This document shows, piece after piece, positions 1 to 64,000 of a stretch of DNA of 64,000 nt. The stretch spans positions 5,800,001-5,864,000 of the forward strand of contig NZ_JARUBO010000005.1 in assembly GCF_029626235.1 (NCBI RefSeq), read 5' to 3'. Position 1 is the stretch's first letter. Every line of letters starts with the position of its first letter. The position numbers were made by a program, and so were the translations under genes. The notes below the pieces were generated by a model. The model was not told the origin of the DNA. It was given only the letters and a program-made list of their open reading frames with translations, and did not search any database. Source of the stretch: Micromonospora sp. WMMD1120. GTDB lineage: Bacteria > Actinomycetota > Actinomycetes > Mycobacteriales > Micromonosporaceae.

Positions 1-1377
1 CCAGGAGGTGTCGACCGAGCGGGACTCCCCGGTGCGGGTGTCACAGAGGGTGAGCCGTTGCAGGTGGCCCTCCCCCGCCGCGCCGACCACGGCGGTGTGC
101 GGGTGCACGGTGATCCGGTCGATCCGCTCCAGCTGGTCGATCAGGTACCGCGACATCGAGGCGGTCAGGTCCGCGCCCCGGATCAGCAGGTGCACCCGCG
201 ACGCGTACCGGGAGAAGTGCACCGCCGCCTGACCGGCGGAGTTGGCCCCGCCGACGATGTAGACGTCCTGCTCGACGCAGCTCGGCGCCTCGGTCGCGGC
301 GGCGCCGTAGAACACCCCCCGACCGGTGAAATCGGCCAGCCCGGGGGCGTCCAGCACCCGGTACGACACGCCGGTGGCCAGCACCACCGTGTGCGCGGCG
401 ATCTCGCTGCCGTCGCCGAAGCGCAGCAGCCGGGCCCCACCGGCCTCGCTGAGACCGACCACCTCCCGGGCGCTGAGCAGCTCCGCGCCGAACTTGACCG
501 CCTGCCGCCGCGCCCGATCGGTCAGCTGCGCGCCGGAGACGCCGTCCGGAAAGCCCAGGTAGTTCTCGATCCGGCTGCTCTGCCCGGCCTGACCGCCGGT
601 CGCCCGTCGTTCGACGAGCACGGTCCGCAGCCCCTCCGACGCGCCGTACACCGCCGAGCCGAGCCCGGCGGGCCCACCGCCGATCACCACCAGGTCGTAG
701 AAGTCGCATGCCGGCGCCACCGTCAACCCGGCGAGCGCGGCCAGCTCGGCCTCGCTGGGGGCGACCAGCGCCTTGCCCTCGGGCGTCACCACCAGGGGTA
801 CGTCCGCCTCGGTCGCGCCGGCCGCGTCGAGCAGCCGGGCACCCTCCGGGTCGTCGGTCAACAACCAGCGGTACGGCACCAGGTTGCGGGCCAGGAAGTC
901 ACGGACCTTGAACGACGGGGCCGACCAGCGGTGCCCGACCACCCGGATCTCGACGCTGGCGGCGTCAGGGGTGGCCGCCCACGCCTCCAGCAGCCCGTCC
1001 ACCACCGGGTACAGCTTCTCCTCCGGCGGATGCCACGGCTTGAGCAGGTAGTGGTCCAGGTCGACAACGTTGATGGCCTCGATCGCGGCGTCGGTGTCGG
1101 CGTACGCGGTCAGCAGCACCCGACGGGCGGCCGGGAAGATGTCCATCGCCGCCTCGAGGAACTCGACACCTGTCATCTCCGGCATCCGGTGGTCGGCCAG
1201 CAGCAACGCCACCTGTTCGCCGCGCAGCTTGACCTCCCGCAGCGCGTCCAGCGCCTCCGGCCCGGAGGACGCCCGCAGCACCCGGTAGCGGTCGCCGTAG
1301 CGGCGCCGGATGTCGCGGGCCACCGCCCGGGACACCACGGGATCGTCGTCGACGGTCAGGATCACCGGGTTCGCCAT
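1..1377 (-). CDS. fused response regulator / thioredoxin-reductase-like FAD oxidoreductase (partial, C-terminus off window)
   Basis: Reading left from an ATG at 1377, 459 codons are open to the window edge without a stop. Residues 1 to about 125 form a CheY-type receiver domain: acidic pocket D10-D12, probable phospho-acceptor D62 in LLADHRMP, and the conserved lysine in YLLKPW. A linker and a thioredoxin-reductase-type flavoprotein follow, with an FAD motif VVIGGGPAGLGSAVYG and an NADPH motif VYIVGGANSAGQAAV. In ordinary thioredoxin reductases a redox CxxC pair (CATC) precedes the second nucleotide motif. Here that stretch reads EAPSCVEQD, with a single cysteine, so normal dithiol chemistry is unlikely. 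Fusions of this kind are known in actinobacteria; the substrate is unknown. No kinase gene is adjacent. Confidence 0.85.
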   Translation of the reverse strand, partial: MANPVILTVDDDPVVSRAVARDIRRRYGDRYRVLRASSGPEALDALREVKLRGEQVALLLADHRMPEMTGVEFLEAAMDIFPAARRVLLTAYADTDAAIEAINVVDLDHYLLKPWHPPEEKLYPVVDGLLEAWAATPDAASVEIRVVGHRWSAPSFKVRDFLARNLVPYRWLLTDDPEGARLLDAAGATEADVPLVVTPEGKALVAPSEAELAALAGLTVAPACDFYDLVVIGGGPAGLGSAVYGASEGLRTVLVERRATGGQAGQSSRIENYLGFPDGVSGAQLTDRARRQAVKFGAELLSAREVVGLSEAGGARLLRFGDGSEIAAHTVVLATGVSYRVLDAPGLADFTGRGVFYGAAATEAPSCVEQDVYIVGGANSAGQAAVHFSRYASRVHLLIRGADLTASMSRYLIDQLERIDRITVHPHTAVVGAAGEGHLQRLTLCDTRTGESRSVDTSW

Positions 1378-1529
1378 GGCGCCATGAAACCACCTGATGT
1401 GGGTCGACCGCACCGGCGCGTGAGTTCCGCCGCACGGTTGACCGGGCTCCGGGTGGGTAAGCCGGGAAGCCGCGTGGGTGGCCGGACCTGGACGACCCGC
1501 CCGGCTGCCGCGTACACCTCGGGGGGCCC

Positions 1530-3740
1530 ATGGCGGACGGAGCGACCAGGCCGGACGGCATCGTGGAGCTGCGGGTGCACGGTGTCTCCGGCGCCGGGGC
1601 GGACCAGGTGCTGGACTGCCCGCACGTGCGCCAGGTCGCCGGGGACCGCAGCGGCGGCTTCTACCGCCCACGTCCCGGCTACCCGGACTCGGCCGGGACC
1701 GACGGGGTGACGCTGGAGGCGTACCGCTGGGGCGACCTGCCGTCCGGCACCGCCGTGCGGACGCTGTCGCTGGTGTTCCTGTTGCCGTTCATGCTCTGCA
1801 ACGTGGCGCTCTGGATGGTGCCGACCAACCCCGCCTCGAAAAAGGGCTTCATGGCGCTGTGCCGGGTGCTCGCCCTCACGCTCACCATGCTGTACGTGCT
1901 CTCCATCGTCGGCTCGACGTTGGACCTGCTCGCCTGGCGCTGCATGGGCGAACCGTCGTGCCTGGCCGGCCGGACCTGGCTGTCCTGGCTCGGCGGGCGT
2001 CCGCCCGGGCTGCGCCTCGGTCTCCTGGCGCTGGTGCCGGTCGCCGCCATCGGCCTCCTCTGGTGGCTGAGCGCCCGCCAGAGCCACTCGTTCGACGCGT
2101 TCCGGACCCCGTCCACCGCAGCGTCGAAGCACCGGTTGAGCGCCGTCGGCCAGTGGGACGGCGCCCCACTGGTGGGCCGGCTGCGCTCGGTCCACGTCGC
2201 CGCCGCGTTCGCCACCCTGGACGGCACTCTGCTGGCGGCACGGGCCAGCCAGCACTCCTCCGGGACGATGGTCATCCTGCTGGTGGCCACCGTGGCGGTG
2301 CTGGTGACCTGCCTGACTTTGATCACCGTGGTCCCGAGCATCGACCGGTCCGACCCGTCGCCCCGGGTGGACGCTGTCTTCCGCGCCGTGCGCACCCTCG
2401 CCTGCGGCCTGACCGTCCTGGTGATCGTGCACATCGTCATCAGCCCGGCGCCCTGGCCGCAGGTCGACGTGCTGCCCGGTTACAGCGCGATCGTGGCCTG
2501 GCTGTTCGTCAGTCAGACCGTGCTGGTCGCCGGCCTCGGCGCGCTGGTGCTGCGACGCCGCGGGGGTAGGCGGCGATCACCGCTGCGCGCCCTGGGGGCG
2601 CCGGTCTTCATCACGCTTGCCGCCGAGTTGGCAGTGGCCTTCTCCGCCGAGCTGGTCTACCGGGTCTCCGACCTGCTGGACCGGGGCGGAACGACGGCGG
2701 ACAGTCTGGAGACCAGCCCGCCCCTGGCGTACAAATGGGCGATCTTCGGGTTTCTCCTGGCGATGGTGACCGCGCTGCTGGTCGCCGCCGTGGTCACCAG
2801 GCTGACCAGACGCGGACGGCGACGGGCCGCGCGGGCGATCGTGTCCGCCGACTTTCCGGACGCGCCGCCGACGACGGCGGACCGGATGCGCCGGGTCGAG
2901 CACGCGGTGGCCCGGGCGCGCTTCACCGAGCGGCTGGAACCGCTCTCCGTGGTGTACGCCTGCCTGGCCGCGATCAGCCTGTCCACCAGCCTGCTCGGCC
3001 TGCTCCAACTGCTCCCCGGCGTCGTGGCGCAGCGCTACCTCGGGGTGCCCCAGGGCCTTGTCGACTTCCTGATCGGCGTCGGCAGCTACCTCATCGCCGC
3101 CGTCGTGCTCGGGCTGGTGATCGGCGGCCTCTTCGCGTACCGCACGGCCGGGTTCCGCCGGTACGTGGGTGTGCTGTGGGACCTGGGCACCTTCTGGCCG
3201 CGGGCCGCGCACCCCTTCGCCCCACCCTGCTACGCGGAGCGGGCCGTGCCCGAGTTGGCCAAACGGATCAGCTACCTGGTCGACCAGGGGCACGGCGTGC
3301 TGCTCGCCGGACACAGCCACGGCTCGGTGCTGCTCGCGGCGACGGTGCTGCAACTGCCCGCCCGGATCACCGACCGGGTCGCCCTGCTGACCTACGGATC
3401 GCCGCTGGGACGGTTGTACTCGCGGCTGTTCCCCGCGTACACCGACGACCCGGCGCTGCGCGAGGTCGGCGAGCGGGTCGGCTGGCGGTGGCTCAACCTG
3501 TGGCGGGACACCGACCCGATCGGCGGCTGGATCTTCGCCGCGCATCGGCCCGGGGAGGCGCAGACCCTGACCGGGCCGGCGGCGCTGGTGGATCGCCGGC
3601 TCAGGGACCCGGAGGACGTGGTGGCCCCGCCCTGGGACAGCGTGCCGCCACCGATCCTCGCGCACTGGCCGTGCGAGTCGCAGCAGGCGTTCACCGAGGC
3701 CGAGCGGGACCTGATCGTGCGGCTCCGGGCGGGCCGCTGA
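1530..3740 (+). CDS. polytopic membrane protein with C-terminal alpha/beta-hydrolase-like segment
   Basis: 736 residues starting at an ATG divergent from the flavoprotein gene. The opening ([20 protein letters not shown]) carries an RVHGV segment seen in lipase-like proteins. About ten hydrophobic spans follow between residues 75 and 550. The soluble C-terminus contains [16 protein letters not shown], a GxSxG nucleophile elbow with serine at its centre, then [15 protein letters not shown], as in lipase and esterase folds. The catalytic aspartate and histidine cannot be assigned by eye. I infer a membrane-embedded hydrolase, possibly a lipid esterase. The substrate is unknown and I recognise no named family. 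It sits 53 bases upstream of smpB on the same strand. Confidence 0.75.
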
Positions 3741-3793
3741 GCCGTGCCGGGTCGCCTCGACCGGTCCTCGTGCCCGGCGGATATCGTCGTCGG

Positions 3794-4285
3794 GTGAGCC
3801 CGTCCAAGCAGCCCGAGCGCCGGTTGATCGCCTCGAACAAGAGGGCCCGGCACGAGTACACGGTGCTGCGCACCTACGAGGCGGGCATCGTGCTGGTCGG
3901 CACCGAGGTGAAGTCGCTGCGCGAGGGCCGGGCGTCGCTGGTGGACGCGTTCGCCCACGAGCGCGACGGCGAGATCATGCTGTACGGCCTGCACATCGCC
4001 GAGTACGCCTACGGCACGTGGACCAACCACGCCCCGCGCCGCAACCGCAAGCTGCTGCTGCACCGGGCCGAGATCGACCGGATCCTGGACAGGGTACGCG
4101 AGGGCGGGGTCACCATGGTCCCGCTCTCGATGTACTTCGAGAACGGGTACGCCAAGGTCGAGTTGGCCCTGGCGAAGGGCAAGCGCTCCTACGACAAGCG
4201 GCAGGCGATGGCCGAGCGGGACGCCAACCGGGAGATCGCCCGCGAACTCGGCCGACACCTCAAGGGTCACCCCCGCCGCCACTGA
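3794..4285 (+). CDS. smpB: SsrA-binding protein SmpB
   Basis: 163 residues, the normal SmpB length. It binds tmRNA and delivers it to stalled ribosomes for trans-translation. Recognisable family segments are [38 protein letters not shown], the [11 protein letters not shown] stretch and the basic C-terminal tail ([20 protein letters not shown]) that enters the ribosomal A site. The GTG at 3794 gives the conventional N-terminus [18 protein letters not shown]; the frame stays open further upstream, but that part overlaps the preceding gene out of frame and is not conserved SmpB sequence. No tmRNA gene is recognisable in the downstream 150 bases, so ssrA must be elsewhere. Confidence 0.97.
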
Positions 4286-4346
4286 CCGGCGCGGTGGCGC
4301 GGGACCGCGGCTTCCGGCGCGGTGGCGCGGCTTCCGGCGCGGCGCG
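4286..4346. repeat. short direct repeats downstream of smpB
   Basis: A 20-base unit containing CTTCCGGCGCGG occurs at 4307-4326 and again at 4327-4346 with its last few bases altered. A related GGCGCGGTGGCGCGG stretch precedes it at 4288. This GC-rich array occupies the start of the smpB to SCO5389-like intergenic region. No stable terminator hairpin is obvious. Confidence 0.6.
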
Positions 4347-4402
4347 CCGGGACATCGTTGACGTCGTTCCCGGGACGTGGTCTGCTCAGTCGACGCCGTT
4401 AT

Positions 4403-4422
4403 TGGAAACGGTAATCGTTAGC
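4403..4422. promoter_or_regulatory. imperfect AACG/CGTT palindrome upstream of the SCO5389-like gene
   Basis: The AT-richer stretch GGAAACGGTAATCGTTAGC contains AACG and CGTT arms around GTAAT, and ends 17 bases before the ATG. It loosely resembles Zur/Fur-type boxes (AACG-ATTAT-CGTT). The GGAGGAG ribosome binding site follows at 4429-4435. The operator reading is tentative; it could simply be a promoter -10 region. Confidence 0.3.
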
Positions 4423-4439
4423 TGATGCGGAGGAGAACC

Positions 4440-4832
4440 ATGTCGCTCACCGTCCCACCCGCCCTGCTCGACGCCGCCGAACGCGGTCCGGTCGACGACG
4501 AGGCGTTCATCGCCTGCGTCCGTGAATCACTCCCGTACGCCTGGGCCACAGTGAGTCGGGTGGTGGCCGAGCTGGAGGCCGGCGATGCCGAGCTGGCCGA
4601 CAACGTCGTCCCGCCCCCCACCGACGACGATCGGGGACAACTGCTGCGGGCGCTGGCGAGCGACGCCATCCGCGGCGGCCTGGAGCGGCACTTCGGCGTA
4701 CGGCTGGCCTTCCAGAACTGCCACCGCGTGGCCGCGTTCCGTCCGTCGGCGGTCGACGGTGAGCGGTACCGCCGGTTCGTGTCGACCCGCGGCCAACTGC
4801 TCAACCAGTCCCCCGAACTGCGTAACTGCTGA
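4440..4832 (+). CDS. SCO5389 family protein
   Basis: 130 residues. The sequence strongly resembles the actinobacterial family typified by S. coelicolor SCO5389, in particular the stretches GQLLRALASDAIRGGLERHF, VRLAFQNCHRVA and the C-terminal RGQLLNQSPELRNC. No biochemical function is known to me. Two in-frame ATGs exist, at 4425 and 4440. The GGAGGAG ribosome binding site at 4429-4435 lies between them, four bases before the second, so 4440 is the start. A strong hairpin terminator follows at 4866-4907, which makes it a single-gene transcription unit. Confidence 0.85.
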   Translation: MSLTVPPALLDAAERGPVDDEAFIACVRESLPYAWATVSRVVAELEAGDAELADNVVPPPTDDDRGQLLRALASDAIRGGLERHFGVRLAFQNCHRVAAFRPSAVDGERYRRFVSTRGQLLNQSPELRNC

Positions 4833-4865
4833 TCCGGGACGCCCGCCCGCTTGCCGCCCACCGAC

Positions 4866-4907
4866 GGGAAGAGTGCTGCCTCAGCGCCCCGGGGCAGCAC
4901 TCTTCCC
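4866..4907 (+). terminator. hairpin terminator after SCO5389-like gene
   Basis: Perfect 15-base arms, GGGAAGAGTGCTGCC at 4866-4880 and its complement at 4893-4907, separated by 12 bases. It lies 33 bases after the stop codon. Confidence 0.8.
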
Positions 4908-5008
4908 CGCACTGCGCGGAATCCCGGCGGGCGCCCCGGCTGTCGGCACGTCTCACCTCGGGCTCCGATCGTGCCGAAACCGCGAAGATCGTGCTCAAAC
5001 ATGGAAAC

Positions 5009-6540
5009 CAACGCCGTTGCGTTTAGCGCTGTGAGCGGGAGGCAAGTCCTTTCTCGAAGACTGTGATGTCGGCGTGGAAGCTGTAGGTCTGTGCGGTTGG
5101 GGGGTGTTGTCGCGTGTTCGGGCCGTACTTGCTGGTCGGGTTCTTGCGGGTGCGGGCTTTGACGCGGGGGCGGCGCTGTGTGGGTAGGAGGTTGGCCAGC
5201 GCGGCCTGGCCTATCGCGCCGAGGAGATCGGCGGGGCCGTCGGGGTGGATCGCGCTGGCGGTGGTGATCGTGTTGACGGCGGTGTCGATGAGGATGGTGA
5301 AGCTGAGCCGGTCCATGTCCAGGCCCGGTTGGGTTGACGCGGCGTCTGCGGCGGCGCGGATGAGGGCTTGGTAGGTGGTGAGGAGGGCATATACCTCTTG
5401 CTCGATGCCGGGGATGCTGTGAGAGCGCAGGACGCGGCCGTTGAGCATGGTCGCTTTGATCGAGTAGTAGGTGGTCTCGGCCTGCCAGCGTTCGTGGTAG
5501 AGGTTGATGAGTTCTCGGGCGGGGTAGCGGGCGTGATCGGTCAGGCTGGTGATCAGGCGCCACTGCTCGCGGCGCACCGTGCCGTCGGCCAGGGTGATGG
5601 TGACCTGCGCTTCGATGACTCGTATCAGGATGAGGGCGGGTAGGGTGCCGTAGCCGATGCGGGTCAGGTAGGAGCCATCGGGCAGGCGTTGCGCGATGGT
5701 CGGGCGGCGGCAGGCGGTGGAGCGGACGAGGAACTGCGCGCCGGTGGCGGCCACGTCGTGCAGGAATCGCGCGGCGTCGAAGCCGGCGTCGGCCAGCAGC
5801 AGCATCGCGCGGTCCAGTGCGCCTACCAGGCGGTGGGCATAGGGCAGTTCGCCTCCTGCATCGGGGCCGAAGTCCGCGGCGAGCAGGGCGCGGGTCCCGC
5901 ACTCGATCACCACGAGCAGTCGCAGCAGCGGGTAGCCGAACTCCCGCCGGTCTCCTACCCGTTTGCGGTAGCGCCAGGTGACCTGTTCCCGGTCGGGCAC
6001 GTGCAGGTGAGTGCCGTCGATGGCTACGGTGCGCAGGCCCCGGTAGAACACGCCGGGCTGGCTGGGCAGGCCGACGACACCAGCCAACGTCTCGAACAGC
6101 CGCCGTAGCGGCGCCGCTCCGATCCGGCGGCGGGCGCGGGCAAGTGAGGAGACGCTCGGGCGCGTCAGGCGCAGGTCCGTCAGTGCGGCGGTCAGCTTCC
6201 CCCAGGTCGCCAGATAGGAACAGCGCTCGAACAGAGCGAGCGCGAGGACGAAATACACCACGACCCGAGACGGCAGCAGCCGCAGCCGCTTCTCCCGTGT
6301 CCCGGTCTCCTCCAACACCGCGTCTACCAGGTCAAAATCGATGATCTGCGTCAACTCACCCAGATGACCGGGCGCGTACACACCCCCGGCCACCCCGAAC
6401 GACCGGCTGATGACAGACTTCTCCTGCAACGGGACTCCTGACAACGATCACCTTGCTCGACACAAGCTGATCTATCAGAAGTCCCGTTCGCGTCTTCAAA
6501 GCCTTGACTCAAGCCCCGATCGCCAAACGCAACGGCGTTG
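5009..6540. mobile_element. complete IS4-family insertion sequence, 1532 bp
   Basis: The terminal inverted repeats are 5009-5028 (CAACGCCGTTGCGTTTAGCG) and 6521-6540. Their outer 16 bases are identical in inverted orientation and one base differs after that (TTTAGCG against TTTGGCG). The element is bracketed by a perfect 10-base target duplication, ACATGGAAAC, at 4999-5008 and 6541-6550, within the length range typical of IS4 elements. It carries one transposase gene. Intact ends and an exact duplication imply a fairly recent, potentially active insertion. Confidence 0.95.
5023..6444 (-). CDS. IS4 family transposase
   Basis: 473 residues, a DDE transposase filling the element. The first catalytic aspartate lies in TVAIDGTHLHVPD and the second in LLLADAGFDAARF. 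The IS4 signature Y-(2)-R-(3)-E-(6)-K is exact in YHERWQAETTYYSIK and supplies the catalytic glutamate. The N-terminal part (LVDAVLEETGTREKRLRLLP) matches the insertion domain common to this group. No frameshift or internal stop is present. The start is uncertain: the longest frame uses TTG at 6444, and a second TTG lies five codons later. The stop codon overlaps the left inverted repeat. Confidence 0.93.
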   Translation of the reverse strand: MSGVPLQEKSVISRSFGVAGGVYAPGHLGELTQIIDFDLVDAVLEETGTREKRLRLLPSRVVVYFVLALALFERCSYLATWGKLTAALTDLRLTRPSVSSLARARRRIGAAPLRRLFETLAGVVGLPSQPGVFYRGLRTVAIDGTHLHVPDREQVTWRYRKRVGDRREFGYPLLRLLVVIECGTRALLAADFGPDAGGELPYAHRLVGALDRAMLLLADAGFDAARFLHDVAATGAQFLVRSTACRRPTIAQRLPDGSYLTRIGYGTLPALILIRVIEAQVTITLADGTVRREQWRLITSLTDHARYPARELINLYHERWQAETTYYSIKATMLNGRVLRSHSIPGIEQEVYALLTTYQALIRAAADAASTQPGLDMDRLSFTILIDTAVNTITTASAIHPDGPADLLGAIGQAALANLLPTQRRPRVKARTRKNPTSKYGPNTRQHPPTAQTYSFHADITVFEKGLASRSQR

Positions 6541-6799
6541 ACATGGAAACAGTGGCCACCACGTCGCCCGATACCACTCGATCCTGGAAACAGCACGATC
6601 TTGGCGGGCGGAAGCGGCCGACGGGGCGGGTGCGGGACGGGCGGGACGGGACGGGCGGCGGACGGCAGGGGCACACCTGGCGTGCCGCGAGCCGCGCCCA
6701 AGGCGAACGCACCTGCGATCCTCCGAAGCCCGCCGCCTAGCGCGAATGCCAACAGCCGCCGACTTTTGCCCTCGCATGTGCGGGGTCTACCCTGAGCCG

Positions 6800-7222
6800 G
6801 TGACGAGGTTCCGGATCGGGGAGGCAGCCGACCTGCTCGGGGTCAGCGCCGACACGGTCCGTCGCTGGGTCGACGCCGGCCGGCTGGCGGCGGGGCGTGA
6901 CGAGCACGGTCACCGGTTCGTCGACGGTGTGGACCTGGCGGCGTTCGCGCGCGCCCAGGCCGCCGGCCCGGACGCGGGCGCGGAGTTCTCCTCGGCCCGC
7001 AACCGGCTGCGGGGCATCGTGGTCGACGTCCGCAAGGACACCGTGATGGCTCAGGTCGACATCCAGGCCGGCCCGTTCCGGGTGGTGTCGCTGATGAGCC
7101 GGGAGGCGGTCGACGAGCTCGACCTGCGGGCCGGGTCGGTGGCCGTCGCGGTGATCAAGTCGACCACCGTGGTGGTGGAGCGGGCCACGCCCACCCCCGG
7201 CCGGGCAAGGCCGGGCGGATGA
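6800..7222 (+). CDS. HTH-TOBE molybdate-responsive regulator
   Basis: 140 residues. Residues 1-55 are an excisionase/MerR-type helix-turn-helix (FRIGEAADLLGVSADTVRRWVDAGRLAAGRDEHGHRFV). Residues 68-135 form a single TOBE/Mop oxyanion-binding domain (SARNRLRGIVVDVRKDTVMAQVDIQAG, then DLRAGSVAVAVIKSTTVVVE). The architecture resembles a ModE-like sensor in which DNA- and molybdate-binding parts are joined. Starting at GTG 6800 gives the compact HTH N-terminus; an in-frame ATG at 6776 is possible. It overlaps modA by four bases (ATGA), so it heads the operon and is likely an autoregulator of molybdate uptake. Confidence 0.85.
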   Translation: MTRFRIGEAADLLGVSADTVRRWVDAGRLAAGRDEHGHRFVDGVDLAAFARAQAAGPDAGAEFSSARNRLRGIVVDVRKDTVMAQVDIQAGPFRVVSLMSREAVDELDLRAGSVAVAVIKSTTVVVERATPTPGRARPGG

Positions 7223-8001
7223 GCACGCGGGTGCGGCGTACCGTGGCGGCTGTCCTGGTCGCGGTGGCCGGGTTGGCGTTCGCCGGCTGCGGGGCGGACG
7301 GGGAGCCGACGCGGGGCGACGCCGGAGGCGGCCGGGTCACGGTCTTCGCCGCCGCCTCGCTGACCGAGTCGTTCACCCGGATCGCTCGGGCCTTCGAGGC
7401 CGCCACCCCCGGCAGCACGATTGTCCTCAGCTTCGCCGGCAGCTCTGCCCTGGCCAATCAGATCAACCAGGGCGCGCCGGCGGACGTGTTCGCCTCGGCC
7501 GCCCCCGCGCCGATGGTCACCGTCACCGACGCCGGCAACGCCGACGGCGCGCCGAGCACGTTCGCCCGCAACCAGCTGGTGATCGCCGTACCCCGGGGTA
7601 ATCCGGCCGGGGTGGCCGGGCTGGCCGACCTGGCCCGGCCCGGCGTGAAGGTGGCGCTCTGCGCCAACCAGGTGCCGTGCGGGGCGGCGGCCCGCACGGC
7701 GCTCGATGCGGCCGGCGTCGCGCTGACCCCGGTCACCCTCGAACAGGACGTGAAGGCGGCGCTCGCCAAGGTCAAGCTCGGCGAGGTCGACGCGGCGCTG
7801 GTCTACCGCTCCGACGCGCGGGCGGCGAGCGCCGACGTGTCCGGCGTGGAGTTTCCCGAGTCCGCGCGGGCGGTCAACGACTACCCGATCGTCGCGGTGA
7901 AGGGCGCGCCGAACCCGGCGGGCGCGCGGGCCTTCGTCGCGTACGTCCGCTCGGCGCCGGCGCAGGCGGTCCTCGCCGAGGCCGGGTTCCAGGCGCCGTG
8001 A
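7219..8001 (+). CDS. modA: molybdate ABC transporter substrate-binding protein ModA
   Basis: 260 residues. This lipoprotein captures molybdate or tungstate outside the membrane and delivers it to ModB. The N-terminus is a lipoprotein signal with lipobox AFAGC and acylated C24. Family hallmarks are VTVFAAASLTESF, the binding-site loop SFAGSSALANQI, GAPADVFASAAPAPM, and FARNQLVIAVP. The C-terminal half contains KVKLGEVDAALVYRSDA, where the substrate-contacting tyrosine region lies. It starts inside the stop of the regulator gene and ends inside the GTG of modB, which shows translational coupling. Confidence 0.95.
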   Translation: MSTRVRRTVAAVLVAVAGLAFAGCGADGEPTRGDAGGGRVTVFAAASLTESFTRIARAFEAATPGSTIVLSFAGSSALANQINQGAPADVFASAAPAPMVTVTDAGNADGAPSTFARNQLVIAVPRGNPAGVAGLADLARPGVKVALCANQVPCGAAARTALDAAGVALTPVTLEQDVKAALAKVKLGEVDAALVYRSDARAASADVSGVEFPESARAVNDYPIVAVKGAPNPAGARAFVAYVRSAPAQAVLAEAGFQAP

Positions 8002-8813
8002 GCCGGACGCGCGACCGCGCGCCGGCGCGGCGGCGGGGGCGGGTGCCGGCGGCGCTCCTGATCCCCGCCGGTCTGGGGCTGCTGTTCCTGGTGTTGCCGC
8101 TGGCCGGGCTGGTGGTCCGCGCACCGTGGTCGACGTTGCCGGAGCGGCTCACCACGCCGGGCGCGCTGACCGCGCTGCGCCTGTCGGTGCAGACCGCGAC
8201 GGCGGCCACGGTGCTCTGCCTGCTGCTCGGGGTGCCGCTCGCCTGGCTGCTGGCCCGCGTCGAGTTCCCCGGCCGCCGACTGGTACGCGCGCTGGTCACC
8301 GTGCCGCTGGTGCTGCCGCCGGTGGTCGGCGGGGTGGCGCTGTTGCTGGTGTTCGGCCGGCGCGGGCTGCTCGGCGGCTGGCTCGACGCCACGTTCGGTG
8401 TCACGCTGCCGTTCACCACCGCGGGCGTCGTGCTCGCCGAGTCGTTCGTCGCCATGCCGTTCCTGGTCATCGCCGTGGAGGGCGCGCTGCGCGCGGCCGA
8501 CCACCGCTACGAGGAGGCCGCCGCGACGCTGGGCGCGAGCCGGTGGACCACCTTCACCCGCGTCACGCTGCCGATGGTGGCGCCCGGCCTGGCCGCCGGC
8601 GCGGTGCTCTGCTGGGCTCGGGCGCTCGGCGAGTTCGGGGCCACCATCACCTTCGCCGGCAACTACCCCGGCCGGACCCAGACCATGCCGCTCGCCGTCT
8701 ACCTGGCCCTGGAGACCGACCTGGAGGCGGCGATCGTGCTGAGCCTGGTGCTGCTCGTCGTGTCGGTGGGCATCCTGGTCGCCCTGCGGGACCGCTGGAT
8801 GACGACATCGTGA
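7998..8813 (+). CDS. modB: molybdate ABC transporter permease ModB
   Basis: 271 residues with five to six membrane spans, the usual ModB form. The inner-membrane channel subunit carries the cytoplasmic EAA loop EEAAATLGASRWTTFTRVTLP, which contacts the ATPase. The segments VPLVLPPVVGGVALLLVFGRRG and RALGEFGATITFAGNYPGRTQTMP are characteristic of ModB and CysT permeases. The start is the GTG at 7998, overlapping the modA stop as GTGA. The gene ends with the same overlap into modC. Confidence 0.94.
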   Translation: MSRTRDRAPARRRGRVPAALLIPAGLGLLFLVLPLAGLVVRAPWSTLPERLTTPGALTALRLSVQTATAATVLCLLLGVPLAWLLARVEFPGRRLVRALVTVPLVLPPVVGGVALLLVFGRRGLLGGWLDATFGVTLPFTTAGVVLAESFVAMPFLVIAVEGALRAADHRYEEAAATLGASRWTTFTRVTLPMVAPGLAAGAVLCWARALGEFGATITFAGNYPGRTQTMPLAVYLALETDLEAAIVLSLVLLVVSVGILVALRDRWMTTS

Positions 8814-9877
8814 CCGCCGCGCTGCTGGACGCCCGACTCGTCGTCGACCGGGGCGCCTTCCGGCTCGACGTGCCGTTGCGGGTCGCGCCGGGCGAGGTGG
8901 TCGCGGTGCTCGGCCCGAACGGCGCCGGCAAGACGACGGCGCTGCGCGCGCTGGCCGGGCTGCACCCGCTCAGCGACGGGCACGTCACCCTCGACGGCGT
9001 CGACCTGGACCGCCCGGCGACCCGGAGCTGGGTGCCCACCGAACGTCGGTCGATCGGCGTGGTCTTCCAGGACTACCTGCTCTTTCCCCACCTCAGCGCC
9101 CTGGACAACGTGGCCTTCGGACCGCGCCGGCACGGCGTCGACCGGTGGACGGCGACGGCCACCGCCCGGGACTGGCTGGCCCGGGTGGGGCTCGACGGGC
9201 AGGCGCGGCGCCGGCCGCGGCAGTTGTCCGGTGGTCAGGCGCAGCGGGTGGCGCTGGCCCGCGCGCTGGCCGTCGCCCCGGCGCTGTTGCTGCTGGACGA
9301 GCCTCTCGCCGCGCTGGACGCCCGTACCCGACTGGACACCCGCGCGGAACTGCACCGGCACCTGTCGTCGCACCCGGGTGCGACGGTGCTGGTCACCCAT
9401 GACCCGCTGGACGCCCTCGCGCTCGCCGACCGGCTGGTCATCGTGGAGGGCGGTCGGGTGGTGCAGGAGGGGGACGGGCCGAGTGTCACCGCCCGGCCGC
9501 GCACGGACTACGTCGCCCGGCTGGTCGGGTTGAACCTCTACCGGGGGCGGGCGGAGGGGCACCTCGTACGGGTCGCGCCGGAGCTGACCCTCACCGTCGC
9601 CGACGGGTTGGCCGGTGAGGCGTTCGTGGCGTTCCGTCCAGCGGCGGTGGCGCTGCACCCGACCCGACCGGAGGGCAGCCCGCGCAACGCCTGGGAGGGC
9701 ACCGTGGCCGGTGTGCAACGCCACGGCGACAACGTGCGGGTGCAGGTGGACGGGCCGGTCGGCGTGGCCGCCGACGTCACGCCGGCCGCCGCGGCCCAGT
9801 TGCGGCTGATCCCCGGCCAACGGGTCTGGGTGGCGGTCAAGGCCACCGAGACGCACGCCTATCCCGCGACCGGCTGA
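8810..9877 (+). CDS. modC: molybdate ABC transporter ATP-binding protein ModC
   Basis: 355 residues, full-length ModC with an N-terminal ABC ATPase and a C-terminal TOBE domain. Visible motifs are Walker A GPNGAGKTTA, Q-loop VFQDYLLFPHLS, signature LSGGQAQRVALARAL, Walker B LLLLDEPLAALDA and switch histidine VLVTHDP. The regulatory part (about residues 285-350, GTVAGVQRHGDNVRVQVDGPV and WVAVKATETHAYP) is a TOBE fold that senses molybdate in homologues. The GTG at 8810 overlaps modB. The operon seems to end here; the next gene converges from the other strand. Confidence 0.95.
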   Translation: MTAALLDARLVVDRGAFRLDVPLRVAPGEVVAVLGPNGAGKTTALRALAGLHPLSDGHVTLDGVDLDRPATRSWVPTERRSIGVVFQDYLLFPHLSALDNVAFGPRRHGVDRWTATATARDWLARVGLDGQARRRPRQLSGGQAQRVALARALAVAPALLLLDEPLAALDARTRLDTRAELHRHLSSHPGATVLVTHDPLDALALADRLVIVEGGRVVQEGDGPSVTARPRTDYVARLVGLNLYRGRAEGHLVRVAPELTLTVADGLAGEAFVAFRPAAVALHPTRPEGSPRNAWEGTVAGVQRHGDNVRVQVDGPVGVAADVTPAAAAQLRLIPGQRVWVAVKATETHAYPATG

Positions 9878-9937
9878 CCCGGCGACACCTGCGGCACGGC
9901 GACGTCGACGAGCGCACCGGGCGCGCCGCGCGACCGG

Positions 9938-10351
9938 TCAGCCGGCGAGCAGGTCAGCGTGGGCGGCGCGCAACCGCGCCAACGACGGATCGCTGCCGGG
10001 AGCGACCCGCCGATCCACCTCGGCCCACACCTCGGCCAGCGCGGCGCGGATCGCGGCCAGCTCGGCGGCGTGCCGCTGGGCGCCGCGCCGGTGCTGCTCC
10101 TCCAGGCGACGGGCCCAGCCGGCGGTGACAGTGGCGAGCCGGTCGGCGTCGGCGCGGGCCTGCGCGGCGCTGCGGGCGGCAGCGGCGGGGACGATCGCGG
10201 CGACCGGGCGGGGGTCGCCGTCGCGGGTGACGACGGTGACGGCGTCGGTCAGCTCGGCCAGCGCGACGAGCTGGCTGAAGCGGGTGCGCGCCTCACGCAG
10301 CGGCACGGAACGCGGCGGGTCGGGGCGAGGGGTGAGCGCGGGGACGGCCAT
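9938..10351 (-). CDS. Phd/YefM-like N-terminal domain protein with coiled-coil tail
   Basis: 137 residues. Residues 14-56 (RSVPLREARTRFSQLVALAELTDAVTVVTRDGDPRPVAAIVPA) resemble the DNA-binding half of Phd/YefM antitoxins: a conserved REAR-x-x-F-S-x-L helix and a strand-turn-strand ending in AAIVP. The rest is alanine- and arginine-rich helix with heptad character (QARADADRLATVTAGWARRLEEQHRRG). A Phd antitoxin normally precedes a PIN or Doc toxin gene. None is present here: the upstream neighbour is an ordinary acetyltransferase and the downstream gene converges. A solitary regulator or orphan antitoxin is the likeliest reading. Confidence 0.65.
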   Translation of the reverse strand: MAVPALTPRPDPPRSVPLREARTRFSQLVALAELTDAVTVVTRDGDPRPVAAIVPAAAARSAAQARADADRLATVTAGWARRLEEQHRRGAQRHAAELAAIRAALAEVWAEVDRRVAPGSDPSLARLRAAHADLLAG

Positions 10352-10411
10352 GAATGCATGGTGCCGCGCGGGTACGACAACAATGCGCCGTCGTCAGTGG
10401 ACGGTACGTGT

Positions 10412-10966
10412 TCACTCGCCCGGCGCCGCCAGCCACTCGTCGGCCAGCACCGACCAGACCTCGAGGTTGATCCGACCGTGCGGGCCGGGCCGGAGCTGGC
10501 GGAGTGTGCCGTCGAGGCGCAGACCGAGCCGCTGGGCGAGGGCCTTGCTGCGGGTGTTGTCGGCGTTGGTCCGCCACTCCACCCGCTGGATGCCGCGCTC
10601 GCGTACCGCCCAGTCGACGATGCGGCGGACCGCCGGTGCGACCATCCCCCGGCCCTGCGCGGCCGGCTCCACCCAGCAGCCGACCTCGCAGACGCCGGTG
10701 GTCGCGTCGAACGACACGAAGATGACCCCGCCGACCAGCGTGCCCCGCCACCACAGACCCCAGATGCCGCCGCTGTCGCTGGCCCACTTGTCGGCGTAGC
10801 GCTGCAACACCGCGCGTGCCGACGGCAGGTCGGTGGCCGCGAAGGACGACGACACCCAGGGCGTGATGTGCTCGCGGGCCCGCTCCATGTGGGCGAGGAA
10901 CTCCTCGGCCCGCCACGGCTCCAGCGGGCGCAGCTCGACATCCTCGGTCAGCGGCAGGGCGAACAC
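10412..10966 (-). CDS. GNAT family N-acetyltransferase (RimJ/RimL type)
   Basis: 184 residues from a GTG start. The layout matches ribosomal-protein-serine acetyltransferases: N-terminal VELRPLEPWRAEEFLAHMER, central GIWGLWWRGTLVGGVIFVSFD, the acetyl-CoA pyrophosphate loop EVGCWVEPAAQGRGMVAPAV (Q-x-x-G-x-G/A form) and the C-terminal GIQRVEWRTNADNTRSKALAQRLGL. It would transfer acetyl from acetyl-CoA to a protein N-terminus or small amine; the acceptor is not predictable. It is apparently monocistronic, 60 bases upstream of the Phd-like gene. Confidence 0.9.
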   Translation of the reverse strand: MFALPLTEDVELRPLEPWRAEEFLAHMERAREHITPWVSSSFAATDLPSARAVLQRYADKWASDSGGIWGLWWRGTLVGGVIFVSFDATTGVCEVGCWVEPAAQGRGMVAPAVRRIVDWAVRERGIQRVEWRTNADNTRSKALAQRLGLRLDGTLRQLRPGPHGRINLEVWSVLADEWLAAPGE

Positions 10967-11047
10967 CGGGCCTCCACGACAGTCAGGGACGAACGTCGGT
11001 AGCAGGCTCGCACAGGGCCGTCCGCCCGTGCCGCGCCGGGACCAGGT

Positions 11048-11233
11048 TCAGACCGACAGATGGGTACGCAGGGCGGCGAACTGGACCACCGTCAGGTACG
11101 AGGGGTTGGCCGCCTGCGGCTGGCGGAAGACCAGCGGGTCCCGGGCGAACCGGCCGGCCAGGTCGACGGCGTCGGCGTTGCCCTTGAGCAGCCAGGCGCC
11201 CAGGTCGTCGAGGCGTACCCGTGGCTCGGTCAT
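11048..11233 (-). CDS. small hypothetical protein
   Basis: 61 residues from an ATG at 11233 (MTEPRVRLDDLGAWLLKGNADAVDL), ending FAALRTHLSV. No domain can be assigned with confidence. The LGAWLLKGN stretch recalls the beginning of EVE-like proteins, but the sequence does not continue as that fold, so this may be a remnant or an unrelated small protein. It lies 33 bases downstream of the mannosyltransferase-like gene on the same strand and could be cotranscribed. Coding status is likely but not certain. Confidence 0.45.
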   Translation of the reverse strand: MTEPRVRLDDLGAWLLKGNADAVDLAGRFARDPLVFRQPQAANPSYLTVVQFAALRTHLSV

Positions 11234-11266
11234 CCGGCTAATCTGCCCCGCCGACGGCCGGGCCAA

Positions 11267-12472
11267 TCAGATGATCGTGTGCGTCCAGTAACTGAGCCAG
11301 AGGGTGAACAGCACCCCCTGCACCAGGGCGAGCGCCGCGGTGAGCCACACGTCCACGCTGGCGTGCCGGGCCCAGCGGGCCAGCACCAGCGCCACCGGGA
11401 AAGCGGCAAGCAGATAGCGCAGCAGGCTCTTGTAGACAGGTGGGCCGATGGACGCGGGCGCGAGCACCATGAGGACGCCGTACACCAGGTAGGGCAGTTC
11501 CCGGCGGCGGAAGCCGGCGGCCAGGACGACCAGCACGACCACCGCGAACCACACCCGCGCGGCGTCGAGGGGCGCACCGGCCAACCCGTCGAGGAGCACC
11601 GGCACCGGGTTCTGCACCTCGATCCCCCATCCGGTCCGCTGGGCGTGCTGGTAGGCGAACCAGTCCCCGCCGCGCCACCGGCAGTACGCCATGAAGGTGA
11701 GCCAACCGGCGGGTAGCAGCAGCAACGGCCAGCCGATCCGTAGGTAGCCGAGCAGAGCGCGTGGACCCAGCCGCCACTCGTGCTGCCGGAGCAGCACCAG
11801 GGCCAGCGGCAGCGCGACGAGCAGACCGACCGACCGGCTCATCGCCAGGAAGTAGCCGAGCACACCGACAAGCACCCACCGGCCTCGCTCGGCGTGGTAA
11901 AAGGCGGCCAGCGCGAGACAGACGAAGAGCGACTCGGTCAGCGCCGCCTGGAAGAGGAATGCCGTCGGCAGCAGCACCAGGTACCTGGTGAACCGGCGGG
12001 CCGCCGACGCGTCGCCGAGCAGCAGTTCGGCCAGGCGGTAGCCGTAGGAGAGGGCCACCAGGAACGCGACGTTGCTGATCAGCAGCAGGGCGAGGGCGTT
12101 GTTCCCGCCGAGCAGCGCGCCGACCGGCCGGGCCAGGAACGGATAGAGCAGCGGGAATCCGAAGTCGTGCCACGGCCCGGTCAGCGGAAGTTGGCTCAAC
12201 CGCAGGTAGAGCATCGAGTCCCAGGCGAACCAGAGGGAGATCCACCGGTGCCCGGAGATGTCCCGCTGCTGCGCCCACATCAACGCCTCGTCGGCCGGCG
12301 GCGCACCGGGGACGCCGTCCCAGGCGTGCAGGACCAGCAGCCCGAGCAGCGTCAGCAGCACCTTCGCGCCGAGGAACAGCCCGAGGGCGTACGCCCAGGG
12401 TGCCGGCACCCGACGAGCCACGCGGCGGCCGGAGGCGGCCAGCTCCACCGCGCCGCTTCGCCACCGGTGCAT
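11267..12472 (-). CDS. GT-C type mannosyltransferase-like membrane protein
   Basis: 401 residues with roughly ten membrane spans. The first large extracytoplasmic loop after span 1 contains the WISLWFAWDSMLYLRLSQLP stretch, whose aspartate is the likely catalytic acidic residue in polyprenyl-phosphate-sugar dependent GT-C enzymes. The overall pattern (LYPFLARPVGALLGG, LLPTAFLFQAALTESLFVCLALAAFY) resembles bacterial PIG-V-like mannosyltransferases. It would add a mannose from polyprenyl-phosphomannose to a lipid or glycan outside the membrane; the acceptor is unknown. The start is the ATG at 12472 (a TTG lies just before). Divergent from the flavoprotein gene at 12632. Confidence 0.75.
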   Translation of the reverse strand: MHRWRSGAVELAASGRRVARRVPAPWAYALGLFLGAKVLLTLLGLLVLHAWDGVPGAPPADEALMWAQQRDISGHRWISLWFAWDSMLYLRLSQLPLTGPWHDFGFPLLYPFLARPVGALLGGNNALALLLISNVAFLVALSYGYRLAELLLGDASAARRFTRYLVLLPTAFLFQAALTESLFVCLALAAFYHAERGRWVLVGVLGYFLAMSRSVGLLVALPLALVLLRQHEWRLGPRALLGYLRIGWPLLLLPAGWLTFMAYCRWRGGDWFAYQHAQRTGWGIEVQNPVPVLLDGLAGAPLDAARVWFAVVVLVVLAAGFRRRELPYLVYGVLMVLAPASIGPPVYKSLLRYLLAAFPVALVLARWARHASVDVWLTAALALVQGVLFTLWLSYWTHTII

Positions 12473-12631
12473 CAACCCCCGCCCCGCTCCCCGACCCCCG
12501 GGGTGTCGTCGCCGTCGTCGTCCGCCGCCACGATCGCGAAGCGCGAACCATCCGCCTCCAAGTATGACATTCTGCGCTTAATGGGTATACGCCGCGCCTC
12601 GACCAGGGCGTGAGCAGGGAGCGCGGGCACC

Positions 12632-14179
12632 ATGAACGAGCGACACGGCACCGTGATCATCGGCGCGGGTCCGGCGGGGCTCACCGCCGCGTACGAGTTG
12701 CTCCGGCACGGCCTGTCGGTCCAGGTGTTCGAGGCCGACGAGGTGGTCGGCGGGATCAGCCGGACCGTCGAACGCGACGGGTGGCGATTCGACATCGGCG
12801 GGCACCGGTTCTTCACCAAGGTGCCCCGGGTGGAGGCGTTCTGGCACGAGATCCTGCCGGACGAGGACTTCCTGACCCGACCCCGGATGAGCCGGATCTT
12901 CTACCGGGGAGCGCTGTACAACTACCCGCTCAACGCCGTGAACGCGCTGCGCAACCTCGGCCTGGCGGAGGCCGCCCGCTGTCTCGGCTCGTACGCACGG
13001 GCCCGCCTACGGCCACCACGGGACCAGTCGCACTTCGAGGGTTGGGTGTCGGCCCGCTTCGGCTGGCGGCTGTACTCGATCTTCTTCAAGACGTACACCG
13101 AGAAGGTCTGGGGGATGCCCGCGGACCGGATGCGGGCCGACTGGGCCGCCCAGCGGATCAAGAACCTGTCGCTGGCGACGGCGATCCGCAACGCGCTGCT
13201 CCCCCGGCGTCGCCGCACCGACGTGACGAGCCTGATCGAGGAGTTCCAGTACCCGAAGTACGGCCCGGGGATGATGTGGGAACGCTGCGCCGAGCGGGTC
13301 CGCGAGCGGGGCGGGCAGGTGTGGACAGGTAGCTGGGTGACCGCCGTGCACCACGACCCGGCACGACGGCGGGCGATCAGCGTGACGGTCGACGGGGTGG
13401 GCGGGCGAAGGACCACGGCCGCCGACCACGTGATCTCGTCGATGCCGATCTCGGAGCTGGTGGCCGCGCTGCACCCGCCGGCGCCCCCGCAGGTGTTGGA
13501 CTGCGCCGCCGACCTGCGCTACCGCGACTTCCTGACCGTCGCCCTGGTGGTGCCGGCGGAGTTCTCGTTCCCGGACAACTGGATCTACGTGCACGACCCC
13601 GGGGTTCGGGTGGGACGCATCCAGAACTTCGGCTCCTGGTCGCCCTACCTGGTCAAGGACGGCCGCACGTGCCTGGGCCTGGAGTACTTCGTGTTCGAGG
13701 ACGACGAGATGTGGCGTACCCCGGACGCCGACCTGGTGGCGCTGGCCACCGCGGAGCTGGAGCGGCTGGGGTTGGTCCGCCCCGGTGTCGTGGAGGCCGG
13801 CTACGTCGTGCGCATGCCCAAGGCCTACCCGGTGTACGACGAGCGCTACCAGCACAACGTGGACACCATCCGGGCGTGGCTGGCCGAGGCGGTGCCGAAC
13901 GTGCACCCGGTGGGCCGCAACGGCATGCACCGCTACAACAACCAGGACCACTCGATGCTGACCGCGATGCTGACAGCGGAGAACATCGCCACCGGCAGCA
14001 CGCACGACGTCTGGTCGGTGAACGTGGAGCGGGACTACCACGAGCAGTCGTCCGGCGGCGACGGCCGGCGCGGCACCGGCCGGGACGCCCCGGTGCTGCC
14101 CCGCCGGGTCATTCCCGCGCCCGAGGGCGTCGGACCCAACGGTCAGGGCGACCGGCCAGCCCACCTGCCGCTGGGTTGA
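12632..14179 (+). CDS. UDP-galactopyranose mutase-like FAD-dependent oxidoreductase
   Basis: 515 residues. The N-terminal FAD motif is [20 protein letters not shown] followed by [12 protein letters not shown]. The block [11 protein letters not shown] is characteristic of UDP-galactopyranose-mutase-like and amine-oxidase-type proteins. The C-terminal [17 protein letters not shown] helix closes the flavin site. Authentic mutases are about 380 residues, so this belongs to the longer, mostly uncharacterised group often found with cell-envelope glycosyltransferases, which fits its divergent neighbour. Residues after 470 are low-complexity and probably disordered. I infer a role in surface sugar modification; the substrate is unknown. 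Confidence 0.8.
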
Positions 14180-14303
14180 GCAGAGCGGCCGGTGCGCGGG
14201 ACCCGCGGAACCGTCAGACGCCCCACCGAACGTCCTGGTGCGCCGCCGATCCCCCGCGACCGCAACCCCTCCGTCCGATCCGAACTCCGGCCACAGGGTC
14301 AGG

Positions 14304-15065
14304 TCATGGGCTTCTCGTCCAGGGTTCCCGCATCCGGGCTCTGAGCACGTCGAACTCGCACCCCGGCGCGTCCGGGTCGAAGCCGTGCTCGATCAGCCAG
14401 CGCGCCGCCACCAGGCTGCGCAGCGACCACCAGGCGCGGATCACGGTCCGGTCCACGTCGGTGCCGTAGCCGGCGAGCAGGTCGTCCAGGCGCTCCTCGT
14501 GGCCGAGCGTCAGGATGGCGAGGTCGAACATGGCGTCGCCGGGGGCGGCCTCGGACCAGTCGATGACCCCGGTGACCTGGTCGTCGTCGACGAACACGTG
14601 GGTGATCTGCAGGTCGCCGTGGATGAACACCGGTTGCCACTGTCGGAGCGCGGCCCCGGCGATCTCCCGGTTGCGCCGGATCACCTCGGCGGGCAGCACG
14701 GCGTTGGCGAGCAGCCACGCGCACTCGCTGTCGAGTTCCGCCGCCACGTCGTCGAGCCGGCGCCCCGGCCACTGTGGCAGCGGCGCGTCGTGCAGCCGCC
14801 GGACGACGGCGCCCGCGGCGGCCCACGAGGCCGGCGACGCGGGCGACGGTTCGCCGAGGACACCGAGCGCCGTGCCGGGCACGGCGGCGACAGCGAGTAC
14901 GGGCGGCCGGTGCCAGAGGACCGCCGGGGTGGGTACCGGCGCCATCGCCATCGCCCGCACCTCGACGTCGGCGTGCGCCGGATCAGCGTCGACCTTGAGG
15001 AACACGTCGCCGACCCGCAGCGTCGCGCGCTGACGGTGCGCGACGACGATCTCAACCTCGTCCAT
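14304..15065 (-). CDS. aminoglycoside phosphotransferase (APH) family protein
   Basis: 253 residues starting at ATG 15065 (MDEVEIVVAHRQRATLRVGDVFLKV); a longer in-frame start at 15092 is less likely. The fold is the kinase-like APH type: nucleotide-binding FLKVDADP, catalytic loop FIHGDLQITHVFVDDD with the Brenner HGD, and metal-binding IDWSEAAPGDAMFDLA. It transfers ATP phosphate to a hydroxyl group of an aminoglycoside, sugar or other small molecule. Homologues in soil actinomycetes are often annotated as resistance enzymes, but nothing here identifies a drug substrate. Gene convergent with the flavoprotein gene. Confidence 0.85.
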   Translation of the reverse strand: MDEVEIVVAHRQRATLRVGDVFLKVDADPAHADVEVRAMAMAPVPTPAVLWHRPPVLAVAAVPGTALGVLGEPSPASPASWAAAGAVVRRLHDAPLPQWPGRRLDDVAAELDSECAWLLANAVLPAEVIRRNREIAGAALRQWQPVFIHGDLQITHVFVDDDQVTGVIDWSEAAPGDAMFDLAILTLGHEERLDDLLAGYGTDVDRTVIRAWWSLRSLVAARWLIEHGFDPDAPGCEFDVLRARMREPWTRSP

Positions 15066-15122
15066 GGGGGTCAGCCTCGCGTGGATGGCCACCGATGTCG
15101 CCGGATTTTGTCGGTGGCGGCG

Positions 15123-15202
15123 GGAAAACGCTTACCGGAGCGCTATTGACGCTCGTCACTGGCTGTCAGTACCGTGATGCGGGCAGCGAGAAAGCGCTTT
15201 CC
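15123..15202 (+). promoter_or_regulatory. promoter flanked by two LacI-type operators
   Basis: A consensus-like promoter, TTGACG at 15146-15151 and TACCGT at 15170-15175 with an 18-base spacer, drives the ThuA-like gene. Palindromes lie on both sides: GGAAAACGCTTACC at 15123-15136 and AGAAAGCGCTTTCC at 15189-15202, 66 bases apart. The second is almost the same 14-mer found in front of the importer at 30148 and 30189 and beside lacI at 31095. The geometry suits repression by the LacI protein encoded at 31171. Confidence 0.7.
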
Positions 15203-15232
15203 GACCCTCACCGTCCGACAGGGAGCGCCCCC

Positions 15233-18200
15233 ATGCCCCGACACCTCCGCACGTTCGGCCTCATCCTGCTCGCCATCGCCGCCGTGGTGAGCACCACCAC
15301 CGCCCTGCCCGCCGAGGCGGCGCCCCGTTTCCGGGTGCTGGTCTTCTCCAAGATCACCAACTACTACCACGACTCCATCCCGGCCGGCATCGCCGCCATC
15401 CAGCAACTCGGCGCGGCGCACAACTTCGAGGTCGTCGCCACCACCGACGCGGGCGCGTTCACCGACGCCAACCTCGCCACCTTCGACGCGCTGGTCTTCA
15501 ACAACACCAACTCACTGCCGACCTCCGGCGACCTGCTCAACGCCAGCCAGCGGGCGGCGATGCAGACGTTCATCCGCAACGGCGGCGGTTGGGCCGGCCT
15601 GCACGCCGCCTCGGCCAGTGAACGCGACTGGACGTGGTACGAGGGCCTGGTCGGCACGATCTTCGACTACCACCCGGACTTCTCGTCGACCGGCGGCACC
15701 TACCCCGGTCGGGTGAAGGTCCTCGACCGGGCGCACCCCTCCACCCGCAACCTGCCCGAGCTGTGGGAGCAGAGCGAGGAGTGGTACAACTGGCGGACCA
15801 ACCCGACCGGCAAGGTGCACACCCTCGCGCAGATCAAGGTGCGCGACGGGATCAACGGCCTGGACGAGGGCGTCGACCACGCGTACTCCTGGTGTCAGCG
15901 CTACGACGGCGGCCGGTCCTGGTTCACCGCCGGCGGGCACGCCAGCTCCCAGTTCAGCGACGCGACGTTCCTGGAGCACCTGCGCTACGGCATCGAGTGG
16001 GCGGCCGGCGCCGTCGCCGGCGACTGCTCGGCCACCAAGACCGGCAACTTCGAACGGGTCGGCCTGGTCACCGAGAACCTGGCGGACCCCTTCGAGCTGG
16101 CCGTCGCCCCGGACCGCAAGGTCTACTACATCCAGCGCACCGGCGCGTTGAAGGTGGTCAACCAGGACACGCTCCAGGTGACCACGCTGCTGGACTTCGC
16201 GTACACCTCGGCAATGACCGACCAGTCCGACGGGCTGCTGGGGATGACCCTGGACCGGAACTTCGCCAGCAACGGCTGGATCTATCTCCTGTGGTCGGAC
16301 AAGACACTCAAACAGCTCAACCTGTCCCGGTTCACCGTCGCCAACAACAGCGTCGCGCTCTCCTCGGAGAAGCGTCTGCTGGCCATCCCCACCTACCGGG
16401 GTGAGGGCCGGGCCAACTCGCACATGGGCGGCTCCCTGGCCATGGACGGGGCCGGCCGCCTCTACGCGGCGATCGGCGACAACACCGATCCGTTCGCCTC
16501 CAGCGGCTACACCCCGATCGACGAGCGCTCCGGCCGCGCCGCCTGGGACGCCCAGGGCACCGCCGGCAACACCAACGACCTGCGCGGCAAGATCCTGCGG
16601 ATCACCCCGCAGGCCGACGGCACGTACACGGTGCCGAGCGGCAACCTCTTCCCGGCCGGCACCGCGCGGACCCGTCCGGAGATCTACGCGATGGGCATGC
16701 GCAACCCGTTCCGGATCACCATCGAACCGCAGACCAACGCCGTACTCGTGGCCGACTACGGCCCGGACGCCCGCGCCGCCGATCCGAACCGCGGCCCGGA
16801 GGGGACCGTCGAGTTCAACCGGATCACCACGGCCGGCAACTACGGATGGCCGTACTGCGTGGGCAACAACATCCCGTTCAACGACTACAACTTCGCCACC
16901 AACACCTCGGGGGCGAAGTTCACCTGCGCCGCGCCCGTCAACAACTCGCCGAACAACACCGGCCTGACCACCCTGCCGGCGGCGAGGTCGGCGCTGGTGT
17001 GGTACGCGTACTCCGCCTCCAGCCAGTTCCCGGAGCTGGGCACCGGTGGTGGCGGGCCGATGAGCGGGCCGGTGTACGACTACGACCCGGCCAACACCCG
17101 CACCACGAAGTTCCCGGAGTACTTCGAGGGCAAGTGGATCACCTACGAACTGACCCGCAGGTGGTTCAAGACGCTCTCCATCCACAAGACGGCGCAGACG
17201 TTCCGCAACACGCGCTTCGGCCCGACCGCCGTCGGCGACCTCCAGTCGATCAACGGCATCTTCGACAGCATGAGCTGGATCCAGCCCTTCGAGGCGGAGT
17301 TCGGCCCGGACGGCTCGCTCTACGTCATCGACTTCGGCGAGGGCACCGGCAGTGGCCGGGGCGGCAGCAACGCCGGCGCCGGCATCTACCGGATCGACTA
17401 CGTGGCCAACGGCCGGCCACCGACCGCGAAGATCGCCGCCACCCCGGACAGCGGACGCGCGCCCCTCACCGTCACCTTCTCCTCGGCCGGCACGGCGGCG
17501 GGCGACGGCACGGCGCTCAGCTACGCCTGGGACTTCACCAACGACGGCAGCACCGACTCCACAGCCGCCAACCCGAGCTTCACCTACACCGCCGCCGGCA
17601 AACACACGGCCCGACTGACCGTCCGCAACAGCGGCAACGGGCTGACCGCGACGACGGTCACCGACGTGGTGGTCGGCAACACCCGGCCCACGGTGACCAT
17701 CAACGTGCCCGACGGCGGCTTCTTCGACTTCGGCGACAAGATCCCGTACACGGTGACGGTCACCGACCCGGAGGACGGCACCATCGACTGCGCCAGGGTG
17801 ACGGTGCAGACGCAGCTCGGCCACGACCAGCACGCCCACCCGCTGGACGTCTACACCGGCTGCTCGGGGCTGCTCGCCACCGAGGCGGACGCCGGTGACG
17901 GGCACGGACCGGGGCAGAACCTCTACACCCTGATCACCGCGCAGTACACCGACGGCGGCGCGGCCGGCGCTCCGGCGTTGACCGGCTCGACCCGGGTGCA
18001 GCTGCAACCCAAGAGCAAGGAGGCCGAGCACTTCAGCGCCCAGTCGGGGGTCACCGTCAACGACCGGGCCACCGCCCGCGCCGGCAAGCGGCTCGGCGAC
18101 GTCGACCACAACGACTGGATCGCGTACGGGCCTGTGGACCTGCGCAACATCGGCTCGGTGACGCTCGGGGTGACCAACGGCGGCCTGGGCGGCACCATCG

Positions 18201-18694
18201 AGCTGCGCACCGGCTCACCGACCGGCACCCTGATCGGCAGTGCCGCGATCGGCTCGACCGGCGGGTGGGACAATCTCGTCTCCCCCACCGTCACGCTGAC
18301 CAACAAACCGACCGGCACCACCACGCTCTACGCGAAGTTCGTCAACACCGCCCAGTCCGGCGGCACCCCTGACCTGCTCGCCCTGGACTGGCTGCGGTTC
18401 AACGGCGCCGGGATCAAACAGGAGCCGGGCGGTACGTTGTCACTGGCCGCCAACCCGGCCAGCGGCACCGGGACGCTGACCACCACGCTGACCGCCACCG
18501 CCACGGCACCGTCCGGGCAGAGCATCACCGACTACGCGTGGGACTTCGGTGACAACAGCGCCATCACGCACGGGGCGACTCTGCGGTCGATCGCCCACAC
18601 CTATCCGCGCAAGGGCACCTTCACCGCCCGGGTGACCACCACCTACACCAGCGGCGAAACCCGCTCGATCAACCTGACCGTCACGGTCAACTGA
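15233..18694 (+). CDS. secreted ThuA / sorbosone-dehydrogenase-like / PKD / CBM6 multidomain protein
   Basis: 1153 residues. A Sec signal peptide occupies residues 1-29 (cleavage near PAEAAP). Residues about 32-260 are a ThuA-like domain (FNNTNSLPTSGDLL, GGGWAGLHAASASERDW). Residues about 285-730 are a glucose/sorbosone dehydrogenase-type beta-propeller (LAVAPDRKVYYIQRTG, GLLGMTLDRNFASNGWIYL, RPEIYAMGMRNPFRITIEP). A PKD domain follows (SYAWDFTNDGSTDSTAANPSF), then a carbohydrate-binding module-6-like region (EAEHFSAQSGVTVNDRATAR, DLLALDWLRF) and a C-terminal PKD (YAWDFGDNSAITHGA). It probably binds and oxidises or processes a polysaccharide or sugar outside the cell. The promoter carries LacI-type operators shared with the 22.98-32.2 kb sugar island. 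A strong terminator follows. Confidence 0.9.
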   Translation: MPRHLRTFGLILLAIAAVVSTTTALPAEAAPRFRVLVFSKITNYYHDSIPAGIAAIQQLGAAHNFEVVATTDAGAFTDANLATFDALVFNNTNSLPTSGDLLNASQRAAMQTFIRNGGGWAGLHAASASERDWTWYEGLVGTIFDYHPDFSSTGGTYPGRVKVLDRAHPSTRNLPELWEQSEEWYNWRTNPTGKVHTLAQIKVRDGINGLDEGVDHAYSWCQRYDGGRSWFTAGGHASSQFSDATFLEHLRYGIEWAAGAVAGDCSATKTGNFERVGLVTENLADPFELAVAPDRKVYYIQRTGALKVVNQDTLQVTTLLDFAYTSAMTDQSDGLLGMTLDRNFASNGWIYLLWSDKTLKQLNLSRFTVANNSVALSSEKRLLAIPTYRGEGRANSHMGGSLAMDGAGRLYAAIGDNTDPFASSGYTPIDERSGRAAWDAQGTAGNTNDLRGKILRITPQADGTYTVPSGNLFPAGTARTRPEIYAMGMRNPFRITIEPQTNAVLVADYGPDARAADPNRGPEGTVEFNRITTAGNYGWPYCVGNNIPFNDYNFATNTSGAKFTCAAPVNNSPNNTGLTTLPAARSALVWYAYSASSQFPELGTGGGGPMSGPVYDYDPANTRTTKFPEYFEGKWITYELTRRWFKTLSIHKTAQTFRNTRFGPTAVGDLQSINGIFDSMSWIQPFEAEFGPDGSLYVIDFGEGTGSGRGGSNAGAGIYRIDYVANGRPPTAKIAATPDSGRAPLTVTFSSAGTAAGDGTALSYAWDFTNDGSTDSTAANPSFTYTAAGKHTARLTVRNSGNGLTATTVTDVVVGNTRPTVTINVPDGGFFDFGDKIPYTVTVTDPEDGTIDCARVTVQTQLGHDQHAHPLDVYTGCSGLLATEADAGDGHGPGQNLYTLITAQYTDGGAAGAPALTGSTRVQLQPKSKEAEHFSAQSGVTVNDRATARAGKRLGDVDHNDWIAYGPVDLRNIGSVTLGVTNGGLGGTIELRTGSPTGTLIGSAAIGSTGGWDNLVSPTVTLTNKPTGTTTLYAKFVNTAQSGGTPDLLALDWLRFNGAGIKQEPGGTLSLAANPASGTGTLTTTLTATATAPSGQSITDYAWDFGDNSAITHGATLRSIAHTYPRKGTFTARVTTTYTSGETRSINLTVTVN

Positions 18695-18703
18695 TCGCGG
18701 AGC

Positions 18704-18733
18704 GGTGGCGGGCGGGTAACCCCGCCCGCCACC
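18704..18733 (+). terminator. hairpin terminator after ThuA-like gene
   Basis: Perfect 13-base stem GGTGGCGGGCGGG (18704-18716) with its complement at 18721-18733 around a TAAC loop, 9 bases after the stop codon. There is no T-run, as is common in GC-rich actinobacteria. Confidence 0.85.
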
Positions 18734-18769
18734 GCCACCGCCACCGGGTCGGGCGTGAGTCGAGCGCCG

Positions 18770-18818
18770 AGATCTTGGACAGTTTCCGTTACGCGAGAAC
18801 GGAAACTGTCCAAGATCT
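18770..18818. repeat. perfect 21-base inverted repeat, GATCTTG family
   Basis: The arm AGATCTTGGACAGTTTCCG begins at 18770 and is mirrored exactly, ending at 18818, with a 7-base ACGCGAG loop at 18791-18797. It lies between the terminator at 18704 and the ATPase gene at 18857. The GATCTTG core with a following TTTCC/TTCC motif recurs at 52001-52096 and, as a variant, around the IS, so it looks like a dispersed intergenic repeat rather than a terminator of a particular gene. Confidence 0.85.
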
Positions 18819-18856
18819 GCGTTGCGTGCCGTCGCCGACCGTTTCAGGGAGCCCGC

Positions 18857-19393
18857 GTGAGCAATCGGTACGTCGTCATCACGGGTGGGCCGGGATCCGG
18901 CAAGACCACGCTGCTCGACAGCCTGCGGAGTGCCGGACATGCCTGCGTCGAGGAGGCCGGACGACAGATCATCCAGGACCAGCTCCAGATCGGTGGTCAG
19001 GCCCTGCACGGCGCGGATTCGCGGCTGTACGCCGAGATCTCGCTGAGCTGGGAGATCCGCTCCTACCGCCAAGCCAGCCAGCACACCGGCCCGGTCTTCT
19101 TCGATCGCGGCATCCCGGACGTGCTCGGTTACTACCTCCTGCTCGGCTGGCCCGTACCGAACCACGTGGCGGCGGCGGCACGGCAGTTCCGCTACCACCG
19201 GCGTGTCTTCGTCGCCCCGCCGTGGCCGGCGATATACGCCAACGACAGCGAACGACACCAGAACTTCGCCGAGGCGGTGCGCACCCACGACGCCATGGTC
19301 GCCGCCTACACCCAGCTCGGCTACGAACTGAGTGTCCTGCCGCTGGGCGACGTCAGCTCGCGCCATGCCTTCGTCGAGCGAATGACAGGCTGA
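18857..19393 (+). CDS. AAA family ATPase / nucleotide kinase-like protein
   Basis: 178 residues from GTG 18857. The P-loop is ITGGPGSGKTTLLDSL, followed by ACVEEAGRQIIQDQL and a Walker-B-like PVFFDRGIPDVLGY. The C-terminal half contains arginine-rich RQFRYHRRVFVAPPWPAIYANDSERHQNFAEA, a lid-like segment. The arrangement matches the small AAA_28 group of predicted ATPases or kinases; phosphoryl acceptor unknown. The frame extends upstream through the palindrome at 18770, but that part is repeat sequence, so the GTG just before SNRYVVITGG is preferred. It stands alone between two terminator-bounded genes. Confidence 0.85.
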   Translation: MSNRYVVITGGPGSGKTTLLDSLRSAGHACVEEAGRQIIQDQLQIGGQALHGADSRLYAEISLSWEIRSYRQASQHTGPVFFDRGIPDVLGYYLLLGWPVPNHVAAAARQFRYHRRVFVAPPWPAIYANDSERHQNFAEAVRTHDAMVAAYTQLGYELSVLPLGDVSSRHAFVERMTG

Positions 19394-19461
19394 TGGTGGC
19401 GGAACGATGGGACGTTGACCTGGGCACCGTCGGTCACCTCCCTGGGGGCCGATGCGGTAGC

Positions 19462-19508
19462 GAGCGGTATACCTCAGAGTCATACTTATACCTCTGAGGT
19501 ATACCGCT
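19462..19508. promoter_or_regulatory. strong TATACCTC operator-like palindrome
   Basis: Arms GAGCGGTATACCTCAGAG (19462-19479) and its exact complement (19491-19508) enclose a short spacer. The right half also forms its own palindrome, TATACCTC-T-GAGGTATA, across 19487-19503, and a diverged copy of the same motif begins at 19468. Such AT-rich dyads in a GC-rich genome are typical repressor operators, and their spacing resembles HutC-type GntR sites. No intact gene follows, only the GntR-like scrap at 19518. Confidence 0.6.
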
Positions 19509-19517
19509 CACATCAAG

Positions 19518-19610
19518 ATGCCGGGCCAGCCAAAGGGGGCGGCCAGCGACCTCCGCGTCCAGGACCGTTCCGGCAGATGGAAGCCCGCGCGTCCGCCTCG
19601 CCCGAACCTG
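19518..19610 (+). pseudogene. possible remnant of a GntR-type regulator N-terminus
   Basis: Just downstream of the TATACCTC operator, an ATG at 19518 reads MPGQPKGAASDLRVQDRSGR followed by WKPARPPRP. This aligns by eye with the start of GntR winged-helix proteins (I-A-x-D-L-R-x-x-I-x-S-G-x-W-x-P-G-x-x-L-P). The similarity ends after about 30 residues, before the recognition helix, and what follows is low-complexity. I read it as a decayed regulator that has kept its operator. The evidence is a short motif only; chance resemblance cannot be excluded. Confidence 0.35.
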
Positions 19611-19657
19611 AGCCGGCCCAGCCCTGACCGACCCCGTTCACCGAGCCTCGGACGCGG

Positions 19658-19706
19658 TGGTCGCGACCGTGAGGCGGTGCCGAGCACCACTTCACGGTCG
19701 CGACCA
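19658..19706 (-). terminator. hairpin terminator after subtilase gene
   Basis: Perfect 15-base arms, TGGTCGCGACCGTGA at 19658-19672 and its complement at 19692-19706, with a nested GGTGC-CGA-GCACC hairpin in the loop. It starts 4 bases past the stop codon of the minus-strand protease gene. Confidence 0.75.
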
Positions 19707-19710
19707 AGGT

Positions 19711-22700
19711 CTACTCCCAGGAACTCTGTTGCGTGTAGACGAGGTTGCCGGGGATCACAGTGCCGTTGGTGTTCCACTCGGTGTACGCCCAGAAGTCGCC
19801 GTCGGCGAGCGGCTTCTTCGGCTTCAGCGTGAACCCGTAGGTCAGTCCGCGCTCCACGGTGGAGGGCGCCTCCAGGGTGGCACCCGCATACGTGGCGTTT
19901 CGGCTGATGATGGCGTGCCCGAGTTGGAAGTCGACGACCGGGCCGCCGGGGTACTGCGCGAACACGTACGCGGTGTAGCGTCCCGGCTCGGGCAGGAACT
20001 TGTAGGCCTGCTCCGCGCTGGTCCAGAACCGGTCACTGCTGTAGACCAGCTTGTCGCCCTTGTACAGGTACAGGTCGAGGTTCGTGTTCGGGTCGTCGGT
20101 GTTCGTCTCGACCACGATGCCCGCGGTGTTCGGCGGCACGATGAGGTCGAACGTCTTCACCCCGGACGCCTTCGGGTCGAAGACGCCGCCGTAGACGCCA
20201 GCCGGCATCGAGTACGAGTCGCGCCGCATCGGCGTGTATCCGGTGCTGCGACCGGCGAACGGGCCGGTGAAGCCCGGTTGGACCGAGCCGAACGCGCCGT
20301 TGGTCATCCGGCCGAACTCCTCGCCGTCGTCGGCGTACGGCCGGGGGCTGATGCCCCACGGACGGGCGGCGACCGGGATGCGGGCGCTGTGGGCCTTGCC
20401 CTGCCAGGTGATCGACCCGGTGACGTACCGGTCCCAGGGGGCGTTGGTCCGGCGCACCGTGATGGTCACCGTCGCGGATGTGCCGGGCGCCAGCGTCACC
20501 GCTGCCGGCGTCACGGTGGCCTTCATGCCGGGCAGGCCGGACACCGTCGACCGGTACGTCTCCCGCGTCTTACCGACGTTGGTCAGGGTGCGGGTGACGG
20601 TCACCGGGCGGGTGCCGTCGTACTCGCGCAGCGAGATGGCTGGCAGGTTGAGCTCCTTGCCGTCCGGCTGCGCGGTCTCGCTGAAGGTGGTCAGCTCGGC
20701 CGCCGTCGGCTGGATGACCAGGCCGGGGTCGGCGGCCTTGGTCAGGTTGATCAAACCGCTGCCCTGATCCAAGGGACTGCTGGTGCCGACGGTGTCGGTG
20801 GCCGTGGTGCGCAGCGCCGAGGCGACCGCGCCGGGTGACCAGTCCGGGTGGGTGGCGCGCAGGATCGCCGCCGCTCCGGCGACGTACGGCGAGGCCATCG
20901 AGGTGCCGGAGTACGCGTCGTAGCTCCGCCCGAAGTTGCCCGCCGGCGACACCGCCGCGATGATGTTCGACCCCGGCGCGACCAGGTCGGGCTTGAACAC
21001 GCCGAGGGTGGTCTTGTCCGGCCCAGTGGAGGAGAAGTCCGCCACGCTGGGCAGGCCCGGGACGCTGGAGCCGTCGCCGCCGGTCCGCAGCGACACCGTC
21101 GCGTCGGTCGGGTGGCGCATCAGGTAGTTGAACAGCGTGCCGGCCTGCTTCTCGGTGGGCAGGTAGACCACCGGGAAGCTGAAGATGGAGTTGATCCGGT
21201 AGTTGCCGACCGGGTCGAAGACGACCATCGCCGCCCCGCCCTTGGCCTTGATCTCGGCGGCGGAACCGAACAGGTCGGACAGCGCGCAGGCGACCACCTT
21301 GCCCTTGATCTTGGCGGCGTCGAGGCTGCCGGGCTCACAGTAGACAGCGCCCAGATCGGGCGAGCCGGCCTGTTCGCCGAAGACCAGCGGGCGCGAGCCG
21401 CCGGGGATCATATCCAGGGACCCGCCGACGAGCGTGGTGCCGTCGCCCAGCTTGACGGTGGCCTCGTCGGGCTTCGTCACGGCCGCGCCGACGGTGGTCA
21501 CCCAGGGCGCGGCGTTGCTGATCGCGCCGCTCACGATGCCGGTGTTGCCCGCCGACGCCGCCACGAAGACGCCGGCCAGCGTGGCGTTGAGGAACGCGAT
21601 GCCGATGGGCGTGTTGGCCTCCCAGTCGCCGAGCTGCGAGCCGATCGAGAAATTGATCACCTGCACGCCGTCGGCGACGGCCGCGTCGATGCCGGCGATG
21701 ATGTCGGCGTCGTAGCCCATGCCACCCCAGAGCACCTTGTAGACGGCGATCTGGGCGTCCGGCGCCACCCCGGTGACCGGGTCGAAGCGGCGGCCGTCGA
21801 TGGTGACGTCCGCCACCGGCAGACCCGCCGCCGTGGAGGCGGTGTGCGTGCCGTGCCCGGACATGTCGCGGGGGGACAACATCTCGCCCTCGGGAATCGA
21901 GCCGCCGTAGGCGAGCCACGAGTCGGCGAAGTACCGCGCGCCGACGATCTTGCCGTTGCAGTGCTCGGCCACGAAGCCGACGCCGGTCTGGCAGGTGCCA
22001 CGCCAGCTCGCCGGGGCGGGCATCGTCTTGGCGAAGGAGGCGCTCTCCGGCCAGATGCCGGTGTCCAGGACGCCGATCACCATGCCGGCGCCGGTGCCGG
22101 GACCGGGCTTGCCGGGCTTGCCGGGCTTGCCGGGCTTGCCGGTCGGGTCCGGCATCGTCGACCGGTCCGGCGTCGTCGAGCGGTCCGGCGTCGTCGAGCG
22201 GTCCGGCGTCGTCGAGCGGTCCGGCGTCGTGGCGGGCGGGGTGGCCGCCGTGGGTGGCGGCGTCGGGGTGCCGAGCGCCCGGGATTCGGTGACCGCGCGT
22301 ACCCGCTTGTCCGCCCGCAGGGCGCTCACCTGGGCGGCGGTCAGCTGTGCCGAGAAGCCGTTGAAGGCGGTGGTGTAGACGGCGGAGACCTGGACCTTCG
22401 CGGCGGCGGCGACGGCGCCGCGCTGCGCGTCCAGGTGCTTACGGTACGCCTGGGCGGGCGCTCCGGTGACGTCCAACCGGTCGCCCGCAGCGGGGCGGGT
22501 CCGGGCCAGGCCGGACACGCCACCGGCGTACGAGGTCAGGGGCTCCTCGGCGAGCTCGACGATGTACCGGCCCGGACGGGTCTCGTCCGCCGTCCGCCGG
22601 TCGGCGGCGTCGCGGCCGCCCGGCCGGCGGTCGGCACCGTCGGTCAGGGTGACCTTCCGGTCGGACCCGTCGGTGAAGTACCCGGCGGCGTCGTTGCCCC

Positions 22701-22824
22701 CGGTCGGCCCCACCGGGGCCGCCGACGCCGTTCCCGCGACGGCGGTCGTGCTGGCGACCACGGCGAGGACCAGCGCCGGTAGCGCCGATCTCCGCAGTCT
22801 GTTTCCGCTCGTGCTTGTAGCCAC
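19711..22824 (-). CDS. secreted S8 family serine peptidase (subtilase)
   Basis: 1037 residues. Signal peptide about 1-35 (LVLAVVASTTAVAGTASAAP). An inhibitor I9-type propeptide follows (RYIVELAEEPLTSYAGG to LRADKRVRAVTESRA), then a repeat linker. The catalytic domain shows aspartate in VIGVLDTGIWPES, histidine in MSGHGTHTAST, oxyanion asparagine in VAASAGNTG and serine in YSGTSMASPYVAG. A protease-associated domain is inserted between histidine and serine (AVYCEPGSLDAAKIKGKVVACA), and the C-terminus contains fibronectin-III-like modules, the layout of cucumisin-type subtilases. The product is an extracellular protease. A CebR-like box lies 58-71 bases upstream of the start. Confidence 0.95.
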   Translation of the reverse strand: MATSTSGNRLRRSALPALVLAVVASTTAVAGTASAAPVGPTGGNDAAGYFTDGSDRKVTLTDGADRRPGGRDAADRRTADETRPGRYIVELAEEPLTSYAGGVSGLARTRPAAGDRLDVTGAPAQAYRKHLDAQRGAVAAAAKVQVSAVYTTAFNGFSAQLTAAQVSALRADKRVRAVTESRALGTPTPPPTAATPPATTPDRSTTPDRSTTPDRSTTPDRSTMPDPTGKPGKPGKPGKPGPGTGAGMVIGVLDTGIWPESASFAKTMPAPASWRGTCQTGVGFVAEHCNGKIVGARYFADSWLAYGGSIPEGEMLSPRDMSGHGTHTASTAAGLPVADVTIDGRRFDPVTGVAPDAQIAVYKVLWGGMGYDADIIAGIDAAVADGVQVINFSIGSQLGDWEANTPIGIAFLNATLAGVFVAASAGNTGIVSGAISNAAPWVTTVGAAVTKPDEATVKLGDGTTLVGGSLDMIPGGSRPLVFGEQAGSPDLGAVYCEPGSLDAAKIKGKVVACALSDLFGSAAEIKAKGGAAMVVFDPVGNYRINSIFSFPVVYLPTEKQAGTLFNYLMRHPTDATVSLRTGGDGSSVPGLPSVADFSSTGPDKTTLGVFKPDLVAPGSNIIAAVSPAGNFGRSYDAYSGTSMASPYVAGAAAILRATHPDWSPGAVASALRTTATDTVGTSSPLDQGSGLINLTKAADPGLVIQPTAAELTTFSETAQPDGKELNLPAISLREYDGTRPVTVTRTLTNVGKTRETYRSTVSGLPGMKATVTPAAVTLAPGTSATVTITVRRTNAPWDRYVTGSITWQGKAHSARIPVAARPWGISPRPYADDGEEFGRMTNGAFGSVQPGFTGPFAGRSTGYTPMRRDSYSMPAGVYGGVFDPKASGVKTFDLIVPPNTAGIVVETNTDDPNTNLDLYLYKGDKLVYSSDRFWTSAEQAYKFLPEPGRYTAYVFAQYPGGPVVDFQLGHAIISRNATYAGATLEAPSTVERGLTYGFTLKPKKPLADGDFWAYTEWNTNGTVIPGNLVYTQQSSWE
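22104..22230. repeat. tandem coding repeats in the subtilase linker
   Basis: About four 9-base units (GCCGGGCTT) at 22104-22140 encode Gly-Lys-Pro repeats. Next to them, 18-base units containing GTCGTCGAGCGGTCCGG (22151-22230) encode four to five Asp-Arg-Ser-Thr-Thr-Pro repeats. Together they form a flexible, probably length-variable spacer between propeptide and catalytic domain. Confidence 0.9.
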
Positions 22825-22881
22825 GAGGCTCCCTTCGATGGCTCCCGTGTGGAGCGTTTCTCCGATCGCGACCCCCGCTCA

Positions 22882-22895
22882 TGGGAGCGCTCCCC
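22882..22895. promoter_or_regulatory. CebR-like LacI-family operator upstream of the subtilase gene
   Basis: TGGGAGCGCTCCCC matches the actinomycete CebR cellobiose-repressor consensus TGGGAGCGCTCCCA at 13 of 14 positions. It lies 58-71 bases upstream of the protease start codon. Whether CebR or another LacI member binds is not established by sequence. Confidence 0.6.
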
Positions 22896-22980
22896 CACTC
22901 AAGCCGCCGACGGTTAAACAGCGGTTCGGGAGGTGTTACGGATCGCTGGTGCGAATAAGATCACGTTCGCGGAGCCACGA

Positions 22981-24144
22981 CTAGATCATCTTTGTGCGAC
23001 CCCGCCATAGCACAGTGCACACTCCGGCGAGGGCGAGGCCGAGCAGCGGGGCCACCGCCAGCCCGGCGAGCGTGCCGGCCACCGCGAGCAACGCCGGCGG
23101 CACCCAGCACCAGGCCGGCACCGTACGCGGCGCACGACCACGCCGGCGCGCGGCGGCCTCGGTCGCCATCGGCACCACGAGCACCGGCAGCGCTGCGGCC
23201 AGCACCGTCAGCCAGGGCAGCACCAGCCGGTCGAACCGCGCCACGGCGAGCATCCCGCCGAGCACCGCGACGGCGAGCATCGCACCCCGGGCCGGCACCC
23301 GCGGCGTCAGGCCGCGGATCGCCAGCGCCCCGGAGTACGTGGTGGTCAGCGCCGCGGCGAAGACCGCCACCGCGACGAACAGATTCGCGTACGCGGCGAG
23401 CCCCGACCCGGTCGCCAGCAGCGCCACCACGTCCGTCTCGCCGGTGCGCAGCCACAGGCCGGCCCCGGCGAGCACACCGAGCAACGCCGGCCCGACCAGC
23501 AGCCCCACGCACCAGGCCAGGTCCCGTGGCCGGGCGAGACCGACGCTGAAGTCCGGCGCGCGCAGCGCGAACACCGCCGCGTACCCGATCAGCGCGGCGG
23601 CGTCGGCGAGCCCGCCGGCGGCGGGGCGGACCGGCGTGCCCGGCGGCGGCAGCACGGTCAGGCACCACCCGACCAGCACCACCGCGCTGAGCGTGGTGAC
23701 CACCGCGACCCGGTTGCCGAGCCGGGCCGGCGCCCAGGAGACGGCGAGGACCGCCACCTCCAGCAGGACCGGACCGGCCCAGCCCGGCAGGTGCGTCAGC
23801 GCGGCCAGGGACGCGCCGCCCAGCCCCACGTTGAAGCCGTTCCAGCCGACCATCGACACGGTCAGCACCGCCGCCAACAGCAACCGCGAGGTGTCGCCGA
23901 GGTACGCGGGCAGCACCGCGGTCAGCGTCGCGCCATCGCCGAGCGGTCGGCGCAGACCGACGCGGCCCTGCCCCCAGAGCAGCGCCGCCATCAGCGCCCC
24001 GCCGAGCAGCAACCCGCCGGCCGGCACCGCGCCGCCGTGCCGGGCGGCCATCGCCGCGCCGAGCACCAGGGTGGCGGGCGCGGTGCCGATGCCCAGCCAC
24101 GCGCCGACCGCCGCCGACCAGTGTCGTGGCGCAGCCTCAGACAA
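22981..24144 (-). CDS. NCS1-like (purine/cytosine permease type) transporter
   Basis: 387 residues with about eleven to twelve hydrophobic spans. The beginning (HWSAAVGAWLGIGTAPATLVLGAAMA) and the spans after it (VSMVGWNGFNVGLGGASLAAL, AALIGYAAVFALRAPDFSVGL) fit cytosine/purine permeases of the NCS1 group, although no signature is decisive. It would import a nucleobase-like or other small polar solute with a cation. No ATG or GTG fits the N-terminus; the chosen TTG at 24144 overlaps the stop of the upstream isomerase gene. It is the last gene of the seven-gene run from 30091, so its substrate may be related to that pathway. Confidence 0.6.
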   Translation of the reverse strand: MSEAAPRHWSAAVGAWLGIGTAPATLVLGAAMAARHGGAVPAGGLLLGGALMAALLWGQGRVGLRRPLGDGATLTAVLPAYLGDTSRLLLAAVLTVSMVGWNGFNVGLGGASLAALTHLPGWAGPVLLEVAVLAVSWAPARLGNRVAVVTTLSAVVLVGWCLTVLPPPGTPVRPAAGGLADAAALIGYAAVFALRAPDFSVGLARPRDLAWCVGLLVGPALLGVLAGAGLWLRTGETDVVALLATGSGLAAYANLFVAVAVFAAALTTTYSGALAIRGLTPRVPARGAMLAVAVLGGMLAVARFDRLVLPWLTVLAAALPVLVVPMATEAAARRRGRAPRTVPAWCWVPPALLAVAGTLAGLAVAPLLGLALAGVCTVLWRGRTKMI

Positions 24145-24940
24145 CGTGGCGCAGGTAGCCGTCGATCGCCGCGTCCAGCGCCTCGACGCCCGGACGCGCC
24201 CACACCTCGGCGGAGAACACCTCCACCTCGATCGGGCCGTGGTAGCCGGCCGCGTCCACCGCCTCGCGCAACCGGCGCAGCTCGATGCAACCGTCACCGG
24301 GCAGCGCCCGGCCGAGCAGCACCCCCTCTGGCAGCGGGGTCACCCAGTCGCAGACCTGGAACGCGGCGATCCGGTCGCCGGCCCGCGCGATCTGCGCGTA
24401 GACGGTGTCGTCCCACCAGACGTGGTACGCGTCCACGACCACACCGACGACGGTCGGGTCGAAGCGTTCGGCGATGTCGAGCGCCTGGCCCAGGGTGGCG
24501 ATCACGCACCGGTCGGCGGCGAACATCGGGTGCAGCGGCTCGATGGCCAGCCGCACCCCGGCCGCCGCCGCGTGCGGGGCCAGCTCGGCGATGGCGTCGG
24601 CGACCTGACGCCGGGCGCCGTCGACGTCCCGGCTGCCGGCGGGCAGACCACCGGAGACGAGCACCAGCTCCGGCGCGCCGAGCGTGGCGGCCTCCTCGAT
24701 GGCCCGCAGGTTCTCCGCCCGCCAGCCGTCGGCGGAGAAGAACCCACCCCTGCACAGCGAGGTGACGGACAGGCCGGCCTCGCGGACCAGCTTCGCCGAG
24801 CGGGCGAGCCCGTACTCCGCGACCGGCTCCCGCCACAGCCCGATACCGGGCACGCCGGCCGCCACGCACCCGGCCACCACGTCGGGCAGCGGCCAGCGCT
24901 GGGCGGTCGCCTGGTTGAACGAGAACCGCTCCAGGCTCAT
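24137..24940 (-). CDS. sugar phosphate isomerase/epimerase-like TIM-barrel protein
   Basis: 267 residues, an AP-endonuclease-2-type TIM barrel (xylose isomerase-like). Metal-ligand segments are LAIEPLHPMF (Glu), VVDAYHVWWDD (Asp/His), QVCDWVTPLPEG (Asp) and IEVEVFSAEVW (Glu), spaced as in 3-ketosugar and inosose isomerases. It would isomerise or dehydrate an oxidised sugar or inositol-like intermediate. The ATG overlaps the stop of the DUF993 gene by four bases, and the dehydrogenase lies just beyond, which supports successive steps of one catabolic route. Confidence 0.85.
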   Translation of the reverse strand: MSLERFSFNQATAQRWPLPDVVAGCVAAGVPGIGLWREPVAEYGLARSAKLVREAGLSVTSLCRGGFFSADGWRAENLRAIEEAATLGAPELVLVSGGLPAGSRDVDGARRQVADAIAELAPHAAAAGVRLAIEPLHPMFAADRCVIATLGQALDIAERFDPTVVGVVVDAYHVWWDDTVYAQIARAGDRIAAFQVCDWVTPLPEGVLLGRALPGDGCIELRRLREAVDAAGYHGPIEVEVFSAEVWARPGVEALDAAIDGYLRHVV

Positions 24941-26088
24941 TGCGGCACGCCCGCGACGGTGAAGAACGCCCGTGCGCGGGCGGCGGCCAGGTCCGCGTCG
25001 GGCAGCAGGCCGGCCGCGTCGGCCAGGGTGAGCAGGGTCGCCAGGTGCGCCGGGGACCGGCCGGACTGTGCGCCACCGACCATGGTGAAGTGCTCCTGCC
25101 GCCCGGCCAGCCAGGCCAGGAACACGATGCCCGTCTTGTAGTGCCAGGTCGGGGCCGCGAACAGGTGCCGGGCCAGCGGCACCGTCGGCGCGAAGACCTC
25201 GTCGTACGCCGTCAGGTCGCCCCGGTCCAGCGCGGCCAGCGCGGCGGCGGCGGCCGGGGCGATGGCCGCGAACACCCCGAGCAGCGCGTCCGAGTGGCCC
25301 ACCTCGTCGCCCCGGATCAGCTCCGGGTAGTGGAAGTCGTCACCGGTGTAGAGCCGCACCCCGGCCGGCAGCCGACGGCGCAGCGCGACCTCCCGGTCGG
25401 CGTCCAGCAGCGACACCTTGATGCCGTCCACCGTCGACTGGTGCGCCTTGATCAGCTCGACCACCGTGTCGGCGGCCACATCCAGGTCGACGGCTCCCCA
25501 GTAGCCGGTCAACGCCGGATCGAACATCGGGCCCAGCCAGTGCAGCACCACCGGCTCGTCGGCTTCGGTCAGCAGCTCGTCGTACACCCGCAGGTAGTCC
25601 TCGGGGCCGCGGGCGGCGGCGGCCAGGTGCCGGCTGCACATCAGCACCGGCCGGGCGCCGGCCGCGCGGACGTCGGCCAACTGTTCGGTGTACGCGGCGG
25701 TGACGGCCGCCAGGGTGGCCGGACCGGGTGGGAGCTGGTCGGTGCCGACCCCCGCGACGATCCGACCGCCCACCGCGCGGGCCTCGGCGGCGCTGCGCCG
25801 GATCAGCTCCCGGGTGGCCGGGTAGTCCAACCCCATCCCCCGCTGGGCGGTGTCCATCGCCTCGGCCACCCCGAGCCCGTACGACCAGAGGTGTCGCCGG
25901 AAGGCGAGGGTGGTGTCCCAGTCCACCACCGCCGCAGCGCCCGGCACGTTCTCGGCGGTCGGGTCGGCGACCACGTGCGCGGCGGCGTACGCGATCCGGC
26001 CGGTCGCCGGCGCGGCCGGACGGGCGAAGCCTCCGCCGCCGGTGAGCCGGTGCCGCCGCCCGCCGGGCAGCACCACCTCCGCCGTCAC
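24937..26088 (-). CDS. DUF993 / dihydrodipicolinate synthase-like family protein
   Basis: 383 residues from GTG 26088. The core resembles the DHDPS/aldolase TIM barrel family: RIVAGVGTDQLPPGP, ARPVLMCSRHLAAAARGPEDYLRVYDEL, VVLHWLGPMFDPALTGYWG and GIKVSLLDADREVALRRRLP, where the lysine of GIKVSL occupies the position expected for a Schiff-base lysine. Members are annotated DUF993 and often sit beside Gfo/Idh dehydrogenases. An aldolase or lyase step on a keto-sugar acid is a reasonable inference; no substrate is known. It overlaps both neighbours by four bases. Confidence 0.8.
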   Translation of the reverse strand: MTAEVVLPGGRRHRLTGGGGFARPAAPATGRIAYAAAHVVADPTAENVPGAAAVVDWDTTLAFRRHLWSYGLGVAEAMDTAQRGMGLDYPATRELIRRSAAEARAVGGRIVAGVGTDQLPPGPATLAAVTAAYTEQLADVRAAGARPVLMCSRHLAAAARGPEDYLRVYDELLTEADEPVVLHWLGPMFDPALTGYWGAVDLDVAADTVVELIKAHQSTVDGIKVSLLDADREVALRRRLPAGVRLYTGDDFHYPELIRGDEVGHSDALLGVFAAIAPAAAAALAALDRGDLTAYDEVFAPTVPLARHLFAAPTWHYKTGIVFLAWLAGRQEHFTMVGGAQSGRSPAHLATLLTLADAAGLLPDADLAAARARAFFTVAGVPQ

Positions 26089-27236
26089 GGGCGCAGCTCC
26101 GGCACCTCGACGCGAACGCCCTCGCGGGCCGCGCGCAGCCCCAGCTCGGCGAGCTGCACACCGCGCGCGCCGGCCAGGAAGTCCCACCGGAACGGCGCGC
26201 CGGCGACGACGTGCCGCAGGTACGCCTCCCACTGCACCTTGAAGCCGTTGTCGAACTCCTCGTTGTCGGGCACGTCGACCCACTGCGCCCGGAAATCCTC
26301 GGTGACCGGCAGGTCCGGGTTCCACACCGGCTTCGGGGTCACCGCCCGGTGCTGCACCCGGCAGTTGCGCAGGCCGGCGACCGCGCTGCCCTCGGTGCCG
26401 TCGACCTGGAACTCCACCAGCTCGTCACGGTGGACCCGGACCGTCCAGGACGAGTTGATCTGCGCGATCACCCCGCCCGCCAGTTCGAAGATCGCGTACG
26501 CGGCGTCGTCGGCGGTGGCCGGGTAGGTGTGCCCGGCCTCGTCGACCCGCTCCGGCACGTGGGTGGCGGTCACGCAGGACACCGCCCGGACCGGACCGAA
26601 CAACTCCTCCAGCACGTAGTGCCAGTGCGGGAACATGTCCACGACGATGCCGCCGCCGTCCTCGGCCCGGTAGTTCCACGACGGTCGCTGGGCGGGCTGC
26701 CAGTCGCCCTCGAAGACCCAGTAGCCGAACTCGCCCCGGATCGAGATGATCCGGCCGAAGAAGCCGCCGTCGACGAGGCGCTTGAGCTTGCGCAGGCCGG
26801 GCAGGAAGAGCTTGTCCTGCACCACCCCGGTGCGGACGCCGGCCGCGTCGGCGGCGCGGGCCAGGTCCAACGCGGCGGCGGTGTCCTCGGCGAGGGGCTT
26901 CTCGGTGTAGATGTGCTTGCCGGCCTCGATGGCCCGCCGGATCGCCTTCTCCCGCTGCTGGGTGACCTGGGCGTCGAAGTAGACCTCGACGTCGTCGCGG
27001 GCCAGCGCCGAGGTCAGGTCGGTCGTCCAGTCGGTCAGCCCGTGCCGCCCGGCGATCTCGCGGAGCTTCGTCTCGTTGCGCCCGACCAGCACCGGCTCCG
27101 GCCAGATGGTGGTGCCGTCGGCCAGCGGCACACCGCCGGATTCGCGGATCGCCAGCAGCGAGCGGACCAGGTGCTGCCGGTAGCCCATCCTCCCGGTCAC
27201 GCCGTTGACGATGATGCCGATCGACCTGCGGGTCAT
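26085..27236 (-). CDS. Gfo/Idh/MocA family NAD(P)-dependent oxidoreductase
   Basis: 383 residues. The N-terminal Rossmann fold begins SIGIIVNGVTGRMGYRQHLV, an atypical nucleotide loop with VNGVTGRMG instead of the usual GxGxxG. The family signature is AGKHIYTEKPLAEDTAAAL, with the EKP lysine. The C-terminal domain has WNYRAEDGGGIVVDMFPHWHYVLEELFG, whose D and H residues take the catalytic positions. It would oxidise a hydroxyl of a sugar or cyclitol, or reduce the ketone. It is 38 bases downstream of the importer ATPase, in the same operon. Confidence 0.9.
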   Translation of the reverse strand: MTRRSIGIIVNGVTGRMGYRQHLVRSLLAIRESGGVPLADGTTIWPEPVLVGRNETKLREIAGRHGLTDWTTDLTSALARDDVEVYFDAQVTQQREKAIRRAIEAGKHIYTEKPLAEDTAAALDLARAADAAGVRTGVVQDKLFLPGLRKLKRLVDGGFFGRIISIRGEFGYWVFEGDWQPAQRPSWNYRAEDGGGIVVDMFPHWHYVLEELFGPVRAVSCVTATHVPERVDEAGHTYPATADDAAYAIFELAGGVIAQINSSWTVRVHRDELVEFQVDGTEGSAVAGLRNCRVQHRAVTPKPVWNPDLPVTEDFRAQWVDVPDNEEFDNGFKVQWEAYLRHVVAGAPFRWDFLAGARGVQLAELGLRAAREGVRVEVPELRP

Positions 27237-27274
27237 GGTGTTCCTTCCGTCGTGCTGGTCGTGCCGATCCGCGC

Positions 27275-28069
27275 TCAGTGGTTGGCGGCCGCGCTGCCGA
27301 GCAACCCACGCAGGTCGGTGGCGAGCCGGTCGAAGCGGGGGTCCGACATCACCCGCGCGTAGTCGCGGTGTGCCGGCAACTCGACCGGGAAGGTGCCGAT
27401 GATCCGGCCGGGACGGGCGCTCATCACCACGACCCGGGTGCCGAGGAAGACCGCCTCGGCGATGGAGTGCGTCACCAGCACCACGGTGGTGCCGGTCTCC
27501 CGCCAGATCCGGTGCAGTTCGGCGTTCATCTGCTCGCGGGTCAGCGCGTCCAGGGCGCCGAACGGCTCGTCCATGAGCAGCACCGGTGGCGAGTGCAGCA
27601 GCGCGCGGCAGAGCGCCACCCGCTGCTGCATGCCGCCGGACAACTCGTGCGGCAACGCCTTCTCGAAGCCGGTCAGCCCGGTCATCGCGATCAGCTCGTC
27701 CGCCCGGCGGGCCGCCTGCGCCCGGTCCATGCCACGCATCTCGGCCTGGAGCAGGATGTTGGCCCGCGCGCCGCGCCACTCGAGCAGCGCGGCCTTCTGG
27801 AAGACGAAGCCGATGTCCTTCTGCGGGCCGCGCACCGGGCGGCGCAGCAGCGAGACGTCCCCGGTCGTCGGCTTCACCAGACCCGCGACGATCTTGAGTA
27901 GGGTGGACTTGCCGCAGCCGGACGGGCCGACGATCGAGACGAACTCGCCGGGCTCGATGTCCAGCGACACGTCGTCGAGCGCCGTGGTCTGCGACCGGCG
28001 GGTGGTGAAGCGTACTGTCACGCCGGACATTCCGATGGCGGTGCCGGTGGCGGCCGGCGCGGCGGTCAC
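27275..28069 (-). CDS. ABC transporter ATP-binding protein (NitT/TauT type)
   Basis: 264 residues. Motifs are Walker A VGPSGCGKSTLLK, Q-loop FVFQKAALLEWRGA, signature LSGGMQQRVALCRALL, Walker B VLLMDEPFGALDALT and switch VTHSIAEAVFLGTRV. The LEWRGARANILL and SARPGRIIGTFPVELP segments are typical of the nitrate/sulfonate/taurine importer subfamily. It powers the permease encoded at 29102 with the binding protein encoded at 28074. It starts at GTG 28069, four bases after the binding-protein stop. Confidence 0.93.
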   Translation of the reverse strand: MTAAPAATGTAIGMSGVTVRFTTRRSQTTALDDVSLDIEPGEFVSIVGPSGCGKSTLLKIVAGLVKPTTGDVSLLRRPVRGPQKDIGFVFQKAALLEWRGARANILLQAEMRGMDRAQAARRADELIAMTGLTGFEKALPHELSGGMQQRVALCRALLHSPPVLLMDEPFGALDALTREQMNAELHRIWRETGTTVVLVTHSIAEAVFLGTRVVVMSARPGRIIGTFPVELPAHRDYARVMSDPRFDRLATDLRGLLGSAAANH

Positions 28070-28073
28070 CGGG

Positions 28074-29078
28074 TCACCCCTGCGCCGCGTACGAGGAGTC
28101 CCAGTACGCGTTGGGCGCGCCCGGGTCCTTCAGCTCCGCGTAGCGGGACATCAGGTCGATGGTCTCGGTCCACTGGGCCTCGGTGTTCACCCCGGGCGGG
28201 CCGTCGCCGCCGAGCAGCGGCAGGTTGAGGGTGAGCTGCTTGGTGAGGACCTCGGGCGCGGGCTCGTTCTCGGCGAGGGCGGCCATCGCGCTCACCGCGC
28301 CCGCCGGGTCGCGGGCGGCGTCGGCCCACGACTTCTGGGTGGCCCGGACGAACTTGCGGGCCACCTCCGGATCCTTCTGCAGGGTCTGGGTGTTGGCGAT
28401 CAGGCCGGTGCCGAGCAGGTTCATCCCGTAGTCGGCGAAGAGCAGCACGTCGACCTTCTTGCCGGTCTTGCTCTCGATGGTCGGCGCCTGGTCGTGGAAG
28501 AAGCCCATGATGGCGTCGACCCTGCCCTCGGCCAGGGCCGCGATCTTGCCGGCGGCGTCGACGTTGACGACCTTGACGTCGTCCTTCTTCAGGCCGTTCT
28601 TCTCCAGCCAGGCCGGAAATGTCGCGTAGAGGGCGTCGCCCGGGGTGCCGCCGACGGTCTTGCCCTTGAGGTCCGCCGGGGTCTTGATGTTCTTCTCGGT
28701 GAAGAACTCCACCGAGGACGGGCCCTTCTCCAGGTACGCGCCGAGGCTGCGCACCGGCATCCCGCTGGCCACCGACTTGAGCAGCACCGGGCTGTCCGCC
28801 CAGCCGAAGTCGGTCTGCTTCTGGGCGACCTGCTTGACGGTGTTGCCCGAACCGTTGCCGGGCAGGATCTTCAGCTCGATGCCCTCGGCGGAGTAGTAGC
28901 CCTTCTGTAGACCGTAGTAGAAGGGGGCGTGCTCACCGTAGGGCACCCAGTTGAGGGTGAGGGTCACCTGCTTCCTGCCGTCCGTGCCGGTCGGGCCGGC
29001 GGAGTCGTCAGCGCCGCAGCCGGTGGCGGCGAGGAGCAGGGCGGCGACGGCCAGGATGGTGGTGGCGGTGCGTTTCAT
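28074..29078 (-). CDS. ABC transporter substrate-binding lipoprotein (NMT1/THI5-like)
   Basis: 334 residues with a lipoprotein signal (LLLAATGCGADD; acylated C21). The mature part opens VTLTLNWVPYGEHAPFYYGL and KGYYSAEGIELKILPGNGSG, the signature of the NMT1/THI5-like family, whose best-known members bind pyrimidine precursors of thiamine, although many bind other organic solutes. FFHDQAPTIESKTGKKVDVL and LLGTGLIANTQTLQKDPEVA continue the family pattern. Lying in a sugar-oxidation operon, it more likely captures the operon substrate than a thiamine precursor, but both remain open. Confidence 0.9.
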   Translation of the reverse strand: MKRTATTILAVAALLLAATGCGADDSAGPTGTDGRKQVTLTLNWVPYGEHAPFYYGLQKGYYSAEGIELKILPGNGSGNTVKQVAQKQTDFGWADSPVLLKSVASGMPVRSLGAYLEKGPSSVEFFTEKNIKTPADLKGKTVGGTPGDALYATFPAWLEKNGLKKDDVKVVNVDAAGKIAALAEGRVDAIMGFFHDQAPTIESKTGKKVDVLLFADYGMNLLGTGLIANTQTLQKDPEVARKFVRATQKSWADAARDPAGAVSAMAALAENEPAPEVLTKQLTLNLPLLGGDGPPGVNTEAQWTETIDLMSRYAELKDPGAPNAYWDSSYAAQG

Positions 29079-29101
29079 CGGTGCCTCCGTGATGGGGTCG
29101 G

Positions 29102-30091
29102 TCAGGAGGTGGTGAGGGACACGCCGGCCCGACGGCTGGCGTGCCACGGGATGAGCAGCGCCTCGGCGATCTCGACGAGGACGAACAGGACGATGCCGAT
29201 GGCGGACATCAGGATCAGGTCGGCGAAGAGCAGCGGGGCGTCGAGGTTGCCGTTGGCCAGCAACAGGACGTAGCCGAGCCCTTCGCTGGCGCCGACGAAC
29301 TCGCCGACCACGGCGCCGACCACGGCGAGGGTGACGGCCACCTTGAGACCGGCCATCAGGTGCGGCAACGCGTTCGGAAAGCGGATCTTGCGGAAGGTGC
29401 GCCACCGGCCGGCGCCCATCGTGGCGGCGAGGTCGAGCAGCTCCGGGTCGGTGGAGCGCAGCCCGGCCACGCCGGAGATGACCACCGGGAAGAACGCGAT
29501 GAGCACCGCCAGGATGATCTTCGGGGTGAGGCCGAGGCCGAACCAGACCACCAGCAGCGGCGCGATGGCGATCTTCGGGATGACCTGTGCGAACAGGACG
29601 ATCGGATAGAGCGCCTTGTCCAGCGTGCGGGAGTAGGCGATGGCGACGGCGGTGGCCAGCCCCAGCGCGGCGGCCAGCACGAACCCGAGCACCGTCTCGT
29701 AGAGGGTGACCAGCGTGTGCCGGGCCAGCTCGGACCACTGCCCGGTCATTGTCTCCCCGACCTGGCCGGGCGTCGGCACCAGGTAGTTCGGCACGTACTC
29801 CCGGGCGGCCACGAACCACCAGACAGCGAAGACCGCCGCCAGCACCAGGCCCGGACGCCAGAGCGAGTCGGCGAAGGCCACTGCCCGGCGACCGAGGGTG
29901 GGTCGGGGCGGGCGGCCACCGCCACCGGACGGCGGAACGGCCACACCGGACGGATACGGGCCGCCGACGCGAGGCGACGCCTCGGCCGATCCGGGCGACG
30001 ATTCAGCCGTGGCGGCCGAGTCGGCTGCCTGATCGCCACCCGCCTGGTCGGCGGCGCGCCGGCCCGCCGTGTCCAAAGAGTTCTCGGTCAC
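29102..30091 (-). CDS. ABC transporter permease (NitT/TauT type)
   Basis: 329 residues. About 75 hydrophilic, probably disordered N-terminal residues precede six membrane spans, a longer leader than the usual 250-residue members. The EAA loop is LLDLAATMGAGRWRTFRKIRFPNALP. Other segments (VIPKIAIAPLLVVWFGLGLTPKIIL, VGEFVGASEGLGYVLLLANG) are diagnostic of the family. The start is GTG 30091 with a GAGGAGG ribosome binding site about seven bases upstream. It is the first gene of the operon running to 22981, and two LacI-type operators lie 57-111 bases upstream. Confidence 0.92.
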   Translation of the reverse strand: MTENSLDTAGRRAADQAGGDQAADSAATAESSPGSAEASPRVGGPYPSGVAVPPSGGGGRPPRPTLGRRAVAFADSLWRPGLVLAAVFAVWWFVAAREYVPNYLVPTPGQVGETMTGQWSELARHTLVTLYETVLGFVLAAALGLATAVAIAYSRTLDKALYPIVLFAQVIPKIAIAPLLVVWFGLGLTPKIILAVLIAFFPVVISGVAGLRSTDPELLDLAATMGAGRWRTFRKIRFPNALPHLMAGLKVAVTLAVVGAVVGEFVGASEGLGYVLLLANGNLDAPLLFADLILMSAIGIVLFVLVEIAEALLIPWHASRRAGVSLTTS

Positions 30092-30360
30092 GCGAAACCT
30101 CCTCGGGTCCGGCACGGCGCTCGCAAGCCGGGCCGGTCGGCGGATCAGGCAAACGCTTTCCTGGAGCGTAGGCGGCGCCCAGACGGCAGGCAAGGCCTTT
30201 CCTCGATCTATTCGTCGCCGGGCGTGGCGTCAGATGACGGGACTCCCGAGGTCAACTCGGCTTCCTGGAAACCGCGCCATTCCGGCCCCGAGGACACCCC
30301 GACTTCCCTGATCCCGAGTGGACCATGACCGGCACGGTCCGAAGAGGACCAGAGCCGGGA
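30092..30360. promoter_or_regulatory. control region of the importer operon with two LacI-type operators
   Basis: Two nearly identical 14-base palindromes, GGCAAACGCTTTCC at 30148-30161 and GGCAAGGCCTTTCC at 30189-30202, lie 41 bases apart, close to four helical turns, on the upstream side of the permease start. Both fit the pattern GG(M)AA(R)SSCTTTCC also found at 31095 and 15189. The remainder up to the cupin stop at 30361 shows no gene. Confidence 0.7.
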
Positions 30361-31077
30361 TCAGCCGGCCGCCGGATAGGTGTCGAGCAGGCCGCACATG
30401 CCCAGCCGACCGCGCTCGACCGGCGCGTCCACCGCGTAGACGCCCGCCGCGCCCAGGTATGCGGAATCGCCGCGCGCCAGGGCGTCCAGCTGCGCGCCGG
30501 TGTCGGCCGCGGCCCGACCCGCGCCGTCCGCCCAGCGCCGCCGCCACGCGGACAGCAGCGGCTGGCGCAGCGCCACCGCCGCGCTGTGGAACGCGGCCAG
30601 CGCCGCCGGACCGCCGGCCCGCAGCGCCTGGAAGCCGGTCACCGCGAGATCCCGTCGACGGTACGCCGTCCGCACGTCCGACCCCGGCGCTCCCCCGGCC
30701 GGCAGCGCCGCCGCCCGGGCGTACGCCTCGGGGTCGGCGAGCACCTCCGGCGGGAAGGTCAGCACCGCGTCGCCGGCCTCGGGCAGGCCGCTGTTCTGCA
30801 TGAGCACCACGATGGACAGGTCACCGCCGTTGACCAGGCGGTGCACGGTGCCCGGCTCGAACCACACCACGGCGCCCGGACGCAGCGGGGTCTCCCGGAA
30901 GCCGGCGGCGCCGAGCGTCTGCACCGCCCCCTCGCCACCGGTCACCACGTACCCCTCGGTGCAGCACAGGTGCACGTGCGGGGTGCCGCCGACCACGCCG
31001 TCCGGCGCCTCGGTGTCGTAGACGCGCAGCCGGGACACCCCCACGCCGCCGGGCAACACCGCGAAGCGATCGGACAC
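30361..31077 (-). CDS. cupin domain protein
   Basis: 238 residues. The N-terminal 110 residues form a cupin barrel: metal-binding motif 1 is GTPHVHLCCTEGYVVTGGEGAV (two His and a Glu), and motif 2 is LRPGAVVWFEPGTVHRLVNGG (His). The C-terminal half is alanine-rich helix without an assigned domain. It is likely a metal-dependent sugar isomerase or small-molecule binding protein acting with the catabolic island. Its start lies 18 bases from the operator at 31095-31108, opposite the lacI gene. Confidence 0.8.
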   Translation of the reverse strand: MSDRFAVLPGGVGVSRLRVYDTEAPDGVVGGTPHVHLCCTEGYVVTGGEGAVQTLGAAGFRETPLRPGAVVWFEPGTVHRLVNGGDLSIVVLMQNSGLPEAGDAVLTFPPEVLADPEAYARAAALPAGGAPGSDVRTAYRRRDLAVTGFQALRAGGPAALAAFHSAAVALRQPLLSAWRRRWADGAGRAAADTGAQLDALARGDSAYLGAAGVYAVDAPVERGRLGMCGLLDTYPAAG

Positions 31078-31094
31078 GGCCGGGCCTCCCTGCG

Positions 31095-31108
31095 GGAAAG
31101 GGCTTTCT
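31095..31108. promoter_or_regulatory. LacI-type operator between the cupin and lacI genes
   Basis: GGAAAGGGCTTTCT is a close relative of the two palindromes at 30148 and 30189. It sits in the 93-base gap between divergent cupin and lacI genes, positioned to control both and allow autoregulation. Confidence 0.7.
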
Positions 31109-31170
31109 CTGCGGTACCGTGACGCTAGCCGGCACGACGAAACGCCGTCAACAGACCGAGGGGGCGGGCT

Positions 31171-32238
31171 ATGGCGACCCTGTCCGATGTGGCCCGCCGC
31201 GCGGGCGTCTCACCCGCCACCGCCTCCCGGGTCATCAACGGCAGCAGCAAGCCGGTCACCGACGAGCTGCGCGAGCGGGTGCTCGCGGCCGTCGCCGAGT
31301 TGCAGTACGTGCCGAACGCCCACGCCCAACTGCTGGCCCGCTCGCACCGCAGCGCCGTCGGCGTGATCGTGCACGACGTCTCCGACCCCTACTTCGCCGA
31401 GATCACCCGAGGGCTGCAACGGGTCGCCACCGACCAGGGCCGGCTGCTGATGATCTGCAACAGCTACCGGGACCCGGACCGCGAGCTGGAGTACGTCGAG
31501 CTGCTGCGCGGCCACCAGGTGGCGGCGCTGATCCTGGCCGGCTCCGGCTACCACGACGAGGCGTTCACCAGGCAGCTCAACGAGAAGCTCGCCGCGTACG
31601 GGGCCACCGGTGGCCGGGTGGCGGTGATTGGCCGACACGAGCACTCCGGCGACGCGGTGATGCCGGACAACCGCACCGGCGGCTACCTCGCCGGGCGCGA
31701 GCTGTGCGGGCTGGGGCACCGGGCCATCGGGGTGGTAGCCGGCCCGCGCATCCTGACCACCACCACCGACCGGTTGGCCGGGCTCCGGCAGGCGCTCGCC
31801 GAGCAGGGTCGCGAGCTGCCCGAGCGACGCATCCGGTACGCGGAGTTCGACCGCGACGGCGGCGCGGAGGCGACCGCCCGACTGCTCGACGCCGACCCGG
31901 AGCTGACCGCGATCGTGGCGCTCAACGACTCGATGGCCATCGGCGCGCTGGCCACGTTGCGCACGCGGTCGCTCGCGGTGCCGGGGCAGGTCTCGGTGGT
32001 GGGCTTCGACGACATGCCGATCGCCCGGGACGTCACCCCGGCGCTGACCACGGTGCGGCTGCCGCTCGTCGAGATGGGCGTGCGGGCGATGTCGCTGGTG
32101 CTCGGCGCGGAGGCCCCGGTGCCCCGGGTCGAGGTGCTCCCCGCCGAGCTGGTCCGGCGCGACACCGCCGGGCCGGTAGCGCCCACCGCCCGTGCCGGCG
32201 CGACGCCACGCCCACGAAGGGGGAAGGCGACCGCGTGA
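31171..32238 (+). CDS. LacI family transcriptional regulator
   Basis: 355 residues. The N-terminal HTH is ATLSDVARRAGVSPATASRVINGSSKPV, followed by the hinge VPNAHAQLLARSHRSAVGVIV. The effector domain is of periplasmic sugar-binding type (VSVVGFDDMPIARDVTPALTTVRLP). It should bind the 14-bp GGAAAGSSCTTTCC-like palindromes at 30148, 30189, 31095 and probably 15123 and 15189, releasing them on binding a sugar-like inducer. It overlaps the following kinase gene by four bases (GTGA). Confidence 0.95.
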   Translation: MATLSDVARRAGVSPATASRVINGSSKPVTDELRERVLAAVAELQYVPNAHAQLLARSHRSAVGVIVHDVSDPYFAEITRGLQRVATDQGRLLMICNSYRDPDRELEYVELLRGHQVAALILAGSGYHDEAFTRQLNEKLAAYGATGGRVAVIGRHEHSGDAVMPDNRTGGYLAGRELCGLGHRAIGVVAGPRILTTTTDRLAGLRQALAEQGRELPERRIRYAEFDRDGGAEATARLLDADPELTAIVALNDSMAIGALATLRTRSLAVPGQVSVVGFDDMPIARDVTPALTTVRLPLVEMGVRAMSLVLGAEAPVPRVEVLPAELVRRDTAGPVAPTARAGATPRPRRGKATA

Positions 32239-33254
32239 TCGAAGCCAGTCCGACCCAACGGGACATCACCAGCGCCGACGTGCGCCGTCTGGTCCACACA
32301 TCGTTCGGGCCGCAGGTCCGGGTCCGCGACACCGGCGCACTGACCGGAGGTGGATTCGCCACCGTCTGGTGGGCGTTGCTCGACGACGGCCGCCGGGTGG
32401 TGGTGAAGGTCGCTCCCCCGGCCGGTACGCCACTGCTGCGCTACGAGCGCGGGCTCTGCGCGGCCGAGGCGGACTACTTCCGGCTCGTCGCCGAGCACGC
32501 GCCGCAGGTGCCGGTGCCGACGGTGCTGCGGCACGACGCCGACCCGGCGTACGGCGAATGGTTGGTCACCACGATGCTGCCCGGCCGGTCGCTGGCCGAC
32601 CTGGCCGGGACGGACGTCGCGCTCGACGACGCCCCGGCGCGGCACGACCTCGGGGCTGCCCTGGCCGTCTTGCACCGGATCACCGGCGAACGGTTCGGCT
32701 ACGACGGCGACCGGGCGGCCGGGTCGACCTGGCGGGCGGCGTTCACCGCGATGCTCGACGCGCTGCTCGCCGACGCGGCCGACTGGGACGTCCGGCTGCC
32801 CTTCCCGCCGGACCGTCTGCACGCGCTGGTGGATCGGCACGCCGACGTGCTGGACGAGGTGCGCCGCCCGGCGCTGCTGCACTTCGACTGCTGGGACGGC
32901 AACGTGCTGGCCGCGCCCGACTCCGACGGTCGGCTGCGGCTGTCCGGCCTGGTGGACGGTGAGCGGTTCCTCTACGGCGATCCGCTGCTGGATCTGGTCT
33001 CGCCGTTGCTGTTCCGCCGCGCCGAGGACGAGCCGGAGCATCCGTTGCTGCGCGGCTACCGCTCGGCGGCCGCCGAGCCGCTGCTGCTGGACGCCTCGGC
33101 CCGCCGCCGGTTGGGTCTGTACCGCCTGCACCTGTACCTGTTGATGACGGTGGAGATGCCGAGCCGTGGCATGACGGCGCGCAGCCACCCGGGGCGGCAC
33201 GCCCGGCTGGCGGAGCTGCTGGACCAGGAGCTCGCCGCGCTCGGCGCGGACTGA
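32235..33254 (+). CDS. APH / fructosamine-kinase-like phosphotransferase
   Basis: 339 residues from GTG 32235. The kinase-like fold shows GGFATVWWALLDDGRRVVVKVAPP (glycine loop and lysine) and the catalytic loop LLHFDCWDGNVLAAP, where HFD replaces the usual HGD. The metal-binding DxD region is replaced by LVDGERFLYGDPLLDL. Translational coupling with lacI suggests it phosphorylates a sugar or amine related to the island pathway rather than an antibiotic; this is inferred from position only. Confidence 0.82.
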   Translation: MIEASPTQRDITSADVRRLVHTSFGPQVRVRDTGALTGGGFATVWWALLDDGRRVVVKVAPPAGTPLLRYERGLCAAEADYFRLVAEHAPQVPVPTVLRHDADPAYGEWLVTTMLPGRSLADLAGTDVALDDAPARHDLGAALAVLHRITGERFGYDGDRAAGSTWRAAFTAMLDALLADAADWDVRLPFPPDRLHALVDRHADVLDEVRRPALLHFDCWDGNVLAAPDSDGRLRLSGLVDGERFLYGDPLLDLVSPLLFRRAEDEPEHPLLRGYRSAAAEPLLLDASARRRLGLYRLHLYLLMTVEMPSRGMTARSHPGRHARLAELLDQELAALGAD

Positions 33255-33332
33255 CGGCCGGCCCGGCCACCGTCTGGACGCACCCGGGGATAACCGATTG
33301 TCCGGGGTCCATACCGGGCTTAACCTCCCCGC

Positions 33333-33818
33333 GTGCTGATTCGGAAGTTCGTCGACCGGGACTGGCCGCAGGTACGGCCGATCATCGAGGAGGTGATCCG
33401 GGCCCAGGAGACCTTCACCTACGACCCGGCGATGACCGCCGAGCAGTCGTACGCCGTCTGGGTCGAGGCGGCGCCGGGCCGGACCGTCGTGGCGGTGGCG
33501 GGCGAGCGGGTGCTCGGCACCGCGAAGATGGGCGTCAACCGGCCGGGCCCGGGGGCGCACGTCGCCACGGCGAGCTTCATGGTCGCCGCGGACGCCCGGG
33601 GCCGGGGCGTCGGCACCGCGCTGTGCCGCGACGCCGTGACCTGGGCCCGCGAGCAGGGGTACGCGGGCATGCAGTTCAACGCCGTCGCGGAGAGCAACAG
33701 CTCAGCGGTGCGGTTGTACCGGCGGGAGGGCTTCACGGTGATCGGCACGGTGCCGGGCGCGTTCCGGCACCCGACGCTGGGCCGGGTCGGCCTGCACGTC
33801 ATGTACCAGGAGTTCTGA
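33333..33818 (+). CDS. GNAT family N-acetyltransferase
   Basis: 161 residues. Pattern: MLIRKFVDRDWPQVRPIIEEV, then FMVAADARGRGVGTALCRDAV (the acetyl-CoA loop RGRGVGTA) and MQFNAVAESNSSAVRLYRREGFTVIGTVPGAF. It resembles phosphinothricin- and amine-acetylating GNATs. The start is a GTG with no clear ribosome binding site; an AT-richer TTAACCT lies about ten bases upstream, so the transcript may be leaderless. It converges with the MFS gene across a large inverted repeat. Confidence 0.88.
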   Translation: MLIRKFVDRDWPQVRPIIEEVIRAQETFTYDPAMTAEQSYAVWVEAAPGRTVVAVAGERVLGTAKMGVNRPGPGAHVATASFMVAADARGRGVGTALCRDAVTWAREQGYAGMQFNAVAESNSSAVRLYRREGFTVIGTVPGAFRHPTLGRVGLHVMYQEF

Positions 33819-33874
33819 CGGCCCGACTCGGCGCACGTGGTTCGCGGCGGGCGGGCACAGGATGTGGTCGGACT

Positions 33875-34012
33875 CCTGTCGAGCTGCCCCAGGAGTGGGG
33901 CAGGCCGTCCGTCGCGGCCGGCGGAAGGCTGCGGGCCGGGTGACACGCCTACGGCGGATATCTGGCAGGCCACCGGTCCCGGCCTGCCCCACATCTGGGG
34001 CAGCTCGACAGG
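33875..34012. repeat. large nested inverted repeat between convergent genes
   Basis: A 33-base arm at 33875-33907 is mirrored at 33980-34012 with two mismatches. Each arm is itself a hairpin: CTGCCCC-AGGAGT-GGGGCAG in the left copy. The 72-base spacer holds a further GCAGGCC/GGCCTGC pair (33965-33971 with 33981-33987). The structure can fold as two small hairpins or one long stem. It lies between the stop codons of the acetyltransferase and MFS genes and may serve as a bidirectional terminator or be a non-autonomous element. Confidence 0.8.
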
Positions 34013-34058
34013 CCGTGGGGTCCGAGGGGCCGCGCCACCGACCGGGCGCGGTGCCGGC

Positions 34059-35360
34059 TCAAGCCGTCGAGGACTGGCTCGCCGGTGGCTGACCAACCTG
34101 ACCCACCACCGCCGGGGCGGGCGGACCGGGCGGCTGCGCGCCGGCGCGGCGGATCGGGGTGACGAGGCCGGCGACGGCGACCAGCAGGCACCCCGCTCCG
34201 GCCGCCAGCGTGACGGCGGCCACCCCGAACCGGGCGGCGGCCCAGGTCAGCACGACAGCGCCGGCCGGACCGAGCGCGTAGTGCGTGCTCCAGAACGCGG
34301 ACGTGACCCGGCCGAGCAGGTGGTCGGGGGTGATCTCCTGGCGCAGTGACATCGAGCAGATCCCGCCGACGCTGAGGCAGCAGAGGTACACACCGGTCAG
34401 CGCGGTGACCGCCGGCACGCTCGTGGCGATGCCGACGCCGGCCACCGCGACACCGCAGACGGCGTGGGCGCCGATCCAGGTCGCCCCGAATCCGCGTCGT
34501 CGGCGCAGCGGGGCCACCAGCAGCGCGCCGGCGACGGTGCCCAGCGCCGCCAGGCCGAGGACGGCGCCGACGGTGCCCTCGGAGCCCCCGAGATCGTGGG
34601 TGACGTGGTAGATCAGCACGTCGGTGAAGCCGTAGGTGAGGAAGATGAAGACCGACAACAGCACGGTCAGCGCGCGCAGCACGGGCTGTCGCCACAGGAA
34701 CCGCGCCCCGGCGAGGAACTCGGCCACCGGGCGCTCCCGGGGCGCCGGGGCGGCATCGGCCGGTCGCAGCCGGATCAGCCACAGCCCGGCGGCGGAGAGC
34801 GCGAAGCTCGCCGCGTTGACAGCGATGGCGGTCGCCGGGCCGAAGCGGGCCGCCACCACCCCGGCGAGCAGTGGCCCGAGGACGGCCGCCGCCGCGAAGG
34901 TGGCCTGCAACCGGCCGTTGGCCTCGGTGATCCGGTCCCGGTCGACGAGGTTGCGCACGGCGGTCACCGCGGCGACCTGGAAGACCATGCCGGCCGCCTC
35001 GCAGACCGGCAGCACGACGAAGAGCAGCCACACCTGCGGGCCGGCGAGCCAGGCCAACGGCACCACCGCGTAGAGCGCCAGCCGGATCAGGTCCGCCACG
35101 ATCATCAACGTTCGGCGGTCGTACCTGTCGACGAGCACCCCACCGAAGATCCCGGCGACGACGGACGCCGCGCCGGCCACGGCGGTGAGCAGGCCCATCC
35201 GCGCCACCGAGCCGGTCGCCTGGAGCACCAGCAGCGGCACCGCGAGATAGGCGAAGGAGTCGCCGGCCGCCGAGAGCGACTGCGCGATCCAGTACGTGCC
35301 GAAGGCACGGTCCCGCCACAGCGGGACGCGCCGGTCGTCGGCGGCGGTCGGCGTACTCAT
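34059..35360 (-). CDS. MFS transporter (DHA3-type)
   Basis: 433 residues, twelve predicted spans, starting at ATG 35360 (MSTPTAADDRRVPLWRDRAFGTYWIAQSLS). The loop after span 2 reads VDRYDRRTLMIVADLIR, matching motif A of the major facilitator superfamily (G-x-L-x-D-R-x-x-R-R). NLVDRDRITEANGRLQATF is typical of the DHA3/macrolide-efflux branch. It probably exports a drug or metabolite with protons. It ends at the large inverted repeat and is separated from the FMN reductase gene by a terminator. Confidence 0.9.
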   Translation of the reverse strand: MSTPTAADDRRVPLWRDRAFGTYWIAQSLSAAGDSFAYLAVPLLVLQATGSVARMGLLTAVAGAASVVAGIFGGVLVDRYDRRTLMIVADLIRLALYAVVPLAWLAGPQVWLLFVVLPVCEAAGMVFQVAAVTAVRNLVDRDRITEANGRLQATFAAAAVLGPLLAGVVAARFGPATAIAVNAASFALSAAGLWLIRLRPADAAPAPRERPVAEFLAGARFLWRQPVLRALTVLLSVFIFLTYGFTDVLIYHVTHDLGGSEGTVGAVLGLAALGTVAGALLVAPLRRRRGFGATWIGAHAVCGVAVAGVGIATSVPAVTALTGVYLCCLSVGGICSMSLRQEITPDHLLGRVTSAFWSTHYALGPAGAVVLTWAAARFGVAAVTLAAGAGCLLVAVAGLVTPIRRAGAQPPGPPAPAVVGQVGQPPASQSSTA

Positions 35361-35391
35361 CGCAGTGGATGGTGGCACGACCGGAAAAGCG

Positions 35392-35427
35392 CGGAAACGG
35401 CCGCGGGTCGTCCCGCGGCCGTTTCCG
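35392..35427 (-). terminator. hairpin terminator of the FMN reductase gene
   Basis: A perfect 16-base stem, CGGAAACGGCCGCGGG at 35392-35407 with its complement at 35412-35427, closes on a 4-base loop. It is 13 bases beyond the reductase stop codon. Confidence 0.88.
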
Positions 35428-35440
35428 AAGGGCGGAAGGC

Positions 35441-36001
35441 TCAGGCCTTGCGCAGCGGGGCGAGCGCGCCGCTCCAGGCGACCAGCTGGTCGAGGGTGGT
35501 GTTCAGCGCGTCCTGCTGGAACGGGCCGGGCTTGAAGGTGCTGAAGTTCTCGAAGTCGGTGAAGAGCGACAGCGCGACCTGCGACCGCACGTCGGCCATC
35601 TGCAGCTCACCGGCGATCAGACGCAGGTGCTCCACGGCACGCGCGCCGCCCACCGAGCCGTAGCTGACGAAGCCGACGGCCTTGTTGTTCCACTCGGCGT
35701 ACAGGAAGTCGATGGCGTTCTTCAGCGCGCCGGAGGTGGAGTGGTTGTACTCGGGCGTGACCATGACGAAGCCGTCGAACGAGGCGATCGTCTCGGCCCA
35801 CCGCTTGGTGTGCGGCTGGGAGTACTGGCCCATCGAGGGCGGGTACGCCTCGTCGAGGTGCGGCAGCTGGTAGTCGAGCAGGTCGATCAGCTCGTACTCC
35901 GCGTCGTCGCGCTGCTTGGCGATCTCCAGCACCCAGCGGGCGACGGCCTCGCCGTTACGCCCCGGACGGGTGCTGCCGAGGATGATTCCGATCCTGGTCA
36001 T
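35441..36001 (-). CDS. NADPH-dependent FMN reductase family protein
   Basis: 186 residues, flavodoxin-like. The FMN phosphate loop is LGSTRPGRNGEAVA, and VTPEYNHSTSGALKNAIDFLY is the classic signature of NAD(P)H-dependent FMN reductases and quinone/azo reductases. It reduces FMN or quinones using NAD(P)H in the cytoplasm. It is divergent from a MarR-type gene with two palindromes in between, so it is probably a redox- or xenobiotic-induced target of that regulator. Confidence 0.93.
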   Translation of the reverse strand: MTRIGIILGSTRPGRNGEAVARWVLEIAKQRDDAEYELIDLLDYQLPHLDEAYPPSMGQYSQPHTKRWAETIASFDGFVMVTPEYNHSTSGALKNAIDFLYAEWNNKAVGFVSYGSVGGARAVEHLRLIAGELQMADVRSQVALSLFTDFENFSTFKPGPFQQDALNTTLDQLVAWSGALAPLRKA

Positions 36002-36052
36002 GGTGGCGCCCTTTCAGAAGTCCGTGCCTGACGGGCAGAACGCTAACCGGTT

Positions 36053-36126
36053 CTTGATTGGTCAAGCAAATACCCACGCTATGGTCGTTGTCACACGCAG
36101 AGTAAGCATTTGCTCAGTCAAGCAAG
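36053..36126. promoter_or_regulatory. two MarR-type operator candidates
   Basis: CTTGATTGGTCAAG at 36053-36066 is a perfect 5-base-arm dyad followed by CAAATA. TTTGCTCAGTCAAGCAAG at 36109-36126 shares GTCAAGCAA with it and forms TTGCT/AGCAA arms. They sit beside the reductase and MarR start codons respectively, in an AT-rich divergent promoter region. Confidence 0.6.
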
Positions 36127-36132
36127 TATGAT

Positions 36133-36612
36133 ATGGGGATGTCCAACCCCTCCGCAGCCACTCCAGAACCCCTCACCCCGGACGAGGAGGCCCTGGTCCG
36201 CGCCCTCGGCCAGGTGATGTACGTGCTGCCCCGCACGATCGACGCGGACATGGTCGGTGACCGTCAGCTACCACTGACCGAGTACACCGCCCTGATGAAC
36301 CTCTCCGAGGCGCCGGACCGACGGCTGCGCATGCACGAGCTCGCCGCGCTCTGTTACCTCTCGCTCAGCGGGATGACCCGCACGATCATCCGGCTGGAGA
36401 CGCAGGGCCTGGTCAAGCGGGAACGCTGCGAGGAGGACGCCCGCGGCTGGAACGCCGTCCTCACCGACGCCGGTTTCGCCCGCCTGGAGGAGTCCTGGCC
36501 GAGCCACCTGGCCGCCGTACGCCGCCGGTTCCTCCAGCACTTCGAGGGTCACGACCTGGCCCGGCTGGCCCAGGCGTTCCGGCAGGCCGGCGCGGCACAG
36601 CGGAACGACTGA
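36133..36612 (+). CDS. MarR family transcriptional regulator
   Basis: 159 residues (157 if the second ATG at 36139 is used). The winged helix is visible in RLRMHELAALCYLSLSGMTRTIIRLETQGLVKRERCEEDARGW, with the DxRG-like wing EEDARGW. N- and C-terminal helices form the dimer interface. As with other MarR proteins encoded beside flavin reductases, it likely represses the divergent reductase and itself through the palindromes at 36053 and 36109. Confidence 0.9.
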   Translation: MGMSNPSAATPEPLTPDEEALVRALGQVMYVLPRTIDADMVGDRQLPLTEYTALMNLSEAPDRRLRMHELAALCYLSLSGMTRTIIRLETQGLVKRERCEEDARGWNAVLTDAGFARLEESWPSHLAAVRRRFLQHFEGHDLARLAQAFRQAGAAQRND

Positions 36613-36647
36613 GCCGCGCCGGCACAGCCGGCCGCCGACCCGCGCGC

Positions 36648-38492
36648 TCAGCGCGCCGGGGCGTGCGCGGCCAACGGGTTGGTGAGGGTGCCGACGAACT
36701 GGAGCGCCGCCGAGGGGTCGGCCAGGTCCACCATCTGCTGGTTGTTCCGCAACTGGAGCCGGTTGAGGCAGGACAGCGTGAACTCCGGGGCGAACAGGTC
36801 GTAGTGCCGGACCCGCTCGGCCAGGTGCGGCACCCGGTCGAAGTAGTCGGCGGCGCAGGCCGCCGCCATTCGCCACAGGTCGTCCGCGCCGATCACGCCG
36901 GCCTCGACCAGGACCGCGTTGAGGTGGCGCAGGAAGCAGTCCACCACGTCGGTGAAGATGGTCAGCAGCTTGGTGTCGTCGGGCACCTCGACCCGGATCC
37001 GCTCGACCGCCTCCGGCAACTCGACGTCGGCGCTCATCACCGCGATCTCCTCGGCGATGTCCTTGAAGATCACCCGCTCGACGGTGTCCGACTCGTCGAG
37101 GACGAGGATGACGTTCTCGCCGTGCGGCATGAACGCCAGGTCGTAGGCGTAGAAGCTGTGCAGCAACGGGGTGAGGTACGCGTCCAGGTAGCGGCGCAGC
37201 CACGCCTCGGGGGTCAGCCCGGACCGGGCGATCAGCGCCGCCGCCAGCGACTCGCCGTCAGCGTCGACGTGCAACAGCGCGGCCATGGTGGACAGTCGAC
37301 GCCCTGGGCCCAGGTCGGGCACCGGGCTCTCCCGCCACAGGGCGGCCAGCATCTTGCGGTACGGGGAGGTGCGGTCGGTCGCGGCCTCGTACCGCCGGTG
37401 CCGGTAACCGACGGCGGCCCGCTCGCGGATCACCGTCAGGCCGGTGCCGGTCAGCACCTCGTCGCCGGCGATCAGGTCGGCCAGCCAGTCGTTGATCGCG
37501 GGGGTGGCCGCCATGTACGCGGCCGACAGCCCGCGCATGAAGCCCATGTTCAGCACCGACAACGCGGTCTTCACGTAGTGCCGGCGCGGCTCGCTGACGT
37601 TGAAGAAGGTGCGGATGGACTGCTGGGCGAGGTACACGTCCGGCCCGGGGCCCAGGTGCACCAGCCGGCGCTCGGCCAACTCCCCGGCGAAGGTGACCGC
37701 CAGCTTGTTCCACCACTGCCACGGGTGCGCCGGGATCAGGTGATAGTCGGCCAGGTCCAGGCCGAGATCGGCCATCGTGGCCGCGAACCGGGCCCGGGTC
37801 AGCGCGTCCAACTCGCCCTCGATGAGCGTGTCGTAGTCGAGGTCGGCCGCGCTGCTGAACACCGAGTGGTCGCGGTGGGCGGCCAACCACTCCAACCGGA
37901 CCGGGGCGGCGGCCTCCGGGGCGTACCTGTGGTACTCGTCCAGACCGAAGCCGAGCCGACCGTTGTTGGCCACGAAGCAGGGGTGGCCCTCGGTCATCGA
38001 CGTCTCGATGGTCTGGAAGTCCGCCGCGGCCAGCTCGGCGGCGCTCGGCGCCGCCTGGGCCAGCTTGTACGCCGTTCCGGCCAGCGTCGAGGTGATCTCC
38101 TCCAGGTAGACCGGGAGCACCTGCGCGGAGAGCCCGAGACTGTCGCGCAGCTCGGTGATCAGGTCCACCGCGTCCGGGGCGAGCGGGACGCCGTCGCGGT
38201 GCCGGGTGATGCTGTCCGCGTCGATCTGCCAGTGCTGCAGGGCGAGCACCCGCGCGGCGAACCGGTAGCTGACGGTGCCGTCGTCGCTGCGGACCTCGTA
38301 CCACCGCCGGTCGTCGGGGCCCGGCATGGGCTCCGGGGTGAGCAGCCGCTCGTGGCTGAACTCGGCGAGCGCCTTGCGGACCAGCAACCGGTTGGCCCGC
38401 GCCCAGCGCTGCGGGGTGAGGTGGCCGACCGGGCTGCCGGCGGCGGGCCCGGTGGTGACGGACGTCGGGGTGGGGACGGCGGTGACGGTCAC
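36648..38492 (-). CDS. desD: NIS siderophore synthetase DesD (IucA/IucC family)
   Basis: 614 residues from GTG 38492. DesD condenses N-hydroxy-N-succinylcadaverine units and cyclises them to desferrioxamine using ATP. IucA/IucC features are EGHPCFVANNGRLGFG (ATP contacts), the motif LIPAHPWQWWNKL, and RTFFNVSEPRRHYVKTALSV. The C-terminal FhuF-like half includes HGENVILVLDESDTVERVIFKD. The start codon overlaps the desC stop (GTGA). It is the last gene of the siderophore operon, followed by a short convergent gap to the MarR gene. Confidence 0.94.
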   Translation of the reverse strand: MTVTAVPTPTSVTTGPAAGSPVGHLTPQRWARANRLLVRKALAEFSHERLLTPEPMPGPDDRRWYEVRSDDGTVSYRFAARVLALQHWQIDADSITRHRDGVPLAPDAVDLITELRDSLGLSAQVLPVYLEEITSTLAGTAYKLAQAAPSAAELAAADFQTIETSMTEGHPCFVANNGRLGFGLDEYHRYAPEAAAPVRLEWLAAHRDHSVFSSAADLDYDTLIEGELDALTRARFAATMADLGLDLADYHLIPAHPWQWWNKLAVTFAGELAERRLVHLGPGPDVYLAQQSIRTFFNVSEPRRHYVKTALSVLNMGFMRGLSAAYMAATPAINDWLADLIAGDEVLTGTGLTVIRERAAVGYRHRRYEAATDRTSPYRKMLAALWRESPVPDLGPGRRLSTMAALLHVDADGESLAAALIARSGLTPEAWLRRYLDAYLTPLLHSFYAYDLAFMPHGENVILVLDESDTVERVIFKDIAEEIAVMSADVELPEAVERIRVEVPDDTKLLTIFTDVVDCFLRHLNAVLVEAGVIGADDLWRMAAACAADYFDRVPHLAERVRHYDLFAPEFTLSCLNRLQLRNNQQMVDLADPSAALQFVGTLTNPLAAHAPAR

Positions 38493-39082
38493 GCCGGGGC
38501 TCCTTCGACTCGGGCGGCGGTGGCAGGCCCGACGGCGGCCTGGAACTGCGCTCTGGTGCAGACGCTGAGCAACGCGTCCTTCTCCGGCTTGGTGATCGGG
38601 CCGACGACCTCGAAGCCCACGGCCGCGTTCAGCGCGTGGACCGCGGTGTTGCGCACGTCCGGCTCGACCACCACCCGCGCGGTCGCCGGGTCGGCGAACA
38701 GCCAGGCCATGACGGTGCCGATCACGGCCCGGGTGAACCCGTGCACCGGGGCGTCGACGGGCGCGCAGAGCAAGTGCATGCCCACGTCGCCGGGCTGGTG
38801 GTCGTACAGTCCGACCAGCTCGACGTGGGCCGGGTCGTAGCGTTCGGCGAGGAAGGCGGGGCTCCCCCGCCACAGCCCGAGGTACGCGTCGTGGTGCGGG
38901 TGCGCGGCGATGCGCCGGTACTCCTCGCGTACCCGGGCCGGGTCGGCGTCCTGCATCAGCCAGAACGCCGCCTTCGGGTGGGTCACCCAGCCGTGCAGCA
39001 GCGCCGCGTCGGCGTCCGGGTCGAGCGGGCGCAGCGCGAACGTTCCGAGCCGGTCGTCGACGCGGGTGAAGACGGCGTTCAC
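38489..39082 (-). CDS. desC: N-hydroxycadaverine acyltransferase DesC
   Basis: 197 residues from GTG 39082, overlapping both neighbours by four bases. The IucB/AlcB-type GNAT fold shows [64 protein letters not shown] and [24 protein letters not shown]. DesC succinylates (or acetylates) N-hydroxycadaverine before assembly by DesD. Order and coupling match the desABCD operon of streptomycetes. Confidence 0.93.
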
Positions 39083-40356
39083 GACGGGACCCCGAACTCC
39101 TGGAAGGTGATGCTCTTCTCGATCGGGTAGTGCTCGCGGCCGAGGAGTTCGGCGATGATCCAGGAGTTGCGGTACGCGCCCATGCCCAGGTCCGGTGAGG
39201 TGATGCTGTGCGTGTGGGTGCCCGCGTTCTGCAGGAAGATGCCCCGGCCGCCGTGGTCGATGCTGTAGTTGCGGGCCACGTCGAAGCGGCCGTGCGCGTC
39301 CCAGCGGATCCGGTCGCGCACCCCGTCGAGGAACGCCGGCACCCGGTAGCGGTAACCGGTGGCGAGGACCAGGCCCTCGGTCCGCAACGTGACGTCGCGC
39401 TCCTGCTCGACCTGCCGCAACCCCAGCGTGTACTCCCCGTCCCGGTGGTCGGCGCTGACCAGCTCGGTGTTGGTGAGCAGGCGGGTGTTCACCGGCCCGT
39501 TGACGCTGAGCGCGTAGAGCGTGTCGTAGATCTCGTTGATCAGGTCGGAGTTGATCCCCTTGAACAGGCCCTTCTGCGCGGACTCCAGCCGGTAGCGGGT
39601 CGCCTCGGGCAACGCGTGGAAGTAGTCCACGTAGTCCGGTGAGGTCATCTCCAGCGTCAGCTTGGTGTATTCGAGCGGGAAGAACCGTGGCGACCGGGTC
39701 ACCCAGGTGAGCTGGTAGCCGTACCGGTCGATGTCGCCGAGCAGGTCGTGGTAGATCTCGGCGGCGCTCTGCCCGCTGCCGACCACTGTGATGCTGCGCT
39801 TGGTCCGCAGCGCCGTGCGGTGCTCCAGGTAGCGCGAGTTGTGCACGGCGTCGCCGGGCAGCTGGGCGACGGCGTCCGGCAGGTGCGGCGGGGTGCCGGT
39901 GCCGAGCACCAGGCGCCGGGCCCGGTACGCCACCGTCTCCCCCGCGCCGGTGCTGGCCCGCACCACGTACCGGTCGTCGGCGGCGTCGTACTCGACGGCG
40001 GTCACCGTCTGGCCGAAGCGCAGGTTCGGCAGCTTCGCCGCCGCCCACCGGCAGTACGCGTCGTACTCGCTGCGCAGCGGGTAGAAGCTCTCCCGGATGT
40101 AGAACGGGTAGAGCCGGCCGATCTCCTTGAGGTAGTTGAGGAACGAGTACGGCGACGTCGGGTCGGCGAGGCTGACCAGGTCGGCGATGAACGGGGTCTG
40201 CAACCGGGCCGACTCCAGCAGCATGCCGGGGTGCCAGGCGAGACTCGGCCGGGCCTCCAGGAACACCCCGTCCAGCTCGTCGATCGGCGCGGTCAGACAG
40301 GCCAGACCCAGGTTGTACGGGCCCAGTCCGATGGCGATGAAGTCGTGGGTGGACAT
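39079..40356 (-). CDS. desB: cadaverine N-monooxygenase DesB
   Basis: 425 residues. This flavin-dependent enzyme hydroxylates cadaverine with NADPH and O2. FAD site: [17 protein letters not shown]; the ornithine/lysine monooxygenase block is [36 protein letters not shown] (quoted in part by its key residues WHPGM and LQTPF); NADPH site: [19 protein letters not shown]-terminal [10 protein letters not shown]. The ATG at 40356 is preceded by TGGAGA. A longer start at 40413 would take in a 27-base duplicated segment and is rejected. Confidence 0.95.
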
Positions 40357-40386
40357 CGGGGTCTCCAGACGCGGGTTGGTGCGCAC

Positions 40387-40436
40387 CGGCGTCAGCCGAC
40401 GGGGCAGGTTCATCGGCGTCAGCCGACGGGGCAGGT
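40387..40436. repeat. 27-bp tandem duplication at the desA/desB junction
   Basis: The 23-base sequence beginning CGGCGTCAGCCGACGGGG occurs perfectly at 40387-40409 and 40414-40436, an offset of 27 bases. The right copy encodes the end of DesA (TCPVG and stop); the left copy lies in the desB leader. The duplication widened the gap between otherwise tightly packed genes to 62 bases. Confidence 0.92.
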
Positions 40437-41957
40437 CAGGGCGGCGGTGTGGTCGTGCACGTACCGCCCGGCGTGGGTGGCGATCAGGTCGAGCACGTAG
40501 GCGACGTCGTCGCCGGTGGTGGCCGGGTTGAGCAGCGTGAACTTGAGAAAGTGCCGGCCGTCCACCCGGGTCCCGGCTACCACGGCGAGACCGGATGCCG
40601 CGAGGGCCTCCCGGGCGTGCAGGTTGGCCGCGTCGGCGAGCTCCCGGGCGGGGCCGGTGGGCAGGTAGCGGAAGACCACGGTGCTCAGTTCGGAGCGCGT
40701 CACCACCTCGAAGCGCGGGTCCTCGTCGACCAGCCGCCAGGCGTCGGCGGCCCGGTCGACGACCTCGTCGAACAGCCCGCCGAGCGCGTCCGGGCCCAGT
40801 ACCCGCAGGGTGAGCCAGAGCTTCAGCGCGTCGAAGCGTCGGGTGGTCTGCAGGCTCTTGTCGACCTGGTTGGGGATGCGCTGCTCCACCATCCGCGCCG
40901 GGTTGAGGTAGTCGGCGTGGTAGGTGGCGTGCCGCAGCGTCCGTCGATCGCGGACCAGCAGCGCGCTGGAGCTGACCGGCTGGAAGAACGACTTGTGGAA
41001 GTCGACGGTCACCGAGTCGGCCCGTTCGATGCCGTCGAGCAGGTGCCGTCGCGTCGGCGAGACGAGCAGACCGCAGCCGTACGCGGCGTCCACGTGCAGC
41101 CAGACGCCCGCCGCCGCGCAGATCCCCGCGAGGTCGTCCAGCGGGTCGATCGAGCCGAAGTCGGTGGTGCCGGCGGTGGCGACGACGGCCATCACCACCA
41201 GCCCGGCCTGACGACAGCGGACGATCTCCGCACGGACGGCGTCCGGGTCCATGCGCCGCCGCGCGTCGGTGGGCACCGCGACCACCGCGTCCGGGGCGAG
41301 GCCGAGCAGCTTCGCCGACTTCTGCACGCTGAAGTGACCGGCGGCCGAGGTGAGCACGCGCAGCCGGGGCAGCAGTTCGGCGCGCGCCGCCGGGCCGATC
41401 GCGTCGACGCAGGCCTCCTCGCGGGCCAGCAGCAACGCCTGGAGGTTCGACTGGCTGCCACCGCTGGTGAAGACACCGTCCGCGAGGGGGCCGAGGCCGA
41501 TCCGCTCGGCGGTCCAGTCGATCAGCCGCCGCTCGATGAGGGTGGCCCCGGCGCTCTGGTCCCAGGTGTCCAGCGAGGAGTTGACGGCGGTGAGCACCGC
41601 CTCGCCGAGCAGCGCCGGGATGGCCACCGGGCAGTTGAGGTGGGCGAGGTAGCGGGGGTGATGGAACCAGACGGCGTCGCGCAGGTAGACGGTCTCCAAC
41701 TCGTCCAGCGCCGCCCCCGCGTCGCCGAGCGGGCGGTCCAGGTCCACCCGGTCGACCAGCGGGGCCAGCTCGGCGGGGGTGATGCCGGTGCCGGGGCGGT
41801 CCACCGCGGCGACCCGGCGGGCGACCCGCTGCACACCGTCGGCGATCGTCCGGCGGTACTGCTCGACCGAGCCGTCGTGCAGGAGCTGGGCCATGGCGGC
41901 GGCGGTGGACGCCGTCGCCGGCGCGGTGGTCTCGACCGGGTACGTCGGCACAGTCAT
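40419..41957 (-). CDS. desA: PLP-dependent lysine decarboxylase DesA
   Basis: 512 residues. It converts lysine to cadaverine, the first desferrioxamine step. Group II decarboxylase features: substrate loop [20 protein letters not shown], cofactor-stacking histidine in [17 protein letters not shown], aspartate in [10 protein letters not shown], and the PLP lysine in [21 protein letters not shown]. The size and the [20 protein letters not shown] segment match siderophore decarboxylases. It starts four bases after the stop of the binding-protein gene, so both share the iron-regulated transcript. Confidence 0.95.
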
Positions 41958-41961
41958 GGCG

Positions 41962-42993
41962 TCAGCTGACCTTCTTCGCGTTGCGGATGGCGGTGGCGAG
42001 GTTCTCCAGCAGCGGGGCGGCGCCGGCGTACGAGAAGCGGGGCACGGCGTCCCACGGGGTCACCTGGTTGGCCCGGACCGCCGGCAGTTGCTGCCAGGTC
42101 GGCTTGGCGGTGAGGTCCTTGGGTTGCAGCGCGGTGCCGCGGTTGTCGAGCAGGATCAGGTCGGCCGGGAACTTGCCGGCGCTCTCCCAGCTCAGCGCCT
42201 CGAAGTAGTCGCCGGCCTCGAGCTTGGTCGGGACGACGATGTCGACGCCCAGCTCGGCGAAGTACATCAGGTCGGTGCTGACCTTCGGGTTGGAGACGTA
42301 GAAGAGGTCGGGGCTTCCGGAGCAGGCCATCACAGTGATGCCGGGGTTGGCCTTGACCGCCTGCCGGACGGCCTCGGCGGCGGCCTCGAACCGGGCCTTC
42401 GCGTCGGTGACCTTCCTCGCGGACAGGTCCGCGCCGAGCGACTCGGCCAGCGCGGCGTACCGCTCGATGGGCTTGGTCATCGGCACCCGGGCGGTGGTGA
42501 TCGCCACACTGGGCGCGAGCGGAAGGATCTTGGCTTTGCTCTCGTCCGGCACGTACCAGAGCGCGTCCGGGTCGTACATGTGGGTGACCAGCAGTTCGGG
42601 GCGCAGCGCCGCGTACTTCTCCAGGTTGAACTCGCCCCACACGTTGCCGAGGATCTCGACGGCCTCGACGTCCAGGTCGCCGGCCTGCGGGTCGGCGGTG
42701 CCGTCCGCGCGCCTGGTTTCGCCGAAGACGCCCACGAGCTGCTTGTCCAGACCGAAATCGACCAGGGCGGCCGCCACGCCGGTGAAGGCCACCACCCGGG
42801 TGGGACGAGCCTTCGCCTGCGCCTTCGTCGCGCGGTCGTCGGTGAACGACCACGGGCCGCTTCCGTTGCCGGTGGCGGGCTTCGGGGCGTCGTCGGCGCC
42901 GCAGGCCGCGAGCAGGGTGGCCAGCGTGGCGGCGCCGCCGGCGGCCAGCAGGCCGCGACGGGAGAGGCGACGGGCGGACAGGGCATCGGGCAT
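41962..42993 (-). CDS. ferric-siderophore-binding lipoprotein (DesE-like)
   Basis: 343 residues. The signal peptide has a twin-arginine look (RRLSRRGLLAAGG) and a lipobox ending LLAAC, acylated at C31. The mature fold is a helical-backbone periplasmic binding protein of the FhuD/FepB type (TRVVAFTGVAAALVDFGLDKQLVGVFG, KFPADLILLDNRGTALQ). It should bind ferrioxamine for the FecCD permeases encoded divergently. The gene starts 51 bases from the iron box and leads the des operon. Confidence 0.92.
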   Translation of the reverse strand: MPDALSARRLSRRGLLAAGGAATLATLLAACGADDAPKPATGNGSGPWSFTDDRATKAQAKARPTRVVAFTGVAAALVDFGLDKQLVGVFGETRRADGTADPQAGDLDVEAVEILGNVWGEFNLEKYAALRPELLVTHMYDPDALWYVPDESKAKILPLAPSVAITTARVPMTKPIERYAALAESLGADLSARKVTDAKARFEAAAEAVRQAVKANPGITVMACSGSPDLFYVSNPKVSTDLMYFAELGVDIVVPTKLEAGDYFEALSWESAGKFPADLILLDNRGTALQPKDLTAKPTWQQLPAVRANQVTPWDAVPRFSYAGAAPLLENLATAIRNAKKVS

Positions 42994-43043
42994 GACGGTG
43001 TCTTTCGATCAAAGGTGGGCCGGGGTCGACCGAGGCAGCGGGG

Positions 43044-43060
43044 TTAGGTTAGCCTAACCT
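43044..43060. promoter_or_regulatory. iron box (DmdR1/IdeR operator) between divergent siderophore operons
   Basis: TTAGGTTAGCCTAACCT is a near-perfect DtxR-family iron box (consensus TTAGGTTAGGCTAACCTAA). With Fe2+ the regulator would silence both the des operon to the left and the uptake operon to the right. Confidence 0.95.
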
Positions 43061-43066
43061 CGGTCA

Positions 43067-44173
43067 TTGTCAACAGCGGACCGCCGAGTCACCACCACCC
43101 CGGAGCCCACACTGGACGCCACACAGACCGTCACCGGACCGACACCACACGCGTCGGTCGTGGGCGCCCCTCCGACCCGGCGCGATCGTCGTACCCCGCG
43201 AGCCGTCGGTCTGGTCGCCGCCGTGGCGCTGCTCGCGGTGGTCGTGGTGCTGAGCGTCGCGATCGGCGCGAAGGCCATGCCGCTCGCCGACGTCTGGTCC
43301 GGGTTGCTGCACCGCGACGCCGCCGAGTACGCGGTGGTGCACCGGATGCGCCTGCCCCGCACACTGCTCGGGCTGCTCGCCGGCGCCGCGCTCGGCGTGG
43401 CCGGCGCGGTGATGCAGGCCCTCACCCGCAACCCTCTCGCCGACCCCGGTCTGCTGGGCATCAACGCCGGGGCATCCGCCGCCGTCGCCACCGCCGCCGC
43501 GTTCCTGGGCGTCACCGCCATCGGCGGGTACGTCTGGTTCGCGCTGCTCGGCGCGGCGGTGGTGACCGCGCTGGTGTACGTCGTGGGCGGTGGGCGGGGC
43601 GCGACCCCGGCGCGCCTGGCGCTGGCCGGCGCGGCGCTCAACGCCACCCTCTACTCGTACGTGAGCGCGGTGATGCTGCTCGACACCGCCTCGCTGGAGC
43701 GGCTGCGGTTCTGGACGGTCGGCTCGCTGGCCAGCGCCGACGGCGCGACGGTGACCCGGGTCCTGCCGTTCATACTGGTCGGCCTGCTGGTGGCGCTCGG
43801 CGCGGCCCGCCCGCTGAACGCGCTCGCGCTGGGCGACGACGCGGCCCGCTCCCTGGGGGCCCGACCCGCGCTGATCCGCGCCGCCGTGATCGTCGCGGTG
43901 ACCCTGCTGTGCGGGGCGGCGACCGCCGCGTGCGGGCCGATCGTCTTCGTCGGGTTGCTGGTGCCGCACCTGGTCCGCGCCCTGACCGGGCCGGATCTGC
44001 GCTGGCTGCTGCCGTACTGCGCGGTGCTCGCGCCCGCGCTGCTGCTCGGCGCGGACGTGCTCGGCCGGGTGCTGGGCCGCCCCGGCGAACTCCAGGTCGG
44101 CATGGTCACCGCCGTGCTGGGCGGTCCGCTGTTCCTGTGGCTGGTCGGCCGCGCGAAGGTGGCCCACCCGTGA
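43067..44173 (+). CDS. FecCD-type siderophore ABC permease 1
   Basis: 368 residues including a hydrophilic leader of about 45 residues. Spans and motifs follow BtuC/FhuB: MRLPRTLLGLLAGAALGVAGAVMQALTRNPLADPGLLGINAGAS (key block RNPLADPGLLG), and LLCGAATAACGPIVFVGLLVPHLVRAL. It forms a heterodimeric channel with the next gene product. The start is uncertain: the longest frame begins at TTG 43067, only seven bases from the iron box, which would imply a leaderless mRNA. An in-frame GTG at 43160 would give 337 residues, but it also lacks a ribosome binding site. Confidence 0.92.
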   Translation: MSTADRRVTTTPEPTLDATQTVTGPTPHASVVGAPPTRRDRRTPRAVGLVAAVALLAVVVVLSVAIGAKAMPLADVWSGLLHRDAAEYAVVHRMRLPRTLLGLLAGAALGVAGAVMQALTRNPLADPGLLGINAGASAAVATAAAFLGVTAIGGYVWFALLGAAVVTALVYVVGGGRGATPARLALAGAALNATLYSYVSAVMLLDTASLERLRFWTVGSLASADGATVTRVLPFILVGLLVALGAARPLNALALGDDAARSLGARPALIRAAVIVAVTLLCGAATAACGPIVFVGLLVPHLVRALTGPDLRWLLPYCAVLAPALLLGADVLGRVLGRPGELQVGMVTAVLGGPLFLWLVGRAKVAHP

Positions 44174-45198
44174 CGGTCCTGCGTACCCCCGGTGGGTTGT
44201 CGCTGCGGTTCCGGCCCCGCGCCCTGGCCGTCGGCCTGGGCGCGGCGCTGCTCGCGGCCGGGCTGGGCCTGGTGGCCCTGGGCAGTGGGGACTACCCGAT
44301 GGGGCCGGCCGACGTGCTGCGCGCCCTGACCGGCGGTGGGGGCCCGGCGGAGCAGTTCATCGTGCGGGAGCTGCGGCTGCCCCGGCTGGTCACCGCGGTG
44401 CTGGTGGGCGCCGCGCTGGCGCTCGCCGGCGCGGTCTTCCAGTCGCTGGTCCGCAACCCGCTGGGCAGCCCGGACATCCTGGGCTTCACCCAGGGCGCGA
44501 CGGCCGGCGCGCTGGTGGTGGTCGTGGTCGGTGGCAGCAGCCTGGCGCTGGCCGGCGCGGCGGTCGTCGGTGGGCTGGTCACCGGCCTGGTGATCTACGC
44601 GCTCGCCTGGCGACGGGGCGTGCACGGCTACCGGCTCGTGCTGGTCGGCGTCGGCGTGTCGGCGATCCTGACCGGCGTCAACGGCTACCTGCTCACCCGG
44701 GCGCCACTGATGGACGCCGCCCGCGGGGTGCTCTGGCTCACCGGCAGCCTGGACGGGCGGGGCTGGGCCAACGCCGGGCCGCTGCTCGCCGTCCTGCTCG
44801 TGCTGGCGCCCCTGGTGCTGGTGGTCTGCGGCCCGGCGCTGCGGATGATGGAGCTGGGCGACGACACGGCCGGCGCCCTGGGCGTGCCGGTGCGCCGGCT
44901 GCGCCTGGCGCTGCTCGCCGCGGCGGTGCTGCTCGTCGCGTTCGCGGCCGCCGCCGCCGGACCGGTGTCGTTCGTCGCGCTCGTCGCGCCGCACCTGGCG
45001 AAACGGCTGACCCGGGCGCCCGGCCCGAACCTGCTGCCGTCGCTGGCCGTCGGCGCGGCGCTGCTGGTCGGCGCGGACCTGCTGGCCCAGCGCGCGTTCG
45101 CCGGGCACCAACTTCCGGTCGGTGTGGTGACCGGCGTGCTCGGCGGCGGCTACCTGGTCTGGTTGCTGGCGACGCAACGCCGGGCGGGCCGGCTGTGA
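44170..45198 (+). CDS. FecCD-type siderophore ABC permease 2
   Basis: 342 residues from GTG 44170, overlapping the previous stop by four bases. About ten spans; RELRLPRLVTAVLVGAALAL, LVRNPLGSPDILGFTQGA and AAAAAGPVSFVALVAPHLAKRL are the BtuC-family signatures. Partner subunit for the permease encoded just upstream in ferric-siderophore import. The gene stop at 45196-45198 is followed 29 bases later by the ATPase start. Confidence 0.94.
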   Translation: MTVLRTPGGLSLRFRPRALAVGLGAALLAAGLGLVALGSGDYPMGPADVLRALTGGGGPAEQFIVRELRLPRLVTAVLVGAALALAGAVFQSLVRNPLGSPDILGFTQGATAGALVVVVVGGSSLALAGAAVVGGLVTGLVIYALAWRRGVHGYRLVLVGVGVSAILTGVNGYLLTRAPLMDAARGVLWLTGSLDGRGWANAGPLLAVLLVLAPLVLVVCGPALRMMELGDDTAGALGVPVRRLRLALLAAAVLLVAFAAAAAGPVSFVALVAPHLAKRLTRAPGPNLLPSLAVGAALLVGADLLAQRAFAGHQLPVGVVTGVLGGGYLVWLLATQRRAGRL

Positions 45199-45227
45199 CC
45201 ACCACTGACGCCTCACAAGGAGCTTCG

Positions 45228-46040
45228 ATGCGACCCGGCGGAACCCGGCTCGGCGGCACCGCGCTGACCCTCGCCTACGACCAGCGCACCATCACCGAGA
45301 ACCTGACGGTGGCGGTCCCGGACAACTCGTTCACCGTGATCATCGGGCCGAACGCGTGCGGCAAGTCGACGCTGCTGCGGGCGCTGGCGAGGATGCTGCG
45401 TCCGAGCGCCGGCGCGGTGCTGCTGGACGGGCGGGACATCCACCACCAGTCGGCCCGCGCCGTGGCCCGTACGCTCGGCCTGCTGCCGCAGTCGTCGATC
45501 GCCCCGGACGGCATCAGCGTCGCCGAACTGGTCGCCCGGGGCCGCTACCCGCACCAGGGGCTGCTGCGGCAGTGGTCCCGCGAGGACGAACGGGTGGTGC
45601 ACGAGTCGATGGCCGCGACGGGCGTCGACGACCTTGCCGACCGGCCGGTGGACGAGTTGTCCGGTGGGCAGCGGCAGCGGGTCTGGATCGCGATGGCGCT
45701 GGCCCAGCAGACCCCTCTGCTGCTGCTCGACGAGCCGACGACCTACCTGGACATCGCCCACCAGATCGAGATCCTGGACCTCTGCGCCCGCCTGCACGAG
45801 GAGCAGGGCCGCACCCTGGTCGCGGTGCTGCACGACCTGAACCACGCGGCCCGCTACGCCACCCACCTGATCGCCATGCGCGACGGGCGGGTGGTGGCCG
45901 CCGGGGACCCGGGGTCGGTGGTCACCGCCGACCTGGTGGCCGAGGTGTTCGGGTTGCCCTGCCGGGTGATCGACGACCCGGAGACCGGCACCCCGCTGGT
46001 CGTCCCCGCCGCCCGCCGACGCGCCACCACGCCGGCATGA
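45228..46040 (+). CDS. siderophore ABC transporter ATP-binding protein (FecE type)
   Basis: 270 residues. Walker A GPNACGKSTLLRAL, Q-loop GLLPQSSIAPDGISV, signature LSGGQRQRVWIAMALAQ, Walker B LLLLDEPTTYLDI and switch VLHDLNHAARYATHL define a FecE/FhuC ATPase. An in-frame GTG at 45195 would overlap the permease stop, but AAGGAG at 45217-45222, five bases before the ATG at 45228, fixes the start there. The gene ends by overlapping the penicillin-acylase-like gene (ATGA). Confidence 0.95.
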   Translation: MRPGGTRLGGTALTLAYDQRTITENLTVAVPDNSFTVIIGPNACGKSTLLRALARMLRPSAGAVLLDGRDIHHQSARAVARTLGLLPQSSIAPDGISVAELVARGRYPHQGLLRQWSREDERVVHESMAATGVDDLADRPVDELSGGQRQRVWIAMALAQQTPLLLLDEPTTYLDIAHQIEILDLCARLHEEQGRTLVAVLHDLNHAARYATHLIAMRDGRVVAAGDPGSVVTADLVAEVFGLPCRVIDDPETGTPLVVPAARRRATTPA

Positions 46041-48091
46041 GCGCGCGGCGTTTCCGCGACGCGTGGGGCGTCCCCCACCTGCGCGCCGACGACCCGCTCG
46101 CGCTGGCGGCGGCGCAGGGCCGGGTGACCGCGTACGACAGGGCCTGGCAGATCGAGGTGGAGCGGCACCGCGCCCGGGGCACCAGCGCGGCCTTCCTCGG
46201 CGTGGACGCGCTCGGCTGGGACCGGTTCGTCCGGCAGGTACGCCTCGACGACACCGCACGCCGCTGCCACGCCGCGCTGGACCCGGCGACCGCCGAGTGG
46301 GTGGGCGCCTACGTGGCCGGGGTCAACGCGGGGCTCGACGCGGGCGCCGCCCGGTCGCCGGAGTTCGCCGCGACCGGGCTGACTCCGGGCCGGTGGGAGC
46401 CGTGGACGCCCCTCGCGGTCTGGCTGGGCCACCACATCCTGTTCGCGGGGTTCCCCGGCAAGCTCTGGCGCGAGCACGTGGCACGGGTGCTCGGGCCGCA
46501 GGCCGTCGACCTGTTCGCCACCGACGGCCCGGCCGTCGCCGGCAGCAACGGGTGGCTGCTCGCCGCCGAGCGCACCGGCACCGGCGGCGCGCTGCTCGCC
46601 GGCGACCCGCACCGGTTCATCGAGGTGCCCGGCGTCTACCAGCAGATCCGGCTCTCCTGCCCGGAGTACGACGTGGTCGGCCTGGCGGTGCCGGGCGTGC
46701 CGGGCATCGCGCACTTCGGGCACACCGGCGGCGTGGCCTGGGCGATCACCAACGCGATGGCCGACTACCAGGACGTGTACGCCGAACGGCTGCGCCGCGA
46801 CGGCTCCGGGGTGTCGGCGTTCGGCCCGGACGGCTGGCGGCGGGCGCACCGCCACGTCGAGACGGTCGAGGTGGCCGGGGCGGACCCGGTCGAGGTCGAG
46901 GTGGTCGAGACCGACCGGGGTCCGGTGATCGCCGGCGGGCCGGACGACGAGACGGCCCTCAGCCTGCGCTACCCGCCCCGGGTGCGCGGCGACCTCGGGT
47001 TCGCGACACTGCCGGAGCTGCTGCGCGCCCGCACCGTCGCCGACGTCGACCACGCGCTGCGGCACTGGGTGGAGCCGGTCAACGTGGTGCAGGCGGCGGA
47101 CACCGCGGGCGGGCTGCTGCACCGGGTCGCCGGCGCGGTGCCGATCCGGCACCCGGAGAACGGCCGGCGGGTGGTCCCCGGCTGGGACACCACGTACGAC
47201 TGGCGCGGCTGGCACGCCCCGCTGCCCCGGGCCGAGGTGGCCGGTCGGGCGGTGATGGCCAACGAGCGCGGGCTGGCCGCCGCGCTCGGGGTGGAGTTCG
47301 CCGCACCGCACCGGGCCCGCCGCATCGCCGAGCTGCTCGACGCCCGGCCGACCTGGACCGCCGACGAGTTGACCGCCGTGCACACCGACACCCACCTGGG
47401 TTCGGCCGGGCCGCTGCTGGCGCTGCTGGCCGAGGCGACAGGGCTCGGCCCGGCCGCCGCCGCGCTCCGCGAACGGCTGTCCCGCTGGGACCGCCGGATG
47501 AGCGCCGACAGCACCGACGCGGCGGCGTACGCCGAGCTGCGGGCCGCTGTCGTACGCCGGATCGCCGCGCACCCCGCGCTGGCGGCGCTGGCCGAGACGC
47601 CCGCGTACCCCGAGGTGTTCGCGCCCTGGATGGCACTGACCCCACGGGTCGGCTTCGCGCTGGAGCACCTGCTCGGCGCGGCCCGGCTGCCCGGTGTGGA
47701 CCTCGCCGCGGTGGTGGTCGCGGCGACCGAGGAGGTCGCGGCGGCCGGGGCCGGGCAGGCGCCCTGGGGCGACGTGCACCGGCTGACGCCGTGGCGGGCC
47801 CTACCCGACCCGGACGCCGCGCCGGGCCCCCGCCTGGACGGCGACCAGGACTGCGTGTTGGCCACCTCCAGCGTGCCCGGGGTCACCCACCTGTGCTTCC
47901 GGGGGCCGGCGGCGCGGTACGTGTGGGACCTGGCGCGACGCGAGGACAGCCGCTGGGTGGTCCCGTCGGGAGCGAGCGGGGTGCCGGGCGACAGGCACCA
48001 CGACGACCAGCGCCCGGCGTGGGTGGCCGGTGAGTTGCTGCCGGTGGTCACGGACTGGGACCGCCTCGTCGAGGAACCGGACCAGGACTGA
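46037..48091 (+). CDS. penicillin acylase family protein (Ntn-hydrolase)
   Basis: 684 residues. The alpha-chain pattern is FRDAWGVPHLRADDPLALAAAQGRVTAYDRAWQ (key residues GVPHLRA and AYDRAWQ). The predicted autocatalytic cleavage exposes Ser170 in AGSNGWLLA as the N-terminal nucleophile. HFGHTGGVAWAITNAMADYQDVY and WVEPVNVVQAADTAGGLLHRVAG are family stretches. Unlike most secreted acylases it has no signal peptide, so it is probably cytoplasmic. Translationally coupled to the ferrioxamine uptake genes, it may hydrolyse or remodel acyl-hydroxamate siderophore bonds or supply acyl groups. Penicillin-amidase-like genes have been noted in other desferrioxamine loci. Confidence 0.9.
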   Translation: MSARRFRDAWGVPHLRADDPLALAAAQGRVTAYDRAWQIEVERHRARGTSAAFLGVDALGWDRFVRQVRLDDTARRCHAALDPATAEWVGAYVAGVNAGLDAGAARSPEFAATGLTPGRWEPWTPLAVWLGHHILFAGFPGKLWREHVARVLGPQAVDLFATDGPAVAGSNGWLLAAERTGTGGALLAGDPHRFIEVPGVYQQIRLSCPEYDVVGLAVPGVPGIAHFGHTGGVAWAITNAMADYQDVYAERLRRDGSGVSAFGPDGWRRAHRHVETVEVAGADPVEVEVVETDRGPVIAGGPDDETALSLRYPPRVRGDLGFATLPELLRARTVADVDHALRHWVEPVNVVQAADTAGGLLHRVAGAVPIRHPENGRRVVPGWDTTYDWRGWHAPLPRAEVAGRAVMANERGLAAALGVEFAAPHRARRIAELLDARPTWTADELTAVHTDTHLGSAGPLLALLAEATGLGPAAAALRERLSRWDRRMSADSTDAAAYAELRAAVVRRIAAHPALAALAETPAYPEVFAPWMALTPRVGFALEHLLGAARLPGVDLAAVVVAATEEVAAAGAGQAPWGDVHRLTPWRALPDPDAAPGPRLDGDQDCVLATSSVPGVTHLCFRGPAARYVWDLARREDSRWVVPSGASGVPGDRHHDDQRPAWVAGELLPVVTDWDRLVEEPDQD

Positions 48092-48109
48092 ACCGGCCGA
48101 CACCACGAC

Positions 48110-48150
48110 GGCCGCCGGCCGGGACGCCCGCGGCGCCCCGGCCGGCGGCC
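48110..48150. terminator. bidirectional terminator between convergent genes
   Basis: GGCCGCCGGCCGGG at 48110-48123 pairs perfectly with 48137-48150, with a 13-base loop. It lies between the acylase stop (48091) and the stop of the minus-strand subtilase (48164). Confidence 0.85.
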
Positions 48151-48163
48151 GGTCCCGATGGCG

Positions 48164-51100
48164 TCAGCGCAGACCGAACGCCCGGGTGATGCGCTGGTCG
48201 ACGGTGTTGCCGGCGGCGTCCCGCGCGGTGACGCGCAGGCTGACGAAACCGGCCTTCGCCGGTGCGGCCAGCGTGCTCCGCCAACCGTCGCCGTGCCGGG
48301 TCAGCCGCTGCCGCTGCCAGGTCGTCCCGTCGTCGTAGGACACCTCGACGGTGACCGCACCCACCGTGCCCGGCACGTCGGGCAGGTGCGAGGCGGCCAC
48401 CGTCAGCGGGGCACGCCGGGACGCCTTCCCGTCCCGGTCGAGGTCCACCCGGTAGTCGAGCTGGATCATCGGCAGCACCTCCGCCGACTCCTCCCCGGTG
48501 GCCGCCGAGCTGAAGCCCCACTCGGTGCGGGTCTGCCGGGAGTACGGGTTGGTCCAGGCCGCCCTGTCGTTCTCCACCACCAACCGGTACGGCAGGCGCT
48601 GCTCGGCCAGACCGGCCACCTGGAGGTACTCGGCGTTGCCCCACTTCAGCTCGCTGTCGCCCTGGTACAGGGTGGTCCGGTTGACCATGTCGAAGTTGGC
48701 GTACGCCTCACCGACGTGGCCGCCACCGTCACCCCAGCCGGGTGCCGGCAGGTAGACGGTGTCCCGGTACCGCACGGGCGTGTAGCTCCCGCCCATCCGG
48801 GGGCGCTGGATCGGCCCGAACCAGGTGACGCTGCTGGTCCTACCGGCCGGGTACTCGGTCACCCCCATCAGGTGCTGGCCGGTCTCCCCAACGATGTACG
48901 CGTCGTCGACCCAGCGCTGGTCGGCGCTCACCCAGTCGGTCCGCCGACCCTGCGCCGGGGCGGGCTCCTGGTTGCTCGACGCCCAACCCCGCCAGACGTC
49001 GGTGCGGAACTCCAACGCCTTGCCCGGCCGGTAGTTGCGGAACTCGACGTCCACCCGGGCCAGTTGCCGCTTCGCGGGCCGGTAGGTGGGATCGGTCGGC
49101 ACCGCGCCGGCCCAGTGGTGCGCCACGTCGTACAGGTAGTCGGTCTCCGGGTGCGACTCGACGGTCAGCCGTACCGGGCCGCGCCCGAGGGCCGCGATGA
49201 GCTGGTCGCCCTCGTCCGCGCCGACGGTGGCGACAGTCAGCGGGGCGGGGCTGTCCGGGTCCCAGGCGAACTCGTCCCACGGCTGGAGACGCCCGACGCC
49301 GTCGTTGACCACCAGCAGCAGCGTCGCGCCGGCCGCGGCGGCGGCCCGCGCCTGGGCGGCGATGTCCACAGTGTCGCTGCGCCGGACCACCACCGCCCGG
49401 CCCCGGACCGGCCGCTCGGCCAGCGCCGTCGCCTCGGCGACGTAGACCGCGTCGAGCCGGTGGCGACCGGCCGGCAACGCCGGGGTCGCCCGCTTCACCA
49501 GCAGATCGTCGTACGACCGGCCGCCCGCGCTGACGGTGAGCGCCGGCTGCTCCAGCCGCCACCGGGCGCCGAACTCGAACTCGCCGTCGGTGACCGCACG
49601 GCCCGTCGGCAACGCCCACATGCTGTCGTACGAGTCGTCCGGCAGCACCTGGCTCTCGGTGAGGCTGGCCCCGGTGGACCGGTGGATGTCCATCCGCAGC
49701 GAGGTGGCGGTGGACTCCTGCGGGACGACGGCCCGCACCTGCCGGGCGGCGCGCGCGTCCAGGGTGACGGTGCGGTCCCGGTCCAGGTTGACGTCGACGA
49801 AGCTCAACATCGCCATGCCCTTGGAGCGCGGTCCGTGCGCGCCGCGTACGTCGGCGGAGATCCAACCGGACCAGCTCGCCACCGGCAGCCGCAGCGTCGC
49901 GGTGCCGCTCTCCGGCAGGTCCACGGCGGTGAACAGGCCGTCGGTGGTGAGGATGACCTTGCCGACGAGCGGCTTGCCGTCGCGGTCCTTCGCGACCAGC
50001 GTCAGGTTCTGCCGCTGGCCCTCCTTACCCGCCCCGATCAGGGTGCGCCCGCGCACCGTTCCGGTGTCGTCGGTGGCGACCACCATGCCGCTGACCTGCT
50101 TCTCCACCGGCAGCTTGTCGTACGCCGCGGTGAGGGTGACGGTGGCGGCGCCGTTCGCGGGCACGGTGACGGTGCCGGCGGAGAGCGCGAAGAGGCCGGC
50201 CGGCGCGGTGGCGGCGTCGACGGTCAGCGTCAGGGTGACCGGCGCGCCGCCGACGTTGGTGTAGGTGACCGTCCGGTCGACTGTCGTCCCCGGCTGGTGC
50301 GGCCAGCCCTGGAAGCCGGAGTAGGCGCTGGGCGTGGCGAAGACCGTGGCGCGCGCGGCGGCGACCGCGTCCACCCGGCCGGCGCCCGCCTGGTACGGGG
50401 TGTACCCGGGGGTGGCGGTGACCGTGCTGACCAGCGCCTCCTTGATCCGCTGACCGGTCCAGTCCGGGTGCGCGGCGGCGACCAGCGCGGCGGTGCCGGC
50501 CACGTGCGGGGTCGCCATCGACGTGCCGCTCATCAGCGTGTAGTCGCCGGAGCCGCCGCGCACCAGGTGCGAGCGGGCGGCCAGGATGTCCACGCCGGGC
50601 GCGGTGATCTCCGGCTTGAGCCCACCGTCACCGGCGCGCGGGCCCTGGCTGGAGAAGTCGGCCAGCCGGTCGGCGGAGTCGACCGCGCCGACGGTCAGTG
50701 CCGAGTTCGCGGCACCGGGGCTGCCGATGCTGGCCGGGCCGCTGTTGCCGGCCGCGATGACGAAGAGAGCGCCGGTCTCGGCGCTGAGCCGGTCGACGGC
50801 CTGGCTCATCGGGTCGCTGCCGTCGGTGGCCTGACCGCCGAGGCTCATGCTGACGATGCGGGCCTTCCGCTCCCGGGCCGCCCACTCCATGCCGGCGATG
50901 ATCCAGGAGTCCTGCCCGCTGCCCTCGCTGTTGAGCACCTTGCCGATGTGCAGTCGGGCGCCGGGCGCGACGCCCTTCTCGACGCCGTCGGAGGCCGCGC
51001 CGGTGCCGGCGATCGTCGAGGCGACGTGGGTGCCGTGCCCCTTGTAGTCGAGGATGTCGGGCTCGGACGGCACGAAGCTGGCGGACTCGGCGATCTGACC

Positions 51101-51871
51101 GGCCAGGTCCGGGTGCTCGGCGTCCGCGCCGGAGTCGAGCACCGCGACGTCGACACCGGCGGCCGTGTTGCCCTCGGCCCACAGCGTCGGCGCGCCGATC
51201 TGCGCGGTGGAGTCGGCCAGGTCGGCGCGCACCCGGCCGTCCAGCCACACCTTGGCGATGCCGTTGGCCAGGGTCGGCGCGCCGGCCGTACGCCGGGTCG
51301 AGCCGGCGGTGAGCGCGGTCCAGAACCGCTCGGCGGTGGCCCGCTGCCGGGTCAACGCCGCGCCCCGCACGCTGTCCAGGGGCCGGACCAGCTCGGCGCC
51401 GTCCACAGCCGGGCGGGTACGCGCCCGCGCCGCCGCCTCGGTCATGGTGACGATCAGCGGCAGCGCGTCGGTGTGCGCGTCGTCGTAGCCGTCGGCGATG
51501 AGGTCGGTGACGTTGAACAGCCGCCGGTCCAGCACCCCGCTCGTGACGTACGACAGCGCGCTGCCCGGGTAGACGTAGGTGTCGCCGTCGAGCACGGTCC
51601 GGTGGAAGCTCGGCGTGCTGCCGTCCGGCCGGCGCACCGTCGAGACGGTGCTGCCGTCCGAGGCCGTGCTGACCGTGACCGTGTCACCGGTGATCAGGGT
51701 GACGGTCGAGGCGCGTCCGGCGGCGGCGGGCGGAATACCGACCGGGCGCTGCGGGCTGGTGGGCGGGGCGGCGGCCGCTCCCGCGGCGGGTGGGGTGAAC
51801 CCGGCCGCCAGGGTGAGGGCGGCGCCGAGGGCGATCAGCCCGGTGCGGCGACGCCGGTGAGACAGAGCCAC
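48164..51871 (-). CDS. large secreted S8 family serine peptidase
   Basis: 1235 residues from GTG 51871 (MALSHRRRRTGLIALGAALT), which has an AAAGAGG ribosome binding site; longer in-frame starts are rejected. Signal peptide about 1-35. The propeptide contains VTLITGDTVTVSTASDG and FNVTDLIADGYDDAHTDALPL. Catalytic residues: Asp in VAVLDSGADAEHPDL, His in YKGHGTHVASTIAG, Asn in VIAAGNSGPA, Ser in LMSGTSMATPHVAG. About 650 residues of beta-rich C-terminal region follow, typical of large actinobacterial subtilases. It is an extracellular protease; substrate unknown. Confidence 0.95.
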   Translation of the reverse strand: MALSHRRRRTGLIALGAALTLAAGFTPPAAGAAAAPPTSPQRPVGIPPAAAGRASTVTLITGDTVTVSTASDGSTVSTVRRPDGSTPSFHRTVLDGDTYVYPGSALSYVTSGVLDRRLFNVTDLIADGYDDAHTDALPLIVTMTEAAARARTRPAVDGAELVRPLDSVRGAALTRQRATAERFWTALTAGSTRRTAGAPTLANGIAKVWLDGRVRADLADSTAQIGAPTLWAEGNTAAGVDVAVLDSGADAEHPDLAGQIAESASFVPSEPDILDYKGHGTHVASTIAGTGAASDGVEKGVAPGARLHIGKVLNSEGSGQDSWIIAGMEWAARERKARIVSMSLGGQATDGSDPMSQAVDRLSAETGALFVIAAGNSGPASIGSPGAANSALTVGAVDSADRLADFSSQGPRAGDGGLKPEITAPGVDILAARSHLVRGGSGDYTLMSGTSMATPHVAGTAALVAAAHPDWTGQRIKEALVSTVTATPGYTPYQAGAGRVDAVAAARATVFATPSAYSGFQGWPHQPGTTVDRTVTYTNVGGAPVTLTLTVDAATAPAGLFALSAGTVTVPANGAATVTLTAAYDKLPVEKQVSGMVVATDDTGTVRGRTLIGAGKEGQRQNLTLVAKDRDGKPLVGKVILTTDGLFTAVDLPESGTATLRLPVASWSGWISADVRGAHGPRSKGMAMLSFVDVNLDRDRTVTLDARAARQVRAVVPQESTATSLRMDIHRSTGASLTESQVLPDDSYDSMWALPTGRAVTDGEFEFGARWRLEQPALTVSAGGRSYDDLLVKRATPALPAGRHRLDAVYVAEATALAERPVRGRAVVVRRSDTVDIAAQARAAAAAGATLLLVVNDGVGRLQPWDEFAWDPDSPAPLTVATVGADEGDQLIAALGRGPVRLTVESHPETDYLYDVAHHWAGAVPTDPTYRPAKRQLARVDVEFRNYRPGKALEFRTDVWRGWASSNQEPAPAQGRRTDWVSADQRWVDDAYIVGETGQHLMGVTEYPAGRTSSVTWFGPIQRPRMGGSYTPVRYRDTVYLPAPGWGDGGGHVGEAYANFDMVNRTTLYQGDSELKWGNAEYLQVAGLAEQRLPYRLVVENDRAAWTNPYSRQTRTEWGFSSAATGEESAEVLPMIQLDYRVDLDRDGKASRRAPLTVAASHLPDVPGTVGAVTVEVSYDDGTTWQRQRLTRHGDGWRSTLAAPAKAGFVSLRVTARDAAGNTVDQRITRAFGLR

Positions 51872-52000
51872 GGTGACCTCTTTGCGTCGAGAAGTGGTAC
51901 GCAGCACAGCATCGACGCCACTCCCACCCCACACCCCCACCACGCCCCGACGCATCACCGCCATGGCACAAACCCGCCACCCCACCCCCACCCCCGCGCG

Positions 52001-52096
52001 CCCCCAACCGCGCCGATCTTGCAGTTCCTGTGCCGACATAAGCCATGGATCGGGGCGATTCGACGACCGGAAGTGCAAGATCGGCGCGGTTGGGGG
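52001..52096. repeat. perfect 23-base inverted repeat, GATCTTG family
   Basis: The arm CCCCCAACCGCGCCGATCTT begins at 52001 and runs to 52023; its exact complement occupies 52074-52096, with a 50-base spacer. Past the TTGCA end of each arm the match continues loosely as GTTCC/CTTCC. It lies between the subtilase start and the aldolase stop. The GATCTTG core and following TTCC recall the element at 18770. Confidence 0.8.
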
Positions 52097-52121
52097 GCGG
52101 GGTGGGGAGGGACGGGTGGGG

Positions 52122-52727
52122 TTAGGGGTGGGTGGTCAGGGCGGCCAGGTGGTCGAGCTGGGTGGGGTCGGAGAGGGCGGAGCCGACTGCCACCACGCGT
52201 ACTCCGGCCTGCAGGAACGCTCCCGCGTTGGTGGAGTCCAGGCCGCCGGTCGCGACGAAGCGCGCCTGCGGCAGCGGGCCGGCCATGGCCTTGAACCAGG
52301 CCGGGCCGAGAGTGATCGCGGGGAACGCCTTGAGCCAGGTGAGGCCGTGCCGTAGGGCCTGCTGCGCCTCGGTGGGGGTGGCCACGCCGGGCAGGTGCGG
52401 CAGACCACGCGCGGCGGCGGCGTCAGCGATCGTCAGGTCCAGGCCGGGCGCGACAGTGAACGCGGCCCCCGCGTCGGCCGAGGCGTGGACCTGCTCGACG
52501 TCGAGCACGGTGCCCGCGCCGACGATGCGGCCACGCGCGGCCCCGGCCTCGACGGCGGCCCGCAGCGCCGCCACCGCGTCGGCGGTGGCCACCGGCACCT
52601 CCACCACGTCGATGCCGAGGTCCCAGGCGCGCTCGGCGAGCCGTACGGTCTCGGCGACCGGCAGGCCACGCAGGATGGCCATCACCCGTGCGCCGCCGAA
52701 GATGTGGTCGAAGTCCGGTGTGGTCAT
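52122..52727 (-). CDS. eda: 2-dehydro-3-deoxy-phosphogluconate / 4-hydroxy-2-oxoglutarate aldolase
   Basis: 201 residues, the usual KDPG aldolase size. RVMAILRGLPVAETVRLAERAWDLGIDVVEVP holds the substrate-loop arginine and the catalytic glutamate (VEVP). RIVGAGTVLDVEQVHASADAGAAFTVAPGL is the second barrel block. The Schiff-base lysine is in GLTWLKAFPAITLGPAWF. ARFVATGGLDSTNAGAFLQAG closes the phosphate site. It cleaves KDPG to pyruvate and glyceraldehyde-3-phosphate. Placed 57 bases downstream of a KDG-kinase-type gene. Confidence 0.93.
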   Translation of the reverse strand: MTTPDFDHIFGGARVMAILRGLPVAETVRLAERAWDLGIDVVEVPVATADAVAALRAAVEAGAARGRIVGAGTVLDVEQVHASADAGAAFTVAPGLDLTIADAAAARGLPHLPGVATPTEAQQALRHGLTWLKAFPAITLGPAWFKAMAGPLPQARFVATGGLDSTNAGAFLQAGVRVVAVGSALSDPTQLDHLAALTTHP

Positions 52728-52784
52728 GGTGCGCTCCATCCGAGGTCGCTGTGAAACGGTGGCCGGGGCTGCGCCGACGGCGGG

Positions 52785-53810
52785 TCAGGTCGTCGTCGAC
52801 CCGTCGGTCAGGTCGAGCGGCGACCAGGCGTCGGCCGGAGCGGTGATCAGTCGCTCGAACCAGGCCCAGGGCGGGACGGGGGCGTTGTCGCCGGCGCTCG
52901 TCAACGCCTGCGCCGCGACGAGGTGACCGAGCCGCAGCCGGCGTACCGGATCGAGGTCGCGCAGCAGCCCCGCCAGGTAGCCGGCGGCGAACGCGTCGCC
53001 GGCGCCGACCGGCTCCACCACCGCCACCCGGGGCGCGGAAACGAAGACCGGCTCGGCGTCGCGGCTCAGCGCGGTGGCGCCGACCGCGCCGTCCTTGACC
53101 ACGATCGTGCGCGGGCCGGGCAGCAACCGGCGTACGGCCGCGGGGTCGCTCGCGCCCCACAGCGTCTCCGCCTCGTCCTGACCGACGAAGACCAGGTCGC
53201 AGCGGTCGGCGAGGTCGCGCAGCACCGGGGCGGCCTGCGCGGCGGGCCACAGCCGGGCCCGGTGGTTGACGTCGAAGCTGACCAGCGCGCCGGCCAGGGG
53301 CCGATCGACCACCGCGTGCTCGACCAGCGCCCGGCAGGAGGCGGAGAGCGCCGCGGTGATCCCGGACAGGTGCAGCACCCGGACGCCGGCCAGCACCGGG
53401 TCGGCGAGGGCGCCCGGGGCCATCCGGGAGGCCGCCGAGCCGGCCCGGTAGTAGTGCACGGCGGTGCCCTGCGGACCCGGGTCCTTCAGGTAGAGGCCGG
53501 TGGGGGCGGTCGGGTCGACGACCACCTGGTCCACCCGTACACCGGCGGCGGCGACGTGCCGGACCACGGCCCGGCCGAAGGGGTCGTCGCCGACCCGGCT
53601 CACCCAGGTGGCCCGGTGCCCCAGTCGGGCCAGGTAACCGGCGACGTTGGACTCCGCGCCGCCGACCGACACGGCGACCCGTTCGGCGTGCTCCAGCGGC
53701 TCGCCCGGGTCGGGGCAGAGCACCACCATCGACTCCCCCACCGCGGCCACCTCGACCGGGGGACGGCCGGCCGGGACGCTCACCTGGTCGGGTCGGGGGT
53801 CGGTCGACAT
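52785..53810 (-). CDS. kdgK: PfkB family sugar kinase, probable 2-keto-3-deoxygluconate kinase
   Basis: 341 residues from ATG 53810. Ribokinase-fold signatures: VSVGGAESNVAGYLARLGHRATWVSRVGDDPFG near the N-terminus and the ATP/catalytic motif VEPVGAGDAFAAGYLAGLL (base aspartate in GAGD). PTGLYLKDPGPQGTAVHYYRAGSAAS resembles KDG kinases. It would phosphorylate KDG to KDPG, the substrate of the following aldolase. Together they form a short pectin/uronate or Entner-Doudoroff branch. No operator palindrome was seen upstream. Confidence 0.88.
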   Translation of the reverse strand: MSTDPRPDQVSVPAGRPPVEVAAVGESMVVLCPDPGEPLEHAERVAVSVGGAESNVAGYLARLGHRATWVSRVGDDPFGRAVVRHVAAAGVRVDQVVVDPTAPTGLYLKDPGPQGTAVHYYRAGSAASRMAPGALADPVLAGVRVLHLSGITAALSASCRALVEHAVVDRPLAGALVSFDVNHRARLWPAAQAAPVLRDLADRCDLVFVGQDEAETLWGASDPAAVRRLLPGPRTIVVKDGAVGATALSRDAEPVFVSAPRVAVVEPVGAGDAFAAGYLAGLLRDLDPVRRLRLGHLVAAQALTSAGDNAPVPPWAWFERLITAPADAWSPLDLTDGSTTT

Positions 53811-53897
53811 CGGGCACACGTCCTCGCGGCGGGGTCCTGGGCGGCGCCGCCGAGCCTAGGTGTCGGGCGCGGGACGGGCAACCCGTCGCGCCCCCGG

Positions 53898-54758
53898 TCA
53901 GGGGATCGTCAGCCCGTACGCGGCCAGCACCTCAAGGATCGGCTGGTAATAGGTGGTGCCACCGGCGGTGCAGTTGCCCGTGCCGCCGGAGAGGATGCCG
54001 AGGATGGTGCCGGTGGCGGCCACGTAGAGCGGCCCGCCGCTGTCCCCCGGCTCGGCGCAGATGTTGGTACGGATCAGCCCGTAGATCACCCCGGTGGCGT
54101 AGTTGACTGTCTGGTTGAGGGCGGTGACGGTCCCGCAGCGCACCCCGGTGGTGGTGCCGCTGCGACACACCGCCTGGCCGACGTACGCGTTGCCGGCCCC
54201 GTACACGGTGATCAGGCCGGGGTGGGTGTAGACGGCGCTCGGGTGGGCGATCCGGCTCGTGTAGCGGATCAGGCCGTAGTCGTTCGTGGGGTAGCTGGTG
54301 GCGGTACGGGTGCCGAGCACCGTGGTCTGGGCGCTGTCGGCGTACCAGGTGCTGGCGGCGGCGGTGCAGTGCCCGGCGGTGACCACGTAGTAGGTGCTGC
54401 CGCTGCGCACGTTCGCGCCCAGCGAGCAGCGCGCGCCGCCGCCGTAGATGCCCTGCCCGGCGGCGATGAGGGGGCGCAGCGTGCCGGGCTCGCGGCGCAG
54501 CAGCGCGCCGGCCCGCTCGGCCACCGCCCGCAGGGCGGTCAGCTCGGTGGGGGCCACTGTGTCGTCGACGGTGACTGCCATCCGGCCGGTGGCCGGGTCG
54601 ATTCCCCAGGCGGTGCCGGGGGTGCGCACCCCGGCGAGCACGGACGCCGCGTCGGCGGCGGGCGTGGCGGTCCGGTCGGGGACGGCGGCCCGCGCCGCGC
54701 CCGGCGCGACGAGCAGCAGCACGGTCAGGACGAGGGCGGCGAGTGGGGAACGGCGCAT
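53898..54758 (-). CDS. secreted S1 family (streptogrisin/alpha-lytic type) serine protease
   Basis: 286 residues. Signal peptide ends near APGAARAAV; a propeptide of about 75 residues precedes the chymotrypsin-like domain. The catalytic triad is visible: His in YVVTAGHCTAAA, Asp in SYPTNDYGLIRY, Ser in CAEPGDSGGPLYVAATG. Cysteines flank the histidine and serine loops (CSLG...AGHC, VCRSGTTTGVRC) as in streptogrisins. GGAGG sits seven bases before the ATG. It is an extracellular protease. The 317-base upstream region carries ATCGAT-rich dyads near 54776. Confidence 0.93.
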   Translation of the reverse strand: MRRSPLAALVLTVLLLVAPGAARAAVPDRTATPAADAASVLAGVRTPGTAWGIDPATGRMAVTVDDTVAPTELTALRAVAERAGALLRREPGTLRPLIAAGQGIYGGGARCSLGANVRSGSTYYVVTAGHCTAAASTWYADSAQTTVLGTRTATSYPTNDYGLIRYTSRIAHPSAVYTHPGLITVYGAGNAYVGQAVCRSGTTTGVRCGTVTALNQTVNYATGVIYGLIRTNICAEPGDSGGPLYVAATGTILGILSGGTGNCTAGGTTYYQPILEVLAAYGLTIP

Positions 54759-55075
54759 CCGAACCTCCGCAGATACCGATATCGATCGATGCCGGCAAGC
54801 ATCGCCCGCCGGGCGGGACCGTGGCAACCTCGGACCGCCCTGTTCCCCGATCGGCGGGAATCGTCGATCCGGGGGCGGGCCGCGCCGGCGCCGCCCGATA
54901 ATCCTCGGAGACACGGCGGGAGGCCGGGCATGACCACCGGAGGCGGCGCGGCGCTGGTACGCCGTCTCTGGACGGGTCGACCCGGGCCACCCTGCTGGAG
55001 CTGATCCCCAGGGCCCGCGGCGGCCGGGAAACCCGACGCGGACTCACACCGCGTCGGCTGGGGGACTGAACCGAC
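54759..55075. other. intergenic region with no confident gene
   Basis: The first 40 bases hold the protease promoter region, with GATATC/ATCGAT self-complementary stretches at about 54777-54789. A 24-codon frame from ATG 54930 (MTTGGGAALVRRLWTGRPG) has no recognisable homology. In another frame the next 60 bases read DGSTRATLLELIPRARG, hinting at gene debris. The region ends in the nucleosidase terminator. Confidence 0.5.
55033..55057 (-). terminator. hairpin terminator after nucleosidase gene
   Basis: CCGACGCGG at 55033-55041 pairs with CCGCGTCGG at 55049-55057, leaving a 7-base loop. It lies 18 bases beyond the nucleosidase stop codon. Confidence 0.7.
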
Positions 55076-55648
55076 TCAGCCGAGGTGCCGACCGGCCCAG
55101 TCGGCGAGGTCGCGGGCGCACGCGTCCACCGACTCCCGCCAGGTCCGGGCGGCGCCCTCCCCCGCCTCGTCGCTGACCTGCTTCACCAGCCGGCACGGCA
55201 CACCGGCCTGCGCGGCGGCCCACGCCACCGCGTACCCCTCCATGTCGACCAGGTCGGCGCGCCGGGCCAGCCGGTCGCGGGCCGTGTCGTCGGCCACGAA
55301 CGTGTCACCGGTGGCCAGCACCACGCCCTCGTCGGCGAGGGACAGCGGGGCCCCGTACGTCTCGCCGGTGAGGGTCCGCAGCAGGTCGGTGTCCAGGTCG
55401 TGCTGGAGCACGGTGGCGACCTCGTGGATGCCGACCAGCCCCGGACGCAACGCCCCGGCCGTGCCCAGGTTGAGCAGCAGGGACGGGCGCGGACCGGCGG
55501 CCAGCGCCGCGGCCACCGCGCTGGCGGCGTTCACCTTGCCCATGCCGGTGAGCAGCACCGGCACCTCGGGCGGCAGGTAGCGGGCCTCCTCCCCGACGGC
55601 GAGGACCACCAGCGGACGATCGGCGCGGACCGTACCCCGAAGATTCAC
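55076..55648 (-). CDS. nucleosidase (5'-methylthioadenosine/S-adenosylhomocysteine type)
   Basis: 190 residues, shorter than typical 230-residue MTA/SAH nucleosidases. The PNP-UDP phosphorylase fold shows VLLTGMGKVNAASAVAAAL, LLLNLGTAGALRPGL, and the substrate block VDMEGYAVAWAAAQAGVPCRLVKQVSDEAG (ME-G ribose contact and catalytic Asp in SDEA). It hydrolyses the glycosidic bond of an adenosine-like nucleoside. Exact substrate is uncertain. Single gene with its own terminator. Confidence 0.87.
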   Translation of the reverse strand: MNLRGTVRADRPLVVLAVGEEARYLPPEVPVLLTGMGKVNAASAVAAALAAGPRPSLLLNLGTAGALRPGLVGIHEVATVLQHDLDTDLLRTLTGETYGAPLSLADEGVVLATGDTFVADDTARDRLARRADLVDMEGYAVAWAAAQAGVPCRLVKQVSDEAGEGAARTWRESVDACARDLADWAGRHLG

Positions 55649-55692
55649 CGGAGCATCGTACGAGCCGGCGCCGGTACGGCGGCAGACACCTC

Positions 55693-56154
55693 TCAGTCAG
55701 CGGGCCGGACGGCGACGACCTGCCCTCCGCTGGTCTCGCCGGTCGGGCGGAAACCGAGTTTGAGGTAGAACTCCTCCGGGCCGTCCGCACCCGACTCCCA
55801 GGTCGTGTAGACGTACTCACGCCCGCGTCGGCGGGCCTCCGCACGGACGGCGTCCACCGCGAACCGGCCGTACCCCCGCCCCTGGTGGTCGGCGGCGATG
55901 TTCAGCCGCCACAGGCCGGAGCGGAGGTCGTCCGGCCGGTCCCACTCGATGTCGAAGAACCCCATCAGGAAGCCGACGATCTCGTCACCCTCGCAGATCA
56001 GGCGTGGCCAGGCGATCTCGGGCTGGACGTACGCCTCGGCGAGGGACCAGGCGACCGGAGACGAGTATTTCTCCTGCTCCGGTCGCACCGTCAGCCGGCA
56101 CGCGTCCTCGACGTTGTGTTCCGTGATGGTCACCAGTCTGGGCACGGTCGCCAC
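55693..56154 (-). CDS. GNAT family N-acetyltransferase
   Basis: 153 residues. RLVTITEHNVEDACRLTV opens; LWRLNIAADHQGRGYGRFAVDAVRAEARRRG is the acetyl-CoA-binding motif A with Q-G-R-G-Y-G. VYTTWESGADGPEEFYLKLGFRPTGET completes motif B, and the ending GGQVVAVRPAD is like spermidine/diamine acetyltransferases. The acceptor is probably an amine, not certain. It begins one base after the TetR gene stop (56156), so the two are likely cotranscribed. Confidence 0.9.
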   Translation of the reverse strand: MATVPRLVTITEHNVEDACRLTVRPEQEKYSSPVAWSLAEAYVQPEIAWPRLICEGDEIVGFLMGFFDIEWDRPDDLRSGLWRLNIAADHQGRGYGRFAVDAVRAEARRRGREYVYTTWESGADGPEEFYLKLGFRPTGETSGGQVVAVRPAD

Positions 56155-56155
56155 C

Positions 56156-56968
56156 CTAGCGAACCGGGTTCACCAACAGTCCGTCGAGCAGCGCGCCCAG
56201 ACCGAAGTGGAACCAGGTGTCGAGGTCGGTGTCGAGCCTGGTCTGACCGGCCGCCGCCAGCCAGGGCCGTCGCCGGGCCCGGCCGGTGCGCTCCAACCGG
56301 TCGCGGGTCGCCGACCACCAGACGTGGTACGGCAGGTCGACGGGATCGCGCCGGATCAGCAGGGCCATGCCCTGCACGTAGCCGCTGAGCGCCAGGTAGG
56401 CGCGGAACGCCCCGGCGGGGTCGTATCCGGCGGCGGTGAACGCCGCCACCACCCGGTCGACCATGGCGAGCACTGCCGGGCCGGTCGGTGGCCGGTCGGT
56501 CGCGAGGACGGTGAGCAGCCAGGGGTGTTCGCGGTACATCGTCCACTCGTCCTGGGCCAGCCGTTCGAGCCGCTGACGAGGGTCCGGTGGCGGACCCATG
56601 TCGCCGGGCACGGGAACGGCGGTCACCCGCTCGGCCATCGCGCCGAGCAGTTCGGCCCGGTTGCGCAGGTGCCGGTACACCGCGTGCGCGGGCATCGCGG
56701 CGTGGTGGGCGAGGAGCAGCATGGAGACAGCGTCCAGACCGCCGGAGTCCGCCAACTCGACAGCGAGACCGATCAGCCGCTCGCGGGGGTCGGCGCCGGT
56801 GGGCCCGGACAGCTCGGGGGCGGGCCGCGGCGCGGTCGTCGGACCGTGGTCACGGCGCCTGCGGTACGCACGGGCCTGACAGCCTCGGGAGCAGTAGCGA
56901 CGGGGGCGCCCTCGGCCGGAGCTGGCGGGCAACTCGCACTCGCACTCGACACATCGAGCGGTGAGCAC
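56156..56968 (-). CDS. TetR family regulator with N-terminal zinc-ribbon-like motif
   Basis: 270 residues from GTG 56968, chosen because GGAGG lies five bases upstream; an ATG at 56989 is the alternative. Residues 6-34 (CVECECELPASSGRGRPRRYCSRGCQARAYRRR by key residues C-x2-C and C-x3-C) form a probable zinc-binding knuckle found on a group of actinobacterial TetR proteins. The HTH follows at about 62-110 (LAVELADSGGLDAVSMLLLAHHAAMPAHAVYRHLRNRAELL). The C-terminal ligand domain contains LSGYVQGMALLIRRD. Its target is unknown; the cotranscribed GNAT gene is a candidate. Confidence 0.88.
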   Translation of the reverse strand: MLTARCVECECELPASSGRGRPRRYCSRGCQARAYRRRRDHGPTTAPRPAPELSGPTGADPRERLIGLAVELADSGGLDAVSMLLLAHHAAMPAHAVYRHLRNRAELLGAMAERVTAVPVPGDMGPPPDPRQRLERLAQDEWTMYREHPWLLTVLATDRPPTGPAVLAMVDRVVAAFTAAGYDPAGAFRAYLALSGYVQGMALLIRRDPVDLPYHVWWSATRDRLERTGRARRRPWLAAAGQTRLDTDLDTWFHFGLGALLDGLLVNPVR

Positions 56969-57078
56969 AGCCACCTCCACTTTCGTCACGGCAGAGCGCG
57001 CGCCGAAAGTACTGCACCCCGCCGCGCTCGACGGACAGGATCAAAGACATGAATCCGTCCGGCCGCAGGACGCGCCCG

Positions 57079-57804
57079 TCAGGACGGGGTGGGTTCGGCG
57101 GCGTCCGGGCAGCGGCTGGAGAGGGCGTAGCGCAGCAGCACCACGTCACCGATCTGGCGGGCCTCGGCCAGTCGGGCCCGGCGGCCCGGGTGCCAGGGGA
57201 AGGTGCCCTCGCCGACGAACCGGGGCGCCCGACCGTCGCCGACGAAGAACGGGGCGACCACCAGGTGCAGCTCGTCGGCGAGGCCGGCGGCGAGGAACTG
57301 GGCGTGCACCGTCCCGCCGCCCTCCACCATCAACCGCCGTACGCCCCGCCCGGCCAGGTCGGCGAGCAACCATTCCGGGTCGACCGGCTCACCCGCGTCG
57401 ACGACGGTGGCCAACCCGCCGATCCGTTCCCGGGTCTTCTCCAGCGCCCCGCTCGCGCAGTAGACGAGGCGGGCCGACTCGCCGACGGTGAAGAACCGGG
57501 CGGTCGGGTCGAGGTCACCGTGGGCGGTCAGGGTGACCTTGATGGGCGAGGCGGGCCGACCGGCCGCCACCCGTGCGGCCCGTCGGTCCGGCGCGCGGAC
57601 CAGCAGCCGGGGGTCGTCGCGGCGAACGGTGCCGGCGCCGACCAGGATCGCGTCGCAGCTCGCCCGCACCGCGTCGACCCGGTCCAGGTCGTCCTCGTTG
57701 GACAGCAGCAACCGCTGCTCGGAGGCGTCGTCGATGTACCCGTCGATCGAGGTGGCGCAGCTCAGCAGCACGTACGGCCGGATCGTCCCCGCCGGGCAGC
57801 TCAT
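57079..57804 (-). CDS. RibD C-terminal (reductase) domain protein, stand-alone
   Basis: 241 residues. The DHFR-like fold is evident in RPYVLLSCATSIDGYIDD, RASCDAILVGAGTVRRDDPRLLVR and LMVEGGGTVHAQFLAAGLADELHLVVAPFFVGD. In bifunctional RibD this domain reduces the ribosyl group of the aminopyrimidine with NADPH. The deaminase domain (HAE and PCxxC motifs) is absent here. It overlaps ribA by four bases, so it should act on the RibA product or a derivative. It is the last gene of the seven-gene run from 62743. Confidence 0.92.
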   Translation of the reverse strand: MSCPAGTIRPYVLLSCATSIDGYIDDASEQRLLLSNEDDLDRVDAVRASCDAILVGAGTVRRDDPRLLVRAPDRRAARVAAGRPASPIKVTLTAHGDLDPTARFFTVGESARLVYCASGALEKTRERIGGLATVVDAGEPVDPEWLLADLAGRGVRRLMVEGGGTVHAQFLAAGLADELHLVVAPFFVGDGRAPRFVGEGTFPWHPGRRARLAEARQIGDVVLLRYALSSRCPDAAEPTPS

Positions 57805-58439
57805 TGCGACGTCTCCGCCGCCTTCGCCGCCTTCGCGGCGAGGTAGTCGGCGTTGGCCGACGACAGGAAGACGCTGGTGGGTAGCCGTTCGGCGACGCCG
57901 ACGCCGAGCCGGTTCAGCTGCTCCTCCTTGTCCGGGTTGCTGCTCAGCAGCCGGATGCGTGGTACGCCCAGCGTGGTCAGCATCTGCGCGGCGGCGCTGT
58001 AGTCCCGCTCGTCCTCGCCCCGGCCCAGCGCGACGTTGGCCTGGTAGGTGTCCAGCCCCGCGTCCTGCAACGCGTACGCGTCGAGTTTGGCGTAGAGGCC
58101 GATGCCACGCCCCTCCTGCCGGAGGTAGAGCAGGAAGCCGCCGGCCTCGGCGATCCGCTGCACCGCCTCGCGCAGCTGCGGCCCGCAGTCGCACCGCTGG
58201 CTGCCGAACACGTCGCCGGTCAGGCACTCGCTGTGCGGGCGGACCAACGGCGGTTCGCCACCCGCGGCGAGCCGATCCAGCGCGCCCGCCCAGTCGCCGA
58301 GACCGAAGGCGAGGTGCTCCCGACCGTCCACCAGGCCCTTGAAGGAGAACACCCGCGCCACTGTGGCGTAGCCGTCGGGGAATCTCAGCGGCACTGTGAC
58401 CTGGGTACGGATCGTGGCAATCGGCAATGCTTCGGGCAT
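57801..58439 (-). CDS. ribA: GTP cyclohydrolase II
   Basis: 212 residues. It opens the imidazole ring of GTP, releasing formate and pyrophosphate. Zinc ligands C72, C83 and C85 are in SECLTGDVFGSQRCDCG, and LLYLRQEGRGIGLYAKLDAYALQDAG is the GTP/catalytic block. Y122 in AYALQD corresponds to E. coli Tyr105. That tyrosine is reported to be replaced by Met in S. coelicolor SCO6655, which stops at the formylated product; its presence here predicts the normal deformylated product. Start ATG 58439, GGAGG six bases upstream. No DHBP synthase domain is fused, unlike many actinobacterial RibBA proteins. Confidence 0.95.
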   Translation of the reverse strand: MPEALPIATIRTQVTVPLRFPDGYATVARVFSFKGLVDGREHLAFGLGDWAGALDRLAAGGEPPLVRPHSECLTGDVFGSQRCDCGPQLREAVQRIAEAGGFLLYLRQEGRGIGLYAKLDAYALQDAGLDTYQANVALGRGEDERDYSAAAQMLTTLGVPRIRLLSSNPDKEEQLNRLGVGVAERLPTSVFLSSANADYLAAKAAKAAETSQ

Positions 58440-58497
58440 GGGGTTCCTCCGTCCGGCGCCACCGACGTCCGGCGGCGCGTACCGTCTCACCACTGAC

Positions 58498-59436
58498 TCA
58501 ACAGCCGCCGTCGGGGGCGGCTTCCCGGGCGGCGACCGGGACGCGACGCCGCCGGGCCAGCAGCACGGCGGCGCCGGGCAGGCTCGCCACCAACACCAGC
58601 GCGCCGTAGACGGTGGCGGTGGCGACGCCCTCGGCCGCGCTGAGACCGGCCGCGCCGAACACCCAGGCGGCCACCCCCTCCCGGGGGCCGAAGCCGGCGA
58701 CGTTCAGCGGCAGGCCCATGGCCAGCAGGGCGAGCAGGGTCAGCGGCAGCAGCCGTGCCAGCGGGGCGTCCGATCCGGCGGTGCGGGCCGCCACCAGGAA
58801 GGTGGCCAGGTGACCGGCGACCATCACGGCGGACGCGATCAGCACACCGAACCAGGTGCGCCGGGCCAGCAGCCCGGACCGCACGTCCGTCACGGCGGTC
58901 CGCAGCCCCCGCGCCCAACGCGAGCGCCCCGCCTCCGGCACCGCGCGGGCCAGCAGCACGGTGACCAGACCGCCGGCGACCAGCAGCGCGGCCGCGAGTG
59001 GCAGATACTGCCGCACCGGCGACGGGAACGCCGCGAGCACCACCAGCGCGACGCCGAACAGGACCACCTGCCCGGCGGTACGCTCCCAGACCACCGCGCG
59101 GATGCCCCGGCTCACGTCACCGGCGTCGCGACCGTGGCGGACCGCCCGGTGCACGTCGCCGAGCATCCCGCCGGGCAGCGTGGCGTTGAGGAACACGGCC
59201 CGGTAGCAGTGCGCCACCGCCGTCGACAGGGGCAACCGCACGCCCAGGCCCCCGGCGACCAGGCTCCACCGCCATGCCGCGCAGACAGTGGTGAGCACCC
59301 CGATGACGAGCGCCGCCGCCAGTGCGGGCGCGTCGATGAGGCGTACTCCGGCGAGGAACGGCCCGGTGCCCACCTGCCACAGCAGGACGGCGAGCAGACC
59401 CGCCCCGCCGACCACTCGCGCCCAGGCCCAGACCAT
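58498..59436 (-). CDS. lysylphosphatidylglycerol synthase TM-region-like (flippase-type) membrane protein
   Basis: 312 residues with about eight spans. The stretch HCYRAVFLNATLPGGMLGDVHRAVRHG and LTLLALLAMGLPLNVAGFGPREGVAAWVFGAAGLSAAEGVATATVYG (key motif GPREG) are diagnostic of the UPF0104/LPG_synthase_TM family, whose members move lipids or glycolipids across membranes. The catalytic LPG-synthase soluble domain is absent. Start: ATG 59436, preceded by GGGAGG nine bases upstream, rather than the GTG at 59466. Its position in a glycosylation/methylation cluster suggests export of a lipid-linked or amphipathic product. Confidence 0.88.
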   Translation of the reverse strand: MVWAWARVVGGAGLLAVLLWQVGTGPFLAGVRLIDAPALAAALVIGVLTTVCAAWRWSLVAGGLGVRLPLSTAVAHCYRAVFLNATLPGGMLGDVHRAVRHGRDAGDVSRGIRAVVWERTAGQVVLFGVALVVLAAFPSPVRQYLPLAAALLVAGGLVTVLLARAVPEAGRSRWARGLRTAVTDVRSGLLARRTWFGVLIASAVMVAGHLATFLVAARTAGSDAPLARLLPLTLLALLAMGLPLNVAGFGPREGVAAWVFGAAGLSAAEGVATATVYGALVLVASLPGAAVLLARRRRVPVAAREAAPDGGC

Positions 59437-59500
59437 CGACGCCGGCCTCCCTTGAAGATCGTCCACTTGCCCTAGTCCACGTACCCCGCGTGGGATCGGT

Positions 59501-60319
59501 TCATCCTCCGGCGAGGAGGTCGATGTGCTCGACCCGTACCGCGAGCCGGCCGGCCGCCGCGTCGGCCAGCCGACGTCGGGCGTACGGCCGGGCCGGGCCG
59601 GCCAGGTCGGGCCGCTGTTCGCAGGCGGCCCCGAGCCAGCCCGTGAACCACTCGGCGGTCAGCTCGGCGTGCTCCGGGCCGAGGAGCCACGGGCTGGGCC
59701 GCTCCCGCACCTCGACGCCGTGCCGGGTGAACGCCGCGACGGTGGCGGCGACGGCGTCCGGGCCGAGCAGTCGCCGGCCGTCGACGGTACGCCGCTGGTG
59801 GTCGTTGAACGCGGCATCGACGGTCTCGTCGAACGGGTCGGCCGGGGTGAGCCGGACCCGGCCGGTCACCGAGACGGCGAAGAGGGCGGGGTGACCGACG
59901 CAGGCGGCGACCACCCGTTCGACCTCCTCCAGGGTCAGCATGTCCAGCAGCGCGGACGCGGTGACCAGGGTGGCGTCGGCGAGGTCGGCACCGGTCAGCC
60001 GGGTGAGGTCGCCGCGCCGGGTGCGGACGGTGACCGGGGCGCCGTCGGCGGCCCGTATCCCGGTCATCCCCTCGGCGGCTCTGGCGAGCAGGTCGGCGTC
60101 GCGGTCGTGCAGCACCCAGTGCTGCGGTCCGGGCAGCCGGGTGGCCAGCCAGCGCGCCATCGAGCCGGTGCCGCTGCCCAGGTCGTGGATCACCATCGGC
60201 GCGTCACCGACCAACCGGGGGCGGAGGGCGTCCAACAGATCCTCCGCGCGGGCCGCCGCGTCGGCCGGCTCGCGCAGCCGCAGCCACTCGGCGAACGGCA
60301 CTGTCTCCTCGGCGGTCAT
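59501..60319 (-). CDS. class I SAM-dependent methyltransferase
   Basis: 272 residues. Motif I is MVIHDLGSGTGSMARWLATRLP, followed by the acidic WVLHDRDADLLARAAEGM and a motif IV-like LADATLVTASALLDMLTLEEVERVV. The C-terminal half (FDETVDAAFNDHQRRTVDGRRLLGP) is cluster-specific. It would methylate an O, N or C of the cluster product. It overlaps the glycosyltransferase gene by four bases and is followed by a 64-base gap to the membrane-protein gene. Confidence 0.87.
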   Translation of the reverse strand: MTAEETVPFAEWLRLREPADAAARAEDLLDALRPRLVGDAPMVIHDLGSGTGSMARWLATRLPGPQHWVLHDRDADLLARAAEGMTGIRAADGAPVTVRTRRGDLTRLTGADLADATLVTASALLDMLTLEEVERVVAACVGHPALFAVSVTGRVRLTPADPFDETVDAAFNDHQRRTVDGRRLLGPDAVAATVAAFTRHGVEVRERPSPWLLGPEHAELTAEWFTGWLGAACEQRPDLAGPARPYARRRLADAAAGRLAVRVEHIDLLAGG

Positions 60320-61362
60320 CCCGCCACCTCCTTCAGCACGGCGGCCAGCAGCGCGGTGGTCACCGGCCAGTCGGTCAGGGTGTCGCGCCGGGCGAGGGCG
60401 GCCCGCCGCAGCCGGGCCCGCAGCGCCCCGTCGTCCAGCCAGCGGGTCAGCGCCCTGGCCAGCGCGGCGCTGTCGCCCGGGGGCACCAGCAGCCCCGGCA
60501 GCTCGCCGTCGGGGGCGCGACCGAGCGCCTCCGGCACACCGCCCACCCGGGTGGCCAGCACCGGCAGGCCACGGGCCAGCGCCTCGGTGACGACCATCCC
60601 GTACGTCTCGCCGCGCGAGGGCAGGACCAGCAGGTCGGCGTCGGCGTACGCGGCGTCCAGGGCCGCCCCGGTCAGCGGGCCGACGAGCCGCGCCCGCCCG
60701 GTGAGGCCCGCCGCGTCCAGCCGGTCACGGAGCCGGCGCACGAGATCCGGCTCCCGGGCCAGGGTGCCCGCGCCGACCATCGTCCAGGACCGGCCGGCCA
60801 GCGTGGACAGCGCGTCGACGAGCACGTCGTACCCCTTGTGCTGGGTGACCGCCGCGACGCAGAGCAACCGGTCGCCGGCCGCGGACCCGGGCGCGGGCGG
60901 CGCCGGCCGCACCCCCGGGGGCGCGGCCCGGACCCGGTCGGCGAGCGTCGGGTGGCGCGTCGCCAGGTGTTGGCGGGTCCACTCGCTGGTGGTGACGACG
61001 GCGCGTGCGGCGGCCAACGCGTGGGCCTCCGCCTCGTCGTCGAGCGGCAGGTGCACCAGGACGACCAGCCGCAGCCGGCGGGCGTGCGCGGCGAGCAGGT
61101 CGGGCACCGTCGAGGCGATCAGACCGTCGATCAGGACCACGGCGTCGTCGGGCGCGGCGGCGAGCACCCCGGCCAGCGCCGCCCGGGCGGCGGCGTCGGG
61201 GTGCGGCCACCCGCCGGGTACGGCGTGCTCGCGCACCGTCCAGCCGTGCTCGCCGAGCCCGGCGCAGATCCGCCGGTCGTAGGAGTTGCCGCCGCTCGGG
61301 GTGGCCGGGTCGTCGATGTCACCGGGCAGGACGACGTGCGCCGCCCGGCCCGCGTCGGTCAC
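60316..61362 (-). CDS. GT4-type glycosyltransferase
   Basis: 348 residues from GTG 61362. GT-B fold: acceptor side [33 protein letters not shown]; donor side [23 protein letters not shown], and the nucleotide-sugar motif [37 protein letters not shown] with the E-x7-E pair. It retains the anomeric configuration of an NDP-sugar donor; donor and acceptor are unknown. It overlaps the pterin-synthase-like gene upstream and the methyltransferase gene downstream, which strongly suggests a shared product. Confidence 0.9.
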
Positions 61363-61763
61363 AGGGGCCGCTCGTAGCTGGCCCAGGCGATGTGCGACTC
61401 GTGCAGGGTGACTGTGACACCGGCCAGGTCGCGCGCGCCCGGGCCCAGCTCGCCCGCGTGCACCCGCTCGACCAGCCGGTCCGCGACCGTCCGGGCCAGC
61501 ACCTCGGTGGTGGTGTTCACCCCGGCGAACGCCTGCTCGTCGTCGAGGTTGCGGTAGGTCAGCTCGCCCAGCACCGCCCGTAGCTGCTCGGTGGCCAGAC
61601 CGATGTCCACCACGATGCCGTCGGCGTCCAGGTCGGGCCTGCGGAACGTGGCGTCCACGACGAACGTCGCGCCGTGCAGGCGTTGGGCGGGGCCGAACAC
61701 CTCGCCCCGGAAACTGTGGGCGATCATCATGTGATCCCGAACGGTCACGCTGAACACTGTCAC
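61359..61763 (-). CDS. 6-pyruvoyl-tetrahydropterin synthase / QueD-fold protein lacking catalytic residues
   Basis: 134 residues. Matches to the family: [57 protein letters not shown] and [17 protein letters not shown]. Of the three zinc histidines, H16 and H30 are present, but the HGH motif is HGA (A32). The catalytic cysteine is missing, since the whole protein has no cysteine, and the HHxxLN histidine is replaced in TYRNLDD. The substrate-anchoring E122 remains. I recall similar HGA-type sequences in Streptomyces, so this looks like a conserved variant group rather than local decay. It overlaps both neighbours by four bases. Confidence 0.88.
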
Positions 61764-62743
61764 TCCCCGTCGTCGTAGGTGATGAGGTGGCAGAGGGCGG
61801 GCAGCTCACCCGAGGTGAGGTCGGCGAGCACGTCGGGCAGGTCGGCGAACCGGGACGCGCCGGTGATCAGGGCGTCGAAGGCCGGGTCGTCGAGCAGGTC
61901 CAGGGCCAGCGCGAGCCGGTCGGCGTAGCTGCGGCGCCCGCGCCGGGCCGGGGCGACCATGCCGACCTGGCTGCTGCGTACGGTGAGTCGTCCGGAGTGG
62001 AACGCGCCGCCCAGGGACACCTGCACCGGGCGGTCGCCGTACCAGCTCAGCTCGATGACGGTGCCCTCCGGGGCGAGCAGGTCCAGAGCCTGTTGCAGGC
62101 CGGCGCCGGTGGCGCTGGCGTGCACCACCAGGTCCCGGTCGCCGGACGCGTCCCCCGGGCCGGCGAAGTCGACGCCGAGCGCGCCGGCCACCCCGGCGCG
62201 GCGGGCGTCGGTGTCGACAAGCTCCACGTGCACGCCGGGGAAACGGGCGAGCAGCGCCGCCACGCAGCACCCCACCATGCCCGCGCCGATGACGGTGACC
62301 CGGTCGCCGAGCAGCGGCGCGGCGTCCCACAACGCGTTGACTGCCGTCTCCACGGTGCCCGCGAGCACCGCGCGGGCGGCCGGCACCCCGTCCGGGACCG
62401 GCACCACGGCGGTGACCGGCACGACGTACGCGCTCTGGTGCGGGTGCAGGCAGAACACCGTACGCCCGAGCAGGTCGGCGGGGCCCTGCTCGACGACGCC
62501 GACGCTGAGGTAGCCGTACTTGACCGGGCCGGGGAAGTCACCCTCCTGGAAGGGCGCGCGCATCGCGGCGTACTGGTCGGTCGGCACCCGGCCGGCGAAG
62601 ACCAGCGTCTCGGTGCCCCGGCTGACGCCGGAGTAGCGGGCCTGGACCAGCACCTCGTCCGGTCCCGGGGCGGTCAGGGACACCGGCCGGATCTCCGCCA
62701 CGCCGGGCTCCCGAACCCAGCAGGCGTACGCCTCGCGGTTCAC
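61760..62743 (-). CDS. zinc-type alcohol dehydrogenase-like oxidoreductase
   Basis: 327 residues from GTG 62743, with GAGG nine bases upstream; an ATG at 62788 is less likely. The MDR fold shows [41 protein letters not shown] and the Rossmann motif [32 protein letters not shown]. The catalytic-zinc cysteine usual after the first strand (CGSD) is replaced by SRGTET, so classical zinc alcohol chemistry is doubtful; it resembles the bacteriochlorophyllide/threonine-type variants. First gene of the seven-gene run, sharing a divergent promoter region with the surface-protein gene. Confidence 0.85.
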
Positions 62744-62887
62744 CGTCGCGCACCTCACCCTCTGCTGCGGGCCACACCGTTCGGCCATGTCCGGCTCCCC
62801 CGGTCGGGTTGTCGATCATAGACACGGAGGTACGACGTCGGCAGTTCGACGTTCCTCCGAGTCAGCGAGTAGGACAAAAGCGACTTA

Positions 62888-62910
62888 AGGGCTTATATAG
62901 CCCTATAGGC
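62888..62910. promoter_or_regulatory. AT-rich overlapping palindromes in the divergent promoter region
   Basis: AGGGCT-TATAT-AGCCCT (62888-62904) is a perfect dyad, and AGCC-CTATA-GGCT overlaps it (62899-62911). This is the most AT-rich spot of the 199-base region between the pathway genes and the choice-of-anchor A gene, so it is either a -10/operator site or a short attenuator-like hairpin. Confidence 0.45.
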
Positions 62911-62942
62911 TCCCGTCGCACAGGCGAACCAACGGGGGCGTG

Positions 62943-64000
62943 ATGAGGATTTCGTGGTGGGATGGCCGCAGGCCACGGGCGACGGCGCTGATCGCGGTCG
63001 GCGGCGTGCTGGCGCTCAACGGTCTGCTGGTGCCGACGCCCGCAGCGCCCACATTGGCCAACCGAACGCTGGCCGCGGTTGACGAGGCCGTCGGGCCGGT
63101 CGACCCGGTCGCCGCGGCGCTGAGCTTCGGGGTGATGACCGAGGGCGACGCCAACGTCGTCAACGACGAGAACGAGGGCACCCTCGCCGTCGGCGGTAAC
63201 CTCACCTTCGGCAACTACCAGCTCGCCGGGGTGACCGCCGGATCGTTCGTCGTGCCCGGCGACGCCAACCCGAGCGCCCTGGTCGTGGGTGGACGGGTGA
63301 ACTTCGCCGGCAGCGTCGGCGGCAGCCGCCTCCAGGTGCTGTCCAACGGCTACGCCAAGGTCGGCGACCTGACCGGGACCTTCGTCCGCGACACCGACAA
63401 CAACGGGGCACAGGTCAACACCCGGATTCTGCCGGCGAACAACTACGACGCCTCCCCCCGGGTCGAGCTGGTCACCCGGCAGCCCGTCGCGAGCGTCGGG
63501 CCCACCTCGCCGATCAACTTCGGGGCCGCCTTCGCCAGCTTCCGGGACACCACCGCCAGCCTCGCGACCTGCGACAACACGGTGGTGCTGCGGACTCCGA
63601 ACGGGGACGTGCTGCCCCGACCGATCCCGCCGGGCAGCAACGCCGTCGTGACGTTGACCCCGGGCGTGACGAACGTGCTCAACCTGAGCGCGGCGGACCT
63701 GGCCAACATCCAGATCCTGACCTTCGCCAGCCAGCCGACCGCCAGCACCCCGCTGCTGGTCAACGTGGACACCAGTGGGGTGGGCAACACGTTCGCCTGG
63801 ACCGCGCCGAACTTCGCCGGAATCGGCGGCGCGCAGGCCCGCTACGTGCTGTTCAACTTTCCGACCGCCACCGCGCTCACCCTCACCCCGAACGCCGCCA
63901 CCGTCGAGGGCAGCATCTACGCCCCCAACGCCAGCCTCACCGACCTGTCCGCCAGCAACACCGAGGGCAGTGTCATCAGCCGTACGCTGGACCACCGCGG
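62943..64000 (+). CDS. choice-of-anchor A family surface protein (partial, runs off window)
   Basis: 352 complete codons are visible from ATG 62943, with GGGGGCG as a possible ribosome binding site. A signal peptide covers about residues 1-35 (ATALIAVGGVLALNGLLVPTPAAP). The mature part begins AALSFGVMTEGDANVVNDENEGTLAVGGNLTFGNYQLAG and later FTASTPLLVNVDTSG-like and VEGSIYAPNASLTDLSASNTEGSVI stretches (in the sequence, SQPTASTPLLVNVDTSG), which characterise the choice-of-anchor A domain. Such proteins are exported and anchored by various C-terminal signals; the anchor lies beyond the window. Function at the surface is unknown. Confidence 0.88.
   Translation, partial: MRISWWDGRRPRATALIAVGGVLALNGLLVPTPAAPTLANRTLAAVDEAVGPVDPVAAALSFGVMTEGDANVVNDENEGTLAVGGNLTFGNYQLAGVTAGSFVVPGDANPSALVVGGRVNFAGSVGGSRLQVLSNGYAKVGDLTGTFVRDTDNNGAQVNTRILPANNYDASPRVELVTRQPVASVGPTSPINFGAAFASFRDTTASLATCDNTVVLRTPNGDVLPRPIPPGSNAVVTLTPGVTNVLNLSAADLANIQILTFASQPTASTPLLVNVDTSGVGNTFAWTAPNFAGIGGAQARYVLFNFPTATALTLTPNAATVEGSIYAPNASLTDLSASNTEGSVISRTLDHR

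Follow-up and report, generated by a model that had tools for sequence, protein, structure and literature searches.

One of the closest described systems was noticed in 2017 by AGeNNT neighbourhood analysis, in which PTPS-IV proteins are encoded beside GTP cyclohydrolase II (PF00925) and RibD_C (PF01872) (PMC5445326). In its passages on PTPS-IV, that paper gives no product, and MDR, GT4, methyltransferase, flippase-like, phosphatidyltransferase and sulfatase partners are not named there. The window analysed here (64,000 nucleotides of Micromonospora sp. WMMD1120) is similar in that it encodes a PTPS protein with the FGPAQ signature and has PF00925 and PF01872 neighbours. The archaeal entry into riboflavin and F420 synthesis (GTP cyclohydrolase III, ArfB deformylase and diaminopyrimidinone reductase) would share its chemical order with our cluster, i.e. 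GTP opening, deformylation and reduction before any deamination. However, the window uses RibA, and the cluster has no deaminase and no later flavin or F420 gene. Outside primary metabolism, RibA/RibD-type enzymes serve the toxoflavin pathway and QueD-type enzymes the toyocamycin pathway; to our knowledge, neither combines both types with MDR, GT4 and phosphatidyltransferase. No identified product for the cluster was found in the open-licence literature.

The seven genes form one run on the minus strand (57079-62788). It begins with an MDR-superfamily oxidoreductase (342 aa, 61760..62788; BchC-like, far below the BchC cut-off), followed by a PTPS/QueD-fold protein of the PTPS-IV type (134 aa, 61359..61763; PF01242), a GT4 glycosyltransferase recognized by family match and carrying an E-x7-E motif (348 aa, 60316..61362), a class I SAM-dependent methyltransferase (272 aa, 59501..60319; PF13649), a flippase-like LPG_synthase_TM membrane protein (322 aa, 58498..59466; PF03706, 100 bits) with 7 hydrophobic segments in a simple hydropathy scan, GTP cyclohydrolase II (RibA, 212 aa, 57801..58439; PF00925, and PRK00393 over cut-off at 241.9 bits), and finally a RibD_C reductase lacking a deaminase domain (241 aa, 57079..57804). 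Domain searches and coordinates agree with the initial annotation in the seven families, their order and the single strand. Its four overlaps of four bases were also found (at 4/6 junctions), while the two gaps it gave as about 60 bases measure 34 and 58, the shorter one growing to about 63 bases if an internal ATG is the start of the flippase gene. The GT4 start codon is a GTG within the PTPS stop, and GC3 lies between 0.91 and 0.97 across all seven reading frames. As for structure, the AlphaFold2 model of the MDR protein (pLDDT 79) has a generic MDR fold and the predicted methyltransferase structure (pLDDT 93.1) a generic class I fold; with regard to substrate class, both returned generic superfamily matches only. 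Cys is absent from the invariant columns of a 24-member MDR family alignment, and the at least 120 matches listed in an MDR-family protein search, nearly all from Streptomyces, bear generic dehydrogenase names that do not indicate function. Glycosylation, methylation and transport of the product are suggested by the gene families.

By sequence comparison, the PTPS protein is the orthologue of SCO6650 from S. coelicolor (PDB 3d7j; E 1.1e-64), which is reportedly devoid of both zinc and PTPS activity. Glu122, His16 and His30 are invariant in 22/22 aligned PTPS proteins, whereas the QueD catalytic Cys is absent from all 22, the CxxxHGH motif not being present (HGA in the window), and the second zinc His is replaced by Ala in 15/22. 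With the QueD model, the score of 34.6 bits stays below the cut-off of 89. The assumption that QueD-fold proteins handle pterins must hence carry a caveat here, as the window protein lacks the catalytic Cys of QueD/PTPS and one zinc His. Residues 23-27 (codons 61683..61697, minus strand) read FGPAQ in the family alignment, as in the published PTPS-IV signature (PMC5445326); 15 of the 22 aligned members including the window share it, while f18 and haloarchaeal members differ. Of 34 PTPS matches, loci were drawn for all but 4. The alignments exclude two Streptomyces plasmid matches with no MDR in view (L148, L149), and family f28 (L100/L126, L110/L127), a PTPS match without MDR, was set aside as likely ordinary QueD.

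In the window RibA, the three zinc Cys (SECLTGDVFGSQRCDCG; 58182..58232, minus strand) and the active-site Tyr (KLDAYALQ, residues 118-125) are kept according to sequence comparison, and the protein is a predicted GTP cyclohydrolase II with putative activity from GTP to 2,5-diamino-6-ribosylamino-4(3H)-pyrimidinone 5'-phosphate (APy). For the reductase, the nearest curated model is the archaeal diaminopyrimidinone reductase TIGR01508 (133.1 bits, below the cut-off of 186.45); the families of both enzymes suggest their substrates. Domain searches of the seven genes and the next three detected no deaminase, DHBP synthase, lumazine synthase or riboflavin synthase domains. Elsewhere in the genome, the region C5:4.5138-4.5180 Mb groups the genes ribD and ribBA with those for riboflavin synthase and lumazine synthase, and the RibD of this operon has both deaminase and reductase domains, whereas the cluster RibD has RibD_C only. 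Since a full rib operon is present at a separate site, the seven genes can be ruled out as a riboflavin operon, as had been anticipated.

Conservation was assessed in 80 actinobacterial loci fetched with RibA as query, and RibA is consequently present in every locus by construction; genes of relatives were found by profile searches on stop-to-stop ORFs of this high-GC DNA. MDR and PTPS were detected in 59/80 loci, and each of these 59 also had GT4, flippase-like and RibD genes, which bears out the expected conserved unit. The methyltransferase was present in 56 and missing from 3, so that methylation can be regarded as optional. The gene order of the window was exactly retained in 37/59 clusters, ribD was inverted in 16, and 6 showed other variants. 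Among the remaining loci, 8 were broken by contig ends and 13 contained the cluster-type RibA alone. TetR, GNAT and nucleosidase genes downstream of the run (56989-55076) occurred in only 4, 6 and 4 of the 59 clusters; they were therefore treated as local neighbours and rejected as pathway genes. Unbiased clustering of neighbours produced many shadow-ORF families, which were disregarded. Neither of the outcomes that would have contradicted the initial annotation, i.e. a genome with no other ribA/ribD in which these genes rescue riboflavin auxotrophy, or unconserved neighbours, was encountered.

The related gene set suspected in Streptomyces was also found. In other Streptomyces loci, the order is PTPS, GT4, methyltransferase, flippase-like, creatininase and RibA, which fits the numbers SCO6650 to SCO6655; SCO6655, annotated as GTP cyclohydrolase II (PMC2853524), is therefore probably the cluster RibA of S. 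coelicolor. In 5/5 Streptomyces loci, RibA is of a Met type (Tyr replaced by Met); a creatininase gene occurs in these five and in one further locus. In contrast, no creatininase was found beside the window RibA, which keeps Tyr. Of two curated models, the Streptomyces creatininase fits MftE better (141 bits, below the cut-off of 172) than ArfB (37 bits, below the cut-off of 180). A creatininase-family deformylase acting on the formyl intermediate has been proven in Sinorhizobium (PMC9478397).

Proteobacteria and haloarchaea likewise have the MDR-PTPS core. Among the longer loci outside Micromonosporaceae, RibA is present in 5/5 from Streptomyces, 4/7 from alphaproteobacteria, 1/8 of family f18 and 0/7 from haloarchaea; it is absent from the Thiodictyon, Microbacterium, Arthrobacter and G008 loci, the latter two consisting of MDR-PTPS-GT4 only. 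In 3 of 7 haloarchaeal loci, the non-homologous GTP cyclohydrolase III directly precedes MDR (PF05165 confirmed for one); Natrarchaeobaculum has both these genes with PTPS not in view. RibD was absent from all seven haloarchaeal loci within the flanks examined; in these organisms, the diamino-ribityl compound would be an ordinary intermediate of the archaeal riboflavin route. Across genomes, a RibD orthologue (E < 1e-60) was found in 8/9 with a close MDR and 3/21 without. Several proteobacterial loci contain a cytochrome b561 gene. In a tree, the GTP-opening enzymes of different clusters belong to different lineages. Such enzyme swaps, together with the kept RibA residues, make the proposed GTP-derived 2-amino-pyrimidine route likely.

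About 160 kb from the run on the same chromosome (C5:6.021-6.024 Mb) lie genes for a CDP-alcohol phosphatidyltransferase, a sulfatase/LTA-synthase-like membrane protein and an FkbM methyltransferase. The phosphatidyltransferase (PF01066) carries the CDP-OH motif DxxDGxxAR-x8-Gx3Dx3D, which it shares with phosphatidylinositol-phosphate-type lipid synthesis of actinobacteria and archaea. Its best curated match, archaetidylinositol phosphate synthase, is nevertheless weak and far below cut-off (24.7 bits against 180). The sulfatase-like protein (PF00884, 27.3 bits, cut-off 25) has five hydrophobic segments followed by a sulfatase-superfamily domain; a Paracoccus relative is annotated as LTA synthase family, no NCBIfam match was obtained, and a PDB sequence search gave a chance-level match only. 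The phosphatidyltransferase gene adjoins the cluster in 46/59 loci and the sulfatase-like gene in 24/59. A phosphatidyltransferase match at E < 1e-20 was found in 9/396 genomes, the same 9 that have MDR at E < 1e-100, and the sulfatase-like protein in 8/396, all among these nine; the p values of such co-occurrences take no account of relatedness among genomes. Both genes are unlinked to the cluster in the window genome, as are the phosphatidyltransferase gene in G008 and the sulfatase-like gene in the sampled Streptomyces. A strong phosphatidyltransferase match is missing from 34/43 genomes with any MDR match, and Rhodobacterales plasmids carry the phosphatidyltransferase family with MDR/PTPS not in view, from which it follows that the two halves are separable. 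Because phosphatidyltransferase and sulfatase/LTA-synthase-like genes travel with the cluster, a lipid- or envelope-linked product is likelier than a free glycoside. The prediction made from the window was in this respect incomplete, and the initial interpretation as a whole is partly supported.

An alternative would be a soluble small molecule, i.e. a glycosylated, methylated pteridine or aminopyrimidine, with phosphatidyltransferase and sulfatase forming an unrelated envelope module that shares the same hosts. The plasmid-borne module of Rhodobacterales is in favour of this, as are the absence of phosphatidyltransferase from 8/8 longer f18 loci and the reuse of RibA/RibD-type and QueD-type enzymes in toxoflavin and toyocamycin biosynthesis. 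Yet phosphatidyltransferase and close MDR coincide in the same nine genomes even where unlinked, phosphatidyltransferase adjoins most clusters, and the flippase-like gene is present in all 59; we consider a soluble product unlikely, if still deserving serious attention. The PTPS protein could also be an ordinary QueD or PTPS of a queuosine/deazaguanine or biopterin route, in line with its PF01242 match and its database annotation as 6-carboxytetrahydropterin synthase. However, its residues rule out this identity, its QueD score is below cut-off, and no queC, queE or queF product adjoins it in annotated loci, which renders this explanation hardly credible.

As for flavins, the paralogues might provide a second supply, yielding extra riboflavin or a flavin for secretion that the other genes modify. 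RibA and RibD do belong to riboflavin-pathway families, and modularity of this pathway is known from Sinorhizobium (PMC9478397), but the cluster lacks the remaining riboflavin enzymes and its RibD the deaminase domain, the conserved pterin-type PTPS would be left unexplained, and SCO6655 is among the genes with expression opposite to predicted riboflavin flux (PMC2853524); we find such a supply quite improbable. A role of PTPS-IV in making the deazaflavin cofactor F420 was stated in 2016 from unpublished work ('The COG0720 Case Study', PMC5041015), and the cluster and F420 share early riboflavin-type precursors. The published claim nevertheless refers to archaea, and the protein meant there may not match bacterial PTPS-IV. 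Moreover, CofH/FbiC exceeds its cut-off in 8/9 close-MDR genomes versus 17/21 without (p = 1, relatedness ignored), and is absent at this cut-off from G008, which has MDR-PTPS-GT4 and phosphatidyltransferase. An F420 role fits the cluster poorly, and we give it very little credence.

The reading that we prefer, and to which we would assign about an even chance, is that the seven genes encode the biosynthetic half of a so far uncharacterised pathway that starts from GTP. Its product would be pterin-type and glycosylated, in most cases methylated, and either linked to a lipid or displayed on the envelope. Points against this reading are the uneven distribution of RibA, the three-gene loci of G008 and Arthrobacter, the separability of the two halves, the better fit of the Streptomyces creatininase to MftE than to ArfB, and the Natrarchaeobaculum locus with PTPS not in view. 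RibA would open GTP to APy, which the deaminase-less RibD would reduce to 2,5-diamino-6-ribitylamino-4(3H)-pyrimidinone 5'-phosphate with the 2-amino group kept; bacterial riboflavin synthesis removes this group. The GTP cyclohydrolase III swap and the pairing of Met-type RibA with creatininase point to this intermediate. For everything after this, from the sugar and the site of methylation to the link with lipid and the biological function, we infer the following: PTPS-IV may bind the 2-amino-4-oxo-pyrimidine or a pterin derived from it, MDR and PTPS-IV would together complete the ring or the side chain, a sugar would be added by GT4 and a methyl group usually by the methyltransferase, and the unlinked partner genes with the flippase-like protein would link the product to a phospholipid and/or display it outside the membrane. 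More speculatively, and with rather low expectation on our part, this might be a new class of envelope molecule. Its head group, a ribityl-pterin (or diaminopyrimidine) in reduced form, would be glycosylated, methylated, joined to phospholipid by the CDP-alcohol phosphatidyltransferase and carried outward, and the sulfatase/LTA-synthase-like protein might then transfer it to a glycan of the periplasm or surface. Such a molecule could serve as a membrane-anchored redox or light-absorbing cofactor common to actinobacteria, proteobacteria and haloarchaea, with cytochrome b561 as a possible reductant. As this GTP-consuming set is conserved across groups that include haloarchaea, Streptomyces and Rhizobium, with enzyme swaps between lineages and partners retained even where unlinked, it should make something useful. 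Two concrete expectations follow from the proposed pathway, namely the intermediate named above and a product linked to lipid; it would also assign the structurally solved orphan SCO6650 to a pathway.

The seven genes occupy 57079-62788 on the minus strand of the window, which spans 5800001-5864000 of contig NZ_JARUBO010000005.1 in the 7.15 Mb genome of Micromonospora sp. WMMD1120. They run in the order proposed by the initial annotation: oxidoreductase (MDR), QueD-fold PTPS-IV protein (PTPS), glycosyltransferase (GT4), methyltransferase (MT), LPG_synthase_TM flippase-like protein, GTP cyclohydrolase II (RIBA) and RibD_C reductase (RIBD). All seven frames have coding-type GC3. The junctions measure, in order, -4, -4, -4, +34, +58 and -4 bases; the four 4-base overlaps therefore stand, while the other two gaps, previously put at about 60 bases, are 34 and 58 bases.

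When the genome collection was scanned with RIBA and the best 80 of 534 relatives were kept as loci, MDR and PTPS occurred together in 59 of them, mostly from Micromonosporaceae. GT4, the flippase-like gene and RIBD were present in all 59, and MT in 56; the order was exactly that of the window in 37, differed by an inverted RIBD in 16 and varied otherwise in 6. Conservation of the genes as a unit is upheld among these best 80 of 534 relatives. Eight of the 80 loci were interrupted by contig ends, and 13 (L029, L046, L053, L054, L056, L064, L070, L071, L075, L077, L079, L080 and L083) carried a close RIBA without the cluster, for example in Blastococcus, Geodermatophilus, Microbacterium, Nocardioides, Pimelobacter, Kineococcus and Kibdelosporangium. 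These stand-alone enzymes share 72-79% identity with that of the window. In Micromonospora sp. ATCC 39149 (L025, 5.4-11.5 kb), MDR and RIBD are each broken into two open frames, which probably reflects sequencing errors or decay.

The surroundings are less constant. A TetR-family regulator gene (56156-56989), whose product has a Cys-rich N-terminal stretch (CVECE...CSRGCQ), lies directly downstream and accompanies only 4 of the 59 clusters; the downstream genes for a nucleosidase (55076-55648, PRK05634 above cut-off) and a GNAT acetyltransferase (55693-56154) are kept in near relatives only. Just upstream of MDR, a long divergent frame (62940-64000; 1617 aa in locus L003, 12940-17793) presumably encodes a secreted choice-of-anchor-A-type surface protein. 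In other Micromonospora, that side is occupied by genes for a CDP-alcohol phosphatidyltransferase (PT) and a sulfatase-like protein.

Within the phylum, PTPS matches at E <= 1e-10 were found in 34 of 396 genomes. Among 20 distant PTPS loci (L094-L113, 34-41% identity), 18 had MDR in the same short locus, 16 of these together with RIBD. In the plasmid collection, tblastn yielded 30 records for MDR and 21 for PTPS, from Streptomyces, Rhizobiaceae, Methylosinus, Rhodobacterales, the gammaproteobacterium Thiodictyon, Microbacterium and Arthrobacter, and for MDR also from haloarchaea. In every MDR region examined, PTPS was annotated or detected by profile, except in Natrarchaeobaculum, where it was not found around MDR. 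The Streptomyces plasmid loci with MDR and PTPS agree with the initial annotation's mention of related gene sets in that genus. Around two orphan PTPS-type genes on Streptomyces plasmids (L148, L149), neither MDR nor any further member of the cluster was seen.

As the initial annotation held, the cluster is not a riboflavin operon: genes for riboflavin synthase, lumazine synthase, RibBA and a bifunctional RibD form a separate run in the same genome (contig NZ_JARUBO010000005.1, 4.5138-4.5180 Mb), and PF00925 has only two matches in the genome, one in this run and one in the window. RibD_C-domain matches number 13 in this genome, most of them paralogues. In a Streptomyces coelicolor study (PMC2853524), SCO6655 is listed among genes with expression opposite to predicted riboflavin flux, most of which rise in stationary phase; this is weak evidence, because the list also includes SCO2687, a GTP cyclohydrolase II as well.

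Window RIBA keeps both the zinc-Cys motif and the Tyr. In a tree of 30 RibA sequences, where long branches make some joins unsure (program warning), Micromonosporaceae cluster enzymes group with the stand-alone actinobacterial type, those of Streptomyces with rib-operon and f18 family RibA, and those of Rhizobium/Agrobacterium lie far from the rest. In Haloarcula halophila, H. pelagica and Natrarchaeobaculum, an annotated GTP cyclohydrolase IIa gene overlaps the MDR start (PF05165, GCH_III, 271.7 bits in H. halophila), and the MDR tblastn matches include a fourth case, Haloarcula sp. GH36. That a non-homologous GTP cyclohydrolase takes this position strongly supports a pathway beginning with GTP. 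By profile, RIBA was detected in 5/5 Streptomyces, 4/7 alphaproteobacterial, 1/8 longer f18 and 0/7 haloarchaeal loci, and not in those of Thiodictyon, Microbacterium, Arthrobacter and G008; where RIBA is missing, the compound could come from the riboflavin pathway of the host.

The Tyr is replaced by Met in all five Streptomyces loci and retained in the other 25 of 30 sequences. Spoonamore and Bandarian reportedly found that one GTP cyclohydrolase II of S. coelicolor, a Met-type enzyme that is probably SCO6655, halts at the formylated product. A creatininase gene occurs in six loci, namely the five Streptomyces with Met-type RibA and Haloarcula marismortui. The creatininase-family BrbF of S. 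meliloti is a proven deformylase of the formylated GTP-opening product (PMC9478397), which would suit a pairing with Met-type RibA. Against this pairing, the mycofactocin MftE model gives the highest score for the creatininase of S. fungicidicus (141 bits against a cut-off of 172) and the ArfB model a weak one (37 bits against 180); moreover, since the Streptomyces cases belong to one lineage, they count as one event. The scheme is nevertheless chemically sensible, since any of the GTP-opening enzymes can give access to the deformylated diamino compound.

For the reduction step, domain search found no deaminase domain in window RIBD. Of the curated models, it fits TIGR01508, the archaeal diaminopyrimidinone reductase, best (below cut-off), and its best-named PDB match, 6p8c, is the reductase of 2,5-diamino-6-ribosylamino-4(3H)-pyrimidinone 5'-phosphate (APy). 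In a tree it is placed apart from RIBD of proteobacterial, f18 and other non-Micromonosporaceae clusters. RIBD is absent from the examined flanks of all seven haloarchaeal loci, as expected if the needed compound already lies on the archaeal riboflavin route. It is also absent from 4/5 Streptomyces loci; all six sampled genomes of the Streptomyces family (f4) with close MDR carry an orthologue (54-60% identity) elsewhere, in five with a second window-type RIBA nearby, far from the cluster. Across 30 genomes, an orthologue at E < 1e-60 was present in 8/9 with close MDR versus 3/21 without (G050, G235 and G246; p = 0.0002, ignoring kinship).

Window PTPS is an orthologue of SCO6650 (PDB 3d7j, E 1.1e-64), which reportedly lacks both zinc and PTPS activity. 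All 22 aligned members share His16, His30 and Glu122, the last presumably the counterpart of the pterin-anchoring Glu. None of the 22 has the QueD catalytic Cys; at the second His of HxH, 15 carry Ala, and three f18 and four haloarchaeal members carry His. Residues 23-27 read FGPAQ, the PTPS-IV signature published with AGeNNT (PMC5445326), whose relevant section places PF00925 and PF01872 in the subfamily's neighbourhood; part of the cluster was therefore already noticed in 2017, with no product given in that section. A passage in Zallot et al. (PMC5041015) assigns PTPS-IV to archaeal F420 from unpublished work. In a test of this assignment, CofH/FbiC exceeded the cut-off in 8/9 genomes with close MDR and 17/21 without, and was absent at that level from G008, which has MDR, PTPS, GT4 and PT. 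The MDR alignment (24 members) shows family-specific invariant residues and no invariant Cys, hence no conserved Cys zinc ligand. Predicted models of MT and MDR (pLDDT 93.1 and 79.0) matched their own superfamilies only, and GT4 retains E-x7-E.

Further partners are suggested by co-occurrence. Among the 59 clusters (from the best 80 of 534), PT shared the locus in 46, and a membrane protein of the sulfatase superfamily did so in 24; loci of Rhizobium, Peteryoungia, Agrobacterium and Thiodictyon contain the two as well. In the remaining 13, including the window species and several relatives, PT is not beside MDR. Its sole match in the window's genome (6023505-6024431 of the same contig) lies roughly 160 kb away from the cluster, next to the sulfatase-like gene (6021748-6023460) and a gene for an FkbM methyltransferase. 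PT at E < 1e-20 was found in 9/396 genomes, exactly the nine with MDR at E < 1e-100, and the sulfatase-like protein in eight, all among these nine (Fisher p, inflated by kinship, 2e-18 and 6e-16; 5e-7 for PT collapsed to genera). Three more genomes (G246, G045, G321) gave weak PT matches, and the 34 other genomes with weaker MDR gave no strong one. PT lies on a different contig from the cluster in G008, and sulfatase matches in Streptomyces genomes are far away or on other contigs, so the co-occurrence goes beyond linkage alone. On four Rhodobacterales plasmids (L161-L164), PT relatives accompany cytochrome b561, sulfatase/LTA synthase and ABC transporter genes, with a flippase-like gene in two, mdoH in one and GT4 in part; MDR/PTPS were not in view. 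In three alphaproteobacteria, mdoH (periplasmic glucan glucosyltransferase) adjoins the MDR cluster or the PT module (L132 7079-8881, L143 7082-8995, L162 6493-8058), a hint of a link to periplasmic glucan. In f18, from another class, the dihydroneopterin aldolase FolB and an acyltransferase of the phospholipid type flank RIBD-MDR-PTPS-GT4 in all eight longer loci (L114-L116, L121-L125).

No product of these genes emerged from a search of the open-licence literature. Judging from families and residues, GTP would most likely be converted to APy and then to 2,5-diamino-6-ribitylamino-4(3H)-pyrimidinone 5'-phosphate. For the later steps we infer as most likely that PTPS-IV and MDR would build a pterin-type core from the ribitylamino compound, and that this core would be glycosylated, usually methylated, and finally joined to a lipid or exposed on the envelope. 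As a whole, the most likely role of the cluster would be to lead from GTP to a lipid-linked or envelope-displayed glycosylated pterin-type compound.
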